From Candidatus Gastranaerophilales bacterium (lineage in GTDB: Bacteria; Cyanobacteriota; Vampirovibrionia; Gastranaerophilales; Gastranaerophilaceae): a DNA stretch of 50,011 bases. The position numbers were made by a program, and so were the translations under genes. Where the stretch lies: assembly GCA_944325555.1 (NCBI GenBank), contig CALVAN010000015.1, positions 1 to 50,011 on the forward strand, read 5' to 3'. This document shows positions 1 through 50,011 of the stretch, in pieces (the stretch's first letter is position 1; each line of letters starts with the position of its first letter). The notes under the pieces are model-generated. The model saw only the letters and a list, made by a program, of their open reading frames with translations, made no database searches and was not told the origin of the DNA.

Positions 1-78
1 GTTTTTTTGACAGGTGTACTTTTTCATACTTTATATCCTTTATTCAATTAAATTTTTTTGTTAATTTCCTATACTGCA

Positions 79-563
79 CCGCTTTAGCGGTCGGGTTTCA
101 GGGCTGCGCCCTGAAGGAACACGATTAGAGATTTTTAGACGAAGGAATGAAAATTTACCGTACCGAGTTTAACATTTTATGAGTGGACGGAAATTTTCAT
201 TTCTGAGTTTTAAAAGCTCTTTTGATACAGCGTGTTTTTCTTTTTTGGTTCGTTTTTTCTTTTTGCTTCGCAAACAAAAAGAAAAAATGAACAAGAGAAA
301 AACATCAACTAATAATTTTTTTAGATACTTATCTTCTATTAATAAATCTTTTTTCTTATGTTCATTTTCTTTCTTTGTATCTTGCAGGCAAAGAAAGAAA
401 ATGAACCAAAAGAAAGAAACCGGCGCTTTATTAAAAGAAACAGTACCGTATTTTTTCAAAGATTTTGCCGCGACTAGCTGCGGACAAAATCTTCTCAAAA
501 TACAACTGTTTCTAATCAAAGTTTCATCAGGGCACAGCCCTGAAACCCCACTGCTTACGCAGT
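79..563. repeat. Element A: palindrome-rich non-coding repeat with inverted ends
   Basis: The left end has a short hairpin (79-90), then GGGTTTCAGGGC and its hairpin partner (98-114), then GATTAGA. The right end (511-563) is the inverse: TCTAATCAAAG, a CAGGGC...GCCCTG hairpin, AACCCC and a hairpin at 550-563. Inside are strong stems at 144-156/191-203, 248-265/275-292, 360-377/389-406 (18 perfect pairs, 11-nt loop) and 459-493. Related modules recur in elements B and C. Open frames on either strand are low-complexity Lys/Phe/Ser strings with no family resemblance, so I read it as non-coding. It may be a non-autonomous mobile element or a structured RNA; no transposase is visible. Confidence 0.75.
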
Positions 564-614
564 AAGAGTATTTTTCTTTCGTAGTAAGATTGTTTATTAA
601 TTGCGCAAATGGTT

Positions 615-648
615 CAGATCCTGAGCTCGCCTCGCTCCTCAGGATGAC
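615..648. repeat. Short palindrome of the ATCCTGAG...CTCAGGAT type
   Basis: An eight-base stem ATCCTGAG / CTCAGGAT closes a loop of GC-rich alternating sequence. It resembles the ATTCTGAG-type palindrome at 12414-12439 and 49836-49861, but the third stem pair has changed on both arms (C-G here, T-A there). Similar short palindromes are common between genes in many unrelated bacteria. Here it begins directly after codon 37 of the minus-strand double-glycine leader gene. Confidence 0.6.
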
Positions 649-759
649 AAATGATTTATTGTTTTGGCTTAAAGACTGTTCAGCGCCCCCGACCATTTGC
701 CTTAAATCGTTGAGGGATAAGGGTTTTAAACTTTTTTCGTTATTAATGTTTCTATCCAT
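649..759 (-). pseudogene. Double-glycine leader peptide gene, 3' end replaced by repeat
   Basis: Starting at 759 behind a GAGG-type ribosome site, the first 37 codons read as a hydrophilic peptide containing LSLNDLRQMVGG, ending at residues 24-25. This matches the leader consensus LSxxELxxIxGG of peptides exported and cleaved by C39 peptidase-ABC transporters. After residue 37 the frame runs into the palindrome at 615-648 and then element A, giving a Lys/Phe-rich tail to 169 that looks spurious. The native core therefore seems lost, or the repeat supplies an abnormal tail. It lies about 140 bp downstream of the protease gene on the same strand. No transporter or modification enzyme is in the window. 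The leader match is visible; the function is inferred. Confidence 0.5.
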
Positions 760-900
760 CTTTCTTAACCTCGGGTTTTAAGTATCTATATATTTAATTC
801 CCAGTTCTCTGACGCTTATAACATTTTTTGCGCACATTTTAACAATTTGTTACAAAAACACCTTATAAAAATCGTTTAGAAAGATGATAAAAGCTCTAAA

Positions 901-2598
901 TTATTCCTCTATAACTTTTTTTAAATCACTGACAAGTGCATTCGGAGCAGCAAAAGACGTACCAAAGATGTAGCGTTTAGGAAATTTTAATTTAGAGGTC
1001 GTATCAATGGCTGATATATCAGCTTTACCGTCCTCATTAATATCAAATGCGGTTTTACCGTCAGAGTTTTTTACTTTTTTAATTTTGAAAATCCCTTTAC
1101 ACCATCTTGTTACAAGAGAATTATCACAGCTGAAATTTGATTTTGACACGCCGTATTTGTTAGCAGCACCGATAACATTTATATTATCCGCCAGTGTATA
1201 GAGATTAAGGTAATCTTTACCCTTATTCCCTGCAGAAACATAAATTTTTACGCCTTGAGATGCAAGCAGTTCCAGATTGTTTATTATATCTTTTATATCC
1301 TTTGCCTCTTTAAAAGGAGAAGCAAAAAATTTCTCTTTTATAAGCTCTTTATTGTCTTTTAGATTTTGAGCATTAATATTCAGGCCTATTAAAGCTGCCA
1401 AATCACTGATTTTTATATCAGAAGACTTTGAAATATTTATAGCGTCGTATTTTATTCCGCTTTTTATAATTTCATCCAAGGCATTTTTAATACTGATCTC
1501 ATCTAAATTTGTATCAAACCTGTGAATTTGCGCATTAGGCAAACCTTTTTTTATAAACGCTTCAACAGCCTCGCCATGTATCATATCAGGTTTGTTATCA
1601 CAATCAATCTTTACAACAGGATACCGGTATTCATCTATAACAGCTATTTTAGGAGAAATCGCATTATCAAATTTCAGCGTCTTTTCATAATCCTGTGACT
1701 GTTTATACAAAGATTTTTGCAAATAAATACTATCGGATTTTTTATTCAAAATTTTTACCAGATTAGCAACAGCAAAAGCATTCACTAGATAAGAGCCAAA
1801 AGCCGGCACATACAAAAGCATGCTTTTTAGCGCAAGTTTTTTATCATTAGATTTAAAAAAACTCAAAGCCAGTCTTGAAGCATTAAATTCTTCCGCCAAC
1901 AAAGGAAAAAACAATGCCATACCAATAAAATGAGAGCAGTCTTTTAGCTTTTGAACAATATTAAAAGTTTTTTGCACTGCCGGAGTTTTTTTATCCTTCT
2001 CTGATGTATTTACCAATGCAAAAGCAGCAGGCACAGGCGAAAAATAAGGCAGCTTATGACACCAGTAATGCCACTTGTACCCCCACTTTTTGCTGCCGGA
2101 AACTGCATGACCTATTTCGTGGAACAAATCCAGCGGAGAATCCTTCCAGGCAACGGCAACATTGGCAGGCAGGGTATAAAATCCGCACCTTGTAATCTTA
2201 TTTTTTATAGAACGCACAGGTTTGTCATATATATCAAAAAATGTTTCGCTGTCTTTATCGGCAATTACTGCTCTAAAACCTTTATTGCGCAGCTGATATT
2301 TTTCTGTCATTTTACGTGCAAGTTTTTTTATTTTGTCAATATCGGAATAACGTATTTTAGTAAGACCTCTGAACAAAATGTTGCAGGCAACGGCAGCACC
2401 GGCAAGAGAAAATGCAACAACTGATTCTTTTTTTAAATCGGTAATATTGTTTTTTAAAAGAGAAATTTTTCTTAGATAAATATCCCTTTCCTTTTTTGCA
2501 TAGGTGTTTTTCTGCAATCTTTTTTGCAGTTTTTGATACCTCATGTCCTTGCCGCCGATATTAAAATCAGCATAAGTATTCATTCCAACAGAATCCAT
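901..2598 (-). CDS. Membrane metallopeptidase-like / subtilase (S8) fusion protein
   Basis: This 565-residue protein joins two protease-like modules. The N-terminal half has a hydrophobic segment (about 60-78), a zinc-binding HEIGH motif (160-164), a possible third ligand in AEEFNAS (235-241) and another hydrophobic stretch (about 261-283). The C-terminal half carries subtilase landmarks in order: Asp322 in AVIDEY, His341 in MIHGEAV, the oxyanion Asn458 in SAGNKG, and the nucleophile Ser548 in GTSFAAP. A calcium-loop-like DINEDGKADI (519-528) lies between the last two. There is no classical signal peptide. The alternative start at residue 6 cannot be excluded. Subtilases often mature peptides, and the next gene downstream is a leader-peptide fragment, so a processing role is possible but inferred. 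Both catalytic sets look intact. Confidence 0.75.
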   Translation of the reverse strand: MDSVGMNTYADFNIGGKDMRYQKLQKRLQKNTYAKKERDIYLRKISLLKNNITDLKKESVVAFSLAGAAVACNILFRGLTKIRYSDIDKIKKLARKMTEKYQLRNKGFRAVIADKDSETFFDIYDKPVRSIKNKITRCGFYTLPANVAVAWKDSPLDLFHEIGHAVSGSKKWGYKWHYWCHKLPYFSPVPAAFALVNTSEKDKKTPAVQKTFNIVQKLKDCSHFIGMALFFPLLAEEFNASRLALSFFKSNDKKLALKSMLLYVPAFGSYLVNAFAVANLVKILNKKSDSIYLQKSLYKQSQDYEKTLKFDNAISPKIAVIDEYRYPVVKIDCDNKPDMIHGEAVEAFIKKGLPNAQIHRFDTNLDEISIKNALDEIIKSGIKYDAINISKSSDIKISDLAALIGLNINAQNLKDNKELIKEKFFASPFKEAKDIKDIINNLELLASQGVKIYVSAGNKGKDYLNLYTLADNINVIGAANKYGVSKSNFSCDNSLVTRWCKGIFKIKKVKNSDGKTAFDINEDGKADISAIDTTSKLKFPKRYIFGTSFAAPNALVSDLKKVIEE

Positions 2599-2636
2599 AT
2601 CCGCACAAAACTCATAAATATTTTTTTTTGCCGATT

Positions 2637-2666
2637 TTGGACAAAAAATTTACATTAGCATATAAT
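2637..2666 (+). promoter_or_regulatory. Sigma-70-type promoter of the dehydrogenase-hydF run
   Basis: TTGGAC and TATAAT are separated by 18 bases, and the start codon at 2709 lies 42 bases past the -10, behind GGGGAG. It probably drives the three tightly spaced genes to 5917. Confidence 0.6.
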
Positions 2667-2708
2667 TGAAAAGTAAATTATTTTAAGAATAGTACACGGG
2701 GAGTAAAA

Positions 2709-3671
2709 ATGAAAGCAGTTGTTTTCGATAACGGTTTAAAACTTGATAATAATTATCCCAAACCTGAACCAAAAACAGGAGAAGCATTAATAAAAGTAAA
2801 CACCATAGGCATTTGTAACACCGATTACGAAATAACAAAAGGATATATGGGATACAAAGGAATACTCGGACACGAGTTTACCGGTGTTGTGGAAGCAATA
2901 AACGACAGTGACAAAACACTTTTAAACAAAAGAGTTGTGGGCGAAATCAACTGCGGCTGCGGAGAATGCGACTGGTGCAAACAGGGGCTTGCAAGGCACT
3001 GTTTTAACCGTTCTACCCTCGGTATCTGGAAAAGAGAAGGCTGCTTTGCGGAATATGTTTGTTTGCCGGTAAAAAATCTGCTGGAAATTCCCGCTAACGT
3101 TACTGATGAAGAAGCTGTTTTTGTTGAACCGCTTGCAGCAGCACTTGAAATTTTGGAGCAGGTACACATTCCGCCTTACAAAAGCGTTATAGTACTTGGT
3201 GACGGCAAACTCGGGCTGATTATTGCGTTGGCATTGAATGCTGCGGGTCTTGATATTACACTTGTGGGCAAGCACGAAGAAAAGCTTGCAATTGCTAAAG
3301 CTCAGGGCGTGAAAACAAAGCTGCTCAGTGATTTAAAAATAGAAAAAGCTTACGATTTTGTTGTTGAAGCAACAGGCTCTATTTCAGGATTCGAAACGTC
3401 CGTTGCTCTGACAAAACCCAGAGGAACCCTCATTTTAAAAAGCACTATAGCAGCTTCTAAAGAGTTCAACCTTGCGCCCATAGTTGTGGATGAAATAACA
3501 ATTGTCGGTTCAAGATGCGGACAATTTGCACCAGCACTAAGACTGCTGGAAAGCCGCCGAATTGACGTAAAACCGCTAATTTCAGATATTTATAGTATAG
3601 ACGACTCAATAAAAGCTTTTGAGAAAAATACCGAAAAATCTTCAGTAAAAGTACTTGTAAAGGTTAATTAA
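2709..3671 (+). CDS. Zinc-dependent medium-chain alcohol/polyol dehydrogenase
   Basis: A 320-residue MDR-family NAD(P)-dependent dehydrogenase. The catalytic zinc site is seen in GICNTDYE (Cys) and GHEFTGVV (His-Glu). The structural zinc lobe is the CGCGECDWC...HC cluster near residues 80-96. The cofactor fold follows with VLGDGKLG around 161-168. It is slightly shorter than typical family members (about 340-350). The substrate cannot be read from sequence; threonine dehydrogenase-like and sorbitol dehydrogenase-like enzymes share these motifs. The start follows a GGGGAG ribosome site, and the next gene begins 2 nt after the stop, so they are co-transcribed. Confidence 0.85.
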   Translation: MKAVVFDNGLKLDNNYPKPEPKTGEALIKVNTIGICNTDYEITKGYMGYKGILGHEFTGVVEAINDSDKTLLNKRVVGEINCGCGECDWCKQGLARHCFNRSTLGIWKREGCFAEYVCLPVKNLLEIPANVTDEEAVFVEPLAAALEILEQVHIPPYKSVIVLGDGKLGLIIALALNAAGLDITLVGKHEEKLAIAKAQGVKTKLLSDLKIEKAYDFVVEATGSISGFETSVALTKPRGTLILKSTIAASKEFNLAPIVVDEITIVGSRCGQFAPALRLLESRRIDVKPLISDIYSIDDSIKAFEKNTEKSSVKVLVKVN

Positions 3672-3672
3672 G

Positions 3673-4731
3673 TTGAAAAAATTAAAACAGCACAAAGAAA
3701 AAATTATCGGATTTATTATAACCCTGATTTTTATAGCTCTAATTTGTTGGAACCTTGATTTTAAGCAGCTTATTGCGACATTTAAAATTTTTGATTACAA
3801 AGTATTGCTTATATTTGTACCGATGTACATTGCAGGATTGTACCTGCGTGGAGTAAGGTGGAAGTATCTTCTTTGCGACAGCGAAAAATTAACCGTAAAA
3901 GAAGCTTTCTTCGCCTTTACGACAGGAAACACATTGAACAGCTACCTTCCGGCACGTGCAGGCGATTTTTGGAGAGCTTTTCACATAGGCAAAAAGCTTG
4001 AAGAAAGCAAAATGAAAATACTCGGCTCAATTATCCTTGAAAGGATTATTGACGGTGTTTCGGTATTATTGATTCTGGCCTTTGCAGTTTTAACTTATTT
4101 TAAACACCCGTGGGTTTTAAAAATAACATATCTGGCTTCAGCCCTGTTTATTGGCAGCCTTGTGATGTTTTTCTTAATTTTTAAATTTAACAAAACAGCA
4201 TGGTTTTTCAATAAACTTGCAGCAATACCGGCTTTATCGAAGTTTGAGCCTGCTTTTATAAAAATTTCTGACGTTATAAACCGTTTTATGGAAGGTTTTC
4301 AGGCACTGAACAAGCCCAAGTGCCTGTTTATGGCATTTGCAACAAGCTGTCTTGCCTGGGGAATAGAATGTATCATTACTTATATTCTAATACTGGGATT
4401 CGGGCAGCATTACGGATTTTCAATCGCCTTCTTTATCATAAGTTTTATTGCCCTATCAACTATAATTCCGTCATCCTCTGTTTTTGTAGGACCTTATCAA
4501 TATGCATACATACTGGCACTGGGCATATACCATATAGAAAAATCCTACGCTCTCGGTATAGCTTTTATTCACCAGATAACAATAATGCTTACAATAACAG
4601 TTATATCAATGATTTACTTTCTTTTTACAAATACTAAAATTCAGGATATCAAAGAAGAAATAGAGGAAGAGATGGAAAGCCCTTCCGACAGCAAAGAAGG
4701 AATCGAGGCAGACAATGCAGGGAACGCCTAA
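3673..4731 (+). CDS. YbhN/AglD-type integral membrane protein (LPG synthase TM-domain family)
   Basis: A 352-residue protein with about eight hydrophobic segments and the pattern of the UPF0104 / lysylphosphatidylglycerol synthase transmembrane family: LRGVRWKYLL near residue 57, then GNTLNSYLPARAGDFWRA around 89-106, which is the family's most conserved region. Members are thought to handle lipid-linked substrates or act as flippases, but there is no synthase domain here. It starts with TTG just after the dehydrogenase stop, with AAAGG upstream. Its acidic C-terminal tail (EEIEEEME) overlaps the hydF start by 17 nt. Confidence 0.75.
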   Translation: MKKLKQHKEKIIGFIITLIFIALICWNLDFKQLIATFKIFDYKVLLIFVPMYIAGLYLRGVRWKYLLCDSEKLTVKEAFFAFTTGNTLNSYLPARAGDFWRAFHIGKKLEESKMKILGSIILERIIDGVSVLLILAFAVLTYFKHPWVLKITYLASALFIGSLVMFFLIFKFNKTAWFFNKLAAIPALSKFEPAFIKISDVINRFMEGFQALNKPKCLFMAFATSCLAWGIECIITYILILGFGQHYGFSIAFFIISFIALSTIIPSSSVFVGPYQYAYILALGIYHIEKSYALGIAFIHQITIMLTITVISMIYFLFTNTKIQDIKEEIEEEMESPSDSKEGIEADNAGNA

Positions 4732-5917
4732 AACAAACAGGCTGCACATAGGTATATTCGGCAAAAGAAATGCCGGCAAATCATCACTTTTAAACAGTCT
4801 TGTCAATCAGGATATTTCAATAGTATCGCCTACTGCAGGAACTACTACTGACCCTGTCGAAAAAACAATGGAATTTCTACCGCTCGGCCCTGTTGTTTTT
4901 ATTGATACAGCTGGAGTAGACGACATCGGAGATTTAGGGGAACAGAGGATTGAAAAAACAAAAAAAATCTTTGACAGAACTGATATTGCAGTAATAATCT
5001 GCGACTCAAACGGGTGGGATGAATACGAAAAAGCACTGTACAAAGAATTTGAAGAAAGAAAAATACCTGTTCTCGCTGTAATTAACAAACAGGATATTCA
5101 GGAAATATCGGACGAAAAACTGCAAAACATACAACAATATGTTAAAACTCCGCTAAAAACAAGCCTAAAATCAGGACGGGAAGTTGTTTACAGACTTAAA
5201 GAACAGCTTGTAAATGTTTGCCCCGATGATTTTATAACACCGCCCTCAATACTGGGCGACCTTGTACAGCCCAAAGATACGGTTGTACTCGTTATTCCCG
5301 TTGACAAAGAAGCCCCGAAAGGCAGAATAATCCTTCCTCAGGTGCAGGTGTTAAGAGATTTGCTTGATAACAGGTGCAAGGCATTTGTCACTCAGGATAG
5401 CGAGCTTAAAGAAACTCTTGAAGAACTAAAAGACATGCCAAGATTAGTAATAACCGACTCTCAGGCTTTTGCCTCAGTATCGCAAGATGTACCCGAAGAT
5501 ATTGAACTAACTTCATTTTCAATCCTTTTTGCAAGAATGAAAGGTGATTTAAAAGAATTTTATGAAGGCGCAAGACAAATAGACAAGCTTAAAGATAACG
5601 ATAAAGTTTTAATTTGCGAAAGCTGCTCGCACCACCAGATTGAAGATGATATAGCAAGAGTAAAAATTCCGAGATTGTTAACCCAAAAGACAGGCAAAAA
5701 GCTTGAATTTGTTTACCATTCAGGCCACGATTTTCCACAGGATTTAACGTCTTACTCTCTGTTAATTCACTGCGGAGCATGTATGACAAATCGAAGAGAA
5801 GTATTGTCCCGAATTATGAAATGCAAAAAGGCTGACTTGCCCATAACAAATTACGGCATTGTCATTTCATATTGTCTGGGCATTTTAGAACGTGCGCTTA
5901 AGCCGTTCAATCTTTAA
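4715..5917 (+). CDS. hydF: [FeFe]-hydrogenase maturation GTPase HydF
   Basis: HydF is the GTPase scaffold on which HydE and HydG build the diiron subcluster of the H-cluster before transfer to apo-HydA. The GTPase domain has the P-loop GKRNAGKSS near residue 12, the DTAG switch (about 67-70) and NKQD for guanine binding. The C-terminal cluster domain has CESCSH near residue 306 and HCGAC near residue 357, which hold the [4Fe-4S] cluster. At 400 residues it is the usual length. The start overlaps the preceding gene. HydE, HydG and the hydrogenase itself are not in this window. The gene implies fermentative hydrogen metabolism. Confidence 0.92.
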   Translation: MQGTPKTNRLHIGIFGKRNAGKSSLLNSLVNQDISIVSPTAGTTTDPVEKTMEFLPLGPVVFIDTAGVDDIGDLGEQRIEKTKKIFDRTDIAVIICDSNGWDEYEKALYKEFEERKIPVLAVINKQDIQEISDEKLQNIQQYVKTPLKTSLKSGREVVYRLKEQLVNVCPDDFITPPSILGDLVQPKDTVVLVIPVDKEAPKGRIILPQVQVLRDLLDNRCKAFVTQDSELKETLEELKDMPRLVITDSQAFASVSQDVPEDIELTSFSILFARMKGDLKEFYEGARQIDKLKDNDKVLICESCSHHQIEDDIARVKIPRLLTQKTGKKLEFVYHSGHDFPQDLTSYSLLIHCGACMTNRREVLSRIMKCKKADLPITNYGIVISYCLGILERALKPFNL

Positions 5918-5932
5918 ATTGTTTTTACAAAA

Positions 5933-5961
5933 TAGACATATTCAAAGAAAGTTAATATAAT
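5933..5961 (+). promoter_or_regulatory. Promoter of the RWYD protein-folE2-dapL operon
   Basis: TAGACA and a perfect TATAAT are separated by 17 bases, 30 bases before the start codon at 5992, which has a GAGG ribosome site. Confidence 0.65.
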
Positions 5962-5991
5962 CAAATAAAAGATACTAATGAGGAAATAAGA

Positions 5992-6324
5992 ATGACAGAA
6001 GGCAGACGCTGGTATGACAAAGATCCGGTTTTAAAAGAAGCACTTGAACTTTTAAGACTCCAAACAGACGAAACAAAGGCAGAAGCTGCAGATTACATAA
6101 TGAAGCTGCAAGAACAGGTTGCTGCTGACGTAATCGAACATTTATACGAAACAATCTCTAAATATCAGGGCAAAGGCAACCGCTGGTATGACAATGACCC
6201 TGTTATGATGAAAGCCATCGAAATGCTCAGACTTGCACCACCCAAAATGCAAAGAATTGCAGCTCTAAAACTGTTGCTTGCTCTGGAACAAAAATCAACA
6301 GAACAGCTTGACGATTTTAAATAA
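5992..6324 (+). CDS. Small protein with two RWYD repeats (paralogue of 48852-49166)
   Basis: I do not recognise a described family. The 110-residue soluble protein consists of two similar halves, each starting RWYDxDP (residues 6-12 and 64-70), followed by an amphipathic helix (KEALELLRL; MKAIEMLRLAP) and a second helix rich in Ala/Leu/Gln. It has no membrane segment, signal peptide or cysteines. A second protein with the same two-motif plan lies at 48852-49166. It begins the folE2-dapL operon behind its own promoter, with folE2 starting 11 nt after its stop. The paired motifs suggest an internally duplicated helical repeat used for binding; this is inference. Confidence 0.85.
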   Translation: MTEGRRWYDKDPVLKEALELLRLQTDETKAEAADYIMKLQEQVAADVIEHLYETISKYQGKGNRWYDNDPVMMKAIEMLRLAPPKMQRIAALKLLLALEQKSTEQLDDFK

Positions 6325-6335
6325 GAAAGATAAAT

Positions 6336-7145
6336 ATGAAAAGCCGTATAAAGGATTTGCCGCTCAGGGATGTCCAAAACCTTGCAGACAACAGAGGTAT
6401 TGATATCCAGAAAGTAGGCATCAAAAATGTAGATGTTCCCCTAATTATACAGAGAAAAGGTCAGGACAATCAGGTAGTTTATGCAAAAGCACAGATATGC
6501 GCTTCTCTTGATATGAATTTTAAGGGAACGCATATGTCTCGCTTTATGGAAATATTAAACGAATGGAGAGAAAAAGAACTTCTCGGCGTTGATATTAAAG
6601 GCTGCCTTGAAGCAATTAAAGCAAAACTCGGGGCTAAAGCGGCTCAGGTAAAATTTGTCTTTAAGTATTTTATAGAAAAAGAAGCTCCGGTTTCCAAACA
6701 AAAGTCACTTATGGCTTACGACTGTTCATTTGAAGGGATTCTTGAAGAAGATAACTACAAATTTTATCTCGGAGTCAAAGTACCGGTTACTACCCTTTGC
6801 CCTTGTTCAAAAGAAATATCCGACTACTCGGCACACAACCAGAGGGCGATAATAAAAGTTGTCATAAGCTACGATGAAACAGAACAAATCTGGTTAGAAG
6901 ATTTGATTTCCGAAATCGAAAAAACAGCCTCCTGTGAAGTATATCCTCTTTTAAAGCGAGAGGACGAAAAATACGTAACCGAACACGCTTACGACAACCC
7001 CAAATTTGTTGAAGATGTACTAAGGGATATCGTTTTAAAATTCAGAAACAATGAAAAAATAAAATATTTTGAAGCCGAGGTAGAATCACTTGAAAGTATT
7101 CACAATCACAGTGCCTGGGCATATCAGCTTGAATCAAAAGGATAA
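6336..7145 (+). CDS. folE2: GTP cyclohydrolase FolE2 (type IB)
   Basis: FolE2 opens GTP to 7,8-dihydroneopterin triphosphate, the first step towards folate (and queuosine in some bacteria), and replaces the zinc enzyme FolE. The sequence shows the family's landmarks: DVQNLADNRGIDIQKVGI at the N-terminus (a FolE2 hallmark), GTHMSRF around 66-72, the active-site cysteine in LCPCSKEIS (about 148-156), and AHNQR soon after. Length 269 is normal. It lies between the RWYD gene and dapL with gaps of 11 and 3 nt, so it is expressed with both. Confidence 0.93.
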   Translation: MKSRIKDLPLRDVQNLADNRGIDIQKVGIKNVDVPLIIQRKGQDNQVVYAKAQICASLDMNFKGTHMSRFMEILNEWREKELLGVDIKGCLEAIKAKLGAKAAQVKFVFKYFIEKEAPVSKQKSLMAYDCSFEGILEEDNYKFYLGVKVPVTTLCPCSKEISDYSAHNQRAIIKVVISYDETEQIWLEDLISEIEKTASCEVYPLLKREDEKYVTEHAYDNPKFVEDVLRDIVLKFRNNEKIKYFEAEVESLESIHNHSAWAYQLESKG

Positions 7146-7148
7146 AAA

Positions 7149-8396
7149 ATGAAAGAACTGTTTAATGAATATGTAAAATCAATTGATACATATATAATGT
7201 TTAGGATTAAACAGGAAGCTGCGAACCTCACGCCTGAACTTGAAGCAAAAGGCAGAGCACCTATTGCATTGGCTATGGGGGCACCGGTTGCACCACCGCC
7301 GCAATTTGTATATGACAAATTAACTGAAGCACTGAAAATACCGCAGATTCATACATATTCAACCCCCAAAGGCGAAGCTTTTTTTCTTGAAGCGATAGCT
7401 AAAAGAATGAAAAACAGATTCGGCGTTGAACTTGACCCCAAAACGGAAATATTCTCACTTATAGGTTCAAAAGAAGGACTCGCAAATTTTATAAGAGCAC
7501 TTATTAACCCGACAACAAATCCCGCCGAACAAGACGTAATACTTGTTCCGGATCCCGGATATGCGTCTTACACGCAGATGATAAAGACAAGCGGCGGAAA
7601 AAGCTACGGAATCCCCTTAACCAAAGCCGACAACTATATGCCGAATATGAACAAAATATGGCAAAAAATGCTTCAAGGCGGAATAAATCCGGCAAAAGTA
7701 AAAGCAATGGTTATAAACTATCCGTCAAACCCGCTAGGTGCAACCTGCACAAAAGAATATTTAAAACATATAGTTGATTTTTGCAGAGAAAAACAAATCT
7801 GGCTGATAAGTGACGCTGCCTATTGCGACATTTATTTTGACGAAAATCAAAAACCGCACAGCGTGCTTGAAATTGAAGGAGCAAAGGATGTTGCCGTTGA
7901 GTTTTACAGCTTTTCAAAACCGTATTCAATGACAGGCTTCAGACTCGGCTGGGTATGCGGCAACGCCGATGCAGTAGGAGCCTTCGGACGTCTAAAATCA
8001 ACTATAGACACAGGTCTTTTTAAAGCTCTGCAAAAATGCGCAGCAGAAGTTTTAAATGCAAAAGAAGGCGATGACTACATCAAAGCAGCAAACAAAAGTT
8101 TTAAAGAAAAGCAAATGATAGTTATAAACGGATTTAGAGAACTCGGCTGGCAAATAAAAGACGAAGATATACCGTCAGCCACATTCTATATATGGCTGCC
8201 AATACCGCCGAGATACAAAAAATCAACAGACTTTACCTCTGATGTTTTAAAAACCTCAGGTATTGTACTCGTTCCCGGAAATGCTTTTGGAAACAACGGT
8301 GAAGGATTTTTCCGTCTTTCAGCTGTAGCAAGTGATGACCAATTAAAAGAAACAATAAACCGACTTAAACAGGACGGCTTTGTGTATAACGTTTAA
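7149..8396 (+). CDS. dapL: LL-diaminopimelate aminotransferase (DapL-type class I aminotransferase)
   Basis: A 415-residue PLP enzyme of fold type I. DapL converts tetrahydrodipicolinate directly to LL-diaminopimelate for lysine and peptidoglycan; this route is typical of Cyanobacteria and relatives. Visible motifs are IGSKEGLANF, PDPGYASY, NYPSNPLGA, SDAAYCDIYFD and the lysine site SFSKPYSMTGFRLGW. The IGSKEG and SDAAY forms favour DapL/AlaC-type enzymes over aspartate aminotransferases, but an alanine-type specificity cannot be excluded. Aspartate kinase for the same pathway is at 34839-36098. The stop codon is shared back to back with a small convergent gene. Confidence 0.78.
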   Translation: MKELFNEYVKSIDTYIMFRIKQEAANLTPELEAKGRAPIALAMGAPVAPPPQFVYDKLTEALKIPQIHTYSTPKGEAFFLEAIAKRMKNRFGVELDPKTEIFSLIGSKEGLANFIRALINPTTNPAEQDVILVPDPGYASYTQMIKTSGGKSYGIPLTKADNYMPNMNKIWQKMLQGGINPAKVKAMVINYPSNPLGATCTKEYLKHIVDFCREKQIWLISDAAYCDIYFDENQKPHSVLEIEGAKDVAVEFYSFSKPYSMTGFRLGWVCGNADAVGAFGRLKSTIDTGLFKALQKCAAEVLNAKEGDDYIKAANKSFKEKQMIVINGFRELGWQIKDEDIPSATFYIWLPIPPRYKKSTDFTSDVLKTSGIVLVPGNAFGNNGEGFFRLSAVASDDQLKETINRLKQDGFVYNV

Positions 8397-8560
8397 TTGC
8401 TGAAACTTAATTTATTAGCCTGCACAAAGCTCATAAGCTCATTAATCTTATTTTGCAATGAATAATTATTTTGAATTTGTGAAGCTTTTTGCTTTAAGTT
8501 AAATAGTGCCGGAGTTGTATCAAACACAATATTCAACTCATTGTTGTTTTGATTGTCCAT
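8393..8560 (-). CDS. 55-residue Asn/Gln-rich hypothetical protein
   Basis: An uninterrupted frame from ATG at 8558-8560 to TAA at 8393-8395, preceded by AGAAGAG as a likely ribosome site. The product is hydrophilic and rich in Asn and Gln, with a predicted helical C-terminal half (KINELMSFVQANK). There is no membrane segment or recognised domain. Its stop codon overlaps the dapL stop in the tetramer TTAA, so the genes converge with no space for a terminator. It is too short for many gene callers. The intact frame and ribosome site support a real gene, but I cannot assign a function. Confidence 0.5.
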   Translation of the reverse strand: MDNQNNNELNIVFDTTPALFNLKQKASQIQNNYSLQNKINELMSFVQANKLSFSN

Positions 8561-8679
8561 TTGTACTCTTCTATTTTATAACTAAAACCATGTATATTAA
8601 TAAAAACAATTTAATGATTAAATTTTATAAATCAACACAAAATCGTAATATTTTTTTACAAAAATCAGAAATCACAAAT

Positions 8680-8708
8680 TTGTTAAAAAAAGACGGTTGG
8701 ATTATAAT
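8680..8708 (+). promoter_or_regulatory. Strong promoter giving a leaderless TPR-protein transcript
   Basis: TTGTTA and a perfect TATAAT have a 17-base spacer. The -10 ends only 6 bases before the ATG at 8715, so transcription should start at or next to the start codon. There is no Shine-Dalgarno sequence. Confidence 0.65.
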
Positions 8709-8714
8709 TTTGCC

Positions 8715-9845
8715 ATGCAAAAGATAAAAACAATCACTGTTATTACAACATTTTTGTTAGCAATAAATCAGGCTGCCGCACAGGTTCCGCCTGTGCCTCA
8801 ACCCCCGTCCAAACAACCGGCTGCAGTACAACAGCCAAAAGTTGAAATACACGAGGTAAAAAAACAAACATCTGCTCAAAATTTGCATCAGACTAAAACA
8901 ACCAATACCAAATCACAAACAAAACAACCCGTAAAAACTGATAATAAACTACAAAAACAATCCCCAAACACCCAACAAAAGCAAGTTAAGCAAACAACGC
9001 CGCAAAAAGCAGAGGACATTAAAACTACAGCAGATAAAAAGCCTTCTGTTCCTCAAAATACACAAAAAAAAGAAGCCAAGAAACAGGAAAACAAATTTAA
9101 AAACACTTTTAAAAATTTAAAACACAAGCCAAAGACAGAAAATCCCCAAGAAGAGCAACAGGCAGCAAAACAACAGAACAATCACACAAATAAACTGCAA
9201 CAAACTCCTCAAAATATAAAAAACGAACAAAAAGAAATCAAAAAAGAAACAATACAACCAAGACAGGAAGACACTAAAGAAAACGCAACAAACACTGTTC
9301 AAACAACAGCGGCTGTCTCCGATATAAAGCCGTCACAAATTAACGATATCAGAGAACAGGCAAAATTTTTGTATAATTCAAACAAACTCGATGAAGCAGA
9401 ACAGCTGTTCAACAAAATACCGGAAACCGAAAAAATTTCAGATGACTGGCTGTTTCTCGCAAACATAGCCCAAGACAGAGAAAAACCCATTGATGCTGTG
9501 TTTTTGTTAAAAAAAGCTATAGCAGCAGATGACAACAACTACAAAGCTCACTACAACCTCGGCAATCTGTACTTCTACGACAATAAAATAAATATGGCTA
9601 TGAACGAGTACAAAAAAGCAATAAAACTAAAAAAGGATTTTGCCTATGCTTATTACAACAAAGGCTGCTGCTATTTAAAAAAAGGCAATTGGTTCAACGC
9701 ACGCTACGAGTTTGGTCTGGCAATAAAAGCAAACCCCGAAGAACCTGCCTTTTATTACAACCTTGCTTACACCTGCAAAATGATGAAAAAAGATAAAAAA
9801 GCAAAAGAAGCTCTTGAAATGTATAACAAACTAATGATGCAATAA
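8715..9845 (+). CDS. Secreted or periplasmic TPR protein with disordered Gln/Lys linker
   Basis: Starting at 8715 the protein has 376 residues: a signal peptide (MQKIKTITVITTFLLAINQAAAQ, cut after AAA), a long Lys/Gln/Thr/Asn-rich disordered region (about 25-200), then three to four tetratricopeptide repeats (about 205-370) with YYNKGCCYLKKGNW- and FYYNLAYTCKMMKK-type helices. TPRs mediate protein contacts. I chose 8715 over the upstream TTG because it gives a clean signal peptide and the TTG lies inside the promoter. The partner is unknown; the linker length would let the TPR domain reach across the periplasm. Confidence 0.8.
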   Translation: MQKIKTITVITTFLLAINQAAAQVPPVPQPPSKQPAAVQQPKVEIHEVKKQTSAQNLHQTKTTNTKSQTKQPVKTDNKLQKQSPNTQQKQVKQTTPQKAEDIKTTADKKPSVPQNTQKKEAKKQENKFKNTFKNLKHKPKTENPQEEQQAAKQQNNHTNKLQQTPQNIKNEQKEIKKETIQPRQEDTKENATNTVQTTAAVSDIKPSQINDIREQAKFLYNSNKLDEAEQLFNKIPETEKISDDWLFLANIAQDREKPIDAVFLLKKAIAADDNNYKAHYNLGNLYFYDNKINMAMNEYKKAIKLKKDFAYAYYNKGCCYLKKGNWFNARYEFGLAIKANPEEPAFYYNLAYTCKMMKKDKKAKEALEMYNKLMMQ

Positions 9846-9857
9846 ATATAGGTAAGT

Positions 9858-9937
9858 CGGGTAATAGGCTAAAAAAAATCAACGGGTAATATAAAAATAA
9901 CATTTAATTACCCAGACACGATCCAGCTATTTACCCG
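9858..9937 (+). other. Structured spacer with competing stems downstream of the TPR gene
   Basis: CGGGTAA with downstream TAG/CT (9858-9870) can pair with AGCTATTTACCCG (9925-9937), enclosing a second stem GGGTAAT (9884-9890) / ATTACCC (9907-9913). The outer 3' arm overlaps the 5' arm of the terminator at 9933-9958, so the two folds exclude each other. This could be an attenuator-like 3' UTR or just a compact terminator region. Confidence 0.4.
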
Positions 9938-9966
9938 CCTGATTCACACCGGACGGGTTTTTATTT
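9933..9966 (+). terminator. Intrinsic terminator after the TPR gene
   Basis: ACCCGCC pairs with GGACGGGT (one bulged A) around an 11-nt loop, followed by a T-rich run. Confidence 0.6.
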
Positions 9967-9993
9967 TATGTGACAAAAGCTTTACAAACAGTG

Positions 9994-10022
9994 TTGACAG
10001 CGTCTTATGTGCTTGTTACACT
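9994..10022 (+). promoter_or_regulatory. Probable promoter of rplU-rpmA
   Basis: A perfect TTGACA is followed after 17 bases by TACACT. A perfect TATAAT lies at 10024-10029 but 24 bases from the -35, so either could be the -10. Transcription would begin about 10030, leaving a leader of about 190 nt before rplU. Confidence 0.5.
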
Positions 10023-10029
10023 CTATAAT

Positions 10030-10219
10030 ACGAATGTTAGATAGGTCGGCTGTCTTTAAACGCCGGGGGATGGCAAAAGGCCAGAAGTGCGGGGAACGGC
10101 ATACAGGTCAGAAGCCCCGAGGATGGCAAAAGGTTAAAAATGCCGGAAATGGCATACAGGTTTGCCAAATACAATCAAAAATCACCCTGCTACAGCCCCT
10201 CAAGTGAAAGGAAACACAA
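10030..10219 (+). promoter_or_regulatory. Structured 5' leader of the L21-L27 operon with tandem duplication
   Basis: The leader is GC-richer than its surroundings and contains two 41-base units (10068-10108 and 10121-10161) that begin GGATGGCAAAAGG and end GGCATACAGGT, with a 53-base period. Each unit can fold TGCCG/CGGCA- or ATGCC/GGCAT-type stems, and the differences within them partly compensate. Autoregulatory L21 leaders are known in other bacteria (Rfam L21_leader); whether this belongs to that class cannot be told by eye. It ends with a GAAAGGA ribosome site. Confidence 0.5.
10068..10161 (+). repeat. Two 41-bp direct repeats in the rplU leader
   Basis: Units at 10068-10108 and 10121-10161 share 33 of 41 bases by eye. 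The outer 13 and 11 bases are identical, and changes are concentrated in the middle. Confidence 0.8.
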
Positions 10220-10582
10220 ATGTACGCAATAGTTGAAACAGGCGGAAAACAGTACAAATTAGAAGAAGGCCGCTACGTTGATATCGAACTTATCGACGGT
10301 GAAGAAAACGACAAAGTTGTATTCGACAAAGTTGTTATGCTCGTTAACGGTGCAAAATCAAAAGTAGGCGCACCTTATGTAGAAAAAGCAACAGTAGAAG
10401 GCAAAATCGTTAAACACGACAAAGCAAAAAAAGTTATCGTATTCAAACAAAGAGCTAAAAAAGGCTACAGAAAAAAACAAGGTCACAGACAGTTCTTTAC
10501 AAGAGTTATGGTTACTAAAATCAGAACTACTGCCGCTAAATCAAAAGCAGCTGCTGCAGAAGCAGAAACTCCTGCAGAATAA
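10220..10582 (+). CDS. rplU: Ribosomal protein bL21
   Basis: A 120-residue large-subunit protein that binds 23S rRNA. It starts [14 protein letters not shown] and contains [21 protein letters not shown]-type basic sequence (about 73-93), the family signature region, followed by TRVMVTKI. An Ala/Glu-rich C-terminal tail of about 17 residues extends beyond the conserved core. It starts after GAAAGGA and is followed 57 nt later by rpmA, the standard bacterial order. A small CGGGA/TCCCG hairpin at 10591-10603 separates the two genes. Confidence 0.97.
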
Positions 10583-10639
10583 CTCGCAATCGGGATAATC
10601 CCGTATTAAACAAAAAACTAATTTAAAGGAGATAATAAA

Positions 10640-10894
10640 ATGGCACATAAGAAGGGCGTAGGCTCATCCAAAAACGGTCGTGACAGCGAAAGTAAGCGAC
10701 TCGGCGTTAAAAAATTCGGCGGTGAACAGGTTCTTGCCGGAAACATCATTGTTCGTCAAAGAGGAACAAAAATCCACCCCGGTAACAACGTAGGTATCGG
10801 TAAAGACGACACTTTATTTGCTCTTATAGACGGTAAAGTTGTTTTTGAACCTCACAGACGTGACAGAAAACAGGTAAGCGTTTACGCTGTTTAA
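10640..10894 (+). CDS. rpmA: Ribosomal protein bL27
   Basis: An 84-residue large-subunit protein at the peptidyl-transferase centre. It begins [20 protein letters not shown] and contains [22 protein letters not shown], both diagnostic. The N-terminus starts directly with the mature AHKK sequence and lacks the cleaved propeptide of many Firmicutes. It has a strong AAAGGAGAT ribosome site and is the last gene of the operon, before a bidirectional terminator. Confidence 0.97.
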
Positions 10895-10906
10895 TAAAAA
10901 TTCTCA

Positions 10907-10947
10907 AAAACTAAAAGGCTGTTGTTATGCAACAGCCTTTTAGTTTT
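10907..10947. terminator. Bidirectional terminator between rpmA and the EF-hand gene
   Basis: AAAACTAAAAGGCTGTTG and its exact inverse flank the 5-nt loop TTATG. The A-run on one side and T-run on the other serve both strands. Confidence 0.9.
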
Positions 10948-10970
10948 ATATTTTATTCATTATCAATTAA

Positions 10971-11495
10971 TTACTCGCCGAAAATAAACTTTTTGTAAGT
11001 TGAAAGCACATCGGTTATATCTTTGTTACCCCAGTCTGTGCCAAGTGCAGCATTATAACTTATTTTACCGTCCATTGTACCGTCATTGCCGGATGCATCC
11101 ATATAAGCAAATACTGCAGCCATTTCTTTGTCATCTATTGAACCGTCTTTGTTTGTATCGCAGTTTGCAAAAGAGTTGTTAAAAACATCCTGCATACCGG
11201 ATATGTTCATATCAACCTGTTCATTGAACATTTTTTGATAAACAGCCTTTTGCTCTTCAACATATTCGGACAATTCCATTTTACCGTTGTTATTTGAATC
11301 GTAGTTGGCGATTCTTGATTGTGCAATGTTTAAAACATCAATTTTATAGGCTTCGCCCTTTTTTTCCGCAGGCAAAGTTTTTATATCAACCTTCATAAAA
11401 TTAAAATCAGGTACACTTTGCCCGTTTAAGGCCTTATCATAGTTATCTTTGCTGGCAAACCAGTTTTCAAAACTTGAACCAAAATTAACAGTCAT
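10971..11495 (-). CDS. EF-hand calcium-binding protein
   Basis: A 174-residue acidic protein starting at 11495, behind a GGGGGGA ribosome site. Two canonical calcium loops are visible: DSNNNGKMELSE (about 83-94) and DTNKDGSIDDKE (about 123-134). A third, DASGNDGTMDGKIS (about 143-156), is longer and degenerate. It has no signal peptide or membrane segment. The open frame extends upstream to 11717, but that part runs through the structured leader and gives an implausible sequence, so I rejected the longer start. A calcium sensor or buffer role follows from the family; the partner is unknown. Confidence 0.88.
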   Translation of the reverse strand: MTVNFGSSFENWFASKDNYDKALNGQSVPDFNFMKVDIKTLPAEKKGEAYKIDVLNIAQSRIANYDSNNNGKMELSEYVEEQKAVYQKMFNEQVDMNISGMQDVFNNSFANCDTNKDGSIDDKEMAAVFAYMDASGNDGTMDGKISYNAALGTDWGNKDITDVLSTYKKFIFGE

Positions 11496-11574
11496 AAATC
11501 CCCCCGTGAATAGTTGATATATTAATAAAAACAAATTAAGAAAAATAATTGCGAAAATTGATAAATATTTCATA

Positions 11575-11748
11575 TAGTCAACTGCCACCGGCAACTCATT
11601 GAACAGGTGCAATAAACAAGTACGATATTGGCTGTATAACATGGGCACCTGCAACAAGTGCAAGGGGTCACTTCCGTAAAATGCTAGACTCGGCGCCACT
11701 CGCACTCCGTGTACCACTCCTACAAGCGAGGTCCCTCTCAGACATTTT
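11575..11748 (-). ncRNA. GC-rich structured leader RNA upstream of the EF-hand gene
   Basis: About 170 nt stand out as far more GC-rich and palindromic than flanking sequence. On the minus strand I see CTCGC...GCGAG, the hairpin CTTGCA-CTTGT-TGCAGG, GGTGC...GCACC around a 30-nt arm, and TGCC-GGT-GGCA near the 3' end. A promoter fits just upstream (11755-11783), and an AT-rich 80-nt stretch separates it from the EF-hand start. It has no tRNA, RNase P, SRP or tmRNA hallmarks that I can find. It could be a riboswitch-like leader or an independent RNA such as a 6S-type RNA. Confidence 0.5.
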
Positions 11749-11754
11749 TATTGC

Positions 11755-11783
11755 TATAAAAGAATACAGATGTGCATTACCAA
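11755..11783 (-). promoter_or_regulatory. Candidate promoter for the structured RNA / EF-hand gene
   Basis: On the minus strand TTGGTA and TTTATA are separated by 17 bases, placing the transcription start near 11748 at the edge of the GC-rich structured region. Confidence 0.45.
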
Positions 11784-11797
11784 ACCTAAAATGTACT

Positions 11798-12615
11798 AGT
11801 GATAATATTTATTATGTAAATCTAAAAATAATATTGTATTTTTAGATTAATCTATGGAGTTGCTTTATTAGATACTGCGTAAGCAGTGAAGCGGCTCTGC
11901 CGCCGGAACTAAATAAAAATCCGACCTTTGTGAAGAGAATTACAGAAAGTTTCACAAACAACAACAAGCGAGGTTTGTTTGAGGGCTATGTAATTATAAC
12001 AATCACTTTAATATATCAAAAGAGAGCAATTTATATAGCCCGAGTTGCCGAGCACAGGTTTGTGTTACTTTCTGTATGAACGGAACAGTAGGTCGGGAGT
12101 TTCTTGGGCTCCACCCGTTCTTTGCATCAAAGAATGGGTGGAACATAAAGCAGAAATTTATGTCTTTATTTTTTTATGTTCATTTCTTTTCTTTTGTATC
12201 TTGCAGGCAAAAGAAAAGAAACGAACCAAAGAAAAGAAAACCGGCGCTTATCAAAAGAAACAGTTAAGTGTTTTATCAAAGATTTTGCCGTGACAAGCTA
12301 CGGTCAAAATCTTCTCAAAACACAACTGTTTCTAGCCAAAGTTCCGTCAGGGCTCCGCCCCGAACCCCCTACGGCTCACATTGTGTGAGCCGTGTATATA
12401 ATAAAATAATCCGTCATTCTGAGCGAAGCGAAGAATCTACTTTCTATTTGCCGCTTAACGTTATTTTTTATACGAAGCTATTACAAAGGTCGGATTTTTA
12501 TTTAGTTCCGGCGGCAGAGCCGCTTCACTGCTTGCGCAGTTATAGTTTTAACCGTTTATATTGAATTATATATAATGTTAGCTATACTCAGATTTACATA
12601 ATAAATATTATCACT
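11798..12615. mobile_element. Element B: 818-bp nested inverted-repeat element without transposase
   Basis: The outer ends are a perfect 26-bp inverted repeat (11798-11823 and 12590-12615; begins AGTGATAATATTTATTATGT). A second inverted pair of 58 bp lies inside it (11874-11931 and 12483-12540) with one mismatch. Between them are hairpins at 12111-12141, 12178-12226 (19-bp arms, 11-nt loop), 12275-12312 and 12371-12393, and a short palindrome at 12414-12439. No convincing coding frame or target duplication is seen. About 370 bp of the core recurs inverted in element C. The form is that of a MITE-like non-autonomous element, but its internal structure is far richer than usual. Confidence 0.75.
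12414..12439. repeat. Short ATTCTGAG-type palindrome inside element B
   Basis: ATTCT and AGAAT flank GAGCGAAGCGA. The same unit is at 49836-49861 in the opposite orientation, and a GC-shifted version is at 615-648. Similar short palindromes are widespread in bacterial intergenic DNA. Confidence 0.65.
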
Positions 12616-12730
12616 CTCCCCCAAAAGCCCCATCTTCAATAATACCTCACACTCAAATACTGAGTGCATGGTAATAGCTCTAATATTTCAAAAAATGTTA
12701 ATAGATTGTATTAATTTTATCCGCAAGATT

Positions 12731-12759
12731 TTGTATAAACCTCTTGTTTAATATATACT
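12731..12759 (+). promoter_or_regulatory. Promoter of pnp
   Basis: TTGTAT, a 17-base spacer and TATACT, 48 bases upstream of the pnp start. The 115 bases between element B and this promoter show nothing else I can support. Confidence 0.6.
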
Positions 12760-12807
12760 AAGTGTGAACACAAAAAGTGAAAGTAGAAAAAGAAAAAGGA
12801 AAAAAAC

Positions 12808-14937
12808 ATGGTAGATGTTAAAAGAATTGAAATTCCTGTAGGTAACAAAATTGTTACTATCGAAACAGGAAAGTATGCCAAATCAGCGAGCGGTTCGGTA
12901 GTCGTCCGTTGCGGCGACACAATGTTGTTGGTTCATGCTGTTGTAAGCTCTGAACCGAGAGTAGGGATAGACTTTTTCCCGTTATTAATTGACTATGAAG
13001 AAAGAATGTCAGCTGTCGGCAGAATCCCCGGCGGTTATAACAGAAGCGAAGGTAAAGCTTCTGATAAAGCAATATTAATTTCAAGATTAATTGACAGACC
13101 GATAAGACCACTATTTCCTAAAGGATATAGAAACGACGTACAAATCGTAGGTCAGCTGGTAAGCTTGGATCATGAAAATCAGCCTGACACATTAGCAATG
13201 CTTGGTGCATCAGCTGCTTTAATGCTGACCGAAGCTCCTTTTGAAGGTCCTATAGGTGCAGTCAGAGTAGGCAGAATTGACGGACAATTTATTGCCAACC
13301 CGTCTTATGCAGATGCTGCAAAATCAGATATAGATATCGTTGTTGCAGGTACACATGATTCAGTAATCATGGTTGAAGCAGGCGCAAAATTCGTAACAGA
13401 AGACGACATTATGAATGCAGTTGAATTTGCGCAAAAAGAAATCGCAAGACAATGCGAACTTCAAGTTCAGTTTATGAATGATTGCGGTATAGTGAAACCT
13501 GAATTCGTTAACCCGTATGATACAAGCGCAATTGCAAAAATCATCAACGATATAGCTTACGATAAAGTTACGGAAGCATATCACGACTTTGACAGAGAAG
13601 GCAGAAAAGCTAAACTTGATGAAGCTAAGAAAATGGTTAAGGCAGAATTTGACTCCTACGGAGATGACCACGAAGCCAAAATAATGATGGCTGAAACAGG
13701 AATCGACTTTGTTGCTGAAGAGTTTAAAGCTCTTGAAAAGAAAGTCATGAGAAAAATGATTAAAGAAGAAAGAGTTAGAGCTGACGGCCGTAAATTCAAC
13801 GAAGTTCGTCCTATTTGGTGCGAAGTCGGTGTTATTCCGAGAGCACACGGTTCTGCTGTATTTACAAGAGGTCAGACTCAAATTCTTTCCGTTGCAACAC
13901 TTGCCGGTCCTGGCATGGCTCAGGAACTTGACGGTGTTGATCCCGAAACTAAAAAAACATTTATGCACAAATATATCTTCCCCGGTTTCTCAGTAGGCGA
14001 AGTTAAACCGTTAAGAGGCCCCGGAAGACGTGAAGTCGGACACGGTCATCTTGCAGAAAGAGCAAATGTTCCTGCATTGCCGTCACAAGAAGAATTCGGC
14101 TACACAATCAGAGTTACTTCTGATGTATTAGAATCAAACGGTTCAACCTCAATGGGTTCAACCTGTGCAACATCAATGGCATTAATGAACGCCGGCGTTC
14201 CTGTTAAATGTATGATCGGCGGTGTTGCAATGGGCCTTATTAAAGAACCGGACGAAGACATCGTACTTACAGATATTCAAGGTATTGAAGACTTCTTGGG
14301 CGATATGGACTTCAAAGTTACAGGTAACGATGACGGTATCACAGCTCTTCAAATGGATATGAAAGCAAAAGGTATATCTAACGAAACTTTAAGAAGAGCT
14401 CTTTTACAGGCTAAAGAAGGAAGATTACACATCTTAGGCAAAATGAGAGAAGTAATCACTGAACCCGCTAAGGAAATGTCACCTTATGCACCGAGAATCC
14501 ATACAATGAAAATTGCCAATGAAGACATCGGCGCTGTAATTGGACCTGGCGGCAAAAACATCAGACACATTATCGAATGTTCCGGCGCTGAAATTGATAT
14601 CCAAGATGACGGCACGGTTACAATCACAAGCAACGATAAAGAAGGTACTGACATCGCAATCAGAATGATTGATGCAATTACCTTTAAGCCTGAAGTCGGA
14701 ATGATAAGAAAAGGTAAAGTTGTAAGAATCATTCCTATCGGTGCATTTGTTGAACTGGCTCCCGGTAAAGACGGTATGGTTCACATTTCACAGGTATGTC
14801 AGGAAAGAATCGAATCAATCGAACCACACCTTAAAGTCGGCGACGAAGTTATTGTTAAAGTAATCAAAATCGACGACAAAGGTCGTGTAAACCTGACAAT
14901 CAAAGGCGTTTCTGAAGAAGAAAAAGCTTCTGTATAA
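12808..14937 (+). CDS. pnp: Polyribonucleotide nucleotidyltransferase (PNPase)
   Basis: A 709-residue 3'-to-5' phosphorolytic exoribonuclease of the RNA degradosome. It has two RNase PH domains (first with IPGGYNRSEGKASDKAILISRLIDRP near 75-100; second with FPGFSVGEVKPLRGPGRREVGHGHLAERA near 390-420), a KH domain with IGPGGKNIRHI around 576-586, and a C-terminal S1 domain ending near residue 700. The length and domain order are standard. It has its own promoter and a strong downstream terminator. The usual partner rpsO is not adjacent. Confidence 0.97.
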   Translation: MVDVKRIEIPVGNKIVTIETGKYAKSASGSVVVRCGDTMLLVHAVVSSEPRVGIDFFPLLIDYEERMSAVGRIPGGYNRSEGKASDKAILISRLIDRPIRPLFPKGYRNDVQIVGQLVSLDHENQPDTLAMLGASAALMLTEAPFEGPIGAVRVGRIDGQFIANPSYADAAKSDIDIVVAGTHDSVIMVEAGAKFVTEDDIMNAVEFAQKEIARQCELQVQFMNDCGIVKPEFVNPYDTSAIAKIINDIAYDKVTEAYHDFDREGRKAKLDEAKKMVKAEFDSYGDDHEAKIMMAETGIDFVAEEFKALEKKVMRKMIKEERVRADGRKFNEVRPIWCEVGVIPRAHGSAVFTRGQTQILSVATLAGPGMAQELDGVDPETKKTFMHKYIFPGFSVGEVKPLRGPGRREVGHGHLAERANVPALPSQEEFGYTIRVTSDVLESNGSTSMGSTCATSMALMNAGVPVKCMIGGVAMGLIKEPDEDIVLTDIQGIEDFLGDMDFKVTGNDDGITALQMDMKAKGISNETLRRALLQAKEGRLHILGKMREVITEPAKEMSPYAPRIHTMKIANEDIGAVIGPGGKNIRHIIECSGAEIDIQDDGTVTITSNDKEGTDIAIRMIDAITFKPEVGMIRKGKVVRIIPIGAFVELAPGKDGMVHISQVCQERIESIEPHLKVGDEVIVKVIKIDDKGRVNLTIKGVSEEEKASV

Positions 14938-14953
14938 TATTGTAATTATGAAA

Positions 14954-14987
14954 AAAGAGGTAACTTAATTGTTTAAGTTACCTCTTT
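14954..14987. terminator. Terminator after pnp
   Basis: A 15-bp perfect stem AAAGAGGTAACTTAA with a 4-nt loop, flanked by A- and T-rich sequence. Confidence 0.85.
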
Positions 14988-15012
14988 AATTAATAAGAGG
15001 ATAAAAGAGAAA

Positions 15013-15939
15013 ATGTATCAGAAAATAAAATACATTATAATAGCAACAATGTTTCTGCTTATTTGCGTAGTTGTACTAACTTTAGATGCAAATACCAGAT
15101 ATAATGCTGCAAAAAAGGATAGAAACGGGATCCAGAGAGAACAAGCAGAACAAATTAAGCAGAATTATTACGCACACCAACAACTGTCAGAACAAAACCA
15201 AAATACAAAAGCAAAACAAGATGTACCTGATGATGTTATGAAAAAGTTTGAAGAGCTGAGTGCAAAGCAGAACAACGCAAAGAATACCTCAATGGAAAAC
15301 GGTACAGAAGATATAGAAAACGAAGAAGAAGCATACAAGTCTTATCGCAAATACCGCAATAATTTGCAACAAGATACAGAACAAAATACACAAAATACAC
15401 AATCTACCCAAACCACAACAGAAAAAATTTTAACAATAATAACACTACCTTCAGGATACATTGTTGATTCAGCAGGCAAACGTCTTGAAAATTATAAAAT
15501 AGAAAAATGTTTCAAAATAAAAAATGATGAATTTGCTGTAATATCAGATTCCGGCAGCACTAATCTCAGCAGCTCAGCATATGTACAAAAAAAGTTTTAT
15601 ATATATAAAAAAGTAGATGATACATATCGCATGTCAAACTATTTATTTGAAACAACAGAAAGCAGCGGACAAACAGCCCCTGCAGAAATAAGTTTAAGCG
15701 ATACAGAAGGAACTCTAACAGTAAATTACAGTGGCACAACACACATAAAAAGAAATGTGGATAACTATCAGCTGAAAAGCAGCTATTTACAATACATGTC
15801 AAGCTATCCGGCTTTAAAATATCAGGAGCAAAGTGCTGAAGAAAGCACAAATAATGCAGCACAACCTGCACAAAACGAACAATCTTCTTCAGTATCAAAC
15901 GGACTCCAGCCTCTCCCGCAGCTGCCTGAAGAAAAGTAA
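15013..15939 (+). CDS. Membrane-anchored protein of unknown function
   Basis: I do not recognise it. The 308-residue protein has one N-terminal membrane segment (about 7-24) and then a Gln/Asn/Lys/Glu-rich linker (about 30-138). A globular region (about 140-260) is rich in beta-type sequence with a repeated pattern of charged strands (CFKIKNDEFAVIS, KKFYIYKKVDD). A Ser/Gln/Pro-rich tail follows. It is probably anchored with the bulk outside the cytoplasm. It lies alone between the pnp terminator and the pyrH promoter, with a ribosome site AAGAGG/AAGAGA. The composition resembles the TPR protein at 8715. Confidence 0.75.
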   Translation: MYQKIKYIIIATMFLLICVVVLTLDANTRYNAAKKDRNGIQREQAEQIKQNYYAHQQLSEQNQNTKAKQDVPDDVMKKFEELSAKQNNAKNTSMENGTEDIENEEEAYKSYRKYRNNLQQDTEQNTQNTQSTQTTTEKILTIITLPSGYIVDSAGKRLENYKIEKCFKIKNDEFAVISDSGSTNLSSSAYVQKKFYIYKKVDDTYRMSNYLFETTESSGQTAPAEISLSDTEGTLTVNYSGTTHIKRNVDNYQLKSSYLQYMSSYPALKYQEQSAEESTNNAAQPAQNEQSSSVSNGLQPLPQLPEEK

Positions 15940-15950
15940 AATAGTTTAGA

Positions 15951-15979
15951 TTTACAGGCCATTGGTTTTTCTGTATAAT
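15951..15979 (+). promoter_or_regulatory. Promoter of the pyrH-frr-cdsA-rnc-rpe operon
   Basis: TTTACA, a 17-base spacer and a perfect TATAAT, 29 bases before the pyrH start codon. Confidence 0.7.
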
Positions 15980-16008
15980 CTTTTGTATATGCAAACACAG
16001 GTATAAAC

Positions 16009-16734
16009 ATGGAAAAAAATTTAAAGTATAAAAGGGTATTATTAAAAGTAAGCGGCGAGGCTCTGCTTGGTGATCAGGAATTTGGCATTGATCAAAAGCC
16101 TGTTGAAATGATAGCAAACGAAATCAAAGAAGCACACGACATGGGGGCTGAAATCGCAGTTGTTGTCGGCGGCGGAAACATCTTCAGAGGGATGAAAAAC
16201 AGTGCCAAACTTGGTATGGATCAAGCATCCGGCGACTACGTCGGTATGCTGGCAACTGTTATGAATGCTATTGCATTGCAAAGTGCATTAAGAAAACTAA
16301 ATGTATCTTGCAGAGTTCAATCAGCTATTGACATGGACAAAATAGCAGAACCGTATATAAGATTTAAAGCAATACGACACCTTGAGAAAAACAGAGTAGT
16401 CATTTTTGCAGCAGGCACGGGAAATCCATTCTTTACAACAGATACAGCTGCAGCACTTCGAGCTTCCGAAATCGGGGCAGAGGTTATGCTTATGGCTAAA
16501 AACGGCGTTGACGGTGTATATTCCGACGACCCAAAAATTAATCCGAATGCAAAAAAATATGACAGAATATCTTATGATGATATAATTGTTAAAGGTCTAA
16601 AAGTTATGGACACTGCATCTTGTGCACTGTGCAAGCAAAATCATATACCGATTATTGTATTTGACTTTGCGGCAAAAGGCAGTATTGCAAAACTTTTAAC
16701 AGGAGATAAGTTAGGTACTATTGTAGGAGAATAA
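16009..16734 (+). CDS. pyrH: UMP kinase
   Basis: A 241-residue hexameric kinase of the amino-acid kinase fold that phosphorylates UMP to UDP for RNA, lipid and cell-wall precursors. Diagnostic sequence: [11 protein letters not shown] (about 11-21), [11 protein letters not shown] (about 51-61), [18 protein letters not shown] (about 134-151) and [11 protein letters not shown]. It starts after an AT-rich leader with CAGGT upstream. frr follows after 2 nt. pyrH-frr-cdsA order is conserved in bacteria; uppS, often between frr and cdsA, is missing here, as is the usual upstream tsf. Confidence 0.97.
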
Positions 16735-16736
16735 AA

Positions 16737-17297
16737 ATGACAGTAGAAGAAATGCTATCCAATGGCACTGAAAAAATGGAAAAAGCAATTAATGCTTTAA
16801 AAAAAGAATTTGCTTCAATCCGTACGGGCAGAGCAAATCCGCTTATATTAGATAAAGTCGTTGTAGATTACTACGGAGTACCTACACCATTAAGACAAAT
16901 GTCACAGGTAAGCGTACAAGACGGTCAAACACTTGTTATTACACCTTATGACAAAACAATCATTAAAGAAATTGAAAAAGCAATGATTAAAGCGGAATTG
17001 GGTATTACTCCAAACTCTGACGGTATAGTTATAAGATTGACTTTCCCGCCGCTTACGGAAGACAGAAGAAAAGAAATTTCCAAAGACGTTAAAAAGATTG
17101 GCGAAGAAGCAAAAGTTGCAATCAGAAACATCAGACGAGATATGACTGATGAACTCAAAAAAATCGAAAAAGCTGACAACCTTCCTGAAGATGCAGTAAA
17201 AGATAATCAGGATAAAATTCAAAAAATAACTGATAAATACGTAAAAATAATAGACGAACACGCTGCAGAAAAAGAAAAAGAGGTTATGACAGTATAG
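16737..17297 (+). CDS. frr: Ribosome recycling factor
   Basis: A 186-residue factor that splits post-termination ribosomes with EF-G. Seen: FASIRTGRANPLILDKVVVDYYG (about 26-48), the family signature, then TPLRQMSQVSV and the C-terminal helices with RRDMTDELKKIEK. The usual length is about 185. Its stop TAG shares its last base with the GTG start of cdsA (TAGTG), so translation is coupled. Confidence 0.97.
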   Translation: MTVEEMLSNGTEKMEKAINALKKEFASIRTGRANPLILDKVVVDYYGVPTPLRQMSQVSVQDGQTLVITPYDKTIIKEIEKAMIKAELGITPNSDGIVIRLTFPPLTEDRRKEISKDVKKIGEEAKVAIRNIRRDMTDELKKIEKADNLPEDAVKDNQDKIQKITDKYVKIIDEHAAEKEKEVMTV

Positions 17298-18208
17298 TGG
17301 ACATCTCAAAGCTTTTTAATAACAATACGTTAAGGCTCATTACAGGAGTATTTATCGGCTTTTTAGTGCTTGGCTGCGTCATAGCCGGCGGCATACCTTT
17401 GATGCTTTTAGTTATGTATGTGGCATACATTGGTTCTAAAGAGTATGTAAGTATATTAGAGAAAAAAGGTTTCAGACCATTTTTACATCTCATTATAATT
17501 GCAGACGTATGTTTTGTAGCTTTAACGGCATTAAAAAGATTTGACCTTGTACCTGTTGTATTAACCTTTGGGACGATAGGCGCTTTCACACTTGTTTTAT
17601 GCAAAGGACGCCAGCCGTATATAGCAAACGTTGCAACAACAGTGCTCGGATTCATATACGGCGGCTGGCTGCCTTGTTTTGTTATTTTATTAAGGCAGCT
17701 TAATATGGATGCATCATTGGGCTTTTTTAGCATAAAAATGAACTCCGGATTAGGCTTTCTGGTATTGTTATTCTTTACAATACTCATGACAGATGTAGGC
17801 GGATATGTTTTTGGCTCAAAATTCGGCAAAACTCCGCTTGCACCGGTTGTAAGCCCTAAAAAAACAGTGGAAGGTGCAGTGGGCGGATCGCTGCTTGCGA
17901 TAGCAACAGCTTTAATAATAGGATTTATTATCCACATTGAATGGTATCAGGCACTGATTGCCGGCGTATTAATTACAGCCTTTGCCCAAATAGGCGACCT
18001 GTCTGAATCACTGATAAAAAGAGATGCCGGCGTAAAAGATTCCGGCAACTCATTGCCAGGGCACGGCGGTTTTTTAGACAGAGCCGACAGCTATCTTTTC
18101 AGCACTCCTGTCGCATACTTTTACTTTAATTATTTTGTTGCCAGCAACCAGCTTACATTAGACTTTATAAGTTTTGCCAGAAAGGCTATTCATGCAGTCG
18201 GACTGTAG
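17297..18208 (+). CDS. cdsA: Phosphatidate cytidylyltransferase
   Basis: A 303-residue integral membrane enzyme making CDP-diacylglycerol from phosphatidate and CTP, the entry to phospholipid synthesis. It has about eight hydrophobic segments and the full C-terminal signature SLIKRDAGVKDSGNSLPGHG, continuing GFLDRADS (about 236-263). VSPKKTVEGAVGG (about 187-199) is also typical. It starts with GTG overlapping the frr stop, and its end overlaps the rnc start by 17 nt. Confidence 0.95.
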   Translation: MDISKLFNNNTLRLITGVFIGFLVLGCVIAGGIPLMLLVMYVAYIGSKEYVSILEKKGFRPFLHLIIIADVCFVALTALKRFDLVPVVLTFGTIGAFTLVLCKGRQPYIANVATTVLGFIYGGWLPCFVILLRQLNMDASLGFFSIKMNSGLGFLVLLFFTILMTDVGGYVFGSKFGKTPLAPVVSPKKTVEGAVGGSLLAIATALIIGFIIHIEWYQALIAGVLITAFAQIGDLSESLIKRDAGVKDSGNSLPGHGGFLDRADSYLFSTPVAYFYFNYFVASNQLTLDFISFARKAIHAVGL

Positions 18209-18926
18209 TGACACGAAATTGAACAATTTTATAAAAAGTTTAGGGTTTAACGAATTTTCGTTTGAGCTTGTTCAAACTGCCTTTACACACAGTTCTTATA
18301 CCAAAGAAAAAAATCTTTCTTACAATGAATGTTACGAAAGGCTGGAGTTCTTGGGTGATGCTGTATTAAAAATGGCTATAACCGATTATTTATACAATAA
18401 ATTTCCCGACTCACGCGAGGGGGAACTTACTAAAATAAGAGCAGTAGCCGTAAGCGATGAAATTCTGCATAAAATCGCAATAAAATTAAACATTGAACCT
18501 TATATTAAAGTAAGCGAGGCAGAGGAAAAATGCGGCGGCAAAAAGCTGGAATCAATTCAAGCCTGCGTTATGGAAGCCTTGTTCGGAGCCTTGTATCTGT
18601 CCTCGGATAAAAATGTATTAAAAGAATTCATAATAAAAAACTTATCACAGCTGATAGACGATATTTCCGCAAACAAAACTGTTTATAATGCCAAAGCTGT
18701 TTTACAGGAATACACCCAGAGTAAAAACAAAGATTTGCCTGAGTACGAACTTGTTAAAACAACGGGAGCCGCCCACAACAGAACTTTTACAATAAAAGTC
18801 ACCTACCATGGAGAAGAACTTGCCATATCAAGCGGAAAAACAAAAAAACAGGCCCAACAAGAGGCGGCCTATATTGCCTGCCAAAAATTAGGTATTATCA
18901 ACACGGAAGGAACAATGAATGAGTAA
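18192..18926 (+). CDS. rnc: Ribonuclease III
   Basis: A 244-residue double-strand-specific endoribonuclease that processes rRNA precursors. The catalytic helix YERLEFLGDAVL (about 46-57) and a second acidic site in VMEALFGALYLSSD are visible. The C-terminal dsRNA-binding domain has KTTGAAHNRTFTIKV and ISSGKTKKQAQQEAA. I chose the ATG at 18192 because AGAAAGG precedes it; the frame extends 18 bases further upstream without a better site. It overlaps cdsA upstream and rpe downstream. Confidence 0.96.
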   Translation: MQSDCSDTKLNNFIKSLGFNEFSFELVQTAFTHSSYTKEKNLSYNECYERLEFLGDAVLKMAITDYLYNKFPDSREGELTKIRAVAVSDEILHKIAIKLNIEPYIKVSEAEEKCGGKKLESIQACVMEALFGALYLSSDKNVLKEFIIKNLSQLIDDISANKTVYNAKAVLQEYTQSKNKDLPEYELVKTTGAAHNRTFTIKVTYHGEELAISSGKTKKQAQQEAAYIACQKLGIINTEGTMNE

Positions 18927-19563
18927 AATTATAGTATCCCCATCAATACTGTCAGCAGATTTTGCAAACCTTGAAAACGAAGTTACGGAGCTGCAGGAAT
19001 GCGGTGCAGACTGGATACATGTTGATGTTATGGACGGACATTTTGTTCCTAACCTGACAATAGGAGCCCCTGTCGTAAAAGCAATAAAACCACACTGCAA
19101 AATACCGCTCGACGTACACTTGATGATTGAAAATCCGCAAAATTATATAGAGGATTTTGTCAATGCAGGTGCCGACATAATAACCTTTCATTATGAAGCG
19201 GCAAAAGATTTAACAGAGGACATAATATCTCATATAAAATCACACGATATACTTGCCGGAATCTCAATAAAGCCGAATACTCAACCGCAGGAGATTTTAA
19301 AATACCTTTTAATGGTGGATATGGTTCTTATTATGACTGTTGAACCCGGATTTGGAGGACAGTCGTTTATGTTGGACTGTGCACAAAAAATACCTGTTAT
19401 AAAACAAAACGCACCAGAAAACCTTATTATACAGGTGGATGGCGGTATAAACAAAGAAACCGGCAAAATCTGCAAACAACTCGGAGCAACATCGCTTGTT
19501 GCAGGATCTTATATTTTTAAAGCAACGGATATGGAAGACGCCATTGCATCATTAAAAGATTAA
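18919..19563 (+). CDS. rpe: Ribulose-phosphate 3-epimerase
   Basis: A 214-residue TIM-barrel metalloenzyme of the pentose phosphate pathway. Motifs are VSPSILSADFANL (about 7-19), WIHVDVMDGHFVPNLTIG (about 32-49), LDVHLMIENP and the phosphate-binding MTVEPGFGGQ (about 139-148) and VDGGINKET. It starts within the last codons of rnc (8-nt overlap), preceded by GGAAGGA. It ends the operon; no clear terminator hairpin follows. Confidence 0.96.
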   Translation: MSKIIVSPSILSADFANLENEVTELQECGADWIHVDVMDGHFVPNLTIGAPVVKAIKPHCKIPLDVHLMIENPQNYIEDFVNAGADIITFHYEAAKDLTEDIISHIKSHDILAGISIKPNTQPQEILKYLLMVDMVLIMTVEPGFGGQSFMLDCAQKIPVIKQNAPENLIIQVDGGINKETGKICKQLGATSLVAGSYIFKATDMEDAIASLKD

Positions 19564-19681
19564 ACAAGAACACTATGCTGTCATTACATAAAAGTGCGCC
19601 CAAAAATCGACATACATAAAACCTTTTCAACCTATTTTGTTTTATTTATGATATTTGAAGTTACTTTTGGGGATTACGGAT

Positions 19682-21340
19682 GTGAAAAAGAGAACTCTGA
19701 TAAGTATTGTGATTACAATTGTTTGTGTTGCGATAACTCACAAGCTATGGTTTTGTGTTAAACCTCTTCAAATTTCTTTTAATGCGCAGGGAAGCGGACA
19801 TACAAAATTTGAGTTTTTTTTAAATCCGAAAGACAACAATGACTTTAAAGAAGGTAAATACGGGGCAATTGAAACAAACCTTGATGAAAATGATTACGTT
19901 GAACTTTTTATAAACAGGGTACACAGAGTAAAACGTGTTAAAATAACAATTCAACACCTTCCTAATCTAAAAGCTCTGGTTTTGAGCGACTTTCAGTTCA
20001 GGTATGGCAAATACAAGCTTGATGACTTAAAAGCATTTTCAGCTGAAGGTGCAAAGTTAAAAATTGACGGAGATGATTTAATTATTTATCCGCAGGAGGA
20101 TACGTTATCCATAATTTACAACACACCCGTTAACATCAAATCTTCTACAAAGTTTGACTTAAAGCTTTTGATTGTTATTACTGTTTTAACATTCTTATTT
20201 AGCTACAAGATGACCTCTTATTTAGCTAATTTTAAGACTTTACACAATGCGTCTTATATCGATATTGTTTTTGTTGTTATTTTCTTTTGTATTTTATTTA
20301 TACCCATGAGCAATATTGATACGCAAAGTAAAATATCAGAAAAAGAAAACAGAGGATTGGCAGAATTTAAGCCCTTTATCAAAGATAATACGATAAATTT
20401 TGAGTTCGGCAATGATTATGACAAATGGTTTAATGACAGGTTCGGATGGAGAACTAACATTATAAAAATATTTGGTTCTGTTAAATATAAATCAAACAAA
20501 AATTACAATGATAAATACATTCTAACAGGCAAAAACAATTGGTTATTTTTAAGTTTAGATAATCCGGAAAATAATTACTTGAATATAGAAAAATTTTCAC
20601 AAGTAGATTTACAAAAAACTGTTGACTATTTAGTCAGCATCGATAAATATTGCAAAAAACAAAATAAAAAATTTATTTTAGTAATTTGCCCAGATAAAAA
20701 TAAATTGTATGTTGAGTATTATCCGGATTTATATATAAAAAACATTACAGATGGACATAGAAGAACAGAACAATTAATAAAAGAATTACAAAAGAACAAT
20801 GTTGATGTTCTGTATTTATATGATATTTTGCAAAAAAATAAAATTAACAAATATAATTCACTTTTATATTACAAAAATGATACGCATTGGAACCGTTACG
20901 GCGCATATTTAGGATACATAGAACTAACAAAAAGAATCGGAATTAAGCCTGTTGAAGTAGATTTAAATAAAAAAGAAATTCATCCAAATGGAGATCTCAA
21001 CAGCAGGTATAGTTTTATAAAAAAAGAAAAAGAAAAATACGTATCTCCTGAAGTTGTTTATAACACTGCTGAGTGCACAAAAAAACTAAATCCAAAACAC
21101 GAGTCATCCCCCACAAAGGAAGACATAATTTGTAATACCTTTAATAAAACCTCAAAAGCAATTTTTTACAGAGATTCATTTACAAATGCAATGCTGCCAT
21201 ACTTACAAGAATCTTTCAAAACAAGTAAATACTATTGGACAACTCAAGTTCAAAAAAAAGAAATAGAAAATTCCGATATTGTTGTAATTGTAATAGCAGA
21301 AAGAAATATAACTGCTTTCATAAATAAGAAACCGTTATAG
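19682..21340 (+). CDS. AlgX/AlgJ-like SGNH-fold O-acetyltransferase
   Basis: An extracytoplasmic acetyltransferase partner of the MBOAT protein downstream. Using the GTG at 19682 (GGGG nine bases before it) gives 552 residues. There is an N-terminal membrane segment (about 5-20), a beta-rich domain, and a second membrane segment pair (about 155-215). The AlgJ/AlgX/DltD-like domain follows, with LTGKNNWLFL, the His site DTHWNRYGA (Asp400) and the nucleophile serine in YRDSF (Ser499). Such proteins put acetyl groups on surface polysaccharides. It is longer than AlgX because of the extra N-terminal domain. Confidence 0.82.
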   Translation: MKKRTLISIVITIVCVAITHKLWFCVKPLQISFNAQGSGHTKFEFFLNPKDNNDFKEGKYGAIETNLDENDYVELFINRVHRVKRVKITIQHLPNLKALVLSDFQFRYGKYKLDDLKAFSAEGAKLKIDGDDLIIYPQEDTLSIIYNTPVNIKSSTKFDLKLLIVITVLTFLFSYKMTSYLANFKTLHNASYIDIVFVVIFFCILFIPMSNIDTQSKISEKENRGLAEFKPFIKDNTINFEFGNDYDKWFNDRFGWRTNIIKIFGSVKYKSNKNYNDKYILTGKNNWLFLSLDNPENNYLNIEKFSQVDLQKTVDYLVSIDKYCKKQNKKFILVICPDKNKLYVEYYPDLYIKNITDGHRRTEQLIKELQKNNVDVLYLYDILQKNKINKYNSLLYYKNDTHWNRYGAYLGYIELTKRIGIKPVEVDLNKKEIHPNGDLNSRYSFIKKEKEKYVSPEVVYNTAECTKKLNPKHESSPTKEDIICNTFNKTSKAIFYRDSFTNAMLPYLQESFKTSKYYWTTQVQKKEIENSDIVVIVIAERNITAFINKKPL

Positions 21341-21350
21341 GAGTAATTAA

Positions 21351-22751
21351 ATGCTTTTTTCATCAATGACATTTGTATATATGTTTTTGCCGATTGTGTG
21401 CTTAATATATTTATGCTCTAAAAAAGAACTGCACAACGGCATTCTTCTGGCGGCAAGTATTCTCTTCTACGCATGGGGAGAACCCAGATATCTTGCTATT
21501 ATGCTATTAACGATTATTGTAAACTATCTCGGAGCTATTGCCATTGAAAAATGGCAGCACAGAAAAAAGCTCTCCTTGATTTTAGCAATTATTGCAAATT
21601 TAGGGTTTCTTGCTTATTTCAAATACTTCAATTTTGTTTTAGACAATATTAATCACATCTTTTCTTTGGATATCAAGTTTGTGGAAGTTATTCTGCCGCT
21701 CGGGATTTCCTTCTACACATTTCAGGCAATGTCTTATCTTATTGATGTGTACAGAGGAGAATGCAAAGCTCAAAAAGATTTTTACAAGTTAGCTTTATAC
21801 ATTTGTTTATTCCCCCAATTAATTGCAGGGCCTATTGTAAAATACCACGATATTGAACAGCAGATTGATTCACATGAAGTTGAGTTTGACAAAGTTCAAT
21901 ACGGCATAAAACGTTTTATCATAGGGTTATCAAAAAAGATGCTTATTGCCAACACAATGGGGGCTGTTGCTGATAAAATTTTTATGCAGTCACCTGATAC
22001 ATTTACTTCCGTAATTGCTTGGCTCGGGGCTGTTGCTTATTCTTTTCAGCTGTTTTTTGATTTTTCGGGTTACTCTGATATGGCAATAGGGTTAGGAGCA
22101 ATATTCGGGTTTAAGTTTTTGGAAAACTTCAATTACCCGTACATTTCAAAGTCAATTACTGAGTTTTGGAGAAGATGGCATATATCTTTATCCACATGGT
22201 TTAAGCAATACTTATACATTCCCTTAGGCGGAAGCAAGTGCGGGCTTAAGAGGACTTGTTTAAATTTGGCAGTTGTGTTCTTTTTAACCGGTTTATGGCA
22301 CGGCGCAAGCTGGACATTTATTATCTGGGGGATATGGCACGGATTCTTTATCATAGTTGAAAAAATTACAGGCTGGAACAAAGATGTTGAAGGATTTTGG
22401 ATTAATTTTGCAAAGCATATTTATACTATTTTAGTATTCGTTATTGGATGGGTAATATTTAGATCTAATAACATAAATTATGCAATTACTTACATTATGA
22501 ATATGTTTTCTCCGATTGATATTCATGACATCAGTTATCTACTGCCTTATTACATTGATACATACGAAGTTATTATGTTCATTGCAGCAATTGCTTGTTC
22601 AATACCGTTTTTCAAAAACATCCTTAATGTCAGTAAGGATAATAAGGTAGCGTATGGCATTGTTAACGTATGGCTATTGATTTTATTTCTGATTTCGTCA
22701 GCAACTATTGCTGCTTCTACTTACAACCCGTTTATATATTTCAGATTTTAG
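21351..22751 (+). CDS. MBOAT-family O-acetyltransferase (AlgI-like)
   Basis: A 466-residue polytopic membrane protein that moves acetyl groups across the membrane for polysaccharide acetylation. The MBOAT core is clear: PLGISFYTFQAMSYLIDVYRG (about 116-136), DFSGYSDMAIGLGAIFGF, EFWRRWHISLSTWFKQYLYI (about 266-285) and the catalytic histidine in LTGLWHGASWTFIIWG. The length matches AlgI/DltB-type proteins. It starts 10 nt after the SGNH gene behind TAGGAG. The polymer acetylated by this pair is not indicated by any neighbour. Confidence 0.93.
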   Translation: MLFSSMTFVYMFLPIVCLIYLCSKKELHNGILLAASILFYAWGEPRYLAIMLLTIIVNYLGAIAIEKWQHRKKLSLILAIIANLGFLAYFKYFNFVLDNINHIFSLDIKFVEVILPLGISFYTFQAMSYLIDVYRGECKAQKDFYKLALYICLFPQLIAGPIVKYHDIEQQIDSHEVEFDKVQYGIKRFIIGLSKKMLIANTMGAVADKIFMQSPDTFTSVIAWLGAVAYSFQLFFDFSGYSDMAIGLGAIFGFKFLENFNYPYISKSITEFWRRWHISLSTWFKQYLYIPLGGSKCGLKRTCLNLAVVFFLTGLWHGASWTFIIWGIWHGFFIIVEKITGWNKDVEGFWINFAKHIYTILVFVIGWVIFRSNNINYAITYIMNMFSPIDIHDISYLLPYYIDTYEVIMFIAAIACSIPFFKNILNVSKDNKVAYGIVNVWLLILFLISSATIAASTYNPFIYFRF

Positions 22752-22828
22752 ACCAAATTTAAAAGAATATACCATAATCGGGATATCCGCATAAAGATAA
22801 GATTTGCTAAATAAAGCGCAATCTAAAT

Positions 22829-24082
22829 CTACACAGCAAAATAAGCATAGTTGTCAATTTCCTCATCGGAGTTCATTTCAGTAACACAGACAAGGACTCT
22901 GTTGTCATCAAGTTTTATACCGCCTAGTATATTATTTTCCTTTAAACCTGACAAAAATTCGTCGGCATTGCTTACCTTTAGCACAAATTCATTAAAAAAG
23001 TTTTTGGATTGAAGTTCAAAGCCTTTGTCCATAAGTTTATCGGCTAGAACGTGTGCCTTTTTGGCACTCAATAGGGCAACCTCTCTCAAACCTTTTAACC
23101 CTAAAACAGTCAAATACACTGTTGTTTGCAATGCAACAAGAGCTTGATTGGAGCAAATGTTACTCGTTGCTTTTTCACGTCTGATATGCTGTTCACGTGT
23201 CTGCAAAGTAAGACAAAAAGCTTGATTACCTTCAGCATCCACCGTTCTTCCGACAACACGTCCCGGCATCTGCCTTTTATATTTATCAAGACAGGCAAAA
23301 TATCCCGCATACGGTCCGCCAAAAGAAAGCGTATTTCCGGCAGGCTGCAGGCTGCCAACCATAACATCGCATTTAGGCGGTTCCAATACGGAAAGCGAAA
23401 TCAAATCACAGCAGCAAATAAGCATTGTTTTTGCATCTGTAATTTTTTCTTTTAACTGATCAACATTGTGTATTGCACCGTAATAATCTGGTGTTTGAAG
23501 CAGCACACAGGCAATGTCGGAACCGATTTGCGATAAATCATTAGACACCTCAATATCTGCAGCCTCAGCATAGGTATTAATGACCTGTTGATATTGAGGA
23601 TTTACTCTCTTACAAACAAGCACCTTATTTCTTCCCGTAACTCTTACAGCCATAAGAACAGCCTCGGCGCAGGCAGTAGCAGCGTCATACATAGATGCAT
23701 TTGACACATCCATATTTGTTAAATTACAAATCATTGACTGATACTCATAAATAGACTGCAATGTTCCTTGAGAAATTTCAGCCTGATAGGGAGTATAAGC
23801 CGTGTTAAACTCAAATCTTGAAGATATTTGAGAAACACATGCGGGAATAAACCTTTTTGAAGCACCACCGCCTAAAAAGCAAGCATAATCAGTTTTATTT
23901 GCAGCTGCAAGTTTTTTTATTTCTTTGGTAACCTCAAGCTCTGATAACCCGCTTCCAAGATTCAAGCTGTCTGTTTTGATATCTAAGGGCAAACCGGCAT
24001 ACAAATCATCACAGTTTTTAAGTCCGATTGAATTTAACATTTCCAATCGTTCATTTTCTGTGTGTGCTTCAAAATTTATCAT
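22829..24082 (-). CDS. gcvPA: Glycine dehydrogenase (decarboxylating) subunit 1
   Basis: The alpha-type half of the split P-protein of the glycine cleavage system. With GcvPB it decarboxylates glycine onto the lipoyl arm of GcvH. At 417 residues it is slightly shorter than typical (about 440-450). Seen: FLGGGASKRFIPACV (about 69-83), FNTAYTPYQAEISQGTLQ (about 92-109), the family signature, and FGGPYAGYFA near residue 254. The PLP lysine resides in subunit 2, which is not downstream: a convergent gene occupies that side. The start follows AGGAAT, 8 nt after gcvH. Confidence 0.93.
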   Translation of the reverse strand: MINFEAHTENERLEMLNSIGLKNCDDLYAGLPLDIKTDSLNLGSGLSELEVTKEIKKLAAANKTDYACFLGGGASKRFIPACVSQISSRFEFNTAYTPYQAEISQGTLQSIYEYQSMICNLTNMDVSNASMYDAATACAEAVLMAVRVTGRNKVLVCKRVNPQYQQVINTYAEAADIEVSNDLSQIGSDIACVLLQTPDYYGAIHNVDQLKEKITDAKTMLICCCDLISLSVLEPPKCDVMVGSLQPAGNTLSFGGPYAGYFACLDKYKRQMPGRVVGRTVDAEGNQAFCLTLQTREQHIRREKATSNICSNQALVALQTTVYLTVLGLKGLREVALLSAKKAHVLADKLMDKGFELQSKNFFNEFVLKVSNADEFLSGLKENNILGGIKLDDNRVLVCVTEMNSDEEIDNYAYFAV

Positions 24083-24090
24083 ATTATTCC

Positions 24091-24474
24091 TTATTCTAAT
24101 TCTTCTTTATAATCCAAATATTCCAGCAAATCCCCTGATTCCGCATGAGCATCGGCGCTTTCAATTTTTACAAGCCAGCCTTCTTCAAAAGGACTTTCGT
24201 TAAGAATTTCCGGTGATTCAACAATTTTTTCGTTTACTTCAATAATCTTTCCGCCAACAGGCATATAAATTTCAGAAGCAGCTTTAACTGACTCAACAGT
24301 TGCAAAAACTTCTCCTTTTGAAAATTCCGTGCCTTCTTCGGGCAATTCAACAAAAACAATATCACCCAACTGTTCAACGGCATAATCAGTTAAACCGATA
24401 ACAAATTGTGTTTCAGATTCTTCTAATAAATATTCATGGCTTTTGGAACATAAAATACCTTCCGGCACAATCAT
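24091..24474 (-). CDS. gcvH: Glycine cleavage system H protein
   Basis: A 127-residue carrier whose lipoylated lysine shuttles the methylamine group between P, T and L proteins. The lipoyl site is ESVKAASEIYMP (Lys about 67), and GLTDYAVEQLGDIVFVELPE is the typical N-terminal strand. Length is normal. It lies between gcvT (21-nt gap) and gcvPA (8-nt gap), with TAGGAG before the start. Confidence 0.96.
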   Translation of the reverse strand: MIVPEGILCSKSHEYLLEESETQFVIGLTDYAVEQLGDIVFVELPEEGTEFSKGEVFATVESVKAASEIYMPVGGKIIEVNEKIVESPEILNESPFEEGWLVKIESADAHAESGDLLEYLDYKEELE

Positions 24475-24495
24475 AGTTTTTCTCCTATATATGTC

Positions 24496-25602
24496 TTAAC
24501 TTATTTTATATTTCTTTGCTACAAACGGTCTTTTGACAACTTTTGCTTTATATAATTTATTTCTTACCATAATCTCTATGGTTTCGTCCAGTGTTATATT
24601 ATCCTTTGTATCAACATACCCCATTCCGATATTTTTGTCCAGTGTCGGGGAATATCCGCCGCTTGTTACAACACCTGTTTTATGACCGTTATAATAAATT
24701 TCGTATTCATGCCTTGGTATGGCTCTGTCAGTCATAACAAAGCCTATTAATTTTTTAGATACACCGTTTTCAATTTGTTCCAGTATAATCTTTTTACCGT
24801 TGTATTCAGGAACCTTGTCAACAGGGATAGACCATTTTAAGCCGGCTTCAACCGGCGTTGTGCACTCTGTTAAATCATTGCCGTACAACATAAGTGCAGC
24901 CTCAAGACGCAGTGTATCTCTTGCGCCGAGTCCGATAGGTTTTATCGAGAATTGTTCACCCTCTTTAAATAGCATATCCCATAGTTTTAAGGCATATTCA
25001 TTTTTTATAATAAATTCAAACCCATCCTCGCCGGTATAGCCTGTTCTTGAAATATAACCGCTTATACCGTTAATATTAAATTCTTTTATAGTAAAGAAAT
25101 GAGGCTGTTGCTTCTGCACAAGCCCAAGTTTTTCAAGCACTTTATAAGCAGCAGGCCCTTGTAAAGCGAGCATTGAATACTCATTTGACATGTTTTCAAG
25201 CTTTACATCAAAATTTTTTACATTTGTATTCAACCAGTCAAAATCCTTTTGTATATTAGCCGCATTTGCTATTACAAGATAACTGTTTTCAGACAGGTTA
25301 TAAATTATCAAATCATCCACAAGACAGCCGTCTGCTTTTGGCAGCTGGCAATATACGGCTTTTGACGGTTTTAATTTAGCAATGTCCTGAGGTACAATAC
25401 TCTGTAAAAAATCTACAGCCTGCTTGCCGCTTACAAAAATCTGCCCCATATGAGAAACATCAAAAACCCCGACGGAATTTCTGACTGTTTTGTGTTCTTC
25501 AATAATGCTTGTGTACTGTACAGGCATATCCCATCCGCCAAATTCCACCATTCTGGCGCCAAGTTGTATATGTTTATCGTAAAAAACAGTTCTCTTGCTC
25601 AT
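24496..25602 (-). CDS. gcvT: Aminomethyltransferase (glycine cleavage T protein)
   Basis: A 368-residue tetrahydrofolate-dependent enzyme that releases ammonia and forms methylene-THF. Seen: MVEFGGWDMPVQYTSI near residue 18, GVFDVSHMGQI (about 45-55), the catalytic Asp region in RTGYTGEDGFEF (about 190-201), and LGARDTLRLEAALMLYG (about 227-243). It is first of gcvT-gcvH-gcvPA and lies 59 nt downstream of rnhC on the same strand, so these may be co-transcribed. The leader is too short for a glycine riboswitch. GAGGCGG precedes the start. Confidence 0.96.
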   Translation of the reverse strand: MSKRTVFYDKHIQLGARMVEFGGWDMPVQYTSIIEEHKTVRNSVGVFDVSHMGQIFVSGKQAVDFLQSIVPQDIAKLKPSKAVYCQLPKADGCLVDDLIIYNLSENSYLVIANAANIQKDFDWLNTNVKNFDVKLENMSNEYSMLALQGPAAYKVLEKLGLVQKQQPHFFTIKEFNINGISGYISRTGYTGEDGFEFIIKNEYALKLWDMLFKEGEQFSIKPIGLGARDTLRLEAALMLYGNDLTECTTPVEAGLKWSIPVDKVPEYNGKKIILEQIENGVSKKLIGFVMTDRAIPRHEYEIYYNGHKTGVVTSGGYSPTLDKNIGMGYVDTKDNITLDETIEIMVRNKLYKAKVVKRPFVAKKYKIS

Positions 25603-25661
25603 TAAACCGCCTCATAATATTTTATATATTATGTTTTAGGCTATTTTTTGATTATTGTCAA

Positions 25662-26558
25662 CTATATTTGAGAATAAGTTTTAAAATGCGTTTTAACAGC
25701 ATTTTTCAACTCTTCTTTTGTATATTTTTGTGCAATGCTTCTCGCTGTTTCCAACACCTGAGAAGAAGCCCCCTTAGGGATTATAACGCCGTATCTTGAG
25801 GAAATTTCGGCAATACCTTTTAAAAACTGTTCACGTGCCAGTATTGAGGCGGCAGCAACGGCAATATCGGCTTCTGCTTTGCAGCGCTGTTCAAGATGTA
25901 TATTTTTGCCGTTTTTCATCAATGCATTTTTAATGAGTTTTTCATCTCCGAACTTATCTGAAAGCGCATAAGCGCACTCTTTTTTCTCAAGAATATTTTC
26001 TATTGCTCTTGCATGTCCCCACGCAAGGAGCTGATTTAAGTTATTCATTTTATTGTAAAGCTCGTTATACTTTAGAGGATTAATTGTAATAACGGAAAAC
26101 ACACAGTTGTTTTTAATTACAGCAGCCAGTTTGGATATATTTTTATCATCAACTTTTTTGCAGTCCTTAATTCCCGCATCAATAAGTATTTTGGTACTAT
26201 TCTCCTCGACCATAACAGCCGCAATGACAAGAGGCCCGAAAAAATCCCCCTTACCAGATTCATCACTGCCTATATGGCAGGGCGGTATCTCTAAATCTGC
26301 AAGCGTATCCTGATTACGGGTATTTTTAGATACCGGTTGATTTGTACCGTACAAATTTTGGAGTTTTGCGGCAATGTCAGATACATCAGCCCCCTGCACC
26401 AGTAATTTAGCCGTATTATAAAAAGTTGCAGTATATTTTGAAGTTTTTGCACGCCATAATGCATTTTGCACTGAGGAAAAAGCAGCCCCGTCAGCTTCAA
26501 AAAAATCTTTCAGCAAAGATTCTTGTGTTTTGTCAAATTTTTGTGAATAAGAATTCAT
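25662..26558 (-). CDS. rnhC: Ribonuclease HIII
   Basis: A type 2 RNase H that cleaves RNA in RNA-DNA hybrids. With the start at 26558 (GGGGAGTG upstream) it has 298 residues. An N-terminal substrate-binding domain (about 1-85) is followed by the catalytic core with GSDESGKGDFFGPLV (about 97-111), the HIII version of the DEGRG motif, and AAASILAREQFL (about 246-257). The frame continues 19 codons upstream, but without a ribosome site. Confidence 0.94.
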   Translation of the reverse strand: MNSYSQKFDKTQESLLKDFFEADGAAFSSVQNALWRAKTSKYTATFYNTAKLLVQGADVSDIAAKLQNLYGTNQPVSKNTRNQDTLADLEIPPCHIGSDESGKGDFFGPLVIAAVMVEENSTKILIDAGIKDCKKVDDKNISKLAAVIKNNCVFSVITINPLKYNELYNKMNNLNQLLAWGHARAIENILEKKECAYALSDKFGDEKLIKNALMKNGKNIHLEQRCKAEADIAVAAASILAREQFLKGIAEISSRYGVIIPKGASSQVLETARSIAQKYTKEELKNAVKTHFKTYSQI

Positions 26559-26662
26559 CAACACTCCCCGTATAAACATTAAAATATAGTTTAAACTATA
26601 ACACAATAATGACATGAGACCAAAAGTGTTATATAATTTTAGGCGAGCTTGGGAGTGAGAAG

Positions 26663-29600
26663 ATGAAAATTTTAAAACGGATTTTAATATTTTTCTGTGC
26701 GCTCATGATACTTGGTTATCTGGGGCTGTATCTTATACTGCCTTATTTTTTGAACAAAAAAGACTATTCAAAAACCGTTACTGATATCATAAAAAAAGAA
26801 ACCGGGCTTGTTGTGCTGATACACAACTACAAACTCGACGTATCACCGGCACTTAATATAAACTTTAAAGCCGATGTAATACAAGGATTTTATCCCGATA
26901 ACAAGCAGTTTTTAAACATAAAAAAATCTGATATCACAATCTCAACACTGTACCTTTTAAAAAAAGAAATAAAATTAAATAAAATAAAAGCAGACGAGCT
27001 CCAATTTTCAACAAAGCTTTTAAAAAACGGAAAAACCTCAATCCAACAATATCTTGAAAAGAATATCAAACAGAATAAGTACAACTTTAGGTTCTCCAAA
27101 AAACACCCCAATATCTTTATAAACTCATATATAATTAAACTGAAAGACGAAGAATCCGGTCAAAAATTCAAACTAAAAGGCAAAAACTACAAGTCCGTAC
27201 AAAGTTTGGATTTAAAAAATATCAATATACAGACCGAAGGTGATTTTTACTGTTTTAATAAAAAATATCTGCACTACAGTGCAAAAGCTGCAGTGCCTTC
27301 TGTTTTGTTTGAGAATACAGACAGAATACTGTTTGATTTTACTGTCGATGATTTGTATAAATACGACTTTTTTGCAAATGTAACAACTGACATAAAACTT
27401 CATGAAAAAAATAAAAAATTTGATTACGTAAGCGGAAAAATCAACATCAACGACTTCAAATTAAAAATCAGCGGCAAAACGCTTCCGCCAAGTTTCTTTC
27501 ATATAAATTTCAATAAGGATAATGCAAAGTTAACCTCAAAATTTTATACAAATATCAATGAAGTAACAGACATAAACGCCGATATAAAACTTTCAAAACC
27601 ATATAAAATTAATATGATGTGTAAATGCCCGAAGGCAGATATTGCAAATCTGCAAAAAACAATTGTTCCTGTTTTGAACTTATTCAAAATAAAGAATAAT
27701 CTCTCGGAATTTAGCACACAGGGCAAGTTGAGTGCAGATTTTAAACTTCAAACAGATTTTAAAACCATTAACTCAAACGGAACATTAAAAATAACAAACG
27801 CTTCACTTTCACACAAAAGTATTCCGCTAAAAATCACCAACGCTAACGCACTAATTGATTTTTCAAACAATACGCTGAATATCAAACAATCCGATATGCT
27901 TGTCAATAACCAACAGCTAAAAGTTACCGGGAAAGCAGACAAACACGCAATAGGAGATATAACCGTTACTGCGGACAATTTGGATTTAAATCATATAATG
28001 AATGCTTTTCCTGCTTTTAAGCCGGATAAAAACATTAACGTAAATTCCGGAAAAGTTTCTTTGAACATACATCTGAAAGGCAAGCTTGACAGCGCAAAAC
28101 CAACGGTAAAAATTATCGTCAAAAACTTTGCTGCAACAGAAACACTAAAAAAAATAGAATTTGCAATCTCTGAAGTTTTGATAAACGCTTCAGGAAACCA
28201 AAAGCAATACTCAGGCGAGATTAATCTTAAAAACATAATTTGTTCATCGAAACTGATTCCGAACAATTCCAATTCAATAAAATCAGACATAATTACAGCC
28301 AAAATAACAAACGAGAAAATTAAAATCCTGCCTGCCAAAATAAACGCCGGCAATGCAAAGTTGACAATCAAGGGAGATATCAGCAGCTACCGGACTTCAC
28401 CGGCTGCAAATATTATCTTGCAGGGCACAATAGACACGGCTCTTATAAAAAGCTTTATACCGAAAAATCAAAATCTTCTTTCTAAAGGTTATTTGCCGGT
28501 AAAAATTAATTTAAACAGCAAAGATGACGCAACAAACCTCAACATAAAGCTTCTTGCAAACAAATACAACTACCTGACCCCGATTATAATCCAAAGTTTT
28601 AATAACGTAACGACACTTACTGAAATTAATGCACAACTGCGCAACGATGAACTGTTAATTAACAATGCTGCAATGTATTATGCAGGCAATACAAACAGCC
28701 TGCTTAAAGAAATAAACACGAGCAAGCTTAAAAAAGCCTTCAGCGCAAACGGAAAAATAACAGACCTAAAAACTACACAAAAAATCAAAAATCTGCACAT
28801 ATCTATCCCAAATGACATCAGTATCGACATTCCGAATACAAAAGACGGAATACTTAAGCTTCAGGGAAATATTACGGCCTCCGGCAATATCAATCAACCT
28901 GAAATAAACGGCACGATTAATATATCTCAACTGCTTATCCCATCACTTTTTGTAAATACTCAAAATGCGATTTTAAATTTAAACAACAATAAAATAGAAG
29001 CAAAAATTGAAGATTTAAAAATCAACGACATGCTTTTGTCTATGCAGCTAAAAGCAGCACCTGATGCACTTTATACCAATAAAATAGACTATATAAAGCT
29101 AAGCTCACAGTATATAGATATGGATTACCTGATGAAGGTTATGTCGGCATTTAACCCTAGCAAATATGCCCCCGGAAATGAATTTCCATACATAATATCC
29201 TCAGGTGATATTGACCTGAAATCCTTTAAAATGGGAGTAATAAAAGCCCAAAATGTAACTGCAAAAATATCATCAAAACCAAATAATCTTTTTATTAACA
29301 ATTTATTTGCAGACGCATACGGCGGCAAAGCAGCAGGCAAAATAACTTATAATTTTCCATACACAAATACACACGCTGACATACAAGCCAGAGGATTAAA
29401 TGCATCAACAGCGGCTGCGGCTTTTATGCCGGCGGATAAAGGTATCTCCGGCACCTTGGACCTTGACGCCTCAATTAACATGATAGGCACAACCGAACAA
29501 CAGCAGCTAAATACATTAAGAGGCAGTGCCGACATTCTCATAAAAAACGGAAGGCTCGGGCAGCTCGGACGTTTTGAACATTTTCTTTATGCGCAAAATT

Positions 29601-30262
29601 TACTATCTCAAAAATTGATTTACGCAAGCTTAAACAGTGCAAAACAGGCAATAAGCCCGCAAGATACCGGCGTAATCTCTTATTTGAAAGGAAAAGTTAA
29701 ATTCAGTTCGGGATATGCTCATATAAATCCGGTGCTTACCTCGGGACCGCAGATGAGTATGTTTGTTAAAGGCAAAATCAACCTTAAAAATCAGTATGTC
29801 GATCTAAAAATTCTGGGTACAATATCGCCTAATGTTTCAAGCTCATTAGGTTTGTTCGGTTCAATGACAATCAAGGATTTTCTTGATGAACACACAAAAT
29901 ACGGATCTGTTGTAGCAAATTTGTTTAACTCGTATAATATCGAACTTCCGGAAGTTGATATAAGTAAAATTCCGCCGCTGACACCAAATTACAAAACCCA
30001 AACAAAGAACTTTCAGGTAATAATTTCAGGCAATCCTGACAGCGTTAGTGCTGTGCGCTCTTTTACCTGGGTAAATCCTCAGGGAACAAAAGAAAAAATT
30101 CTCACGGAAAAGGTCAAAAAAGCCATTAATGAATCACTGCCAAACAAAACACCGCAGGATAACAGCTCCAACCTGCCCAAGCCGCAGCCGCAGATACAAA
30201 CAACACCGGCACCTGCAACGCCTGATTTCTTAGACAGAATTCCTGATGATTTTAAAAATTAG
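26663..30262 (+). CDS. AsmA-like giant membrane-anchored protein
   Basis: A 1199-residue protein with one N-terminal membrane segment (about 5-30) and then over 1000 residues of beta-strand-rich, low-complexity Lys/Asn/Ile sequence. Repeated blocks such as GTLKITNASLSHKSIPLKITNANALIDF and ADNLDLNHI are typical of the AsmA/TamB/YhdP bridge proteins. Near the C-terminus GRLGQLGRFEHFLYAQNLLSQ and KGKINLKNQYVDLKILGTISPNVSS match the AsmA C-terminal domain. A Pro/Gln-rich tail follows. Family members move lipid between membranes, implying a diderm envelope. GGGAGTG precedes the start. The stop is shared back to back with the convergent nucleotidase. Confidence 0.82.
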   Translation: MKILKRILIFFCALMILGYLGLYLILPYFLNKKDYSKTVTDIIKKETGLVVLIHNYKLDVSPALNINFKADVIQGFYPDNKQFLNIKKSDITISTLYLLKKEIKLNKIKADELQFSTKLLKNGKTSIQQYLEKNIKQNKYNFRFSKKHPNIFINSYIIKLKDEESGQKFKLKGKNYKSVQSLDLKNINIQTEGDFYCFNKKYLHYSAKAAVPSVLFENTDRILFDFTVDDLYKYDFFANVTTDIKLHEKNKKFDYVSGKININDFKLKISGKTLPPSFFHINFNKDNAKLTSKFYTNINEVTDINADIKLSKPYKINMMCKCPKADIANLQKTIVPVLNLFKIKNNLSEFSTQGKLSADFKLQTDFKTINSNGTLKITNASLSHKSIPLKITNANALIDFSNNTLNIKQSDMLVNNQQLKVTGKADKHAIGDITVTADNLDLNHIMNAFPAFKPDKNINVNSGKVSLNIHLKGKLDSAKPTVKIIVKNFAATETLKKIEFAISEVLINASGNQKQYSGEINLKNIICSSKLIPNNSNSIKSDIITAKITNEKIKILPAKINAGNAKLTIKGDISSYRTSPAANIILQGTIDTALIKSFIPKNQNLLSKGYLPVKINLNSKDDATNLNIKLLANKYNYLTPIIIQSFNNVTTLTEINAQLRNDELLINNAAMYYAGNTNSLLKEINTSKLKKAFSANGKITDLKTTQKIKNLHISIPNDISIDIPNTKDGILKLQGNITASGNINQPEINGTINISQLLIPSLFVNTQNAILNLNNNKIEAKIEDLKINDMLLSMQLKAAPDALYTNKIDYIKLSSQYIDMDYLMKVMSAFNPSKYAPGNEFPYIISSGDIDLKSFKMGVIKAQNVTAKISSKPNNLFINNLFADAYGGKAAGKITYNFPYTNTHADIQARGLNASTAAAAFMPADKGISGTLDLDASINMIGTTEQQQLNTLRGSADILIKNGRLGQLGRFEHFLYAQNLLSQKLIYASLNSAKQAISPQDTGVISYLKGKVKFSSGYAHINPVLTSGPQMSMFVKGKINLKNQYVDLKILGTISPNVSSSLGLFGSMTIKDFLDEHTKYGSVVANLFNSYNIELPEVDISKIPPLTPNYKTQTKNFQVIISGNPDSVSAVRSFTWVNPQGTKEKILTEKVKKAINESLPNKTPQDNSSNLPKPQPQIQTTPAPATPDFLDRIPDDFKN

Positions 30263-31956
30263 TCGTGCGCAATTCGCCCGTCTTCGTGAATATCAATAGG
30301 CTGCCCGTTAAAAGATTTAATATAATCTATCAACATCTGCGTTTCATTTTTTTCGCATTTATGAATAATTTTTTCGGGGCAGGCAAGAGCCTCAAGCCCC
30401 TCGCTTCCGCCTGCAACAAAGGTATTATAAGCTACTTTAAAAAACTTATCATTACTTGGATTTTGAGCATTTAAAGGAATCTGTGTGCCATCTTGCTTAA
30501 CAAGTACCACATCTTTAACCTTGTCATCGGTGCCGATTCTGTATCTCAAACCGCTGACCTGCAAAGCGCCTGTTCTATGGTATTTGCTTGTAGCTTGAAC
30601 TGCGCTGTTTAATACATCAATAATATCTTTTTCGCTGAGTTTATAGACGTTAACATCGTTATAAAACGGCATCAAATCCATTATATCTCTGTCTGTCACC
30701 GGTCCGGCAGGCAAGCTTGCACGGATTCCGCCCATATTATTGAAAACGATATCGGCATCTGAATATTTCATATACGCATCACTTAAAAATGCGCTGAGAG
30801 GACTTTCTTCAAGAACGGTTTCCGGCTTAGATTTAACATCATGTGCAATAACCCCGATAACTTCAGGTGCACCCAAAGAAATATCCTCCATCATTTTTAT
30901 TGCAAGGTTCTCCGGTTCTTTATCAAGATTTTTTACTTCATTTTTTGCTTGTATAATTCTGCCTTCATTGTCATAAACAACATCAAGCACCCCGTATGAA
31001 TGTCCGTTTTTACCGGCTTGAGTAACTATTACCCATTCACCTCTCGGGGATTTAAATAAATTTTTTCCGTAAACAAGACCTTCCAATGTATCATGAGAGT
31101 GTCCGTCATTAATCACGTCAATACCGCCTACTCTCTGTGCAAGCTGCACAGATGCGTCTTTACCAAGATGAGAAACAAGCTTAATAATATTCACACCCTG
31201 TTTTTCAAGTTTTTCAACTTCTTTTCTTACAGCATTTTCAGTTTCCTGAAGATTTAAAATTTTTATGTCCTGAGTACCTTCCTTACTCTGAGTACTGAGC
31301 CTTGAAAATAAATCAACGGGTACAAGTCCTATATATCCGATTTTTTTACCGTTTTCTTCTACAATCATAGAAGAAGCAAACCTGCCCGCCTTAATATCGT
31401 CATTCAAAGGAAACGCAGCAGCACTATTTGAATCTTTAGGCTGCATATTTAAAGCAAGTGTTTTAAATTTGGCAAAATCCAGCATATGAGAAAGCCCTAT
31501 TGCCCCGTTATCATCCATATTATGGTTACCGGGAGCAGCAGCTGTAATATTGCACATGTTCATCATTTTTACAATAGTAATATTTTTATCCCTGTTAGCC
31601 CCAACCCACTCATCACCGGAAAGAACAACATCACCGGTTGGATTTTCAAGTTTAAATCTGTCAGATACGGTTTTGAATTTTCTAAAGGCCTTAAAATGTC
31701 CGTGGAAATCATTACCGTAAAGTGTTTTTTGTCTAAAAACACCGGTTGAATTTTTGTTTGAACGGTCAGCAGAATTACTGTGAGATTGATTCACCGTTGT
31801 CTGATAGTTCTGACCGAACTTGAGTTTTGGTGTATAAAAACTTGTAAAATTATTATTTATAAACATATAAGAACCCGCTGATACTGTTACCGGTATAAAA
31901 CATGTCAAGGAGAAAATTTGCCCGATTGTTAACATTTGTTTACAAAATACGGACAA
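30259..31956 (-). CDS. 5'-nucleotidase / 2',3'-cyclic phosphodiesterase family protein
   Basis: A two-domain metallophosphoesterase for nucleotide hydrolysis. The metal-binding motifs appear in order: GNDFHGHF, SGDEW, GNHNMDD and DGHSHDTL. The C-terminal 5'-nucleotidase domain has NNMGGIRASLPAGPVTDRDI, with PFYNDV soon after. The start is uncertain. TTG at 31956 gives a signal-peptide-like N-terminus ending VSAG; ATG at 31935 or 31866 are alternatives without good ribosome sites. An exported enzyme scavenging nucleotides is most likely. It is divergent from the glycine-zipper gene and converges on the AsmA gene with a 4-nt overlap. Confidence 0.88.
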   Translation of the reverse strand: MSVFCKQMLTIGQIFSLTCFIPVTVSAGSYMFINNNFTSFYTPKLKFGQNYQTTVNQSHSNSADRSNKNSTGVFRQKTLYGNDFHGHFKAFRKFKTVSDRFKLENPTGDVVLSGDEWVGANRDKNITIVKMMNMCNITAAAPGNHNMDDNGAIGLSHMLDFAKFKTLALNMQPKDSNSAAAFPLNDDIKAGRFASSMIVEENGKKIGYIGLVPVDLFSRLSTQSKEGTQDIKILNLQETENAVRKEVEKLEKQGVNIIKLVSHLGKDASVQLAQRVGGIDVINDGHSHDTLEGLVYGKNLFKSPRGEWVIVTQAGKNGHSYGVLDVVYDNEGRIIQAKNEVKNLDKEPENLAIKMMEDISLGAPEVIGVIAHDVKSKPETVLEESPLSAFLSDAYMKYSDADIVFNNMGGIRASLPAGPVTDRDIMDLMPFYNDVNVYKLSEKDIIDVLNSAVQATSKYHRTGALQVSGLRYRIGTDDKVKDVVLVKQDGTQIPLNAQNPSNDKFFKVAYNTFVAGGSEGLEALACPEKIIHKCEKNETQMLIDYIKSFNGQPIDIHEDGRIAHD

Positions 31957-32020
31957 AAAGTAAATCCAAAGAAATAAATTGTTTTTATATAAATAAGGTT
32001 AGATATAGGAAGTATTAATT

Positions 32021-33259
32021 ATGGTCAACGGTATCTCAGGTCAAAATCCAAATTACTCAGCATTTTACAGAGCAGCAGCAGGTAACGCAATTGTTAACCA
32101 AAACGATGTAAAAAATATGGTTAACTTCTTAAACGGTCAGCCTGTAACAGTAATGCCCGAACCTACTATCGGTGAAATTACCGTACAAACACTTCCTTTT
32201 GCAGCAGCTTTCGGCGGAATTCAAGGTTTCCAAGCATTAAGAAGAAACAATTATAATATAAAACAAACAATTAATAATATTAATGCAGCTTCTCCTTATA
32301 CAAAAAGAAGCGAAGCATTAAAATCAGGTTTAGACAATCTTAAAAAAGAGTACGGTGATATTCTTAAAAAGAATGTAACACCAAATGCTACAAGAGCACC
32401 TTTCGGATTTTCTAAACTATTAGATAAAATTCCCGGTTATACAAAATTAAGAAACTCAGGATTCGGCAAAGCAATGGGCAAATCCGGTGCAGGTTGGATG
32501 ATGGCATTTGATGCAGTAGGCAAAACATTATCAGATGTTGTTCCTACCTTCCAGCAGCTCGGTTTTTCAGCAGGTATGAAACAGGTTGCAAAATCAGGTA
32601 CTCAGGTTGTTGCAGGCGGTGCAGGATGGTTGGCAGGTGACGCAATAGGTACTGCCATAGGTACAGCAATCGGTACTGCAATTTGCCCCGGCATAGGTAC
32701 TACAATAGGCGGCTTCTTAGGTAAGTTCCTCGGCGGTGTTGTCGGCAGTGCAGTAGCAAGCAAAGCTGCTAAAGCAATTACCGGTAAAAACGAACTCGAA
32801 AAAGTTCAGGAACAACAAATGAACGCAGTAACTCAACAGGTTGAAAGCGATCCTAATACAAAACTTGCTTTAGCTCAACAAACTCTTGCAGCAGCAGAAC
32901 AAATTCTTGCTCAAGATCCTAACAATCAGGATGCACTTGCAGCTAAAGCTTCAGCAGAAAAAGTTATTGCAGAACTTCAAGCAACTGCTCCTCAAACAAC
33001 TCAACAAAGCGCACAACCCCAATTTGCTCAACAAACAGCACAGCAAGGCGGATTTTCAACAACAATGAACGGTGTACCGGTAGTTCCCGGTTTCAACGGT
33101 ATGGGTTACGATATGAATATCTACAGACAGGCAATGCAAACTGCTTCTATGCCAATGACTAATAACTATCAGACAATGGCTTACAACCAGATGACTAACC
33201 CGCTTGCAAATCCTTTTGTACAGCAGCAAGCACAACAAACTCAACAAGCAGCTCAATAA
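32021..33259 (+). CDS. Glycine-zipper protein with Gln-rich tail, function unknown
   Basis: I do not recognise a named family. The 412-residue protein has an Asn/Ala-rich N-terminus with no signal peptide and a central helical region (about 90-190). A striking glycine zipper follows (about 195-252), in which GTAIGTAIGTAI and GGFLGKFLGGVVGSAV repeat every four residues, ideal for membrane insertion or helix packing. The Ala/Gln-rich tail (about 255-412) looks disordered. Glycine zippers occur in outer-membrane lipoproteins, pore-forming bacteriocins and some phage proteins. Codon use is uniform and looks well expressed. AGGAAG precedes the start, and a terminator follows. Confidence 0.75.
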   Translation: MVNGISGQNPNYSAFYRAAAGNAIVNQNDVKNMVNFLNGQPVTVMPEPTIGEITVQTLPFAAAFGGIQGFQALRRNNYNIKQTINNINAASPYTKRSEALKSGLDNLKKEYGDILKKNVTPNATRAPFGFSKLLDKIPGYTKLRNSGFGKAMGKSGAGWMMAFDAVGKTLSDVVPTFQQLGFSAGMKQVAKSGTQVVAGGAGWLAGDAIGTAIGTAIGTAICPGIGTTIGGFLGKFLGGVVGSAVASKAAKAITGKNELEKVQEQQMNAVTQQVESDPNTKLALAQQTLAAAEQILAQDPNNQDALAAKASAEKVIAELQATAPQTTQQSAQPQFAQQTAQQGGFSTTMNGVPVVPGFNGMGYDMNIYRQAMQTASMPMTNNYQTMAYNQMTNPLANPFVQQQAQQTQQAAQ

Positions 33260-33296
33260 TTAATTCCTATATAATATAAACTAACCATAAAAAAAA

Positions 33297-33328
33297 GCGG
33301 TCTGAAAGTGTCAAGACCGCATTTTTAT
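33297..33328 (+). terminator. Terminator after the glycine-zipper gene
   Basis: GCGGTCT and AGACCGC flank a 10-nt loop, preceded by an A-run and followed by ATTTTTATT. Confidence 0.85.
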
Positions 33329-33399
33329 TGTTTTATAAACCTATTCCTTATTCCCCATTAGTCCAGTATTGCGTCTAGTAATTTAAATTAAAGCTTTTT

Positions 33400-33588
33400 T
33401 TAGTCCAGTAATGCCTCTAAGATTGTTGCGTTTTTAGCTGCCAGTGTGTTTTCTCTGACTTTGTTTCTGTGGATGTAAGTTCTCAGAGCTTCACGAATAA
33501 GTTCGCTTCTTGAACGATTTTCGTTTTCTGCAACTTGATCGATTTCATCTAAGAATTTTTCTGGCATAGAAATAAGTACTCTTGACAT
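33400..33588 (-). CDS. Ribbon-helix-helix (CopG/Arc-type) DNA-binding protein
   Basis: A 62-residue protein. VLISMPEKFLDEIDQVAENE forms the beta strand and first helix, and RSRSELIREALRTYI the second helix of the RHH fold, the classic CopG/NikR-like pattern. Dimers of such proteins bind short repeated operators. The strong ribosome site AGGAGG precedes the start. No toxin frame accompanies it, so it is either a solo regulator or an orphan antitoxin. Just upstream is a row of identical 8-mers that look like its own operator. Confidence 0.88.
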   Translation of the reverse strand: MSRVLISMPEKFLDEIDQVAENENRSRSELIREALRTYIHRNKVRENTLAAKNATILEALLD

Positions 33589-33606
33589 AAAGTTTCCTCC
33601 TGTGGT

Positions 33607-33664
33607 TCTCTCGTTTTCTCTCGTGTTTTGTTTCTCTCGTTTGATTCTCTTAATTATCTCTCGT
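33607..33664. promoter_or_regulatory. Array of TCTCTCGT sites upstream of the RHH gene
   Basis: TCTCTCGT occurs exactly at 33607, 33617, 33633 and 33657, and a partial TCTCTT lies near 33646. Spacings are about 10-16 bases, roughly one helical turn. The array lies between the likely promoter and the ribosome site of the RHH gene, the expected position for an autoregulatory operator. The rest of 33665-33879 is AT-rich with no gene I can support. Confidence 0.6.
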
Positions 33665-33879
33665 ACTTATATAAAAAATTTTTTTAGATAAAAATTGCTT
33701 ATTTTTTATATAAAAAGTATATTCGTTGTTACAAAACTTAACATAAATGGTTGAAACACTTATGCAGCGGCATTTTTCATTTAGTACCTTTTGACCGGTA
33801 CCAAAGAGTCATTTTATTTTTGGCACTAAAAAAACTCTAATTTACACTTATAAGCAATTCTTAAAATACAAATTAAAAT

Positions 33880-34737
33880 CTATGATACAAAACAGTTAGT
33901 GGCAGCGTGAATAAATTCAATAATTTGTGAGAAATAATCAAGCGAAGACGCACCGTTAATTATTATGTCCGCATCAGACTTAGAGGGTCTTATATATTTA
34001 CCTGCGGCAATATCAACATATTCCCAGTGTTTAAGAGCGTTATCATGCGACTGATTGCGTTTTTCTGCCCTTTCCAAAAACCATTTTTTCTGAATTTTTT
34101 TATCTATATCAATATAAATTTTTACGTCAAAAAGATCTTTGATATCTTTATACATCGCAGCCATACCTTCGACCAGTATAAATTTTTGAGATCTGATAGG
34201 TATGGATTTAGGAACACTTATTCCGGTGCCGTTAATAAGATATTCAGGAGCCAGAATATCCTCGCCCATTGACAATTTTGTCAAATCTTCTTTTAAAAGA
34301 TCCAGCTGAAAACTTTCAGGAGAGTCAACATCGTATCCGTTATCTCTTAAAGCATCAAAAGTTCCGTATTTTTTAATTAAAGCAGAGATGTCGTTAAAAT
34401 AGTTATCAATACTCAAAAATTCAAGAGGAAAATCAAGCTCCACACTTGTTTTTTTAATTTGTTTACAGATTGTAGTTTTCCCGCTTGCAGATTCACCTGT
34501 AACACCTATTAAGATTTTTTTGCTTGGATTTTCAATAAGACGTCTTGAAAATTTAGAGATAAAATTAGGGTTAATTTCTTTGAATATCGGGCGTTCTTTT
34601 TTTCTGTCATAAGACAAAATTTGTTTAAACTTTGTTTGAAGATAAAAAGCCAAAAATTCTCTGCCCGTTTTTGTAGAAAAATCAGGTTTAATAATCTTAT
34701 CTTTTGAGGAGTTTTCTTTGTCTATTAACATTTGCAT
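33880..34737 (-). CDS. Uridine kinase-like P-loop protein
   Basis: A 285-residue soluble protein with an N-terminal extension (about 1-70), then the Walker A motif GVTGESASGKTT (about 78-89) and SIDNYF (about 110-115), which holds the acceptor-site Asp. FILVEGMAAMYKDIKDLFDVKIYID follows in the place of the Walker B/lid region. This is the uridine kinase / phosphoribulokinase superfamily. The specific substrate cannot be assigned; the N-terminal extension and length differ from classical Udk (about 210). It lies between the RHH gene and the lysC terminator with no co-transcribed partner. Confidence 0.75.
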   Translation of the reverse strand: MQMLIDKENSSKDKIIKPDFSTKTGREFLAFYLQTKFKQILSYDRKKERPIFKEINPNFISKFSRRLIENPSKKILIGVTGESASGKTTICKQIKKTSVELDFPLEFLSIDNYFNDISALIKKYGTFDALRDNGYDVDSPESFQLDLLKEDLTKLSMGEDILAPEYLINGTGISVPKSIPIRSQKFILVEGMAAMYKDIKDLFDVKIYIDIDKKIQKKWFLERAEKRNQSHDNALKHWEYVDIAAGKYIRPSKSDADIIINGASSLDYFSQIIEFIHAATNCFVS

Positions 34738-34800
34738 ACAATACCCAATACTTGTAAATAAAAAAATTTGACAAAATTTCTAAAAAAGTTAATAAATATT

Positions 34801-34831
34801 AAGCGCCTTTGAAAACACATCAAAGACGCTT
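34801..34831 (-). terminator. Terminator after lysC
   Basis: AAGCGcCTTTGA pairs with TCAAAGaCGCTT around a 7-nt loop, just past the lysC stop. The T-rich downstream side is on the minus strand. Confidence 0.75.
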
Positions 34832-34838
34832 ATCAATT

Positions 34839-36098
34839 TTATACATCCGGCAAGTCACCCATAACCACTGCGGTTTCCTTAGCATCAAGGTGGAACGCCG
34901 TATGAAGTGCCTTAATCGCCGCATTAGACTGATCTTTTTGTACAAGGCAGCTGATTTTAATTTCACTGGTGGAAATCATTTTGATGTTTATGCCGCTTTC
35001 AGCAAGAGCCTTAAACATGGAAGCAGCAATACCGGGTCTGTCCACCATGCCTGCACCTACAATGGAAACTTTTGCTATATCTTCGTCAACAAGTACACCC
35101 GAGGCATTAATTTTTTTGATTATTTCTTTAACAATTTCCATAGTTTTTTCATAATCGGATTTGCTGACTGTAAAGGCAATGTCATTTGTATCATCGCTTC
35201 TTCCGTATGACTGAATAATCATATCGACACTTATGTCGGAGTCAGATAACATTTCAAATATTTTTGCGGCATTACCCGGTACATCAGGGACTTCTGTTAT
35301 CACAACCCTTATCTGCGACAAATCGGCTGCAACGCCTGCTACGGGTTTATTTATTTCCATTTCATCGACTCCTATAATATAAGTTCCTAAATCATCAAGT
35401 TTGAAGGTACTTCTCACCCTCATAGGCACGTGATACTGTTTGGCAGTTTCAACAGAGCGTGGATGAAGAACATTGGCACCGACATGGGCAAGTTCTAGCA
35501 TTTCCTCATAAGAAATTTCTTTAAGCTTAGTAGCATTAGGCACAATACGAGGATCTGTAGTATAGACACCTTCAACATCAGTATAGATATCGCATCTGTC
35601 TGCATGCATAGCGCCTGCTATTGCCACAGCGGACGTATCAGAGCCGCCTCTTCCGAGAGTTGTAATTTCACCTTCGGGAGTAACTCCTTGGAACCCTGCT
35701 ACAACAATAATTTCACCTTTATCCAAATGTTCTTTAAGTTTATTAGTTTTAATATCAACTATTCTTGCTTTTGAGTGGACACATTCGGTAATAATACCGA
35801 CCTGCATAGCATTCATACTAACTGCTGCATAACCTTTAGCCTGAATAGCCATTGTTAAAAGAGCTATAGAAACCTGTTCTCCGGTAGCAAGAAGCATATC
35901 AAGCTCACGTGAATTAGGATGAGCAGTAATGTCATTAGCCATTTTTACAAGGTAGTCAGTAGTATGTCCCATTGCAGAAACAACTACTATAACATCATTG
36001 CCTTTATCTTTTTCTCTTATAACAGCAGATGCCACATTTTTTATTTTATCTGTATCAGCGACAGAAGTACCGCCGAATTTTTGAACAATTATACCCAC
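34839..36098 (-). CDS. lysC: Aspartate kinase
   Basis: A 419-residue enzyme phosphorylating aspartate, the committed step to lysine, diaminopimelate, threonine and methionine. Seen: IVQKFGGTSVAD at the N-terminus, GRGGSDTSAVAIAGAMHADRCD (about 149-170), DVEGVYTTDPRIVP, and two ACT domains at the C-terminus (IRVVITEVPDVPGNAAKIF; VSIVGAGMVDRPGIAASMF), so feedback inhibition by lysine and/or threonine is likely. The start is GTG, sharing a base with the TAG stop of the TPR gene (TAGTG). It is the last gene of a five-gene operon and serves the same pathway as dapL. Confidence 0.96.
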   Translation of the reverse strand: MGIIVQKFGGTSVADTDKIKNVASAVIREKDKGNDVIVVVSAMGHTTDYLVKMANDITAHPNSRELDMLLATGEQVSIALLTMAIQAKGYAAVSMNAMQVGIITECVHSKARIVDIKTNKLKEHLDKGEIIVVAGFQGVTPEGEITTLGRGGSDTSAVAIAGAMHADRCDIYTDVEGVYTTDPRIVPNATKLKEISYEEMLELAHVGANVLHPRSVETAKQYHVPMRVRSTFKLDDLGTYIIGVDEMEINKPVAGVAADLSQIRVVITEVPDVPGNAAKIFEMLSDSDISVDMIIQSYGRSDDTNDIAFTVSKSDYEKTMEIVKEIIKKINASGVLVDEDIAKVSIVGAGMVDRPGIAASMFKALAESGINIKMISTSEIKISCLVQKDQSNAAIKALHTAFHLDAKETAVVMGDLPDV

Positions 36099-37831
36099 TA
36101 TTGATTAGCCTCAATTTGATGTATTTTCTCTAACAGGATATTTTTTATTTCAAGTACCTTATCGTTATTATACTGCTCCAAAAATTTATTACAATATTCA
36201 AGCGCCGAATTTACTACGGAATGTGTAGTATTTTCTTCTTTAACAACAGAAGAAAGTACAAGATAAAGTATATTAAAATACTCATTAGCAGCTCGCACCT
36301 CTTCAGATAAAGAATCAAAAACGGCAAAAGATTTGTCATATTGGCGTTGTCTGCAATATACCTCTGCAATACCGAGCTTGGCGATATAATAATCGGGATT
36401 CAATTTTATGGCATATTCAAATCTTTCCATAGCGTCCTCGAATTTGCCAAGTTTCAAATAAACCGCACCTACAGCAAAATTTGTATAGCAGGACTCTTTA
36501 TCCATTAAATATGCGCTGCGGGCTTTTCTTTGCGCTTCAATACTATCACCTTTATCAGCTAGCAAATGAGCATAGCTTATATACGCCTGAGTCAAATTCG
36601 GGCAGTATTCTATACATTTTTTAAAGTATTGCGCCGCCTCATCCAGCTCTCCGATTTTATAATAGCAATTAGCCATATTATAGTATATTCTGGTGTTTTT
36701 CTTATCAAGCTGCAGTGACCTTTTATAATAGTCCAGAGCTTTACGATAATCTCCTTTATCAAAAGTAAGAGCACCCAGATTAAATAAAGCCTGAGCGTGT
36801 TGCGGTTCTATATCAAGAACCTTTAAGAAAAATTCTTCAGCCTGAGTGTATTCCTTGCTTAAAAGATAGTTTACACCAAGATTAAATATCGCAATTATAT
36901 TATTAGGTTCAAGCATTAATGCCTGACTCAATTTTTCTCTTGCCTCATCAATGCGATTGTAATGCTGAAGCGCAAGCCCCCAGTTTATAAAAAACTGTGT
37001 ATTTGTCTGTGTCTGTTTATCCGCATCTTCAAAAGCTTTAAGACATTTTTCTTCTTCACAGGTTTTTAAATAAGCATCGGCGAGAACAACATATGCATCC
37101 GTATTTGTATTATTTTCTTTAATAGCTTCAGTAGAGTATTTTATGGCAGACTCGTAATTATTGAGCTTTAGATGACACAAAGAAATATAATACAATGCGT
37201 CGTATTTTTCCTGAGAATATATCAACGAATGACTGAATTTGCTTATTGCCTCTTGATATTCGGAGTCCTCATACAAAATAAGCCCCCACAAAAAAGAGGT
37301 AACAGGGTTTATAGGATTCAAAGAAACCGATTTTCTAAATTTTTCACGTGCTTCTCTTTTTTTGCCCGCTTTTGCCAGAGATATACCCCAGTTAAGATAA
37401 ATATCAGGGTCACGGGAATCATACTTTTGCGCCAATTTATAAATATCAATGGCGCCTTTTAAATCACCTATCTCCGACAAAGCCGAAGCCCAGAGTGCAT
37501 ATGCTTTTGAATTATACTTGTCTACTTTAATTGCCTGACGAAAATTTTTAATCGCTTCTTCAAAATTTTTCTGACGCAAAAAAGTTATGCCAAGATTTAT
37601 ATAAGCCCCGGGATTCTGACTTGCCATCAAAGTTGCAGTTCTCAATTTATCTATGGCTTCTTCAGTCCTGCCGCTTTGAGCCAATTCTATACCCCAGTTC
37701 ATATAAGCTGTTGACGGTATTTGCGAAGTTTGAGAAACAGCCTTGTACTTTTTTACAAAGACATCAAACTTATCTATACTTTTTTTAATTTCCTCTCCAA
37801 AATTGAAAAGGATATCTTTCACATTAGCCAT
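36098..37831 (-). CDS. Large tetratricopeptide-repeat protein
   Basis: A 577-residue soluble protein made almost entirely of TPRs, about 14 in a row. Clear examples are AYMNWGIELAQSGRTEEAID (about 42-61), IYLNWGISLAKAGKKREARE, ALFNLGALTFDKGDYRKALD and IYYNMANCYYKIGELDEAAQ. There is no signal peptide or catalytic domain, so it is a cytoplasmic scaffold. It is embedded between the HAD phosphatase (8-nt overlap) and lysC (1-nt overlap). TPR proteins often accompany flagellar glycosylation or glycosyltransferase modules, but no transferase domain is fused here. Confidence 0.9.
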   Translation of the reverse strand: MANVKDILFNFGEEIKKSIDKFDVFVKKYKAVSQTSQIPSTAYMNWGIELAQSGRTEEAIDKLRTATLMASQNPGAYINLGITFLRQKNFEEAIKNFRQAIKVDKYNSKAYALWASALSEIGDLKGAIDIYKLAQKYDSRDPDIYLNWGISLAKAGKKREAREKFRKSVSLNPINPVTSFLWGLILYEDSEYQEAISKFSHSLIYSQEKYDALYYISLCHLKLNNYESAIKYSTEAIKENNTNTDAYVVLADAYLKTCEEEKCLKAFEDADKQTQTNTQFFINWGLALQHYNRIDEAREKLSQALMLEPNNIIAIFNLGVNYLLSKEYTQAEEFFLKVLDIEPQHAQALFNLGALTFDKGDYRKALDYYKRSLQLDKKNTRIYYNMANCYYKIGELDEAAQYFKKCIEYCPNLTQAYISYAHLLADKGDSIEAQRKARSAYLMDKESCYTNFAVGAVYLKLGKFEDAMERFEYAIKLNPDYYIAKLGIAEVYCRQRQYDKSFAVFDSLSEEVRAANEYFNILYLVLSSVVKEENTTHSVVNSALEYCNKFLEQYNNDKVLEIKNILLEKIHQIEANQ

Positions 37832-38324
37832 GATTTTTAAGCTCTACTATATTATCCACCACTTCACGAAAAGCACCGTCGCCTGCATCCGCCTGAGTAA
37901 ATTGAACCTCATCAAGTTCTCTAACTTTATAATTTGCCTGCTTAACAGTTATTGCGTATTTAACGCTTTTTAAACATTCAATATCGTTTACATCGTCGCC
38001 TATATATACAATCTCATCATCTTTAAGGTTATATTTTTGTTTTATTTCCTGTAATACGGGCAATTTATTTCTTATGCCCTGATGAATGTCAACTAAATCA
38101 AATTTATCCGCAATATAGTCAATTTCTTTACTTTTCTCACCCGAGATAATCCCAACCTTAATACCGTTTTTGGTTGCAACGGATACGCCCATTAAATCTT
38201 TAAAGCTGAGTTTTTTAACTTTGTTGTCAGCCGAAAAAAAATATACGGAATTATCAGTAAAAATACCGTCAAAATCAGAAACTATCATCTTAATATCGGG
38301 TGAAAGATTTAACGTTTTATACAT
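37824..38324 (-). CDS. KdsC-type HAD phosphatase
   Basis: A 166-residue cap-less HAD hydrolase. Motif I is SDFDGIFTDN (about 16-25), motif II is in GIISGEKS (about 57-64) and motif IV is GDDVNDIE (about 108-115), the pattern of the 3-deoxy-octulosonate 8-phosphate and N-acylneuraminate 9-phosphate phosphatases. It starts directly after the neuB stop. Next to a NeuB-type synthase the natural substrate would be the phosphorylated nonulosonic acid, but Kdo-8-phosphate cannot be excluded, as neither KdsA nor KdsB is nearby. It overlaps the TPR start by 8 nt. Confidence 0.88.
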   Translation of the reverse strand: MYKTLNLSPDIKMIVSDFDGIFTDNSVYFFSADNKVKKLSFKDLMGVSVATKNGIKVGIISGEKSKEIDYIADKFDLVDIHQGIRNKLPVLQEIKQKYNLKDDEIVYIGDDVNDIECLKSVKYAITVKQANYKVRELDEVQFTQADAGDGAFREVVDNIVELKNHG

Positions 38325-39212
38325 CTATACACCCGCCTTGCTGTTATCAGTTTTTCTTAATTTGTTTTTTACGGGTATTTCTGATTTATAAACAACCTTT
38401 TTACCGTCGCCAAGAATTGTTTTTACCTCTCTTATATCTCTCACCATTCGTCTTAATCCCTCAGGCTCAAGGCTGGCTGCCTGATCAGAGCCCCATAGAG
38501 TTCTGTCTGTAGTAATATGCCTTTCAACAGCATTAGCCCCGAGTTCTACTGACAAAATTGAAGGCAACAAACCTTTCTCATGTCCGCTGTACCCAATAGG
38601 ACAATTAAATTCTTTTCTAAACTCTTCTATAACTCTAAGATTTATTTCGCTGTGCGCAGTCGGATAAGTAGAAGTGCAATGGAACAACACCAAGTTTTCC
38701 TGACCGAGCAAATTAACTGCATGTCTTATCTCTTCCATAGTACTCATGCCGGTAGAAAGAAGAATAGGTTTGCCAAGAGATTTTAACTTTAACAAAAACT
38801 CATCATCCGTCAGCATGGCAGAGGCAACTTTATGACACGGGACATCAAACTGTTCTATAAAATCAACTGAATCTACATCCCAGCAAGAGGCAAACCACAT
38901 TATATTTTGCGATTTACAATATCTGTCAATCTCGCAATAATCTTCATAACTCAATTCCAGCCCGAGTTTTAAATCCCTGTTTGTATTGCCGTAATAATTT
39001 GGTCTGTAAACATCCAGTTCTTCAGGCGTGTACACCTTAGTAACCGTTCTTTTTTGAAATTTAACCGCATCACAACCGGCAGCAACGGCCTCATCAATCA
39101 TCTTTTTTGCAAGCACCACAGTACCGTTGTGATTTATCCCTATTTCTGCGATAACAAAACAAGGAAAATCATCCCCTATGGTTTTATTTCCTATTTTTAC
39201 GTTATATCTCAC
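38325..39212 (-). CDS. neuB: NeuB-family nonulosonic acid synthase without SAF domain
   Basis: A 295-residue TIM-barrel synthase condensing phosphoenolpyruvate with a hexosamine (ManNAc or similar) to a sialic-acid-like sugar. Seen: CFVIAEIGINHNG (about 18-30), DAVKFQKRT (about 49-57), ASCWDVDSVDF, PILLSTGMSTMEEI, LFHCTSTYPT and IGYSGHEKG, ending with ERHITTDRTLWGSDQAASLEP. Family members are usually about 340 long because of a C-terminal SAF (antifreeze-like) domain; here only a short tail follows the barrel, so that domain is missing. It starts with GTG behind TTGGAG. The adjacent phosphatase suggests a 9-phosphate-type route. Confidence 0.9.
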   Translation of the reverse strand: MRYNVKIGNKTIGDDFPCFVIAEIGINHNGTVVLAKKMIDEAVAAGCDAVKFQKRTVTKVYTPEELDVYRPNYYGNTNRDLKLGLELSYEDYCEIDRYCKSQNIMWFASCWDVDSVDFIEQFDVPCHKVASAMLTDDEFLLKLKSLGKPILLSTGMSTMEEIRHAVNLLGQENLVLFHCTSTYPTAHSEINLRVIEEFRKEFNCPIGYSGHEKGLLPSILSVELGANAVERHITTDRTLWGSDQAASLEPEGLRRMVRDIREVKTILGDGKKVVYKSEIPVKNKLRKTDNSKAGV

Positions 39213-39225
39213 AATTTACTCCAAA

Positions 39226-39738
39226 TTAATTTTTATATTTTTTGTACAAATCCTCTATATTTAAAGATGATTTCAATTCCGCCTTATTATCAATCTTAGT
39301 ATTTGCAACGGAAAAATCATCTTTATGCTCTGACGGATGCAAAGAAACAGCGTCATTCTTATCAAATTCTTTAATCAAATTTATATGGCTGGGAGTTGAG
39401 CCGACAAGCAAAACTTTACCGTTCATTTCTATAGAATACAAATATCTTTGCTGTCCCAAAGGCATAGACTGCAAAACATTAAATCTGTGGACATCTGCAT
39501 TTTGCTCTGCAATTTTTTTAAGCTTGTCACGGTTAACAAGGTTTAATTTTGTATAAATCCAACCTGTTGCATAAATCAGAGCAATAACAATAATCATTGA
39601 AATAACAAGATTAAGCAGACCCGACATGCTTATGGGATCCTGCGCCATTGTCTGTTTCATAACAGAGGGCAGCTCAACCGCATAAGAAACATTTGATGTT
39701 AATAACAAAACCAATAAATATAAAAAAGCTTTTTTCAT
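39226..39738 (-). CDS. fliO: FliO-like flagellar export assembly protein
   Basis: A 170-residue protein with a cleavable-type N-terminal hydrophobic segment (about 2-20), a second membrane segment (SGLLNLVISMIIVIALIYATGWIY, about 39-62) and a cytoplasmic domain with RFNVLQSMPLGQQRYLYSIEMNGKVLLVG. That last stretch is the hallmark of FliO/FliZ, which assist FliP in building the flagellar export gate. I chose ATG 39738 because GAGG lies at proper spacing. No fliP/fliQ/fliR is adjacent; instead it heads the neuB operon. The assignment rests on the domain pattern. Confidence 0.7.
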   Translation of the reverse strand: MKKAFLYLLVLLLTSNVSYAVELPSVMKQTMAQDPISMSGLLNLVISMIIVIALIYATGWIYTKLNLVNRDKLKKIAEQNADVHRFNVLQSMPLGQQRYLYSIEMNGKVLLVGSTPSHINLIKEFDKNDAVSLHPSEHKDDFSVANTKIDNKAELKSSLNIEDLYKKYKN

Positions 39739-39888
39739 AATATCCAAACCTCAACCGTAACTGTATGTAACATCTTAACACAATAACATACAATCATAAA
39801 TATACGCTAAAAAAATGAATTACAAAAATTTAATTAAACAATTCGTAAAAACAACCGATAAATTAACAAACCCCAAAAGAGGAAAATA

Positions 39889-40104
39889 ATGTCTTATATA
39901 ATACTTGAATATCCCGCATTAATATATAAAAGCAAAAATAATACTTTTGTAGCAAATTGCATTACCCAAAAACTTGTCGGTTACGGAAAAAATGAAAAAG
40001 CTGCCGTTAAAAACCTTGAAAATATTCTAAACAGCAGAATAACGGATTTTCCCGTAAGGGTAAAACCCGTTTACAAATTTCTTTCAACGCTGCGGACAAA
40101 TTAA
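39889..40104 (+). CDS. HicB-like small protein (orphan antitoxin fold)
   Basis: A 71-residue protein with the HicB/UPF0150 plan: YPALIYKSKNNTFVANCI (strand pair) then GYGKNEKAAVKNLENIL (helix), equivalent to the pattern where HicB neutralises HicA. The C-terminal DNA-binding part of full-length HicB is absent. No HicA-type partner is on either side, so it may be an orphan or a regulatory domain. GAGGA precedes the start. Its TAA stop overlaps the TTA (antisense stop) of the convergent small gene. Confidence 0.55.
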   Translation: MSYIILEYPALIYKSKNNTFVANCITQKLVGYGKNEKAAVKNLENILNSRITDFPVRVKPVYKFLSTLRTN

Positions 40105-40262
40105 GCAATCTTAAGCTCAAAGTTTTCCGCAATAGATATTTTTGGCAATACCAATTTTATTTTTGGCAGTTTACCTATTGTTTGTGTTACTGCTACAAAA
40201 TCCTTACCGCTAATTTGATAATCGTAAGGATAATTACAATTTTTCTTCTCTTCAAAATTCAT
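40101..40262 (-). CDS. 53-residue hypothetical protein
   Basis: An ATG at 40260-40262 opens a clean frame to TAA at 40101-40103. AAAGGGA, about ten bases upstream, could be the ribosome site. The product is small, basic and partly hydrophobic (ISGKDFVAVTQTIGKLPKIK), with no recognised domain. Its upstream DNA (about 40264-40310) has CTAGAGAGAA and ACGAGGAAT, partly resembling the TCTCTCGT array of the RHH gene, so it may share that regulator. It converges on the HicB-like gene with overlapping stops. Confidence 0.5.
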   Translation of the reverse strand: MNFEEKKNCNYPYDYQISGKDFVAVTQTIGKLPKIKLVLPKISIAENFELKIA

Positions 40263-40391
40263 AATTGTATGTCCCTTTATTCTCTCTAGTTTTGCTGTTG
40301 ATTTTATTCCTCGTATATTTATAAAAAATTTTCAAGAAAAAATATTTACTATTTATATACTTTTTATTAAGAAATATTACAAGATATTTAC

Positions 40392-40421
40392 TTGACCTTA
40401 GCGCAAATACTATCGGATAAT
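40392..40421 (+). promoter_or_regulatory. Promoter giving a leaderless glnA transcript
   Basis: TTGACC, an 18-base spacer and GATAAT, which ends five bases before the ATG at 40427. No Shine-Dalgarno sequence is present, so translation probably starts on the 5' end of the mRNA. Confidence 0.6.
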
Positions 40422-40426
40422 TAGAT

Positions 40427-41752
40427 ATGCCGTCTGAAACTGAAATAAAAAAAATAATACAAAAAGAGAATATAAAAACAATTTTTCTGCAATTTATAGA
40501 TATAAACGGCGGAATAAAATCATTACAAATTCCGTCATCACAGATTGATGAAATATTAAACAACGAAATAATGTTTGACGGCTCAACAATAAGCGGTTTC
40601 AGAGATAACGAAACTCTGGACTTAAGACTGTTTCCCGATAAAGATACCTTTTTAATATTTCCGTTTAAGATATCAAAATTAAAAAATACGGCAAGATTAA
40701 TCTGTGACATCCACAACTCCGACGGAACGCCGTTTGCCGGCTGCCCACGCTCAAATTTAAAAAGGGTAATAGAAAATGCGCGCCAATACGGATACACAAT
40801 GCAAATAGGCCCGGAAGTCGAATTTTTTCTGTTTAAAACCGATGATAACAAAAATATTACTAAATCAGGAGAAAAAACAGGCTACTACGATGTCAACCTC
40901 TCACACAAATATGATGATGTTCTCACAAAAATCATGTTAACGCTCGGAGAAATGGATTACGAGATTTCCGCACTGCATCACGAGGGTGCACCTTTTCAAC
41001 ATGAAATTGATTTGGGCTACGATGAAATTTTAAAAACAGCAGACAAACTTATTACCTTCAAATTCGTAACAAAAACAATTGCCAAAAACTTCGGTTTTCT
41101 AGCTTCCTTCATGCCAAAGCCCATATACGGGCAAAACGGTTCGGGGCTGCACTTGAATGTTTCACTGACGGATAAAAACGGGAAAAATGCATTTTTTAAT
41201 GAAGATATGCCGTATCAATTATCGCAGGAAGCCCTGTACTCTGTCGGCTCTGTTTTAAAAAATATTAAAGGTATATCCGCAGTATTTAACCCGACAATAA
41301 ACAGTTACAAAAGGCTTGTAAAAGATTACGAAGCTCCGATTTACATTGTCTGGTCAGCAGTTACAAGAAGTGCGCTTATAAGAATCCCCTCAAAAAAAGG
41401 AGAATCAACAAGATTTGAACTTCGTTCGCCTGATTTCAGCATGAACCCGTACATTGCATTTGCAGTACTTATGCAAACCTGCATGGACGGACTGAGAAAC
41501 AAAACCGAACCGCCTGCACCCGTTGAAAAAAATTTATTCTTACTTTCGAGTAATGAAATTAAACAAAGAAAAATAAAATCGCTGCCAAGAAACCTTTTCA
41601 CAGCATTGGAAGAATTCGAAAAAAGCTATGTGGCAAGAGTTGCGCTCGGAGATTATATTTTTGAAAACTTTTTATCATCAAAACAAAAAGAGTGGAATGA
41701 TTACCGCAAGCAGGTAACTCCATGGGAATTGAAAAAATATTTAGACGTATAA
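40427..41752 (+). CDS. glnA: Glutamine synthetase type I
   Basis: A 441-residue dodecameric enzyme forming glutamine from glutamate, ammonia and ATP. Landmarks: FDGSTISGF (about 50-58), GPEVEFFLF (about 127-135), HHEGAPFQHEIDLGY (about 184-198), MPKPIYGQNGSGLHLNVSL (about 225-243), NSYKRLVKDYEAP, and RFELRSPDFSMNPYIAF. The length fits the GSI-alpha group. The adenylylation loop reads KNLFLLSSNE, with Phe where adenylylated enzymes have Tyr, so control by adenylylation is unlikely. It precedes gltD by 54 nt, giving a nitrogen assimilation pair. Confidence 0.95.
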   Translation: MPSETEIKKIIQKENIKTIFLQFIDINGGIKSLQIPSSQIDEILNNEIMFDGSTISGFRDNETLDLRLFPDKDTFLIFPFKISKLKNTARLICDIHNSDGTPFAGCPRSNLKRVIENARQYGYTMQIGPEVEFFLFKTDDNKNITKSGEKTGYYDVNLSHKYDDVLTKIMLTLGEMDYEISALHHEGAPFQHEIDLGYDEILKTADKLITFKFVTKTIAKNFGFLASFMPKPIYGQNGSGLHLNVSLTDKNGKNAFFNEDMPYQLSQEALYSVGSVLKNIKGISAVFNPTINSYKRLVKDYEAPIYIVWSAVTRSALIRIPSKKGESTRFELRSPDFSMNPYIAFAVLMQTCMDGLRNKTEPPAPVEKNLFLLSSNEIKQRKIKSLPRNLFTALEEFEKSYVARVALGDYIFENFLSSKQKEWNDYRKQVTPWELKKYLDV

Positions 41753-41806
41753 ACATATTTTTATTATAATTTTAACAGTAAGGGAGAATGAACGGAGAAT
41801 TTTAAT

Positions 41807-43192
41807 ATGGAAAAAGTCGAAAGACAACACCCTGTAGAACAGGATCCTCAAATAAGAAGAACTAATTTTGATGCGGTAGAAAGCAATTTTACGGATGAAC
41901 AAGCTTCTCTTGAAGCTTCAAGATGCCTGCATTGCAAAAACGCAAAATGTGTGCAGGGCTGCCCTGTTAACATACATATTCCTGATTTTATTGCCGCAGT
42001 TAAAGAAGGTAATATAGAAAAAGCAGGCGATATCATCAGAGAAACAAGTATGCTTCCCTCTGTCTGCGGACGTGTATGTCCTCAGGAACGCCAGTGCGAA
42101 GGCAACTGCATACTCGGCATCAAAGGCAAACCCGTTGCAATCGGCGCTCTTGAAAGATACGTAGGTGACAAAACGAATGCAAAAGTCGGAGAAATCAAAG
42201 ACAACGGCAAAAAAGTTGCAATCGTAGGTTCCGGCTGTGCTGGTATTACGGCAGCTGCTGACTTAAGAAAAGCAGGCTACGATGTAACCGTATTTGAGGC
42301 ATTGCATGAATTCGGCGGCGTATTAAGATACGGCATTCCGCCTTTCAGACTTCCCAGAACCGTATTGGACAGAGAGCTTGAAGGTTTAAAAAATATCGGC
42401 GTTAAATTCGAAAAGAACGTTATTGTCGGCAAATCAATCACAATAAACCAACTTAAAGAAGAAGGATTTGATGCAATTTTCTTATGTTCCGGTGCAGGCT
42501 TGCCCAAAATGATGCACATCCCCGGAGAAAACCTCAACGGTGTTTACTCCGCAAATGAATTTTTAACAAGAGTAAACCTTATGCACGCAAACGAAGCCGC
42601 TACCCCGACCCCGCTTAAAGTCGGTGAAAAGGTCGCTGTTATCGGCGGCGGCAACGTTGCAATGGATGCGGCAAGAACTGCAGTAAGAGTAGGTTACAAA
42701 GAAGTTTACATTGCTTACAGAAGAACGGAAGCCGAACTGCCTGCACGTTTGGAAGAAATCAGACACGCAAAAGAAGAAGGCGTTGTATTCAAGTTCTTAC
42801 ACGCTCCGGCTGAAATCATAGGCGAAGACGGTTATGTTAAAGCAATGAAATTTGACATAATGGAGCTTGGCGAACCTGATGCATCAGGCAGAAGAAGACC
42901 TGTTCCTACAGGTGAATCAATTACTATGGAGCTTGATGCCGTAATCGTTGCTTTAGGTACAGGCCCTAACCCGATTATTCAAAAATCTGCGGAAAAAGAA
43001 GGTCTTGACCTTGAAACAAATAACAAAGGCTACATCATTGTAAACTCAGAAACAGGAGAAACCTCTATCCCCGGAGTTTATGCGGGCGGTGACGTTGCAC
43101 CTACGGGCGAATCAAATGCAATTAATGCAATGGGCGCCGGCAAACGTGCGGCAAAAGCAATGGATGAATACCTGAGAGCAGCAGTAAAATAA
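41807..43192 (+). CDS. gltD: NADPH-dependent glutamate synthase, small (beta-type) subunit
   Basis: A 461-residue flavoprotein. The N-terminal Fe-S domain has RCLHCKNAKCVQGCPVNIHI (about 40-59) and CGRVCPQERQCEGNC (about 88-102). The FAD site is VGSGCAGITAA (about 142-152) with EFGGVLRYGIPPFRLPR, and the NADPH site is IGGGNVAMDAARTA (about 277-290). A C-terminal GVYAGGDVAPTGESNAINAMGAGKRAA closes the fold. It could be GltD working with a large subunit, or a stand-alone homotetrameric glutamate synthase-like enzyme or NfnB-like subunit; no large subunit is nearby. Confidence 0.9.
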   Translation: MEKVERQHPVEQDPQIRRTNFDAVESNFTDEQASLEASRCLHCKNAKCVQGCPVNIHIPDFIAAVKEGNIEKAGDIIRETSMLPSVCGRVCPQERQCEGNCILGIKGKPVAIGALERYVGDKTNAKVGEIKDNGKKVAIVGSGCAGITAAADLRKAGYDVTVFEALHEFGGVLRYGIPPFRLPRTVLDRELEGLKNIGVKFEKNVIVGKSITINQLKEEGFDAIFLCSGAGLPKMMHIPGENLNGVYSANEFLTRVNLMHANEAATPTPLKVGEKVAVIGGGNVAMDAARTAVRVGYKEVYIAYRRTEAELPARLEEIRHAKEEGVVFKFLHAPAEIIGEDGYVKAMKFDIMELGEPDASGRRRPVPTGESITMELDAVIVALGTGPNPIIQKSAEKEGLDLETNNKGYIIVNSETGETSIPGVYAGGDVAPTGESNAINAMGAGKRAAKAMDEYLRAAVK

Positions 43193-43221
43193 TTATTTTG
43201 TTAAGTTAAATAAAATAAACC

Positions 43222-43258
43222 AAAAGAGATATCAATAAAGTTTATTGATATCTCTTTT
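43222..43258. terminator. Bidirectional terminator between gltD and the convergent gene
   Basis: An 18-bp perfect inverted repeat AAAAGAGATATCAATAAA with its inverse, separated by one base, with A/T runs at both ends. Confidence 0.9.
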
Positions 43259-43274
43259 GTATTGCAAAATTTAT

Positions 43275-44207
43275 CTATCTGAATATTATTCTGTAATTTA
43301 TATCCGACTTTGCATTAATATCTTCAGGCCTTTGCTTCCACAGCTTAAATTCCATCGTTGAAGGATAATCGGAGTATTTATAATCCAATTCGCTTTGATA
43401 GGGAGATCCGTTATTGCAGCCGTCTTTATACCCGCAGGAACCGCCTAAATGAATAAAATCCCTAAATTCATGCACAGTGTTTGAAATGTTTCTTTGAGAG
43501 TCAAAAATAACATTTTGCGCTTTGGTTGCATAAACATATTTATAACCCAAATCTCTGGCGTTCAAACCGACAAGATACATCGGCCCCGTATAACGAAAAT
43601 CGTAAACAGCTTCAATAGTATTTTCATCAGTATAATAAGAAAGTTTTACAGGCAGAATCCAATAGGATTTGTCAAAACAAACAGGATCATCCTTTTCGAC
43701 TTGTTTAGAGCCTGACATAACACCTATAAGCATATTGGGATTGTTGATAAACCTGCTTTCTTCCGACGGCCCCTGTATCACCTCTTTTTGTCCTGACACT
43801 GTTCTTATACAGCCGCTGTAATCCAAGCCGTACCACGGTTTTTTTGATTCAATCTGTCCGAATACCTCGTCAGAGGGCTGGTAATCCGGTGATGCAAACA
43901 AAGAAGCCGCAACATATTTTTTTCTTAACTCGTAAATTTCTTCTTTTGTTAAATCATCATAATCGCTTACATCATTAAAGGTGAGATTGCCTTCGGTATA
44001 TGAAACGGTTCTTGAAGGTGTCAAAGGCACCGGTTCCGTTTCTTGCTTTGCAGAAGCTTTAACAGGTACCGGAGTCTGCTGTACGGTATTTTTATTTCTG
44101 CCTGAATCATCCATTTCCGATAACAGATTATTCATTTGCACTCCTGCATATATTGCTATTATTACACCGCCGATTATAAACAGATGTGCAGGTTTAAACT
44201 CTCTCAT
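43275..44207 (-). CDS. Membrane-anchored protein of unknown function
   Basis: I do not recognise it. The 310-residue protein has an N-terminal membrane segment (about 8-28) and a Thr/Gln/Pro-rich linker. It then has a globular domain (about 75-310) with four to six cysteines (GCIRTV, DPVCFDK, GGSCGYKDGCNNGSPY) that could form disulfides if the domain is outside the membrane. The end is rich in aromatic residues (YKYSDYPSTMEFKLWKQRP). GGAG precedes the start. It is monocistronic, between a terminator and the divergent helicase gene. It may be an envelope protein. Confidence 0.72.
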   Translation of the reverse strand: MREFKPAHLFIIGGVIIAIYAGVQMNNLLSEMDDSGRNKNTVQQTPVPVKASAKQETEPVPLTPSRTVSYTEGNLTFNDVSDYDDLTKEEIYELRKKYVAASLFASPDYQPSDEVFGQIESKKPWYGLDYSGCIRTVSGQKEVIQGPSEESRFINNPNMLIGVMSGSKQVEKDDPVCFDKSYWILPVKLSYYTDENTIEAVYDFRYTGPMYLVGLNARDLGYKYVYATKAQNVIFDSQRNISNTVHEFRDFIHLGGSCGYKDGCNNGSPYQSELDYKYSDYPSTMEFKLWKQRPEDINAKSDINYRIIFR

Positions 44208-44302
44208 ATAAAATCTCCTTGCTGTTCATTATGGCAATTTTAGCATATTTTCATCAGTTCGTATGATACAAATGAAGGATTATAAGATATAATTAAAGTA
44301 TT

Positions 44303-47300
44303 ATGTTACAAGAAGCTACAAAAATTATTCAGTCGGCATTTCACGACAGTTTTATTAAAAGATTAAGCCTGTACCTGCATGATTGTGTAAGAGAAGAGGT
44401 TCAAAGCTCGACATTTCGCAACCTGAAACAGGATAAAGACAACAAATGGATTTTCATCAAAGGCGAGGAAGCATTATTTACAAAATTTGATGAGCCTTTG
44501 CATCTTGACGGTTCTGACAGTGATTTGACGGAACTTATGATACAAAGCGAAATGAGCCAGAAGGACAAATACCTTATATACGGACATTTATTTCTTGTCG
44601 GTAAAAATTCACGCACTAAAAGAAGCAATGAGTTTTTGACTCCGCTTTTGTATTCACCTTGCAAACTTGAACGTGAAGGAATGGATATTGTTTGCACGCT
44701 TCAAGACGACGTATTATCGCTCAACACCGGAGCATTAACGGCACTAATGCGCAAAAGCGATGATGAAGATGAAATGGAACACATGCTGGACGGGCTTCTT
44801 GAGGTAGTGCCTGAGCTTCCTTTAACACAGGAGAAACTAAACATCTTTCTGACCACATTAAAGTCTATTTTGCCTGATGTGGAAATATCACTTAACCATG
44901 AAGATGATGCAAACGAGAATTATGTAAAAGATGAGGCTGACACCTTCTATCAAAAAATAGATTCGGAAAACGTTGAAGATTTTATAGAAGAAACAAGTGC
45001 ACCAAGACCCGTTATGAAACTTGATAAAGTGTCAATAACAAGCCAAAGTGCCGTTATTTTAACAAAACGCCCGTCTGTTACGGCAGGTGTTTTACATGAG
45101 CTTATGCAAATAGCGGAAAAGCCCAGCGGAGTATTCAGAGAAACGGCTCTTTCCGTTGTAAATGACGAATATCTCAGAGGAATAGGCAAACTTTTTGACA
45201 AGTCAAATAAAGAGCCAAAAGATTTGTCTGACTTCTGTGCAGTAACACCGCTGTCATTAAGCGACTCTCAGGAAGATGTAATAAAAAAAATCGAACAAAA
45301 TACACTGCTTGCCGTTTACGGCCCGCCCGGCACAGGTAAATCACAAACAATTGTCAACCTCGTTGCTCACCTTGTGGCAAACGGGAAAACAGTGCTTGTT
45401 GCTTCACGTATGGACAAGGCCGTTGACGTTGTGGCACAAAGATTAAATGAACTGGGTGCTCCTTTTCTTGCACTGAGGGCCGGCAGATTAAATTATCAAA
45501 AACAGCTTAGTTTTCAGCTTCAGGACCTTATTGCAAACAAAATAGATATTGATACCGGTTATGAAGATGCAATACTTGTTGATGTCGATGACATGTACGA
45601 GCTTTTAAACGCAATAAAAGAACTCGAAAACAAATGTGAAAAAATTCTTTCACTGGAAAAAGAATGGCATGATATTATAGGCAAAAAACTTTCACTGGAA
45701 GCTGATTTAGGCGAAAAGCAATACATAAATCACAAACTTAAAAAAGACGAAATTGACGAGATTAAAAAAGTGCTTTCAAGCATTGAAAAAAATCTTGAAA
45801 AATCCGGATTGTTTACATCAATTTCAAACACTATGTCGGCAATGAAGCTTAAAAAGATATTGAATATCAACTCGCTTCCGTCAGATCCGGAGTCTATTAT
45901 GCGTTTGTCATTGGAATTGCAGGCAGAAGAAATGGAATGCAATGCAAGAATGACAGAAACAAGAATCCACAAAATCGGAAACATTCATCAGCTTCTTGCT
46001 CAAATCAAAGAACTTAAGAAAAAACAAAGAACACTGGCAGTTGATATTCTCAAAAACAAAAGAAGAGAATCTCTTAAAGGTCTTTTAAGAGATCAGGTAA
46101 AACGCCAGAGATTGATAGTACATACAAAAGCAATTGTTGAAAGAAAGAAAAATCTGCAAAACAGACTATTGGAAGAGGAAGATTTTACACCGCTGCTTGA
46201 AGCATTCCCTTGCTGGTGTTTAACAACCTATGCGGTGTCAGGCTCATTGCCGATGAAGCCCGGATTGTTCGACGTGGCTATTATTGATGAGGCTTCGCAA
46301 TGCGATATAGCCAGTTGTTTTCCTATACTATTCAGAGCAAAGAAAGCTGTAATTGTCGGTGACGATAAACAGCTTCCGCACCTGTCCTTCCTTGAAAAAG
46401 CAAAAGAACAGTCCTTCCTGAGCCAGTATAATATACCTGACAAATACCAGCTTATGTGGCGATTCAGAACAAACTCGATGTTTGACCTTGCAAACTATTA
46501 TTCAACAAATCCGGTACTGCTTGATGAACATTTCAGAAGCAGCTATCCGATAATTCAATTCAGCAATCAGGAATTTTACGGAAACAGAATACGTATTATG
46601 ACAAAAGATGCAGGTACTGACGACGTGCTGGAACTGCACATAGTTTCAGACGGCAAAGTCGATTCCGATGCAACACGCAACATGCCTGAGGTTGAAGCAG
46701 TATTAAAAAGAGTACATGAGCTTATCCTTGCAGATGACGGCAACGACGAGCACCCTGTCTCAATAGGTATAATTTCACCCTTCAGAGGTCAGGTGGATTT
46801 AATTTCCAAAGCACTAAGACAGGTGTTAACAGAATCCACCATCAGAAAACATCAAATAGAAGTAGGTACGGCTCACACATTCCAGGGTGATGAAAGGGAT
46901 GTAATGATACTTTCGTGGGCAGTAGCGGAAAACAGTTTTGTACAGAGCTTGACCTTCCTTCAAAAGCCGAATTTGTTTAACGTGGCAATAACCAGAGCAC
47001 GTAAAAAACTTATCTGCTTTATCTCCAGAGACCCCAAAGGTCTGCCGCCGGGGCTGTTAAAAGATTATCTTGAATATATTCAAAACTATCTTGCAAGTGC
47101 AAAAGATGATGAATTCCAGAAAAACAAATATAAAAACGAATTCGAAAAAGAAGTTGCGCAAGCGTTGATTATGGAAGGTTTTGATGTTCGTGCCGGCATT
47201 GAAGCGGCAGGTGTTCTGCCTGACCTGCTGGTTAAAGACACGGAAACAGATAACGAAATTGTTGTAGAAATTGACGGTGTAGAAGACAACGTTAAAGAGA

Positions 47301-47434
47301 AAATTTCCGACACAAAAAAACAAACTATACTTGAGCGAGCAGGCTATAAGGTTTTAAGAATATCTTTTCGTGAGTGGGAACACAGTTCACAAGCCTGCAT
47401 TGACAGAGTTAAAAAACTTATGGTAAATATCTAA
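44303..47434 (+). CDS. SF1 (DNA2/NAM7-like) helicase fused to a PD-(D/E)XK nuclease-type domain
   Basis: A 1043-residue protein. The N-terminal region (1-300) is unassigned. The helicase core follows: Walker A GPPGTGKS (340-347), VASRMDKAVDVVAQRL, DEAS (662-665), VGDDKQLPH, DEHFRSSYPIIQFSNQEFY, GTAHTFQGDERDVMILSW and NVAITRARKKL. A coiled-coil insert (about 430-600) separates motifs Ia and II. At the C-terminus PDLLV (Asp974) and VVEIDG (Glu989) fit a Vsr/DUF559-like PD-(D/E)XK fold. Upf1-like helicases with nuclease domains occur in several anti-phage systems, but this one stands alone in a housekeeping context, so a repair or RNA role is equally possible. Confidence 0.88.
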   Translation: MLQEATKIIQSAFHDSFIKRLSLYLHDCVREEVQSSTFRNLKQDKDNKWIFIKGEEALFTKFDEPLHLDGSDSDLTELMIQSEMSQKDKYLIYGHLFLVGKNSRTKRSNEFLTPLLYSPCKLEREGMDIVCTLQDDVLSLNTGALTALMRKSDDEDEMEHMLDGLLEVVPELPLTQEKLNIFLTTLKSILPDVEISLNHEDDANENYVKDEADTFYQKIDSENVEDFIEETSAPRPVMKLDKVSITSQSAVILTKRPSVTAGVLHELMQIAEKPSGVFRETALSVVNDEYLRGIGKLFDKSNKEPKDLSDFCAVTPLSLSDSQEDVIKKIEQNTLLAVYGPPGTGKSQTIVNLVAHLVANGKTVLVASRMDKAVDVVAQRLNELGAPFLALRAGRLNYQKQLSFQLQDLIANKIDIDTGYEDAILVDVDDMYELLNAIKELENKCEKILSLEKEWHDIIGKKLSLEADLGEKQYINHKLKKDEIDEIKKVLSSIEKNLEKSGLFTSISNTMSAMKLKKILNINSLPSDPESIMRLSLELQAEEMECNARMTETRIHKIGNIHQLLAQIKELKKKQRTLAVDILKNKRRESLKGLLRDQVKRQRLIVHTKAIVERKKNLQNRLLEEEDFTPLLEAFPCWCLTTYAVSGSLPMKPGLFDVAIIDEASQCDIASCFPILFRAKKAVIVGDDKQLPHLSFLEKAKEQSFLSQYNIPDKYQLMWRFRTNSMFDLANYYSTNPVLLDEHFRSSYPIIQFSNQEFYGNRIRIMTKDAGTDDVLELHIVSDGKVDSDATRNMPEVEAVLKRVHELILADDGNDEHPVSIGIISPFRGQVDLISKALRQVLTESTIRKHQIEVGTAHTFQGDERDVMILSWAVAENSFVQSLTFLQKPNLFNVAITRARKKLICFISRDPKGLPPGLLKDYLEYIQNYLASAKDDEFQKNKYKNEFEKEVAQALIMEGFDVRAGIEAAGVLPDLLVKDTETDNEIVVEIDGVEDNVKEKISDTKKQTILERAGYKVLRISFREWEHSSQACIDRVKKLMVNI

Positions 47435-47488
47435 CATTGTTTGACGACTTGTAAGTCATATAAAACAGTAAAATTATTAACAACAAAA

Positions 47489-47528
47489 AAAACAGAGCCT
47501 GTAACATTTGTGTTACGGGCCCTGTTTT
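47489..47528. terminator. Bidirectional terminator between the helicase gene and hup
   Basis: AAAACAGAGCCTGTAACA pairs with TGTTACGGGCCCTGTTTT (two non-Watson-Crick positions) around a short loop, with A-run and T-run flanks. Confidence 0.85.
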
Positions 47529-47541
47529 TATACTTTTCAAA

Positions 47542-47817
47542 CTACTTAGCAACAGCTTCTTTGAATTTTTTACCAGCTGAGAAAGCAGGAACTGTTTTAG
47601 CAGCGATTTTGATTGTAGCACCAGTTTGAGGGTTACGACCTGAGCGAGCTGCTCTTTTTCTTGGTTCAAAAGTACCGAAACCAACCAAAGTAACTTTTTG
47701 ACCTTTAGATACAGTTTTAGTTACAGTTTCTAAAGTAGCAGCAATAACATCAGCAGCAGCTTTTTGAGAAACTTTAGCTTTTTTTGCAACTTCTTTTACT
47801 AATTCTTCTTTGTTCAT
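47542..47817 (-). CDS. hup: HU-family DNA-binding protein
   Basis: A 91-residue nucleoid protein that bends DNA as a dimer. It starts MNKEELVKEVAKKAKVSQ at 47817, with AAGGAGG upstream, and ends with GFGTFEPRKRAARSGRNPQTG and IKIAAKTVPAFSAGKKFKEAV, diagnostic for HU. The frame extends upstream to 47928, but that passes through the promoter and is not coding. It has a good promoter and its own terminator, as expected for an abundant protein. Confidence 0.97.
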   Translation of the reverse strand: MNKEELVKEVAKKAKVSQKAAADVIAATLETVTKTVSKGQKVTLVGFGTFEPRKRAARSGRNPQTGATIKIAAKTVPAFSAGKKFKEAVAK

Positions 47818-47845
47818 AAGAACCTCCTTTTTGTTAACATAGACT

Positions 47846-47873
47846 ATTATATCTATTTTCCCTAATTTAGCAA
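47846..47873 (-). promoter_or_regulatory. Promoter of hup
   Basis: On the minus strand TTGCTA, a 16-base spacer and a perfect TATAAT, about 29 bases upstream of the start codon. Confidence 0.65.
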
Positions 47874-47974
47874 GCATTTTTATGTAAAAATAATCAAACA
47901 TTACATTTATTATTACTTTTACAAGCATAACACAGCCTAAAAACAGCTGATATCAAGGAATTCAGAAAACGACA

Positions 47975-48862
47975 TTACAAAGACCAAGCCGGATCTAATT
48001 TACCAAATTTAACATTATTGTAATAATAAGTTAAGATTTGATAAGCACTATAGCCGTTTTGAGCAAGCTTATTTGCACCATGCTGACTCATGCCGAGCCC
48101 ATGCCCGTTCTTTTTTATACCTTCATCAAAAGAAGGAACCGATTTTAAAAACGGTAAATCTTTATTCCAAACCGCACCGGAGTTTGTTGTATGTCCGCCT
48201 GCAGAAGCCGAATAATACGCAGGAATAACTTTTTGGTTGTATGTTATAACTATGCCTTTAGTCTCTATGACAGCACTGTTTGTTGTAGCGGTTTCGGAAG
48301 AAGCGCCGCCGTATGCCTGATCCTCAGGAGTATCTTTAAGATCATACCCGTGAGATGCTCTCTTGCCCTTGTTTGCAATTGCATAGCTGCGTGCAGCAAT
48401 TGCCTGAGCTTTAAGCGCCTCATAGCTCCATTTTGACGGCATTTCAGAAGGAACGACTCCCAAAAGATAATCTTCTAACGGCAAATTATTTATTACAACA
48501 AGTTTACCGCCTCTGTTTTCAATTATAAATTCGCCTCTGTACCATCTTCTTTTTGTGGAAATAAACCCTTTGTCATTTGGTTTTATAACTATTCTGTTGA
48601 TATTTAAATTAAACCATTGATTTTGCAATTCTATAGAAATAGTGTTGCCGCTCGCCTTAAAAGGATACGCTTTCATTGCGGAAAGTTTATAAAAAGCTTT
48701 GTTATGCAGGGGGCTTATAAGCTGAGCGTCTTTGCTCGTACCGACGCTAACCTGAGAAGCACCGTCTATCAAACCTATTTTCATTGCTTCTGCTTTAGAT
48801 GAAGCACAAAAAGGTATGGCTATTATTGTAAATAATATTAATGTAATTTTACTAAGTTTCAT
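47975..48862 (-). CDS. SpoIID/LytB-domain cell-wall protein
   Basis: From the ATG at 48862 the protein has 295 residues: a signal peptide (KLSKITLILFTIIAIPFCASSKAEA), an N-terminal beta region, then the SpoIID/LytB domain. That domain shows LPLEDYLLGVVPSEMPSKW, ALKAQAIAARSYAIAN, YSASAGGHT and the end motif GHGLGMSQHGANKLAQNGYSAYQILTYYY. SpoIID is a lytic transglycosylase acting on denuded glycan; LytB-type relatives modulate amidases. It is not tied to sporulation here. The start overlaps the end of the RWYD gene by 11 nt, so the two are coupled. Confidence 0.9.
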   Translation of the reverse strand: MKLSKITLILFTIIAIPFCASSKAEAMKIGLIDGASQVSVGTSKDAQLISPLHNKAFYKLSAMKAYPFKASGNTISIELQNQWFNLNINRIVIKPNDKGFISTKRRWYRGEFIIENRGGKLVVINNLPLEDYLLGVVPSEMPSKWSYEALKAQAIAARSYAIANKGKRASHGYDLKDTPEDQAYGGASSETATTNSAVIETKGIVITYNQKVIPAYYSASAGGHTTNSGAVWNKDLPFLKSVPSFDEGIKKNGHGLGMSQHGANKLAQNGYSAYQILTYYYNNVKFGKLDPAWSL

Positions 48863-49166
48863 TTTGTAATGTTTCTGATTTTTCAAGAAAAGAAATAATA
48901 TCTATTGCAATTTGTTTGCGGGTTTCATCATCCGCTGCTTTTAAGTATCCGAAGGCCTCGGACAACTCTTCATTGATATCATACCATCTGTGCAGTACAT
49001 AATTAAAAGCACCGAATAAATTGTTCTGCAAAATTACTCCATGATCCTGTGCTTTTTCTTTTATCAGTTTTGCGCATTCAAGCTGAGTATCCTGTTTGGA
49101 ATTTTGTATAAGGCTGACTGCCAGACTGATTGTCGGTTCTTGGTCGTACCAACGTTTGTTATTCAT
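48852..49166 (-). CDS. Small protein with two RWYD repeats (paralogue of 5992-6324)
   Basis: A 104-residue soluble protein with KRWYDQEP (residues 4-11) and HRWYDINEE (59-67), the same two-motif plan as 5992-6324, followed each time by an amphipathic helix and a second helix. The motifs are 55 residues apart here and 58 there. Outside the motifs identity is low, so the paralogues are old. It precedes the SpoIID gene in a coupled pair behind GGGAGA and a strong promoter. No known family comes to mind. Confidence 0.85.
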   Translation of the reverse strand: MNNKRWYDQEPTISLAVSLIQNSKQDTQLECAKLIKEKAQDHGVILQNNLFGAFNYVLHRWYDINEELSEAFGYLKAADDETRKQIAIDIISFLEKSETLQNET

Positions 49167-49187
49167 GATAATTCTCCCACTGGTGAT

Positions 49188-49216
49188 ATTATAACATTAA
49201 ATTTTTTTGTGATAAA
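49188..49216 (-). promoter_or_regulatory. Promoter of the RWYD-SpoIID pair
   Basis: On the minus strand TTTATC, a 17-base spacer and a perfect TATAAT, 21 bases before the start codon. Confidence 0.55.
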
Positions 49217-49274
49217 TTTGTTAAATTTTGAAAGAAAGAATGGATTTTTTTCATTAAAGCAAAAAATTTAATAT

Positions 49275-50011
49275 TGATAATATTTATTATGTAAAAATAA
49301 ATTGATTATAGAAAATGCATTAAAAAACTATAACGGCTTACTTTGTAAGCCGTAGGGGGTTCGGGGCGGAGCCCTGACAGAACTTGGACTAGAAACAGTT
49401 GTGTTTTGAGAAGATTTTGACCGTAGCCTGTCACGGCAAAATCTTTGGTAAAACACATTACTGTTTCTTTTGGTAAGCGCCGGTTTTCTTTTCTTTGGTT
49501 CGTTTCTTTTCTTTTGCCTGCGCAATACAAAAGAAAAGAAATGAACATAAAAAAATAAAGACATAAATTTTTGCTTTATGTTCCACCCATTCTTTGGAGC
49601 AAAGAACGGGTGGAGCCCAAGAAACTCCCGACCTGCTGTTTCGTTCATACAGAAAGTAACACAAACCTGTGCTCGGCAACTCGGGCTATATAAATTGCTT
49701 TCCTTTGATATATTAAAGTGATTGTTATAATTACATAGCCCTCAAACAAACCTCGCTTGTAGTTGTTTGTGAAACTTTCTGTAATTCACTTCACAAAGGT
49801 CGAATTTTCATTTAGTTCCGGCGGCAAATAGAAAGTAGATTCTTCGCTTCGCTCAGAATGACGGATTATTTTATTATATACACTGCTCACACAATGTGAG
49901 CAGTAGGGGGTTCGGGGCGAAGCCCTGACGGAACTTTGATTAGAGATTTTTAAACGAAGGAATGAAAATTTACCGTACCGAAGTTGACATTTTGTGAGTG
50001 GACGGAAATTT
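49275..50011. mobile_element. Element C: inverted relative of element B, running into an A-type end
   Basis: It begins with TGATAATATTTATTATGTA, matching the outer end of element B. It then carries a hairpin (49333-49353), the stem at 49412-49449, the long hairpin 49498-49516/49528-49546 and the stem around 49590-49620, all as the reverse complement of B. At 49797-49825 it has the inner B end (ACAAAGGTCGAATTTTCAT), then the ATTCTGAG palindrome (49836-49861) and a hairpin (49882-49904). The last 80 bases match element A around 116-197 in the same orientation. It is therefore a mosaic of B and A modules that is cut off by the window edge. No transposase is visible. Confidence 0.7.

Follow-up and report, generated by a model that had tools for sequence, protein, structure and literature searches.

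Three segments that change in register suggest a constrained intrastrand triple helix in dispersed intergenic repeats of Gastranaerophilales

The stretch of DNA analysed here, called the window, comprises 50,011 nucleotides of a contig from a Candidatus Gastranaerophilales bacterium whose genome is available as 2.32 Mb in 60 contigs. It carries four copies of a long pyrimidine/purine hairpin (Table 1). The original prediction, made from the letters of the window, had placed all four correctly and had given three of them an 11-nt loop, which is the case for copies 2, 3 and 4; the loop of copy 1 is 9 nt. The positions of C in the pyrimidine arm vary by copy (T6CT5; T4CT3CT3; T3CT4CT4), and the opposite arm follows. 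Adjoining each hairpin is a third segment, the tail, which in all four copies is an exact mirror of the pyrimidine arm (Y-arm) and changes along with it. Read on the pyrimidine (Y) strand, the order in each copy is tail, G, GTTCR, Y-arm, loop, purine arm (R-arm) and TGAAC, so that tail, linker, clamp and Y-arm read, for example, TTTTCTTTTCTTT-G-GTTCG-TTTCTTTTCTTTT.

The window also encodes a 1043-aa protein (44303-47434) that partially matches the anti-phage helicases ProA and Hhe as well as helicases of the IGHMBP2 type, with every score far under its cut-off. An internal duplication (72%) joins 5999-6059 and 6173-6233 within a small ORF at 5992-6324. A 196-aa ORF at 169-759 spans the inverted motif pair formed by copies 1 and 2 and is most likely spurious.

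Table 1. Positions of the motif segments and accompanying elements in the window
Feature	Positions	Strand	Sequence or remark
Copy 1 hairpin	248-292		18+9+18 nt
Copy 1 tail (third-strand segment)	235-246	+	TTTTTCTTTTTT, mirror of Y-arm
Copy 1 5' clamp	248-252	+	GTTCG, after single linker G247
Copy 1 Y-arm	253-264	+	TTTTTTCTTTTT
Copy 1 loop	265-275	+	GCTTCGCAAAC, including closing G-C
Copy 1 R-arm	276-287	+	AAAAAGAAAAAA
Copy 1 3' clamp	288-292	+	TGAAC
Copy 1 hairpin 2, upstream on Y strand	120-232	+	-32.6 kcal/mol
Copy 2 hairpin	360-406		18+11+18 nt
Copy 2 tail	408-419	-	TTTCTTTCTTTT
Copy 2 5' clamp	402-406	-	GTTCA
Copy 2 Y-arm	390-401	-	TTTTCTTTCTTT
Copy 2 R-arm	365-376	-	AAAGAAAGAAAA
Copy 2 3' clamp	360-364	-	TGAAC
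Copy 2 hairpin 2	425-520	-	-35.8 kcal/mol
Copy 3 hairpin	12178-12226		19+11+19 nt
Copy 3 tail	12228-12240	-	TTTTCTTTTCTTT
Copy 3 5' clamp	12222-12226	-	GTTCG
Copy 3 Y-arm	12209-12221	-	TTTCTTTTCTTTT
Copy 3 R-arm	12183-12195	-	AAAAGAAAAGAAA
Copy 3 3' clamp	12178-12182	-	TGAAC
Copy 3 hairpin 2	12250-12345	-	-36.4 kcal/mol
Recurrent core element	12128-12405	-	GC palindromes, hairpin 2, linker TTTTGATAAGCG, triplex motif
Copy 4 hairpin	49498-49546		19+11+19 nt
Copy 4 tail	49484-49496	+	TTTTCTTTTCTTT
Copy 4 5' clamp	49498-49502	+	GTTCG
Copy 4 Y-arm	49503-49515	+	TTTCTTTTCTTTT
Copy 4 R-arm	49529-49541	+	AAAAGAAAAGAAA
Copy 4 3' clamp	49542-49546	+	TGAAC
Copy 4 hairpin 2	49385-49480	+	-36.4 kcal/mol

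The Y-arm pairs with the R-arm by Watson-Crick rules, GTTCR finds its partner in TGAAC, and base for base the tail matches the R-arm in parallel (Hoogsteen) orientation. Because the mirror of the Y-arm is at the same time the parallel match of the R-arm, the tail is what a pyrimidine third strand needs for T.A-T and C+.G-C triplets, and the motif, judged by its sequence, is laid out like a class IV (pyrimidine-motif) intrastrand triple helix. The arrangement is far beyond chance: when the window was scanned for three matching 11-mers, no place other than these four came up, and 40 first-order Markov windows gave no match. It had been predicted that each arm matches its own partner; the arms do change together, but clamp position 5 is a non-Watson-Crick pair in three of the four copies (A/C, read on the plus strand, at 12178; G/T at 248 and 49498).

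To collect further copies, we used search patterns in which the tail was not required, or only its last three bases were, so that the tail constitutes a fair test. The resulting covariation set contained 37 distinct sequences from two phyla, aligned without gaps. Among these collected copies the predicted pairing of the arms holds: in the 17-bp stem, 98.7% of cells are paired and 78 changes are two-sided, whereas sliding the stem by one to three columns lowers pairing to 60-68% and leaves 2-6 two-sided changes. The tail matches the R-arm in parallel in 97.7% of cells, with 69 two-sided changes, compared to 61-65% and 2-7 in slid registers. Both signals collapse on a slide of a single base. When tails were exchanged among sequences, the match never exceeded 83.8% in 2000 trials. 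Reading the tail as an antiparallel partner was rejected, since antiparallel pairing explains at most 78.6%, as was reading it as a direct repeat: counted per arm class, mirror identity is 117/120 versus 87/120 for direct identity, and the mirror value was reached by none of 20000 permutations.

A pyrimidine tail is kept in 149 of 157 distinct copies. Tail and R-arm match at 12/12 positions in 19 of 26 distinct triples, most of which also have a complete Watson-Crick match; as these are repeat families, each pattern counts as roughly one event, and it is the 19 fully agreeing tail/R-arm triples that remain. Paired change of the two arms alone would leave template-switch correction of a palindrome possible. 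What makes structural constraint convincing is that the third segment follows the changes of the purine arm in mirror register, a relation that, to our knowledge, is made by no copying mechanism. The original proposal of selection on a fold is therefore supported in part: the paired change is real and strong, and the mirror third segment indicates a structure that is more than the simple hairpin then described.

The same copies bear on which strand would fold. The outer clamp pair covaries, being G-C in 144 copies and C-G in 11, and the inner clamp pair, read on the Y strand, is always A-T or G.T (157/157). In 13 imperfect rows the odd one out is the Y-arm eight times, the tail five times and the R-arm alone never, a split with a probability of ~0.005 under equal chances, which is a rough value given that the rows are related and three clamp-proximal positions are fixed by the search. 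A change at R-arm position 1 was seen in two copies from G022, the genome with the most copies. Where the Y-arm is mutated, the tail follows the R-arm, with examples in G110, G131, G135 and G550. A change in a central strand breaks two contacts and a change in Y-arm or tail only one; since the R-arm never deviates alone, it would be the central strand. On the opposite strand, the middle position would fall to the complement of the Y-arm, and no segment deviates more often than the Y-arm. These sequence patterns favour the pyrimidine strand as the one that folds, as class IV. Such a fold also suits the chemistry, because T.A-T drives the stability of pyrimidine motifs, G.G-C stabilising purine motifs (PMC4666352), and the motif is mostly A/T.

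Beyond its own borders, the motif is, by sequence comparison, a module common to dispersed mosaic repeats. Its copies in the window's genome are preceded on the Y strand by a second hairpin (hairpin 2), with a linker such as TTTTGATAAGCG, and are accompanied by GC-rich palindromes. In the largest hairpin 2 family, 10 of 28 pairs occur as more than one Watson-Crick type, so hairpin 2 also covaries, and at least three hairpin 2 sequence types accompany the same triplex classes. Blastn comparisons showed that the modules recombine separately, and in G022 the same motif is joined to differing upstream modules. Around copy 3, 58-nt inverted ends (98%) at 11874-12540 enclose a ~670-bp composite with a folding z of about -18, much of which recurs inverted at 49344-49826. 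In RUG12020, RGIG4922 and the GQ group, and less cleanly in G530, similarity between repeats is high up to the motif and falls sharply right after TGAAC, whereas in G511 and partly in G022 it continues beyond. The fall in similarity suggests that the motif caps one end of the repeat unit, although not universally. Taken on its own, an end-of-repeat role is a plausible idea that we hold to be somewhat short of probable.

The motif is intergenic and has no gene-orientation bias. For 92 scorable copies, the Y strand was sense to the neighbouring genes in 31 and antisense in 21, and the copy lay between convergent genes in 19 and divergent genes in 21; further copies were scored inside predicted ORFs, most of them short (13), or lay at locus edges (46). 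At the PNPase locus, genome G000 carries ~1.1 kb of modules between two genes that in the congener G017 are joined by a short intergenic region lacking the PNPase-side copy, which documents gain or loss at one site. A third genome, G016, has a different module class at the same site and in the same orientation.

Genome-wide counts were obtained from pattern searches, and the reversed-pattern controls gave zero matches at every level searched (genome, family and phylum). The general pattern matches 33 times in the window's genome. Matches were found in 42 of 191 genomes and 11 of 39 genera of the family to which this genome belongs, and in 27 of 292 genomes of a phylum-wide sample. The spread is patchy, with some congeners lacking any copy and G022 having ~30. 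At least Gastranaerophilales and a few Campylobacterota carry the motif, Sulfurovum and other Campylobacterota being among the matches listed; in a sample of 150 Campylobacterota genomes, the only match was the genome used as its centre. A search of viral contigs and plasmids gave no motif matches, and carriage by phage or plasmid was rejected on this basis. A literature search for repeats in Gastranaerophilales returned nothing relevant. At many loci of G000 and G022, copies lie at contig ends unusually often; it is probable that assemblies break at these repeats, whose real copy numbers may exceed those counted.

Close inverted pairs combine different stem classes in 12 of 12 cases, including the 248/360 pair in the window, and close direct pairs share a stem class in 2 of 2. 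The chance of 12/12 is roughly 0.05, as estimated from the class frequencies of the window's genome, so a different-stem rule is no more than suggested. Different stems in inverted neighbours would avoid an unstable long palindrome. In E. coli TMECO, five of five close inverted pairs are of A+B types (PMC4666352).

Taking these observations together, we consider it probable that the family reflects a three-stranded fold under evolutionary constraint; the structure, unlike any function, is well supported by sequence. The pyrimidine strand, when single-stranded, would fold into a hairpin closed by the 5-bp clamp, and the tail would cross the clamp by one G and lie in the major groove of the arm duplex, forming T.A-T and C+.G-C triplets. 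Evolution would have kept this fold rather than the letters, the three segments having moved together through ~19 patterns. The role that we favour is one in which the motif would mark, by its structure, the end of an intergenic repeat that moves or recombines. It would act while the DNA is single-stranded, in replication or transfer, where the folded form could stall or redirect synthesis; this might spread the repeat and shuffle its modules, as has been proposed for BoxC/TMECO instability. Counting against a triplex are the need for protonated C in C+.G-C triplets and, in E. coli cells, the lack of a triplex footprint at TMECO (PMC4666352). A search for a mobilising enzyme found no Y1 transposase in G022 and no reverse transcriptase in the window's genome, and both were rejected as movers for that reason.

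The original prediction had allowed for a fold in DNA or RNA. As putative RNA, the pyrimidine strand could place a triple helix at the 3' end of a structured transcript and block 3' exonucleases in the manner of MALAT1/ENE, which we regard as possible although unlikely. We would put a little lower still the more specific proposal, drawn by analogy, that repeat-derived Gastranaerophilales RNAs end in a clamp-locked U.A-U triple helix, that their 3' ends are thereby protected, and that three-strand covariation maintains them. MALAT1/ENE has the order U-rich (Hoogsteen), U-rich (Watson-Crick), A-rich, with occasional C+.G-C triplets, and the segment order here is the same. In several genomes the motif sits at the 3' boundary of the repeat when the Y strand is read, the G.T wobble in the clamp occurs only on that strand, and hairpin 2 upstream shows compensatory changes. 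Spanning a paired 5-bp clamp with a single nucleotide is a tight fit in B-form DNA and suits the geometry of A-form RNA better. Against an RNA stand the absence of gene-orientation bias, the lack of a T-run terminator, and upstream modules that differ between copies, so that no shared promoter is apparent. We had noted an apparent strand specificity of hairpin 2 (16 G.U and 0 A.C; the Y strand folding better in 161 of 189 regions), and this was dropped because a shuffle control, after which the asymmetry in folding energy was gone, showed the energy difference to be composition. With the structure predicted without G.U pairs, G.U versus A.C events in hairpin 2 stand at 24:14 (p=0.14). A terminator or 3'-UTR role was rejected, there being neither orientation bias nor a T-run, and a known structured RNA family was rejected likewise, as a search of Rfam 15 gave nothing above gathering score and only generic hairpin scores far below cut-offs. 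Hence the RNA half of the earlier claim found no support in gene orientation, Rfam or the G.U test.

Another arrangement would be double-stranded H-DNA in a supercoiled duplex, or a class II purine-motif triplex of the purine strand as in TMECO. R-arm and tail do form a mirror repeat with a 6-nt spacer, which is the sequence requirement of H-DNA, and any class IV motif becomes class II when its other strand is read. However, where there is a mismatch among the segments, the tail goes with the R-arm of the Y strand and not with the complement of the Y-arm, so the duplex of the pyrimidine strand is the constrained one; moreover, H-DNA needs neither the inverted third segment nor the clamp, and a mostly A/T motif is poor in the G.G-C triplets by which purine motifs are stabilised (PMC4666352). 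We judge these arrangements improbable.

It is very unlikely, in our view, that these are ordinary hairpin repeats in which template switching or quasi-palindrome correction, together with the copying of a few masters, has matched the arms and the third segment is incidental. The arms are short, close together and low in complexity, and classes A and B each have two hairpin 2 subtypes, so modules are exchanged. The tail match is lost in some copies (L283, L245, L084 and L048); in L084 the duplex is restored at the cost of the third-strand match, which looks like an arm correction that left the tail behind. L084 and L212 come from one Campylobacterota genome, one copy having a tail/R-arm match with a Y-arm mismatch, the other having the duplex with the tail match lost, as palindrome correction would produce. 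Nevertheless, template switching yields inverted or direct repeats and not the mirror relation seen in the parallel match of tail and R-arm, and the tail is as invariant as the arms even though the loop varies: in 15 aligned G022 copies, tail and arms are invariant but for one base, while loop and flanks vary.

A non-autonomous transposon of REP/MITE type, mobilised by a Y1 (RAYT-type) transposase, would account for dispersed, intergenic copies with a hairpin at the unit end and gain or loss at one site, yet it is very unlikely given that Y1_Tnp, found in 8 of 23 genomes, is absent from G022 and several other carriers.

Compared with known systems, the present repeats resemble REP/BIME and MITE elements in being intergenic, dispersed, palindromic and mosaic; they differ in their third covarying segment, in their much longer composite units and in having no association with a Y1 (TnpA_REP)/RAYT transposase in the genus. 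The MITE feature of inverted ends is found in one composite, that with the 58-nt ends, and the triplex unit itself has none. With MALAT1/ENE the motif shares the order of segments, at the 3' edge of the unit in several genomes, although here the order is known from DNA; its three strands lie in one short hairpin with a 5-bp clamp, whereas the two U-tracts of MALAT1/ENE are parted by a stem-loop.

The closest likeness is to the intrastrand-triplex repeats BoxC/PIT/TMECO (Holder et al. 2015, PMC4666352; earlier Hoyne and Maher as cited there), for which folding was seen in vitro, with NMR/CD in the case of TMECO/BoxC, but not in vivo, and which are linked to genome instability. TMECO/BoxC and the present family are both short three-segment motifs foldable on one strand into a triple helix, with many intergenic copies, no orientation bias, a patchy occurrence among relatives and close inverted pairs of two types. 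By the published PIT/ITxF definition, three consecutive segments of class II (Y-R-RH) or class IV (H-Y-R) with at most one mismatch are present here, and the stems, at 11-13 nt, lie within the 6-15 nt range. Loop 2, at 6 nt, is within the limit of 1-6 nt set for both loops, an operational limit of the search and not a structural one; loop 1 exceeds it, at 9-11 nt in the window, up to ~18 nt elsewhere and usually at least 8 nt, and is 4 nt in one genome (L210/L218). The TMECO consensus is G/C-rich (CCCTCNCCC N3-6 GGGNGAGGG N3 GGGNGAGGG), and the A/T-rich stems found here do not match it. As the TMECO consensus fails and loop 1 is over the published limit, we regard the family as a new variant of the kind and not as a TMECO member. 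The family fits best into class IV on the pyrimidine strand, a class making up 4% of the matches in PMC4666352. Unlike BoxC/PIT/TMECO, which are enterobacterial and have one near-fixed sequence, it has a conserved, covarying GTTCR/TGAAC clamp, three segments that covary over many patterns, and a place within larger mosaic repeats of Gastranaerophilales and Campylobacterota. Whether bacterial intrastrand triple helices are biology or accident has been asked since the discovery of BoxC/PIT, whose near-identical copies gave little evolutionary leverage. Here, by contrast, three segments covary in register over ~19 patterns and two phyla, the covarying clamp fixes the geometry, and the central strand can be told from the segment that never deviates alone. 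A covarying family of this kind opens the triplex question to direct testing and offers a series of compensated triplexes provided by nature.

Follow-up and report, generated by a model that had tools for sequence, protein, structure and literature searches.

In SinI/SinR-type pairs, an XRE regulator and a small protein share a helical interaction domain. MurA carries out the first committed step of peptidoglycan synthesis. In Listeria the degradation of MurA by ClpCP is regulated and is controlled by ReoM (PMC7286690). Here we compare with these systems a family of small, predicted helical proteins of the Gastranaerophilales that carry a pair of RWYD motifs.

The window, a stretch of 50,011 nucleotides, is the whole contig C15 of a 2.32 Mb genome. 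A sequence-only reading of it had pointed out two small proteins of 110 and 104 amino acids, and both open reading frames are present as described. We call them P1 and P2 and list them with the features of their loci.

4715..5917, plus strand: hydF (TIGR03918, 563.6 bits, cut-off 325.55)
5992..6324, plus strand: P1, 110-aa paired-RWYD protein of group III, with a Shine-Dalgarno-like AGGAAA upstream (by eye)
6007..6018, plus strand: RWYD motif, P1 repeat 1 (P1 residues 6-9)
6181..6192, plus strand: RWYD motif, P1 repeat 2 (P1 residues 64-67)
6336..7145, plus strand: folE2, GTP cyclohydrolase FolE2 (NCBIfam NF010200, 281.9 bits, cut-off 215)
7149..8396, plus strand: class I/II aminotransferase, DapL-like, under the NCBIfam cut-offs (best 373 versus 507 bits)
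47975..48862, minus strand: SpoIID/LytB-domain protein with a signal-peptide-like start (TIGR02669, 204.2 bits, cut-off 83.3)
48852..49166, minus strand: P2, 104-aa paired-RWYD protein of group IV (open reading frame, homology to P1)
48978..48989, minus strand: RWYD motif, P2 repeat 2 (translated sequence)
49143..49154, minus strand: RWYD motif, P2 repeat 1 (translated sequence)

The two motifs of a protein are 58 (P1) and 55 (P2) residues apart, counted from Arg to Arg, in line with the 55-58 reported before. P2 does overlap the SpoIID-domain gene, by 11 nt at its end, and the spoIID start is likely the ATG at 48862. Both proteins had been placed at the head of different operons, which for P1 is not certain, with hydF ending 74 nt upstream on the same strand. 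hydF likewise lies upstream of the P1 relative in L193, L209, L215 and L243. The dN of P1 is 0.055-0.068 against a dS of 1.0-2.2 (four same-group pairs) and that of P2 is 0.10-0.12 against 1.6 (two pairs), thus both are real genes under purifying selection.

One repeat is shared by the two ends of the contig (window 123-196 and 49938-50011; 93% identity across 74 nt), so contig assembly probably stopped at a dispersed repeat. Fragments of a similar repeat, in translation, are also present near 12045-12564 and on the contigs C8 and C55. The EF-hand protein (Pfam: PF00036) at window 10971-11717 on the minus strand has an N-terminal extension of its open reading frame that resembles the repeat-derived reading frames elsewhere, and its true start probably lies further inside.

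Across all six reading frames of the window, RWYD is encoded exactly four times, with two motifs in P1 and two in P2. The idea that the two proteins share only this motif proved too narrow, as they align in BLASTP (E 6e-10) across 102 residues with 24% identity. The two repeats of the family are themselves homologous (hhalign 99.4%, E 1.4e-21, 42 columns), thus P1 and P2 are internal duplications. The duplicated unit is RWYD plus two helices, about 42 residues in all.

In total 248 distinct members were collected; we removed one that lacks RWY and shortened long N-termini. The alignment A3 consists of 94 rows from 115 representatives, excluding rows above 150 amino acids, single-unit XRE pieces and the proteins from L121, L153, L158 and L278. 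Mean column identity across these 94 diverse rows is 22%, and the two RWYD motifs alone are nearly invariant. R6, W7 and Y8 of repeat 1 are found in 94 of 94 rows and D9 in 93, while in repeat 2 R64 is found in 94, W65 in 92, Y66 in 91 and D67 in 90. The motif spacing differs by paralogous group, being mostly 55-56 in group IV, 56-57 in group I, 65 in group II and 58 in group III.

AlphaFold gave models of P1 (pLDDT 78.7, pTM 0.65; A3, 94 rows) and of P2 (pLDDT 85.6, pTM 0.78; A4, 32 rows of group IV only), each with a weak linker. A3 includes rows of the group of P2, so the P1 model is not independent of that group. In both models a short turn or short helix is predicted at WYD, followed by two helices, of about 11 and about 17 residues, and by a variable linker, after which the pair is repeated; P1 has an extra predicted helix in the linker. 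The two proteins are therefore modelled with the same helical layout and not with unrelated folds. No signal peptide was found in the members read by eye.

The family had been called undescribed, and this holds: profile searches of Pfam, NCBIfam and PDB sequences gave no convincing relative. Pfam and NCBIfam scans of P1, P2 and other members, as well as a PHROGs scan of members, gave scattered weak matches only. Foldseek searches of the PDB with the two models found no match at E<=0.001 (24 and 52 at E<=10), and the best VIA match, to acyl-CoA-binding protein (Z 4.0), is within the stated noise for helical models. The PDB sequence matches (4rv1 with 5.5e-11, 4hxt and others) add up many weak hits to designed armadillo repeats and indicate no more than amphipathic helices, though the helical layout may still form a superhelical repeat fold. 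The best single-repeat i-Evalue is 45 (4rv1), which is not significant, and HEAT and Arm families are absent among the Pfam matches of 16 members at E<=0.1. One further candidate from the window's genome (L005), without RWYD and a HEAT-type protein by eye, was dropped. The literature search found nothing on an 'RWYD motif' and, among the whole-word 'RWYD' matches listed, only unrelated public health work. Judged from the listed titles, no paper on the clade deals with the paired-RWYD family. With no sequence family or solved fold found in these searches, the protein family appears new; its mechanism could still be of a known kind.

A mobile-element origin was also rejected: P1 and the L196 protein are without match in phages and plasmids, and P2 is without match in viral_contigs. 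PADLOC returned weak, scattered one-member matches only (best 0.00034) and no convincing anti-phage defence model. Further points against anti-phage defence are that no mobile context was found and that every sampled genome of the window's family has a match, with P2 matching in 146 of 146 genomes and 41 of 41 genera.

P1 and P2 had been taken as two copies, which is right for the window; the genome has seven members, namely P1, P2, two on C4 and one each on C8, C18 and C55, the last found again on C58. Both of these short contigs, L104 (G000 C55) and L008 (G000 C58), have the same RWYD-SDR segment, perhaps as an assembly duplicate. Seven groups of the family are present in this genome and also in G384, which belongs to another family of the order. 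In a check of 14 genomes, several of them fetched in part, group I was found in 14, group IV in at least 13 and group II in at least 9.

In a sample of the phylum, a profile of 16 rows finds 174 of 386 genomes at E<=0.001. Those without a match are eight genomes of family f4 and one of f6, both in the same class, and all 203 genomes from other classes. Two of 11 f4 genomes gave weak matches at E<=1, neither with RWYD and one LigA-like (DNA ligase) by eye, and f4 is counted as 0 of 11. All 18 genomes of the order of G388 match, each of them between 2 and 17 times at E<=1. In this Vampirovibrionales-type order, group VI-like copies are multiplied (L145, L147, L149, L150 and L151) and have acquired a C-terminal tail, often with a GMR or GMK stretch close to its end.

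A scan of public contigs gave at least 113 stretches, of which L178, L232 and L274 are without a member. Among the matches listed, double-RWYD proteins outside the class come from two Psychromonas species and from records titled Desulfurivibrionaceae, Deltaproteobacteria, Spirochaetes and Fibrobacteres. A profile of six such proteins aligns with the group of P2 (hhalign 97%, E 1e-10). Of the two Psychromonas genomes, one has 3 matches and the other 4. The query genome itself is the only one of 321 genomes to match in the class of one Psychromonas; with the query genome included, 2 of 297 genomes match in the phylum of the Desulfurivibrionaceae record and 14 of 150 in that of the Fibrobacteres record. 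The family is thus fixed in two orders of a single class, and its occurrence elsewhere (Psychromonas, Fibrobacterota, Desulfobacterota, Spirochaetes) is patchy. Seven records titled Fusobacterium, Muribaculaceae, Acinetobacter or Heliobacteriaceae (L195, L197, L203, L241, L254, L255 and L264) contain proteins of group I or II that closely resemble those of Gastranaerophilales, and these titles are probably wrong for the assemblies.

We sorted the members into eight groups by nearest seed and iterated profiles, not by a tree, with seven seeds from the window's genome and one from Psychromonas. The group counts below are unique protein sequences, many of them closely related and not independent events, and members at locus edges were kept.

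Group I has the tightest link, being directly downstream of murA in 47 of 49 cases; both misses (L251 and L278) are at locus edges. The MurA identity is secure (TIGR01072, 546.9 bits, cut-off 392.7). The murA and group I reading frames overlap in 38 of the 47, with start codons set by rule, so that the 17-nt murA overlap may shift. Among 60 larger loci, murA precedes all 12 group I genes, across families f1, f2, f3, f5 and f44. This link is what speaks most for proteolysis adaptors, which would deliver the neighbouring enzyme to a Clp-type protease or protect it there. The published ReoM control of the ClpCP degradation of MurA (PMC7286690) would be the model. No such adaptor was matched in Pfam or NCBIfam. 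To our knowledge, no neighbour other than MurA is a regulated protease substrate, and we consider adaptors of this kind quite unlikely. The frame overlaps with murA and spoIID would suit a chaperone or assembly factor, which as a helical clamp would aid folding or oligomerisation of the co-translated enzyme. MurA and FolE2 fold without an RWYD partner in other bacteria, and neither the XRE fusion described below nor the exported SpoIID neighbour fits well, so we give this role just as little credence.

Group III, the group of P1, is upstream of folE2 in 20 of 23 cases. The exceptions are L115, where murF is next, and the divergent and perhaps misassigned proteins of L153 and L158. P1 had been described as leading a folE2-dapL operon, of which folE2 stands, and the product called DapL is under the NCBIfam cut-offs. 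A DapL-like gene is beside the group III gene in the window, L094, L193, L209, L215 and L265 only, some loci being too short to tell. The conserved partner of P1 is folE2, not dapL.

Group II is downstream of a FixX-like ferredoxin in 36 and of a FixC-like oxidoreductase in 33 of 62 cases. Group IV, with P2, is upstream of spoIID in 22 of 57 cases; its place in other genera is beside a TIGR03960 radical-SAM gene or at some other site. Group V is upstream of an SDR gene in 5 and of acpS in 2 of 12 cases. No common neighbour of group VI was found among the probes (TcdA-like 1 of 13, AcpS 1 of 13), and the 23 members of group VIII, outside the class, have none of 16 probed neighbours and adjoin unrelated genes. 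The names FixC, SDR and TcdA are subfamily-level and below NCBIfam cut-offs, and a gene named WecA/MraY in L137 passed no cut-off.

DapL and SpoIID had suggested a link to the cell wall. Through DapL this link is not supported, as the gene is not conserved beside P1; it is partly upheld by murA beside group I and by spoIID beside 22 of 57 group IV genes, to which the murF gene after the group III gene of L115 may be added. Peptidoglycan is not the common denominator, because other paralogues adjoin fixCX, cobO and the SDR gene, and folE2 adjoins group III. The peptidoglycan idea is thus right for murA, perhaps for spoIID and not for P1. A role of the family in the cell wall only is not supported, and we hold a peptidoglycan-specific family to be very unlikely.

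The position of the genes directly beside or overlapping the linked genes would also fit RNA-binding proteins that regulate translation of their own operon. Groups I to V are acidic, with a median pI of 4.5-5.1 in groups II to V and 5.9 in group I, and the Rfam scan of window 4500-9000 gave no match. We regard such autoregulation as highly improbable.

Group VII differs in architecture, as it combines an XRE HTH_3 domain with one RWYD unit. It is upstream of cobO (Pfam: PF02572) in 8 of 9 cases, and all nine XRE-RWYD sequences carry a single unit. Examples directly before cobO come from two families of the order (L105:5644-5991 and L112:5355-5708), and the HTH_3 match of these two is confined to the N-terminal part. 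The full-length form is found in only 8 of 78 sampled genomes and therefore cannot be the general partner of the small RWYD proteins. No RWYD unit fused to a neighbouring enzyme was seen among the members, and in 20 further regions, most of them picked for weak or odd matches, XRE was still the sole domain partner. XRE-class proteins normally bind DNA as a dimer, which would restore the RWYD pair.

Our preferred reading, to which we give a probability of roughly one in three, is that the family consists of small dedicated cytosolic regulators or adaptors, each acting on the pathway of its own operon through a shared RWYD-pair site. The two RWYD motifs would together form one site that binds a shared partner or a small ligand, and recognition of the adjoining gene's product or pathway would fall to the variable helices and the linker. 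A single signal might then act on MurA, FolE2, the FixC/FixX-like electron-transfer pair, SpoIID and others. As for the XRE fusion, dimerisation of the DNA-binding protein would bring two single units together, and the same input would thereby reach transcription. We favour a regulator or adaptor over an enzyme because the RWYD pair is constant while the neighbours differ, and because of the XRE fusion. The different linked enzymes together with the constant pair suggest a common site with group-specific surroundings.

Several results agree with the regulator or adaptor reading: the near invariance of the RWYD motifs alone, the homology of the repeats, the single-unit XRE form that fits a functional pair, the locking of groups to operons, the acidic pI and the presence of seven groups in each of two genomes of different families. 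Other results weigh against it. SpoIID looks exported from its signal-peptide-like start, and a cytosolic P2 could not act on the mature protein. The 23 members outside the class are without the probed neighbours, groups IV, V and VI are partly or weakly tied, enzyme fusions were not seen, and the models reach a pLDDT of 79 (P1) and 86 (P2) with weak linkers. Moreover, gene order can be inherited without interaction.

That R, W, Y and D are invariant in proteins otherwise little conserved, and that the motifs are paired, the one-unit XRE form included, would also fit a ligand sensor. Here the RWYD pair would bind one small molecule, putatively through stacking by Trp/Tyr and contacts by Arg/Asp of the kind found in nucleotide sites; the proteins would simply report it, with the neighbour as client of the signal. 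No known nucleotide-binding model was matched by the members scanned, and we think a ligand sensor possible but unlikely. A wider version of the regulator or adaptor reading, which we find rather doubtful, would make the RWYD pair a class-wide plug-in receptor module, with separate copies connected through gene fusion or through their place in an operon to cell-wall, folate/pterin, electron-transfer, cobalamin and lipid-type genes. One common signal would then adjust all of them, at the protein level through the double-RWYD proteins and at transcription through XRE-RWYD. If the regulator or adaptor reading is true, up to seven groups of one unmodelled family are a missing regulatory layer of a whole class, tied to several core pathways in common, mostly uncultured gut bacteria. 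The murA link is directly testable.

Compared with known systems, the family resembles armadillo and HEAT proteins in its amphipathic helical units, and its profile picks up designed armadillo repeats through summed weak matches. It differs from them in that the RWYD motif falls outside the matched part and no Foldseek match reaches E<=0.001. With ReoM/IreB of Firmicutes, the group I protein shares a tie to MurA (PMC7286690), here one of gene adjacency. The sequences of P1, P2 and the group I protein of L128 gave no match to the ReoM/IreB family in Pfam or NCBIfam, and the RWYD family differs in its two RWYD units, in its folE2, fixCX and cobO paralogues and in its phylum. No Sin-type domain was matched in Pfam or NCBIfam at E<=1 by P1, P2 or the L105 and L112 proteins. 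The likeness to SinI/SinR is that a domain of an XRE regulator recurs in small helical proteins that stand alone in the same genome (L105 and its stand-alone paralogues), whereas the RWYD family has units of about 42 residues, mostly arranged as tandem pairs, reaches 17 matches in a genome and is linked to genes of enzymes.
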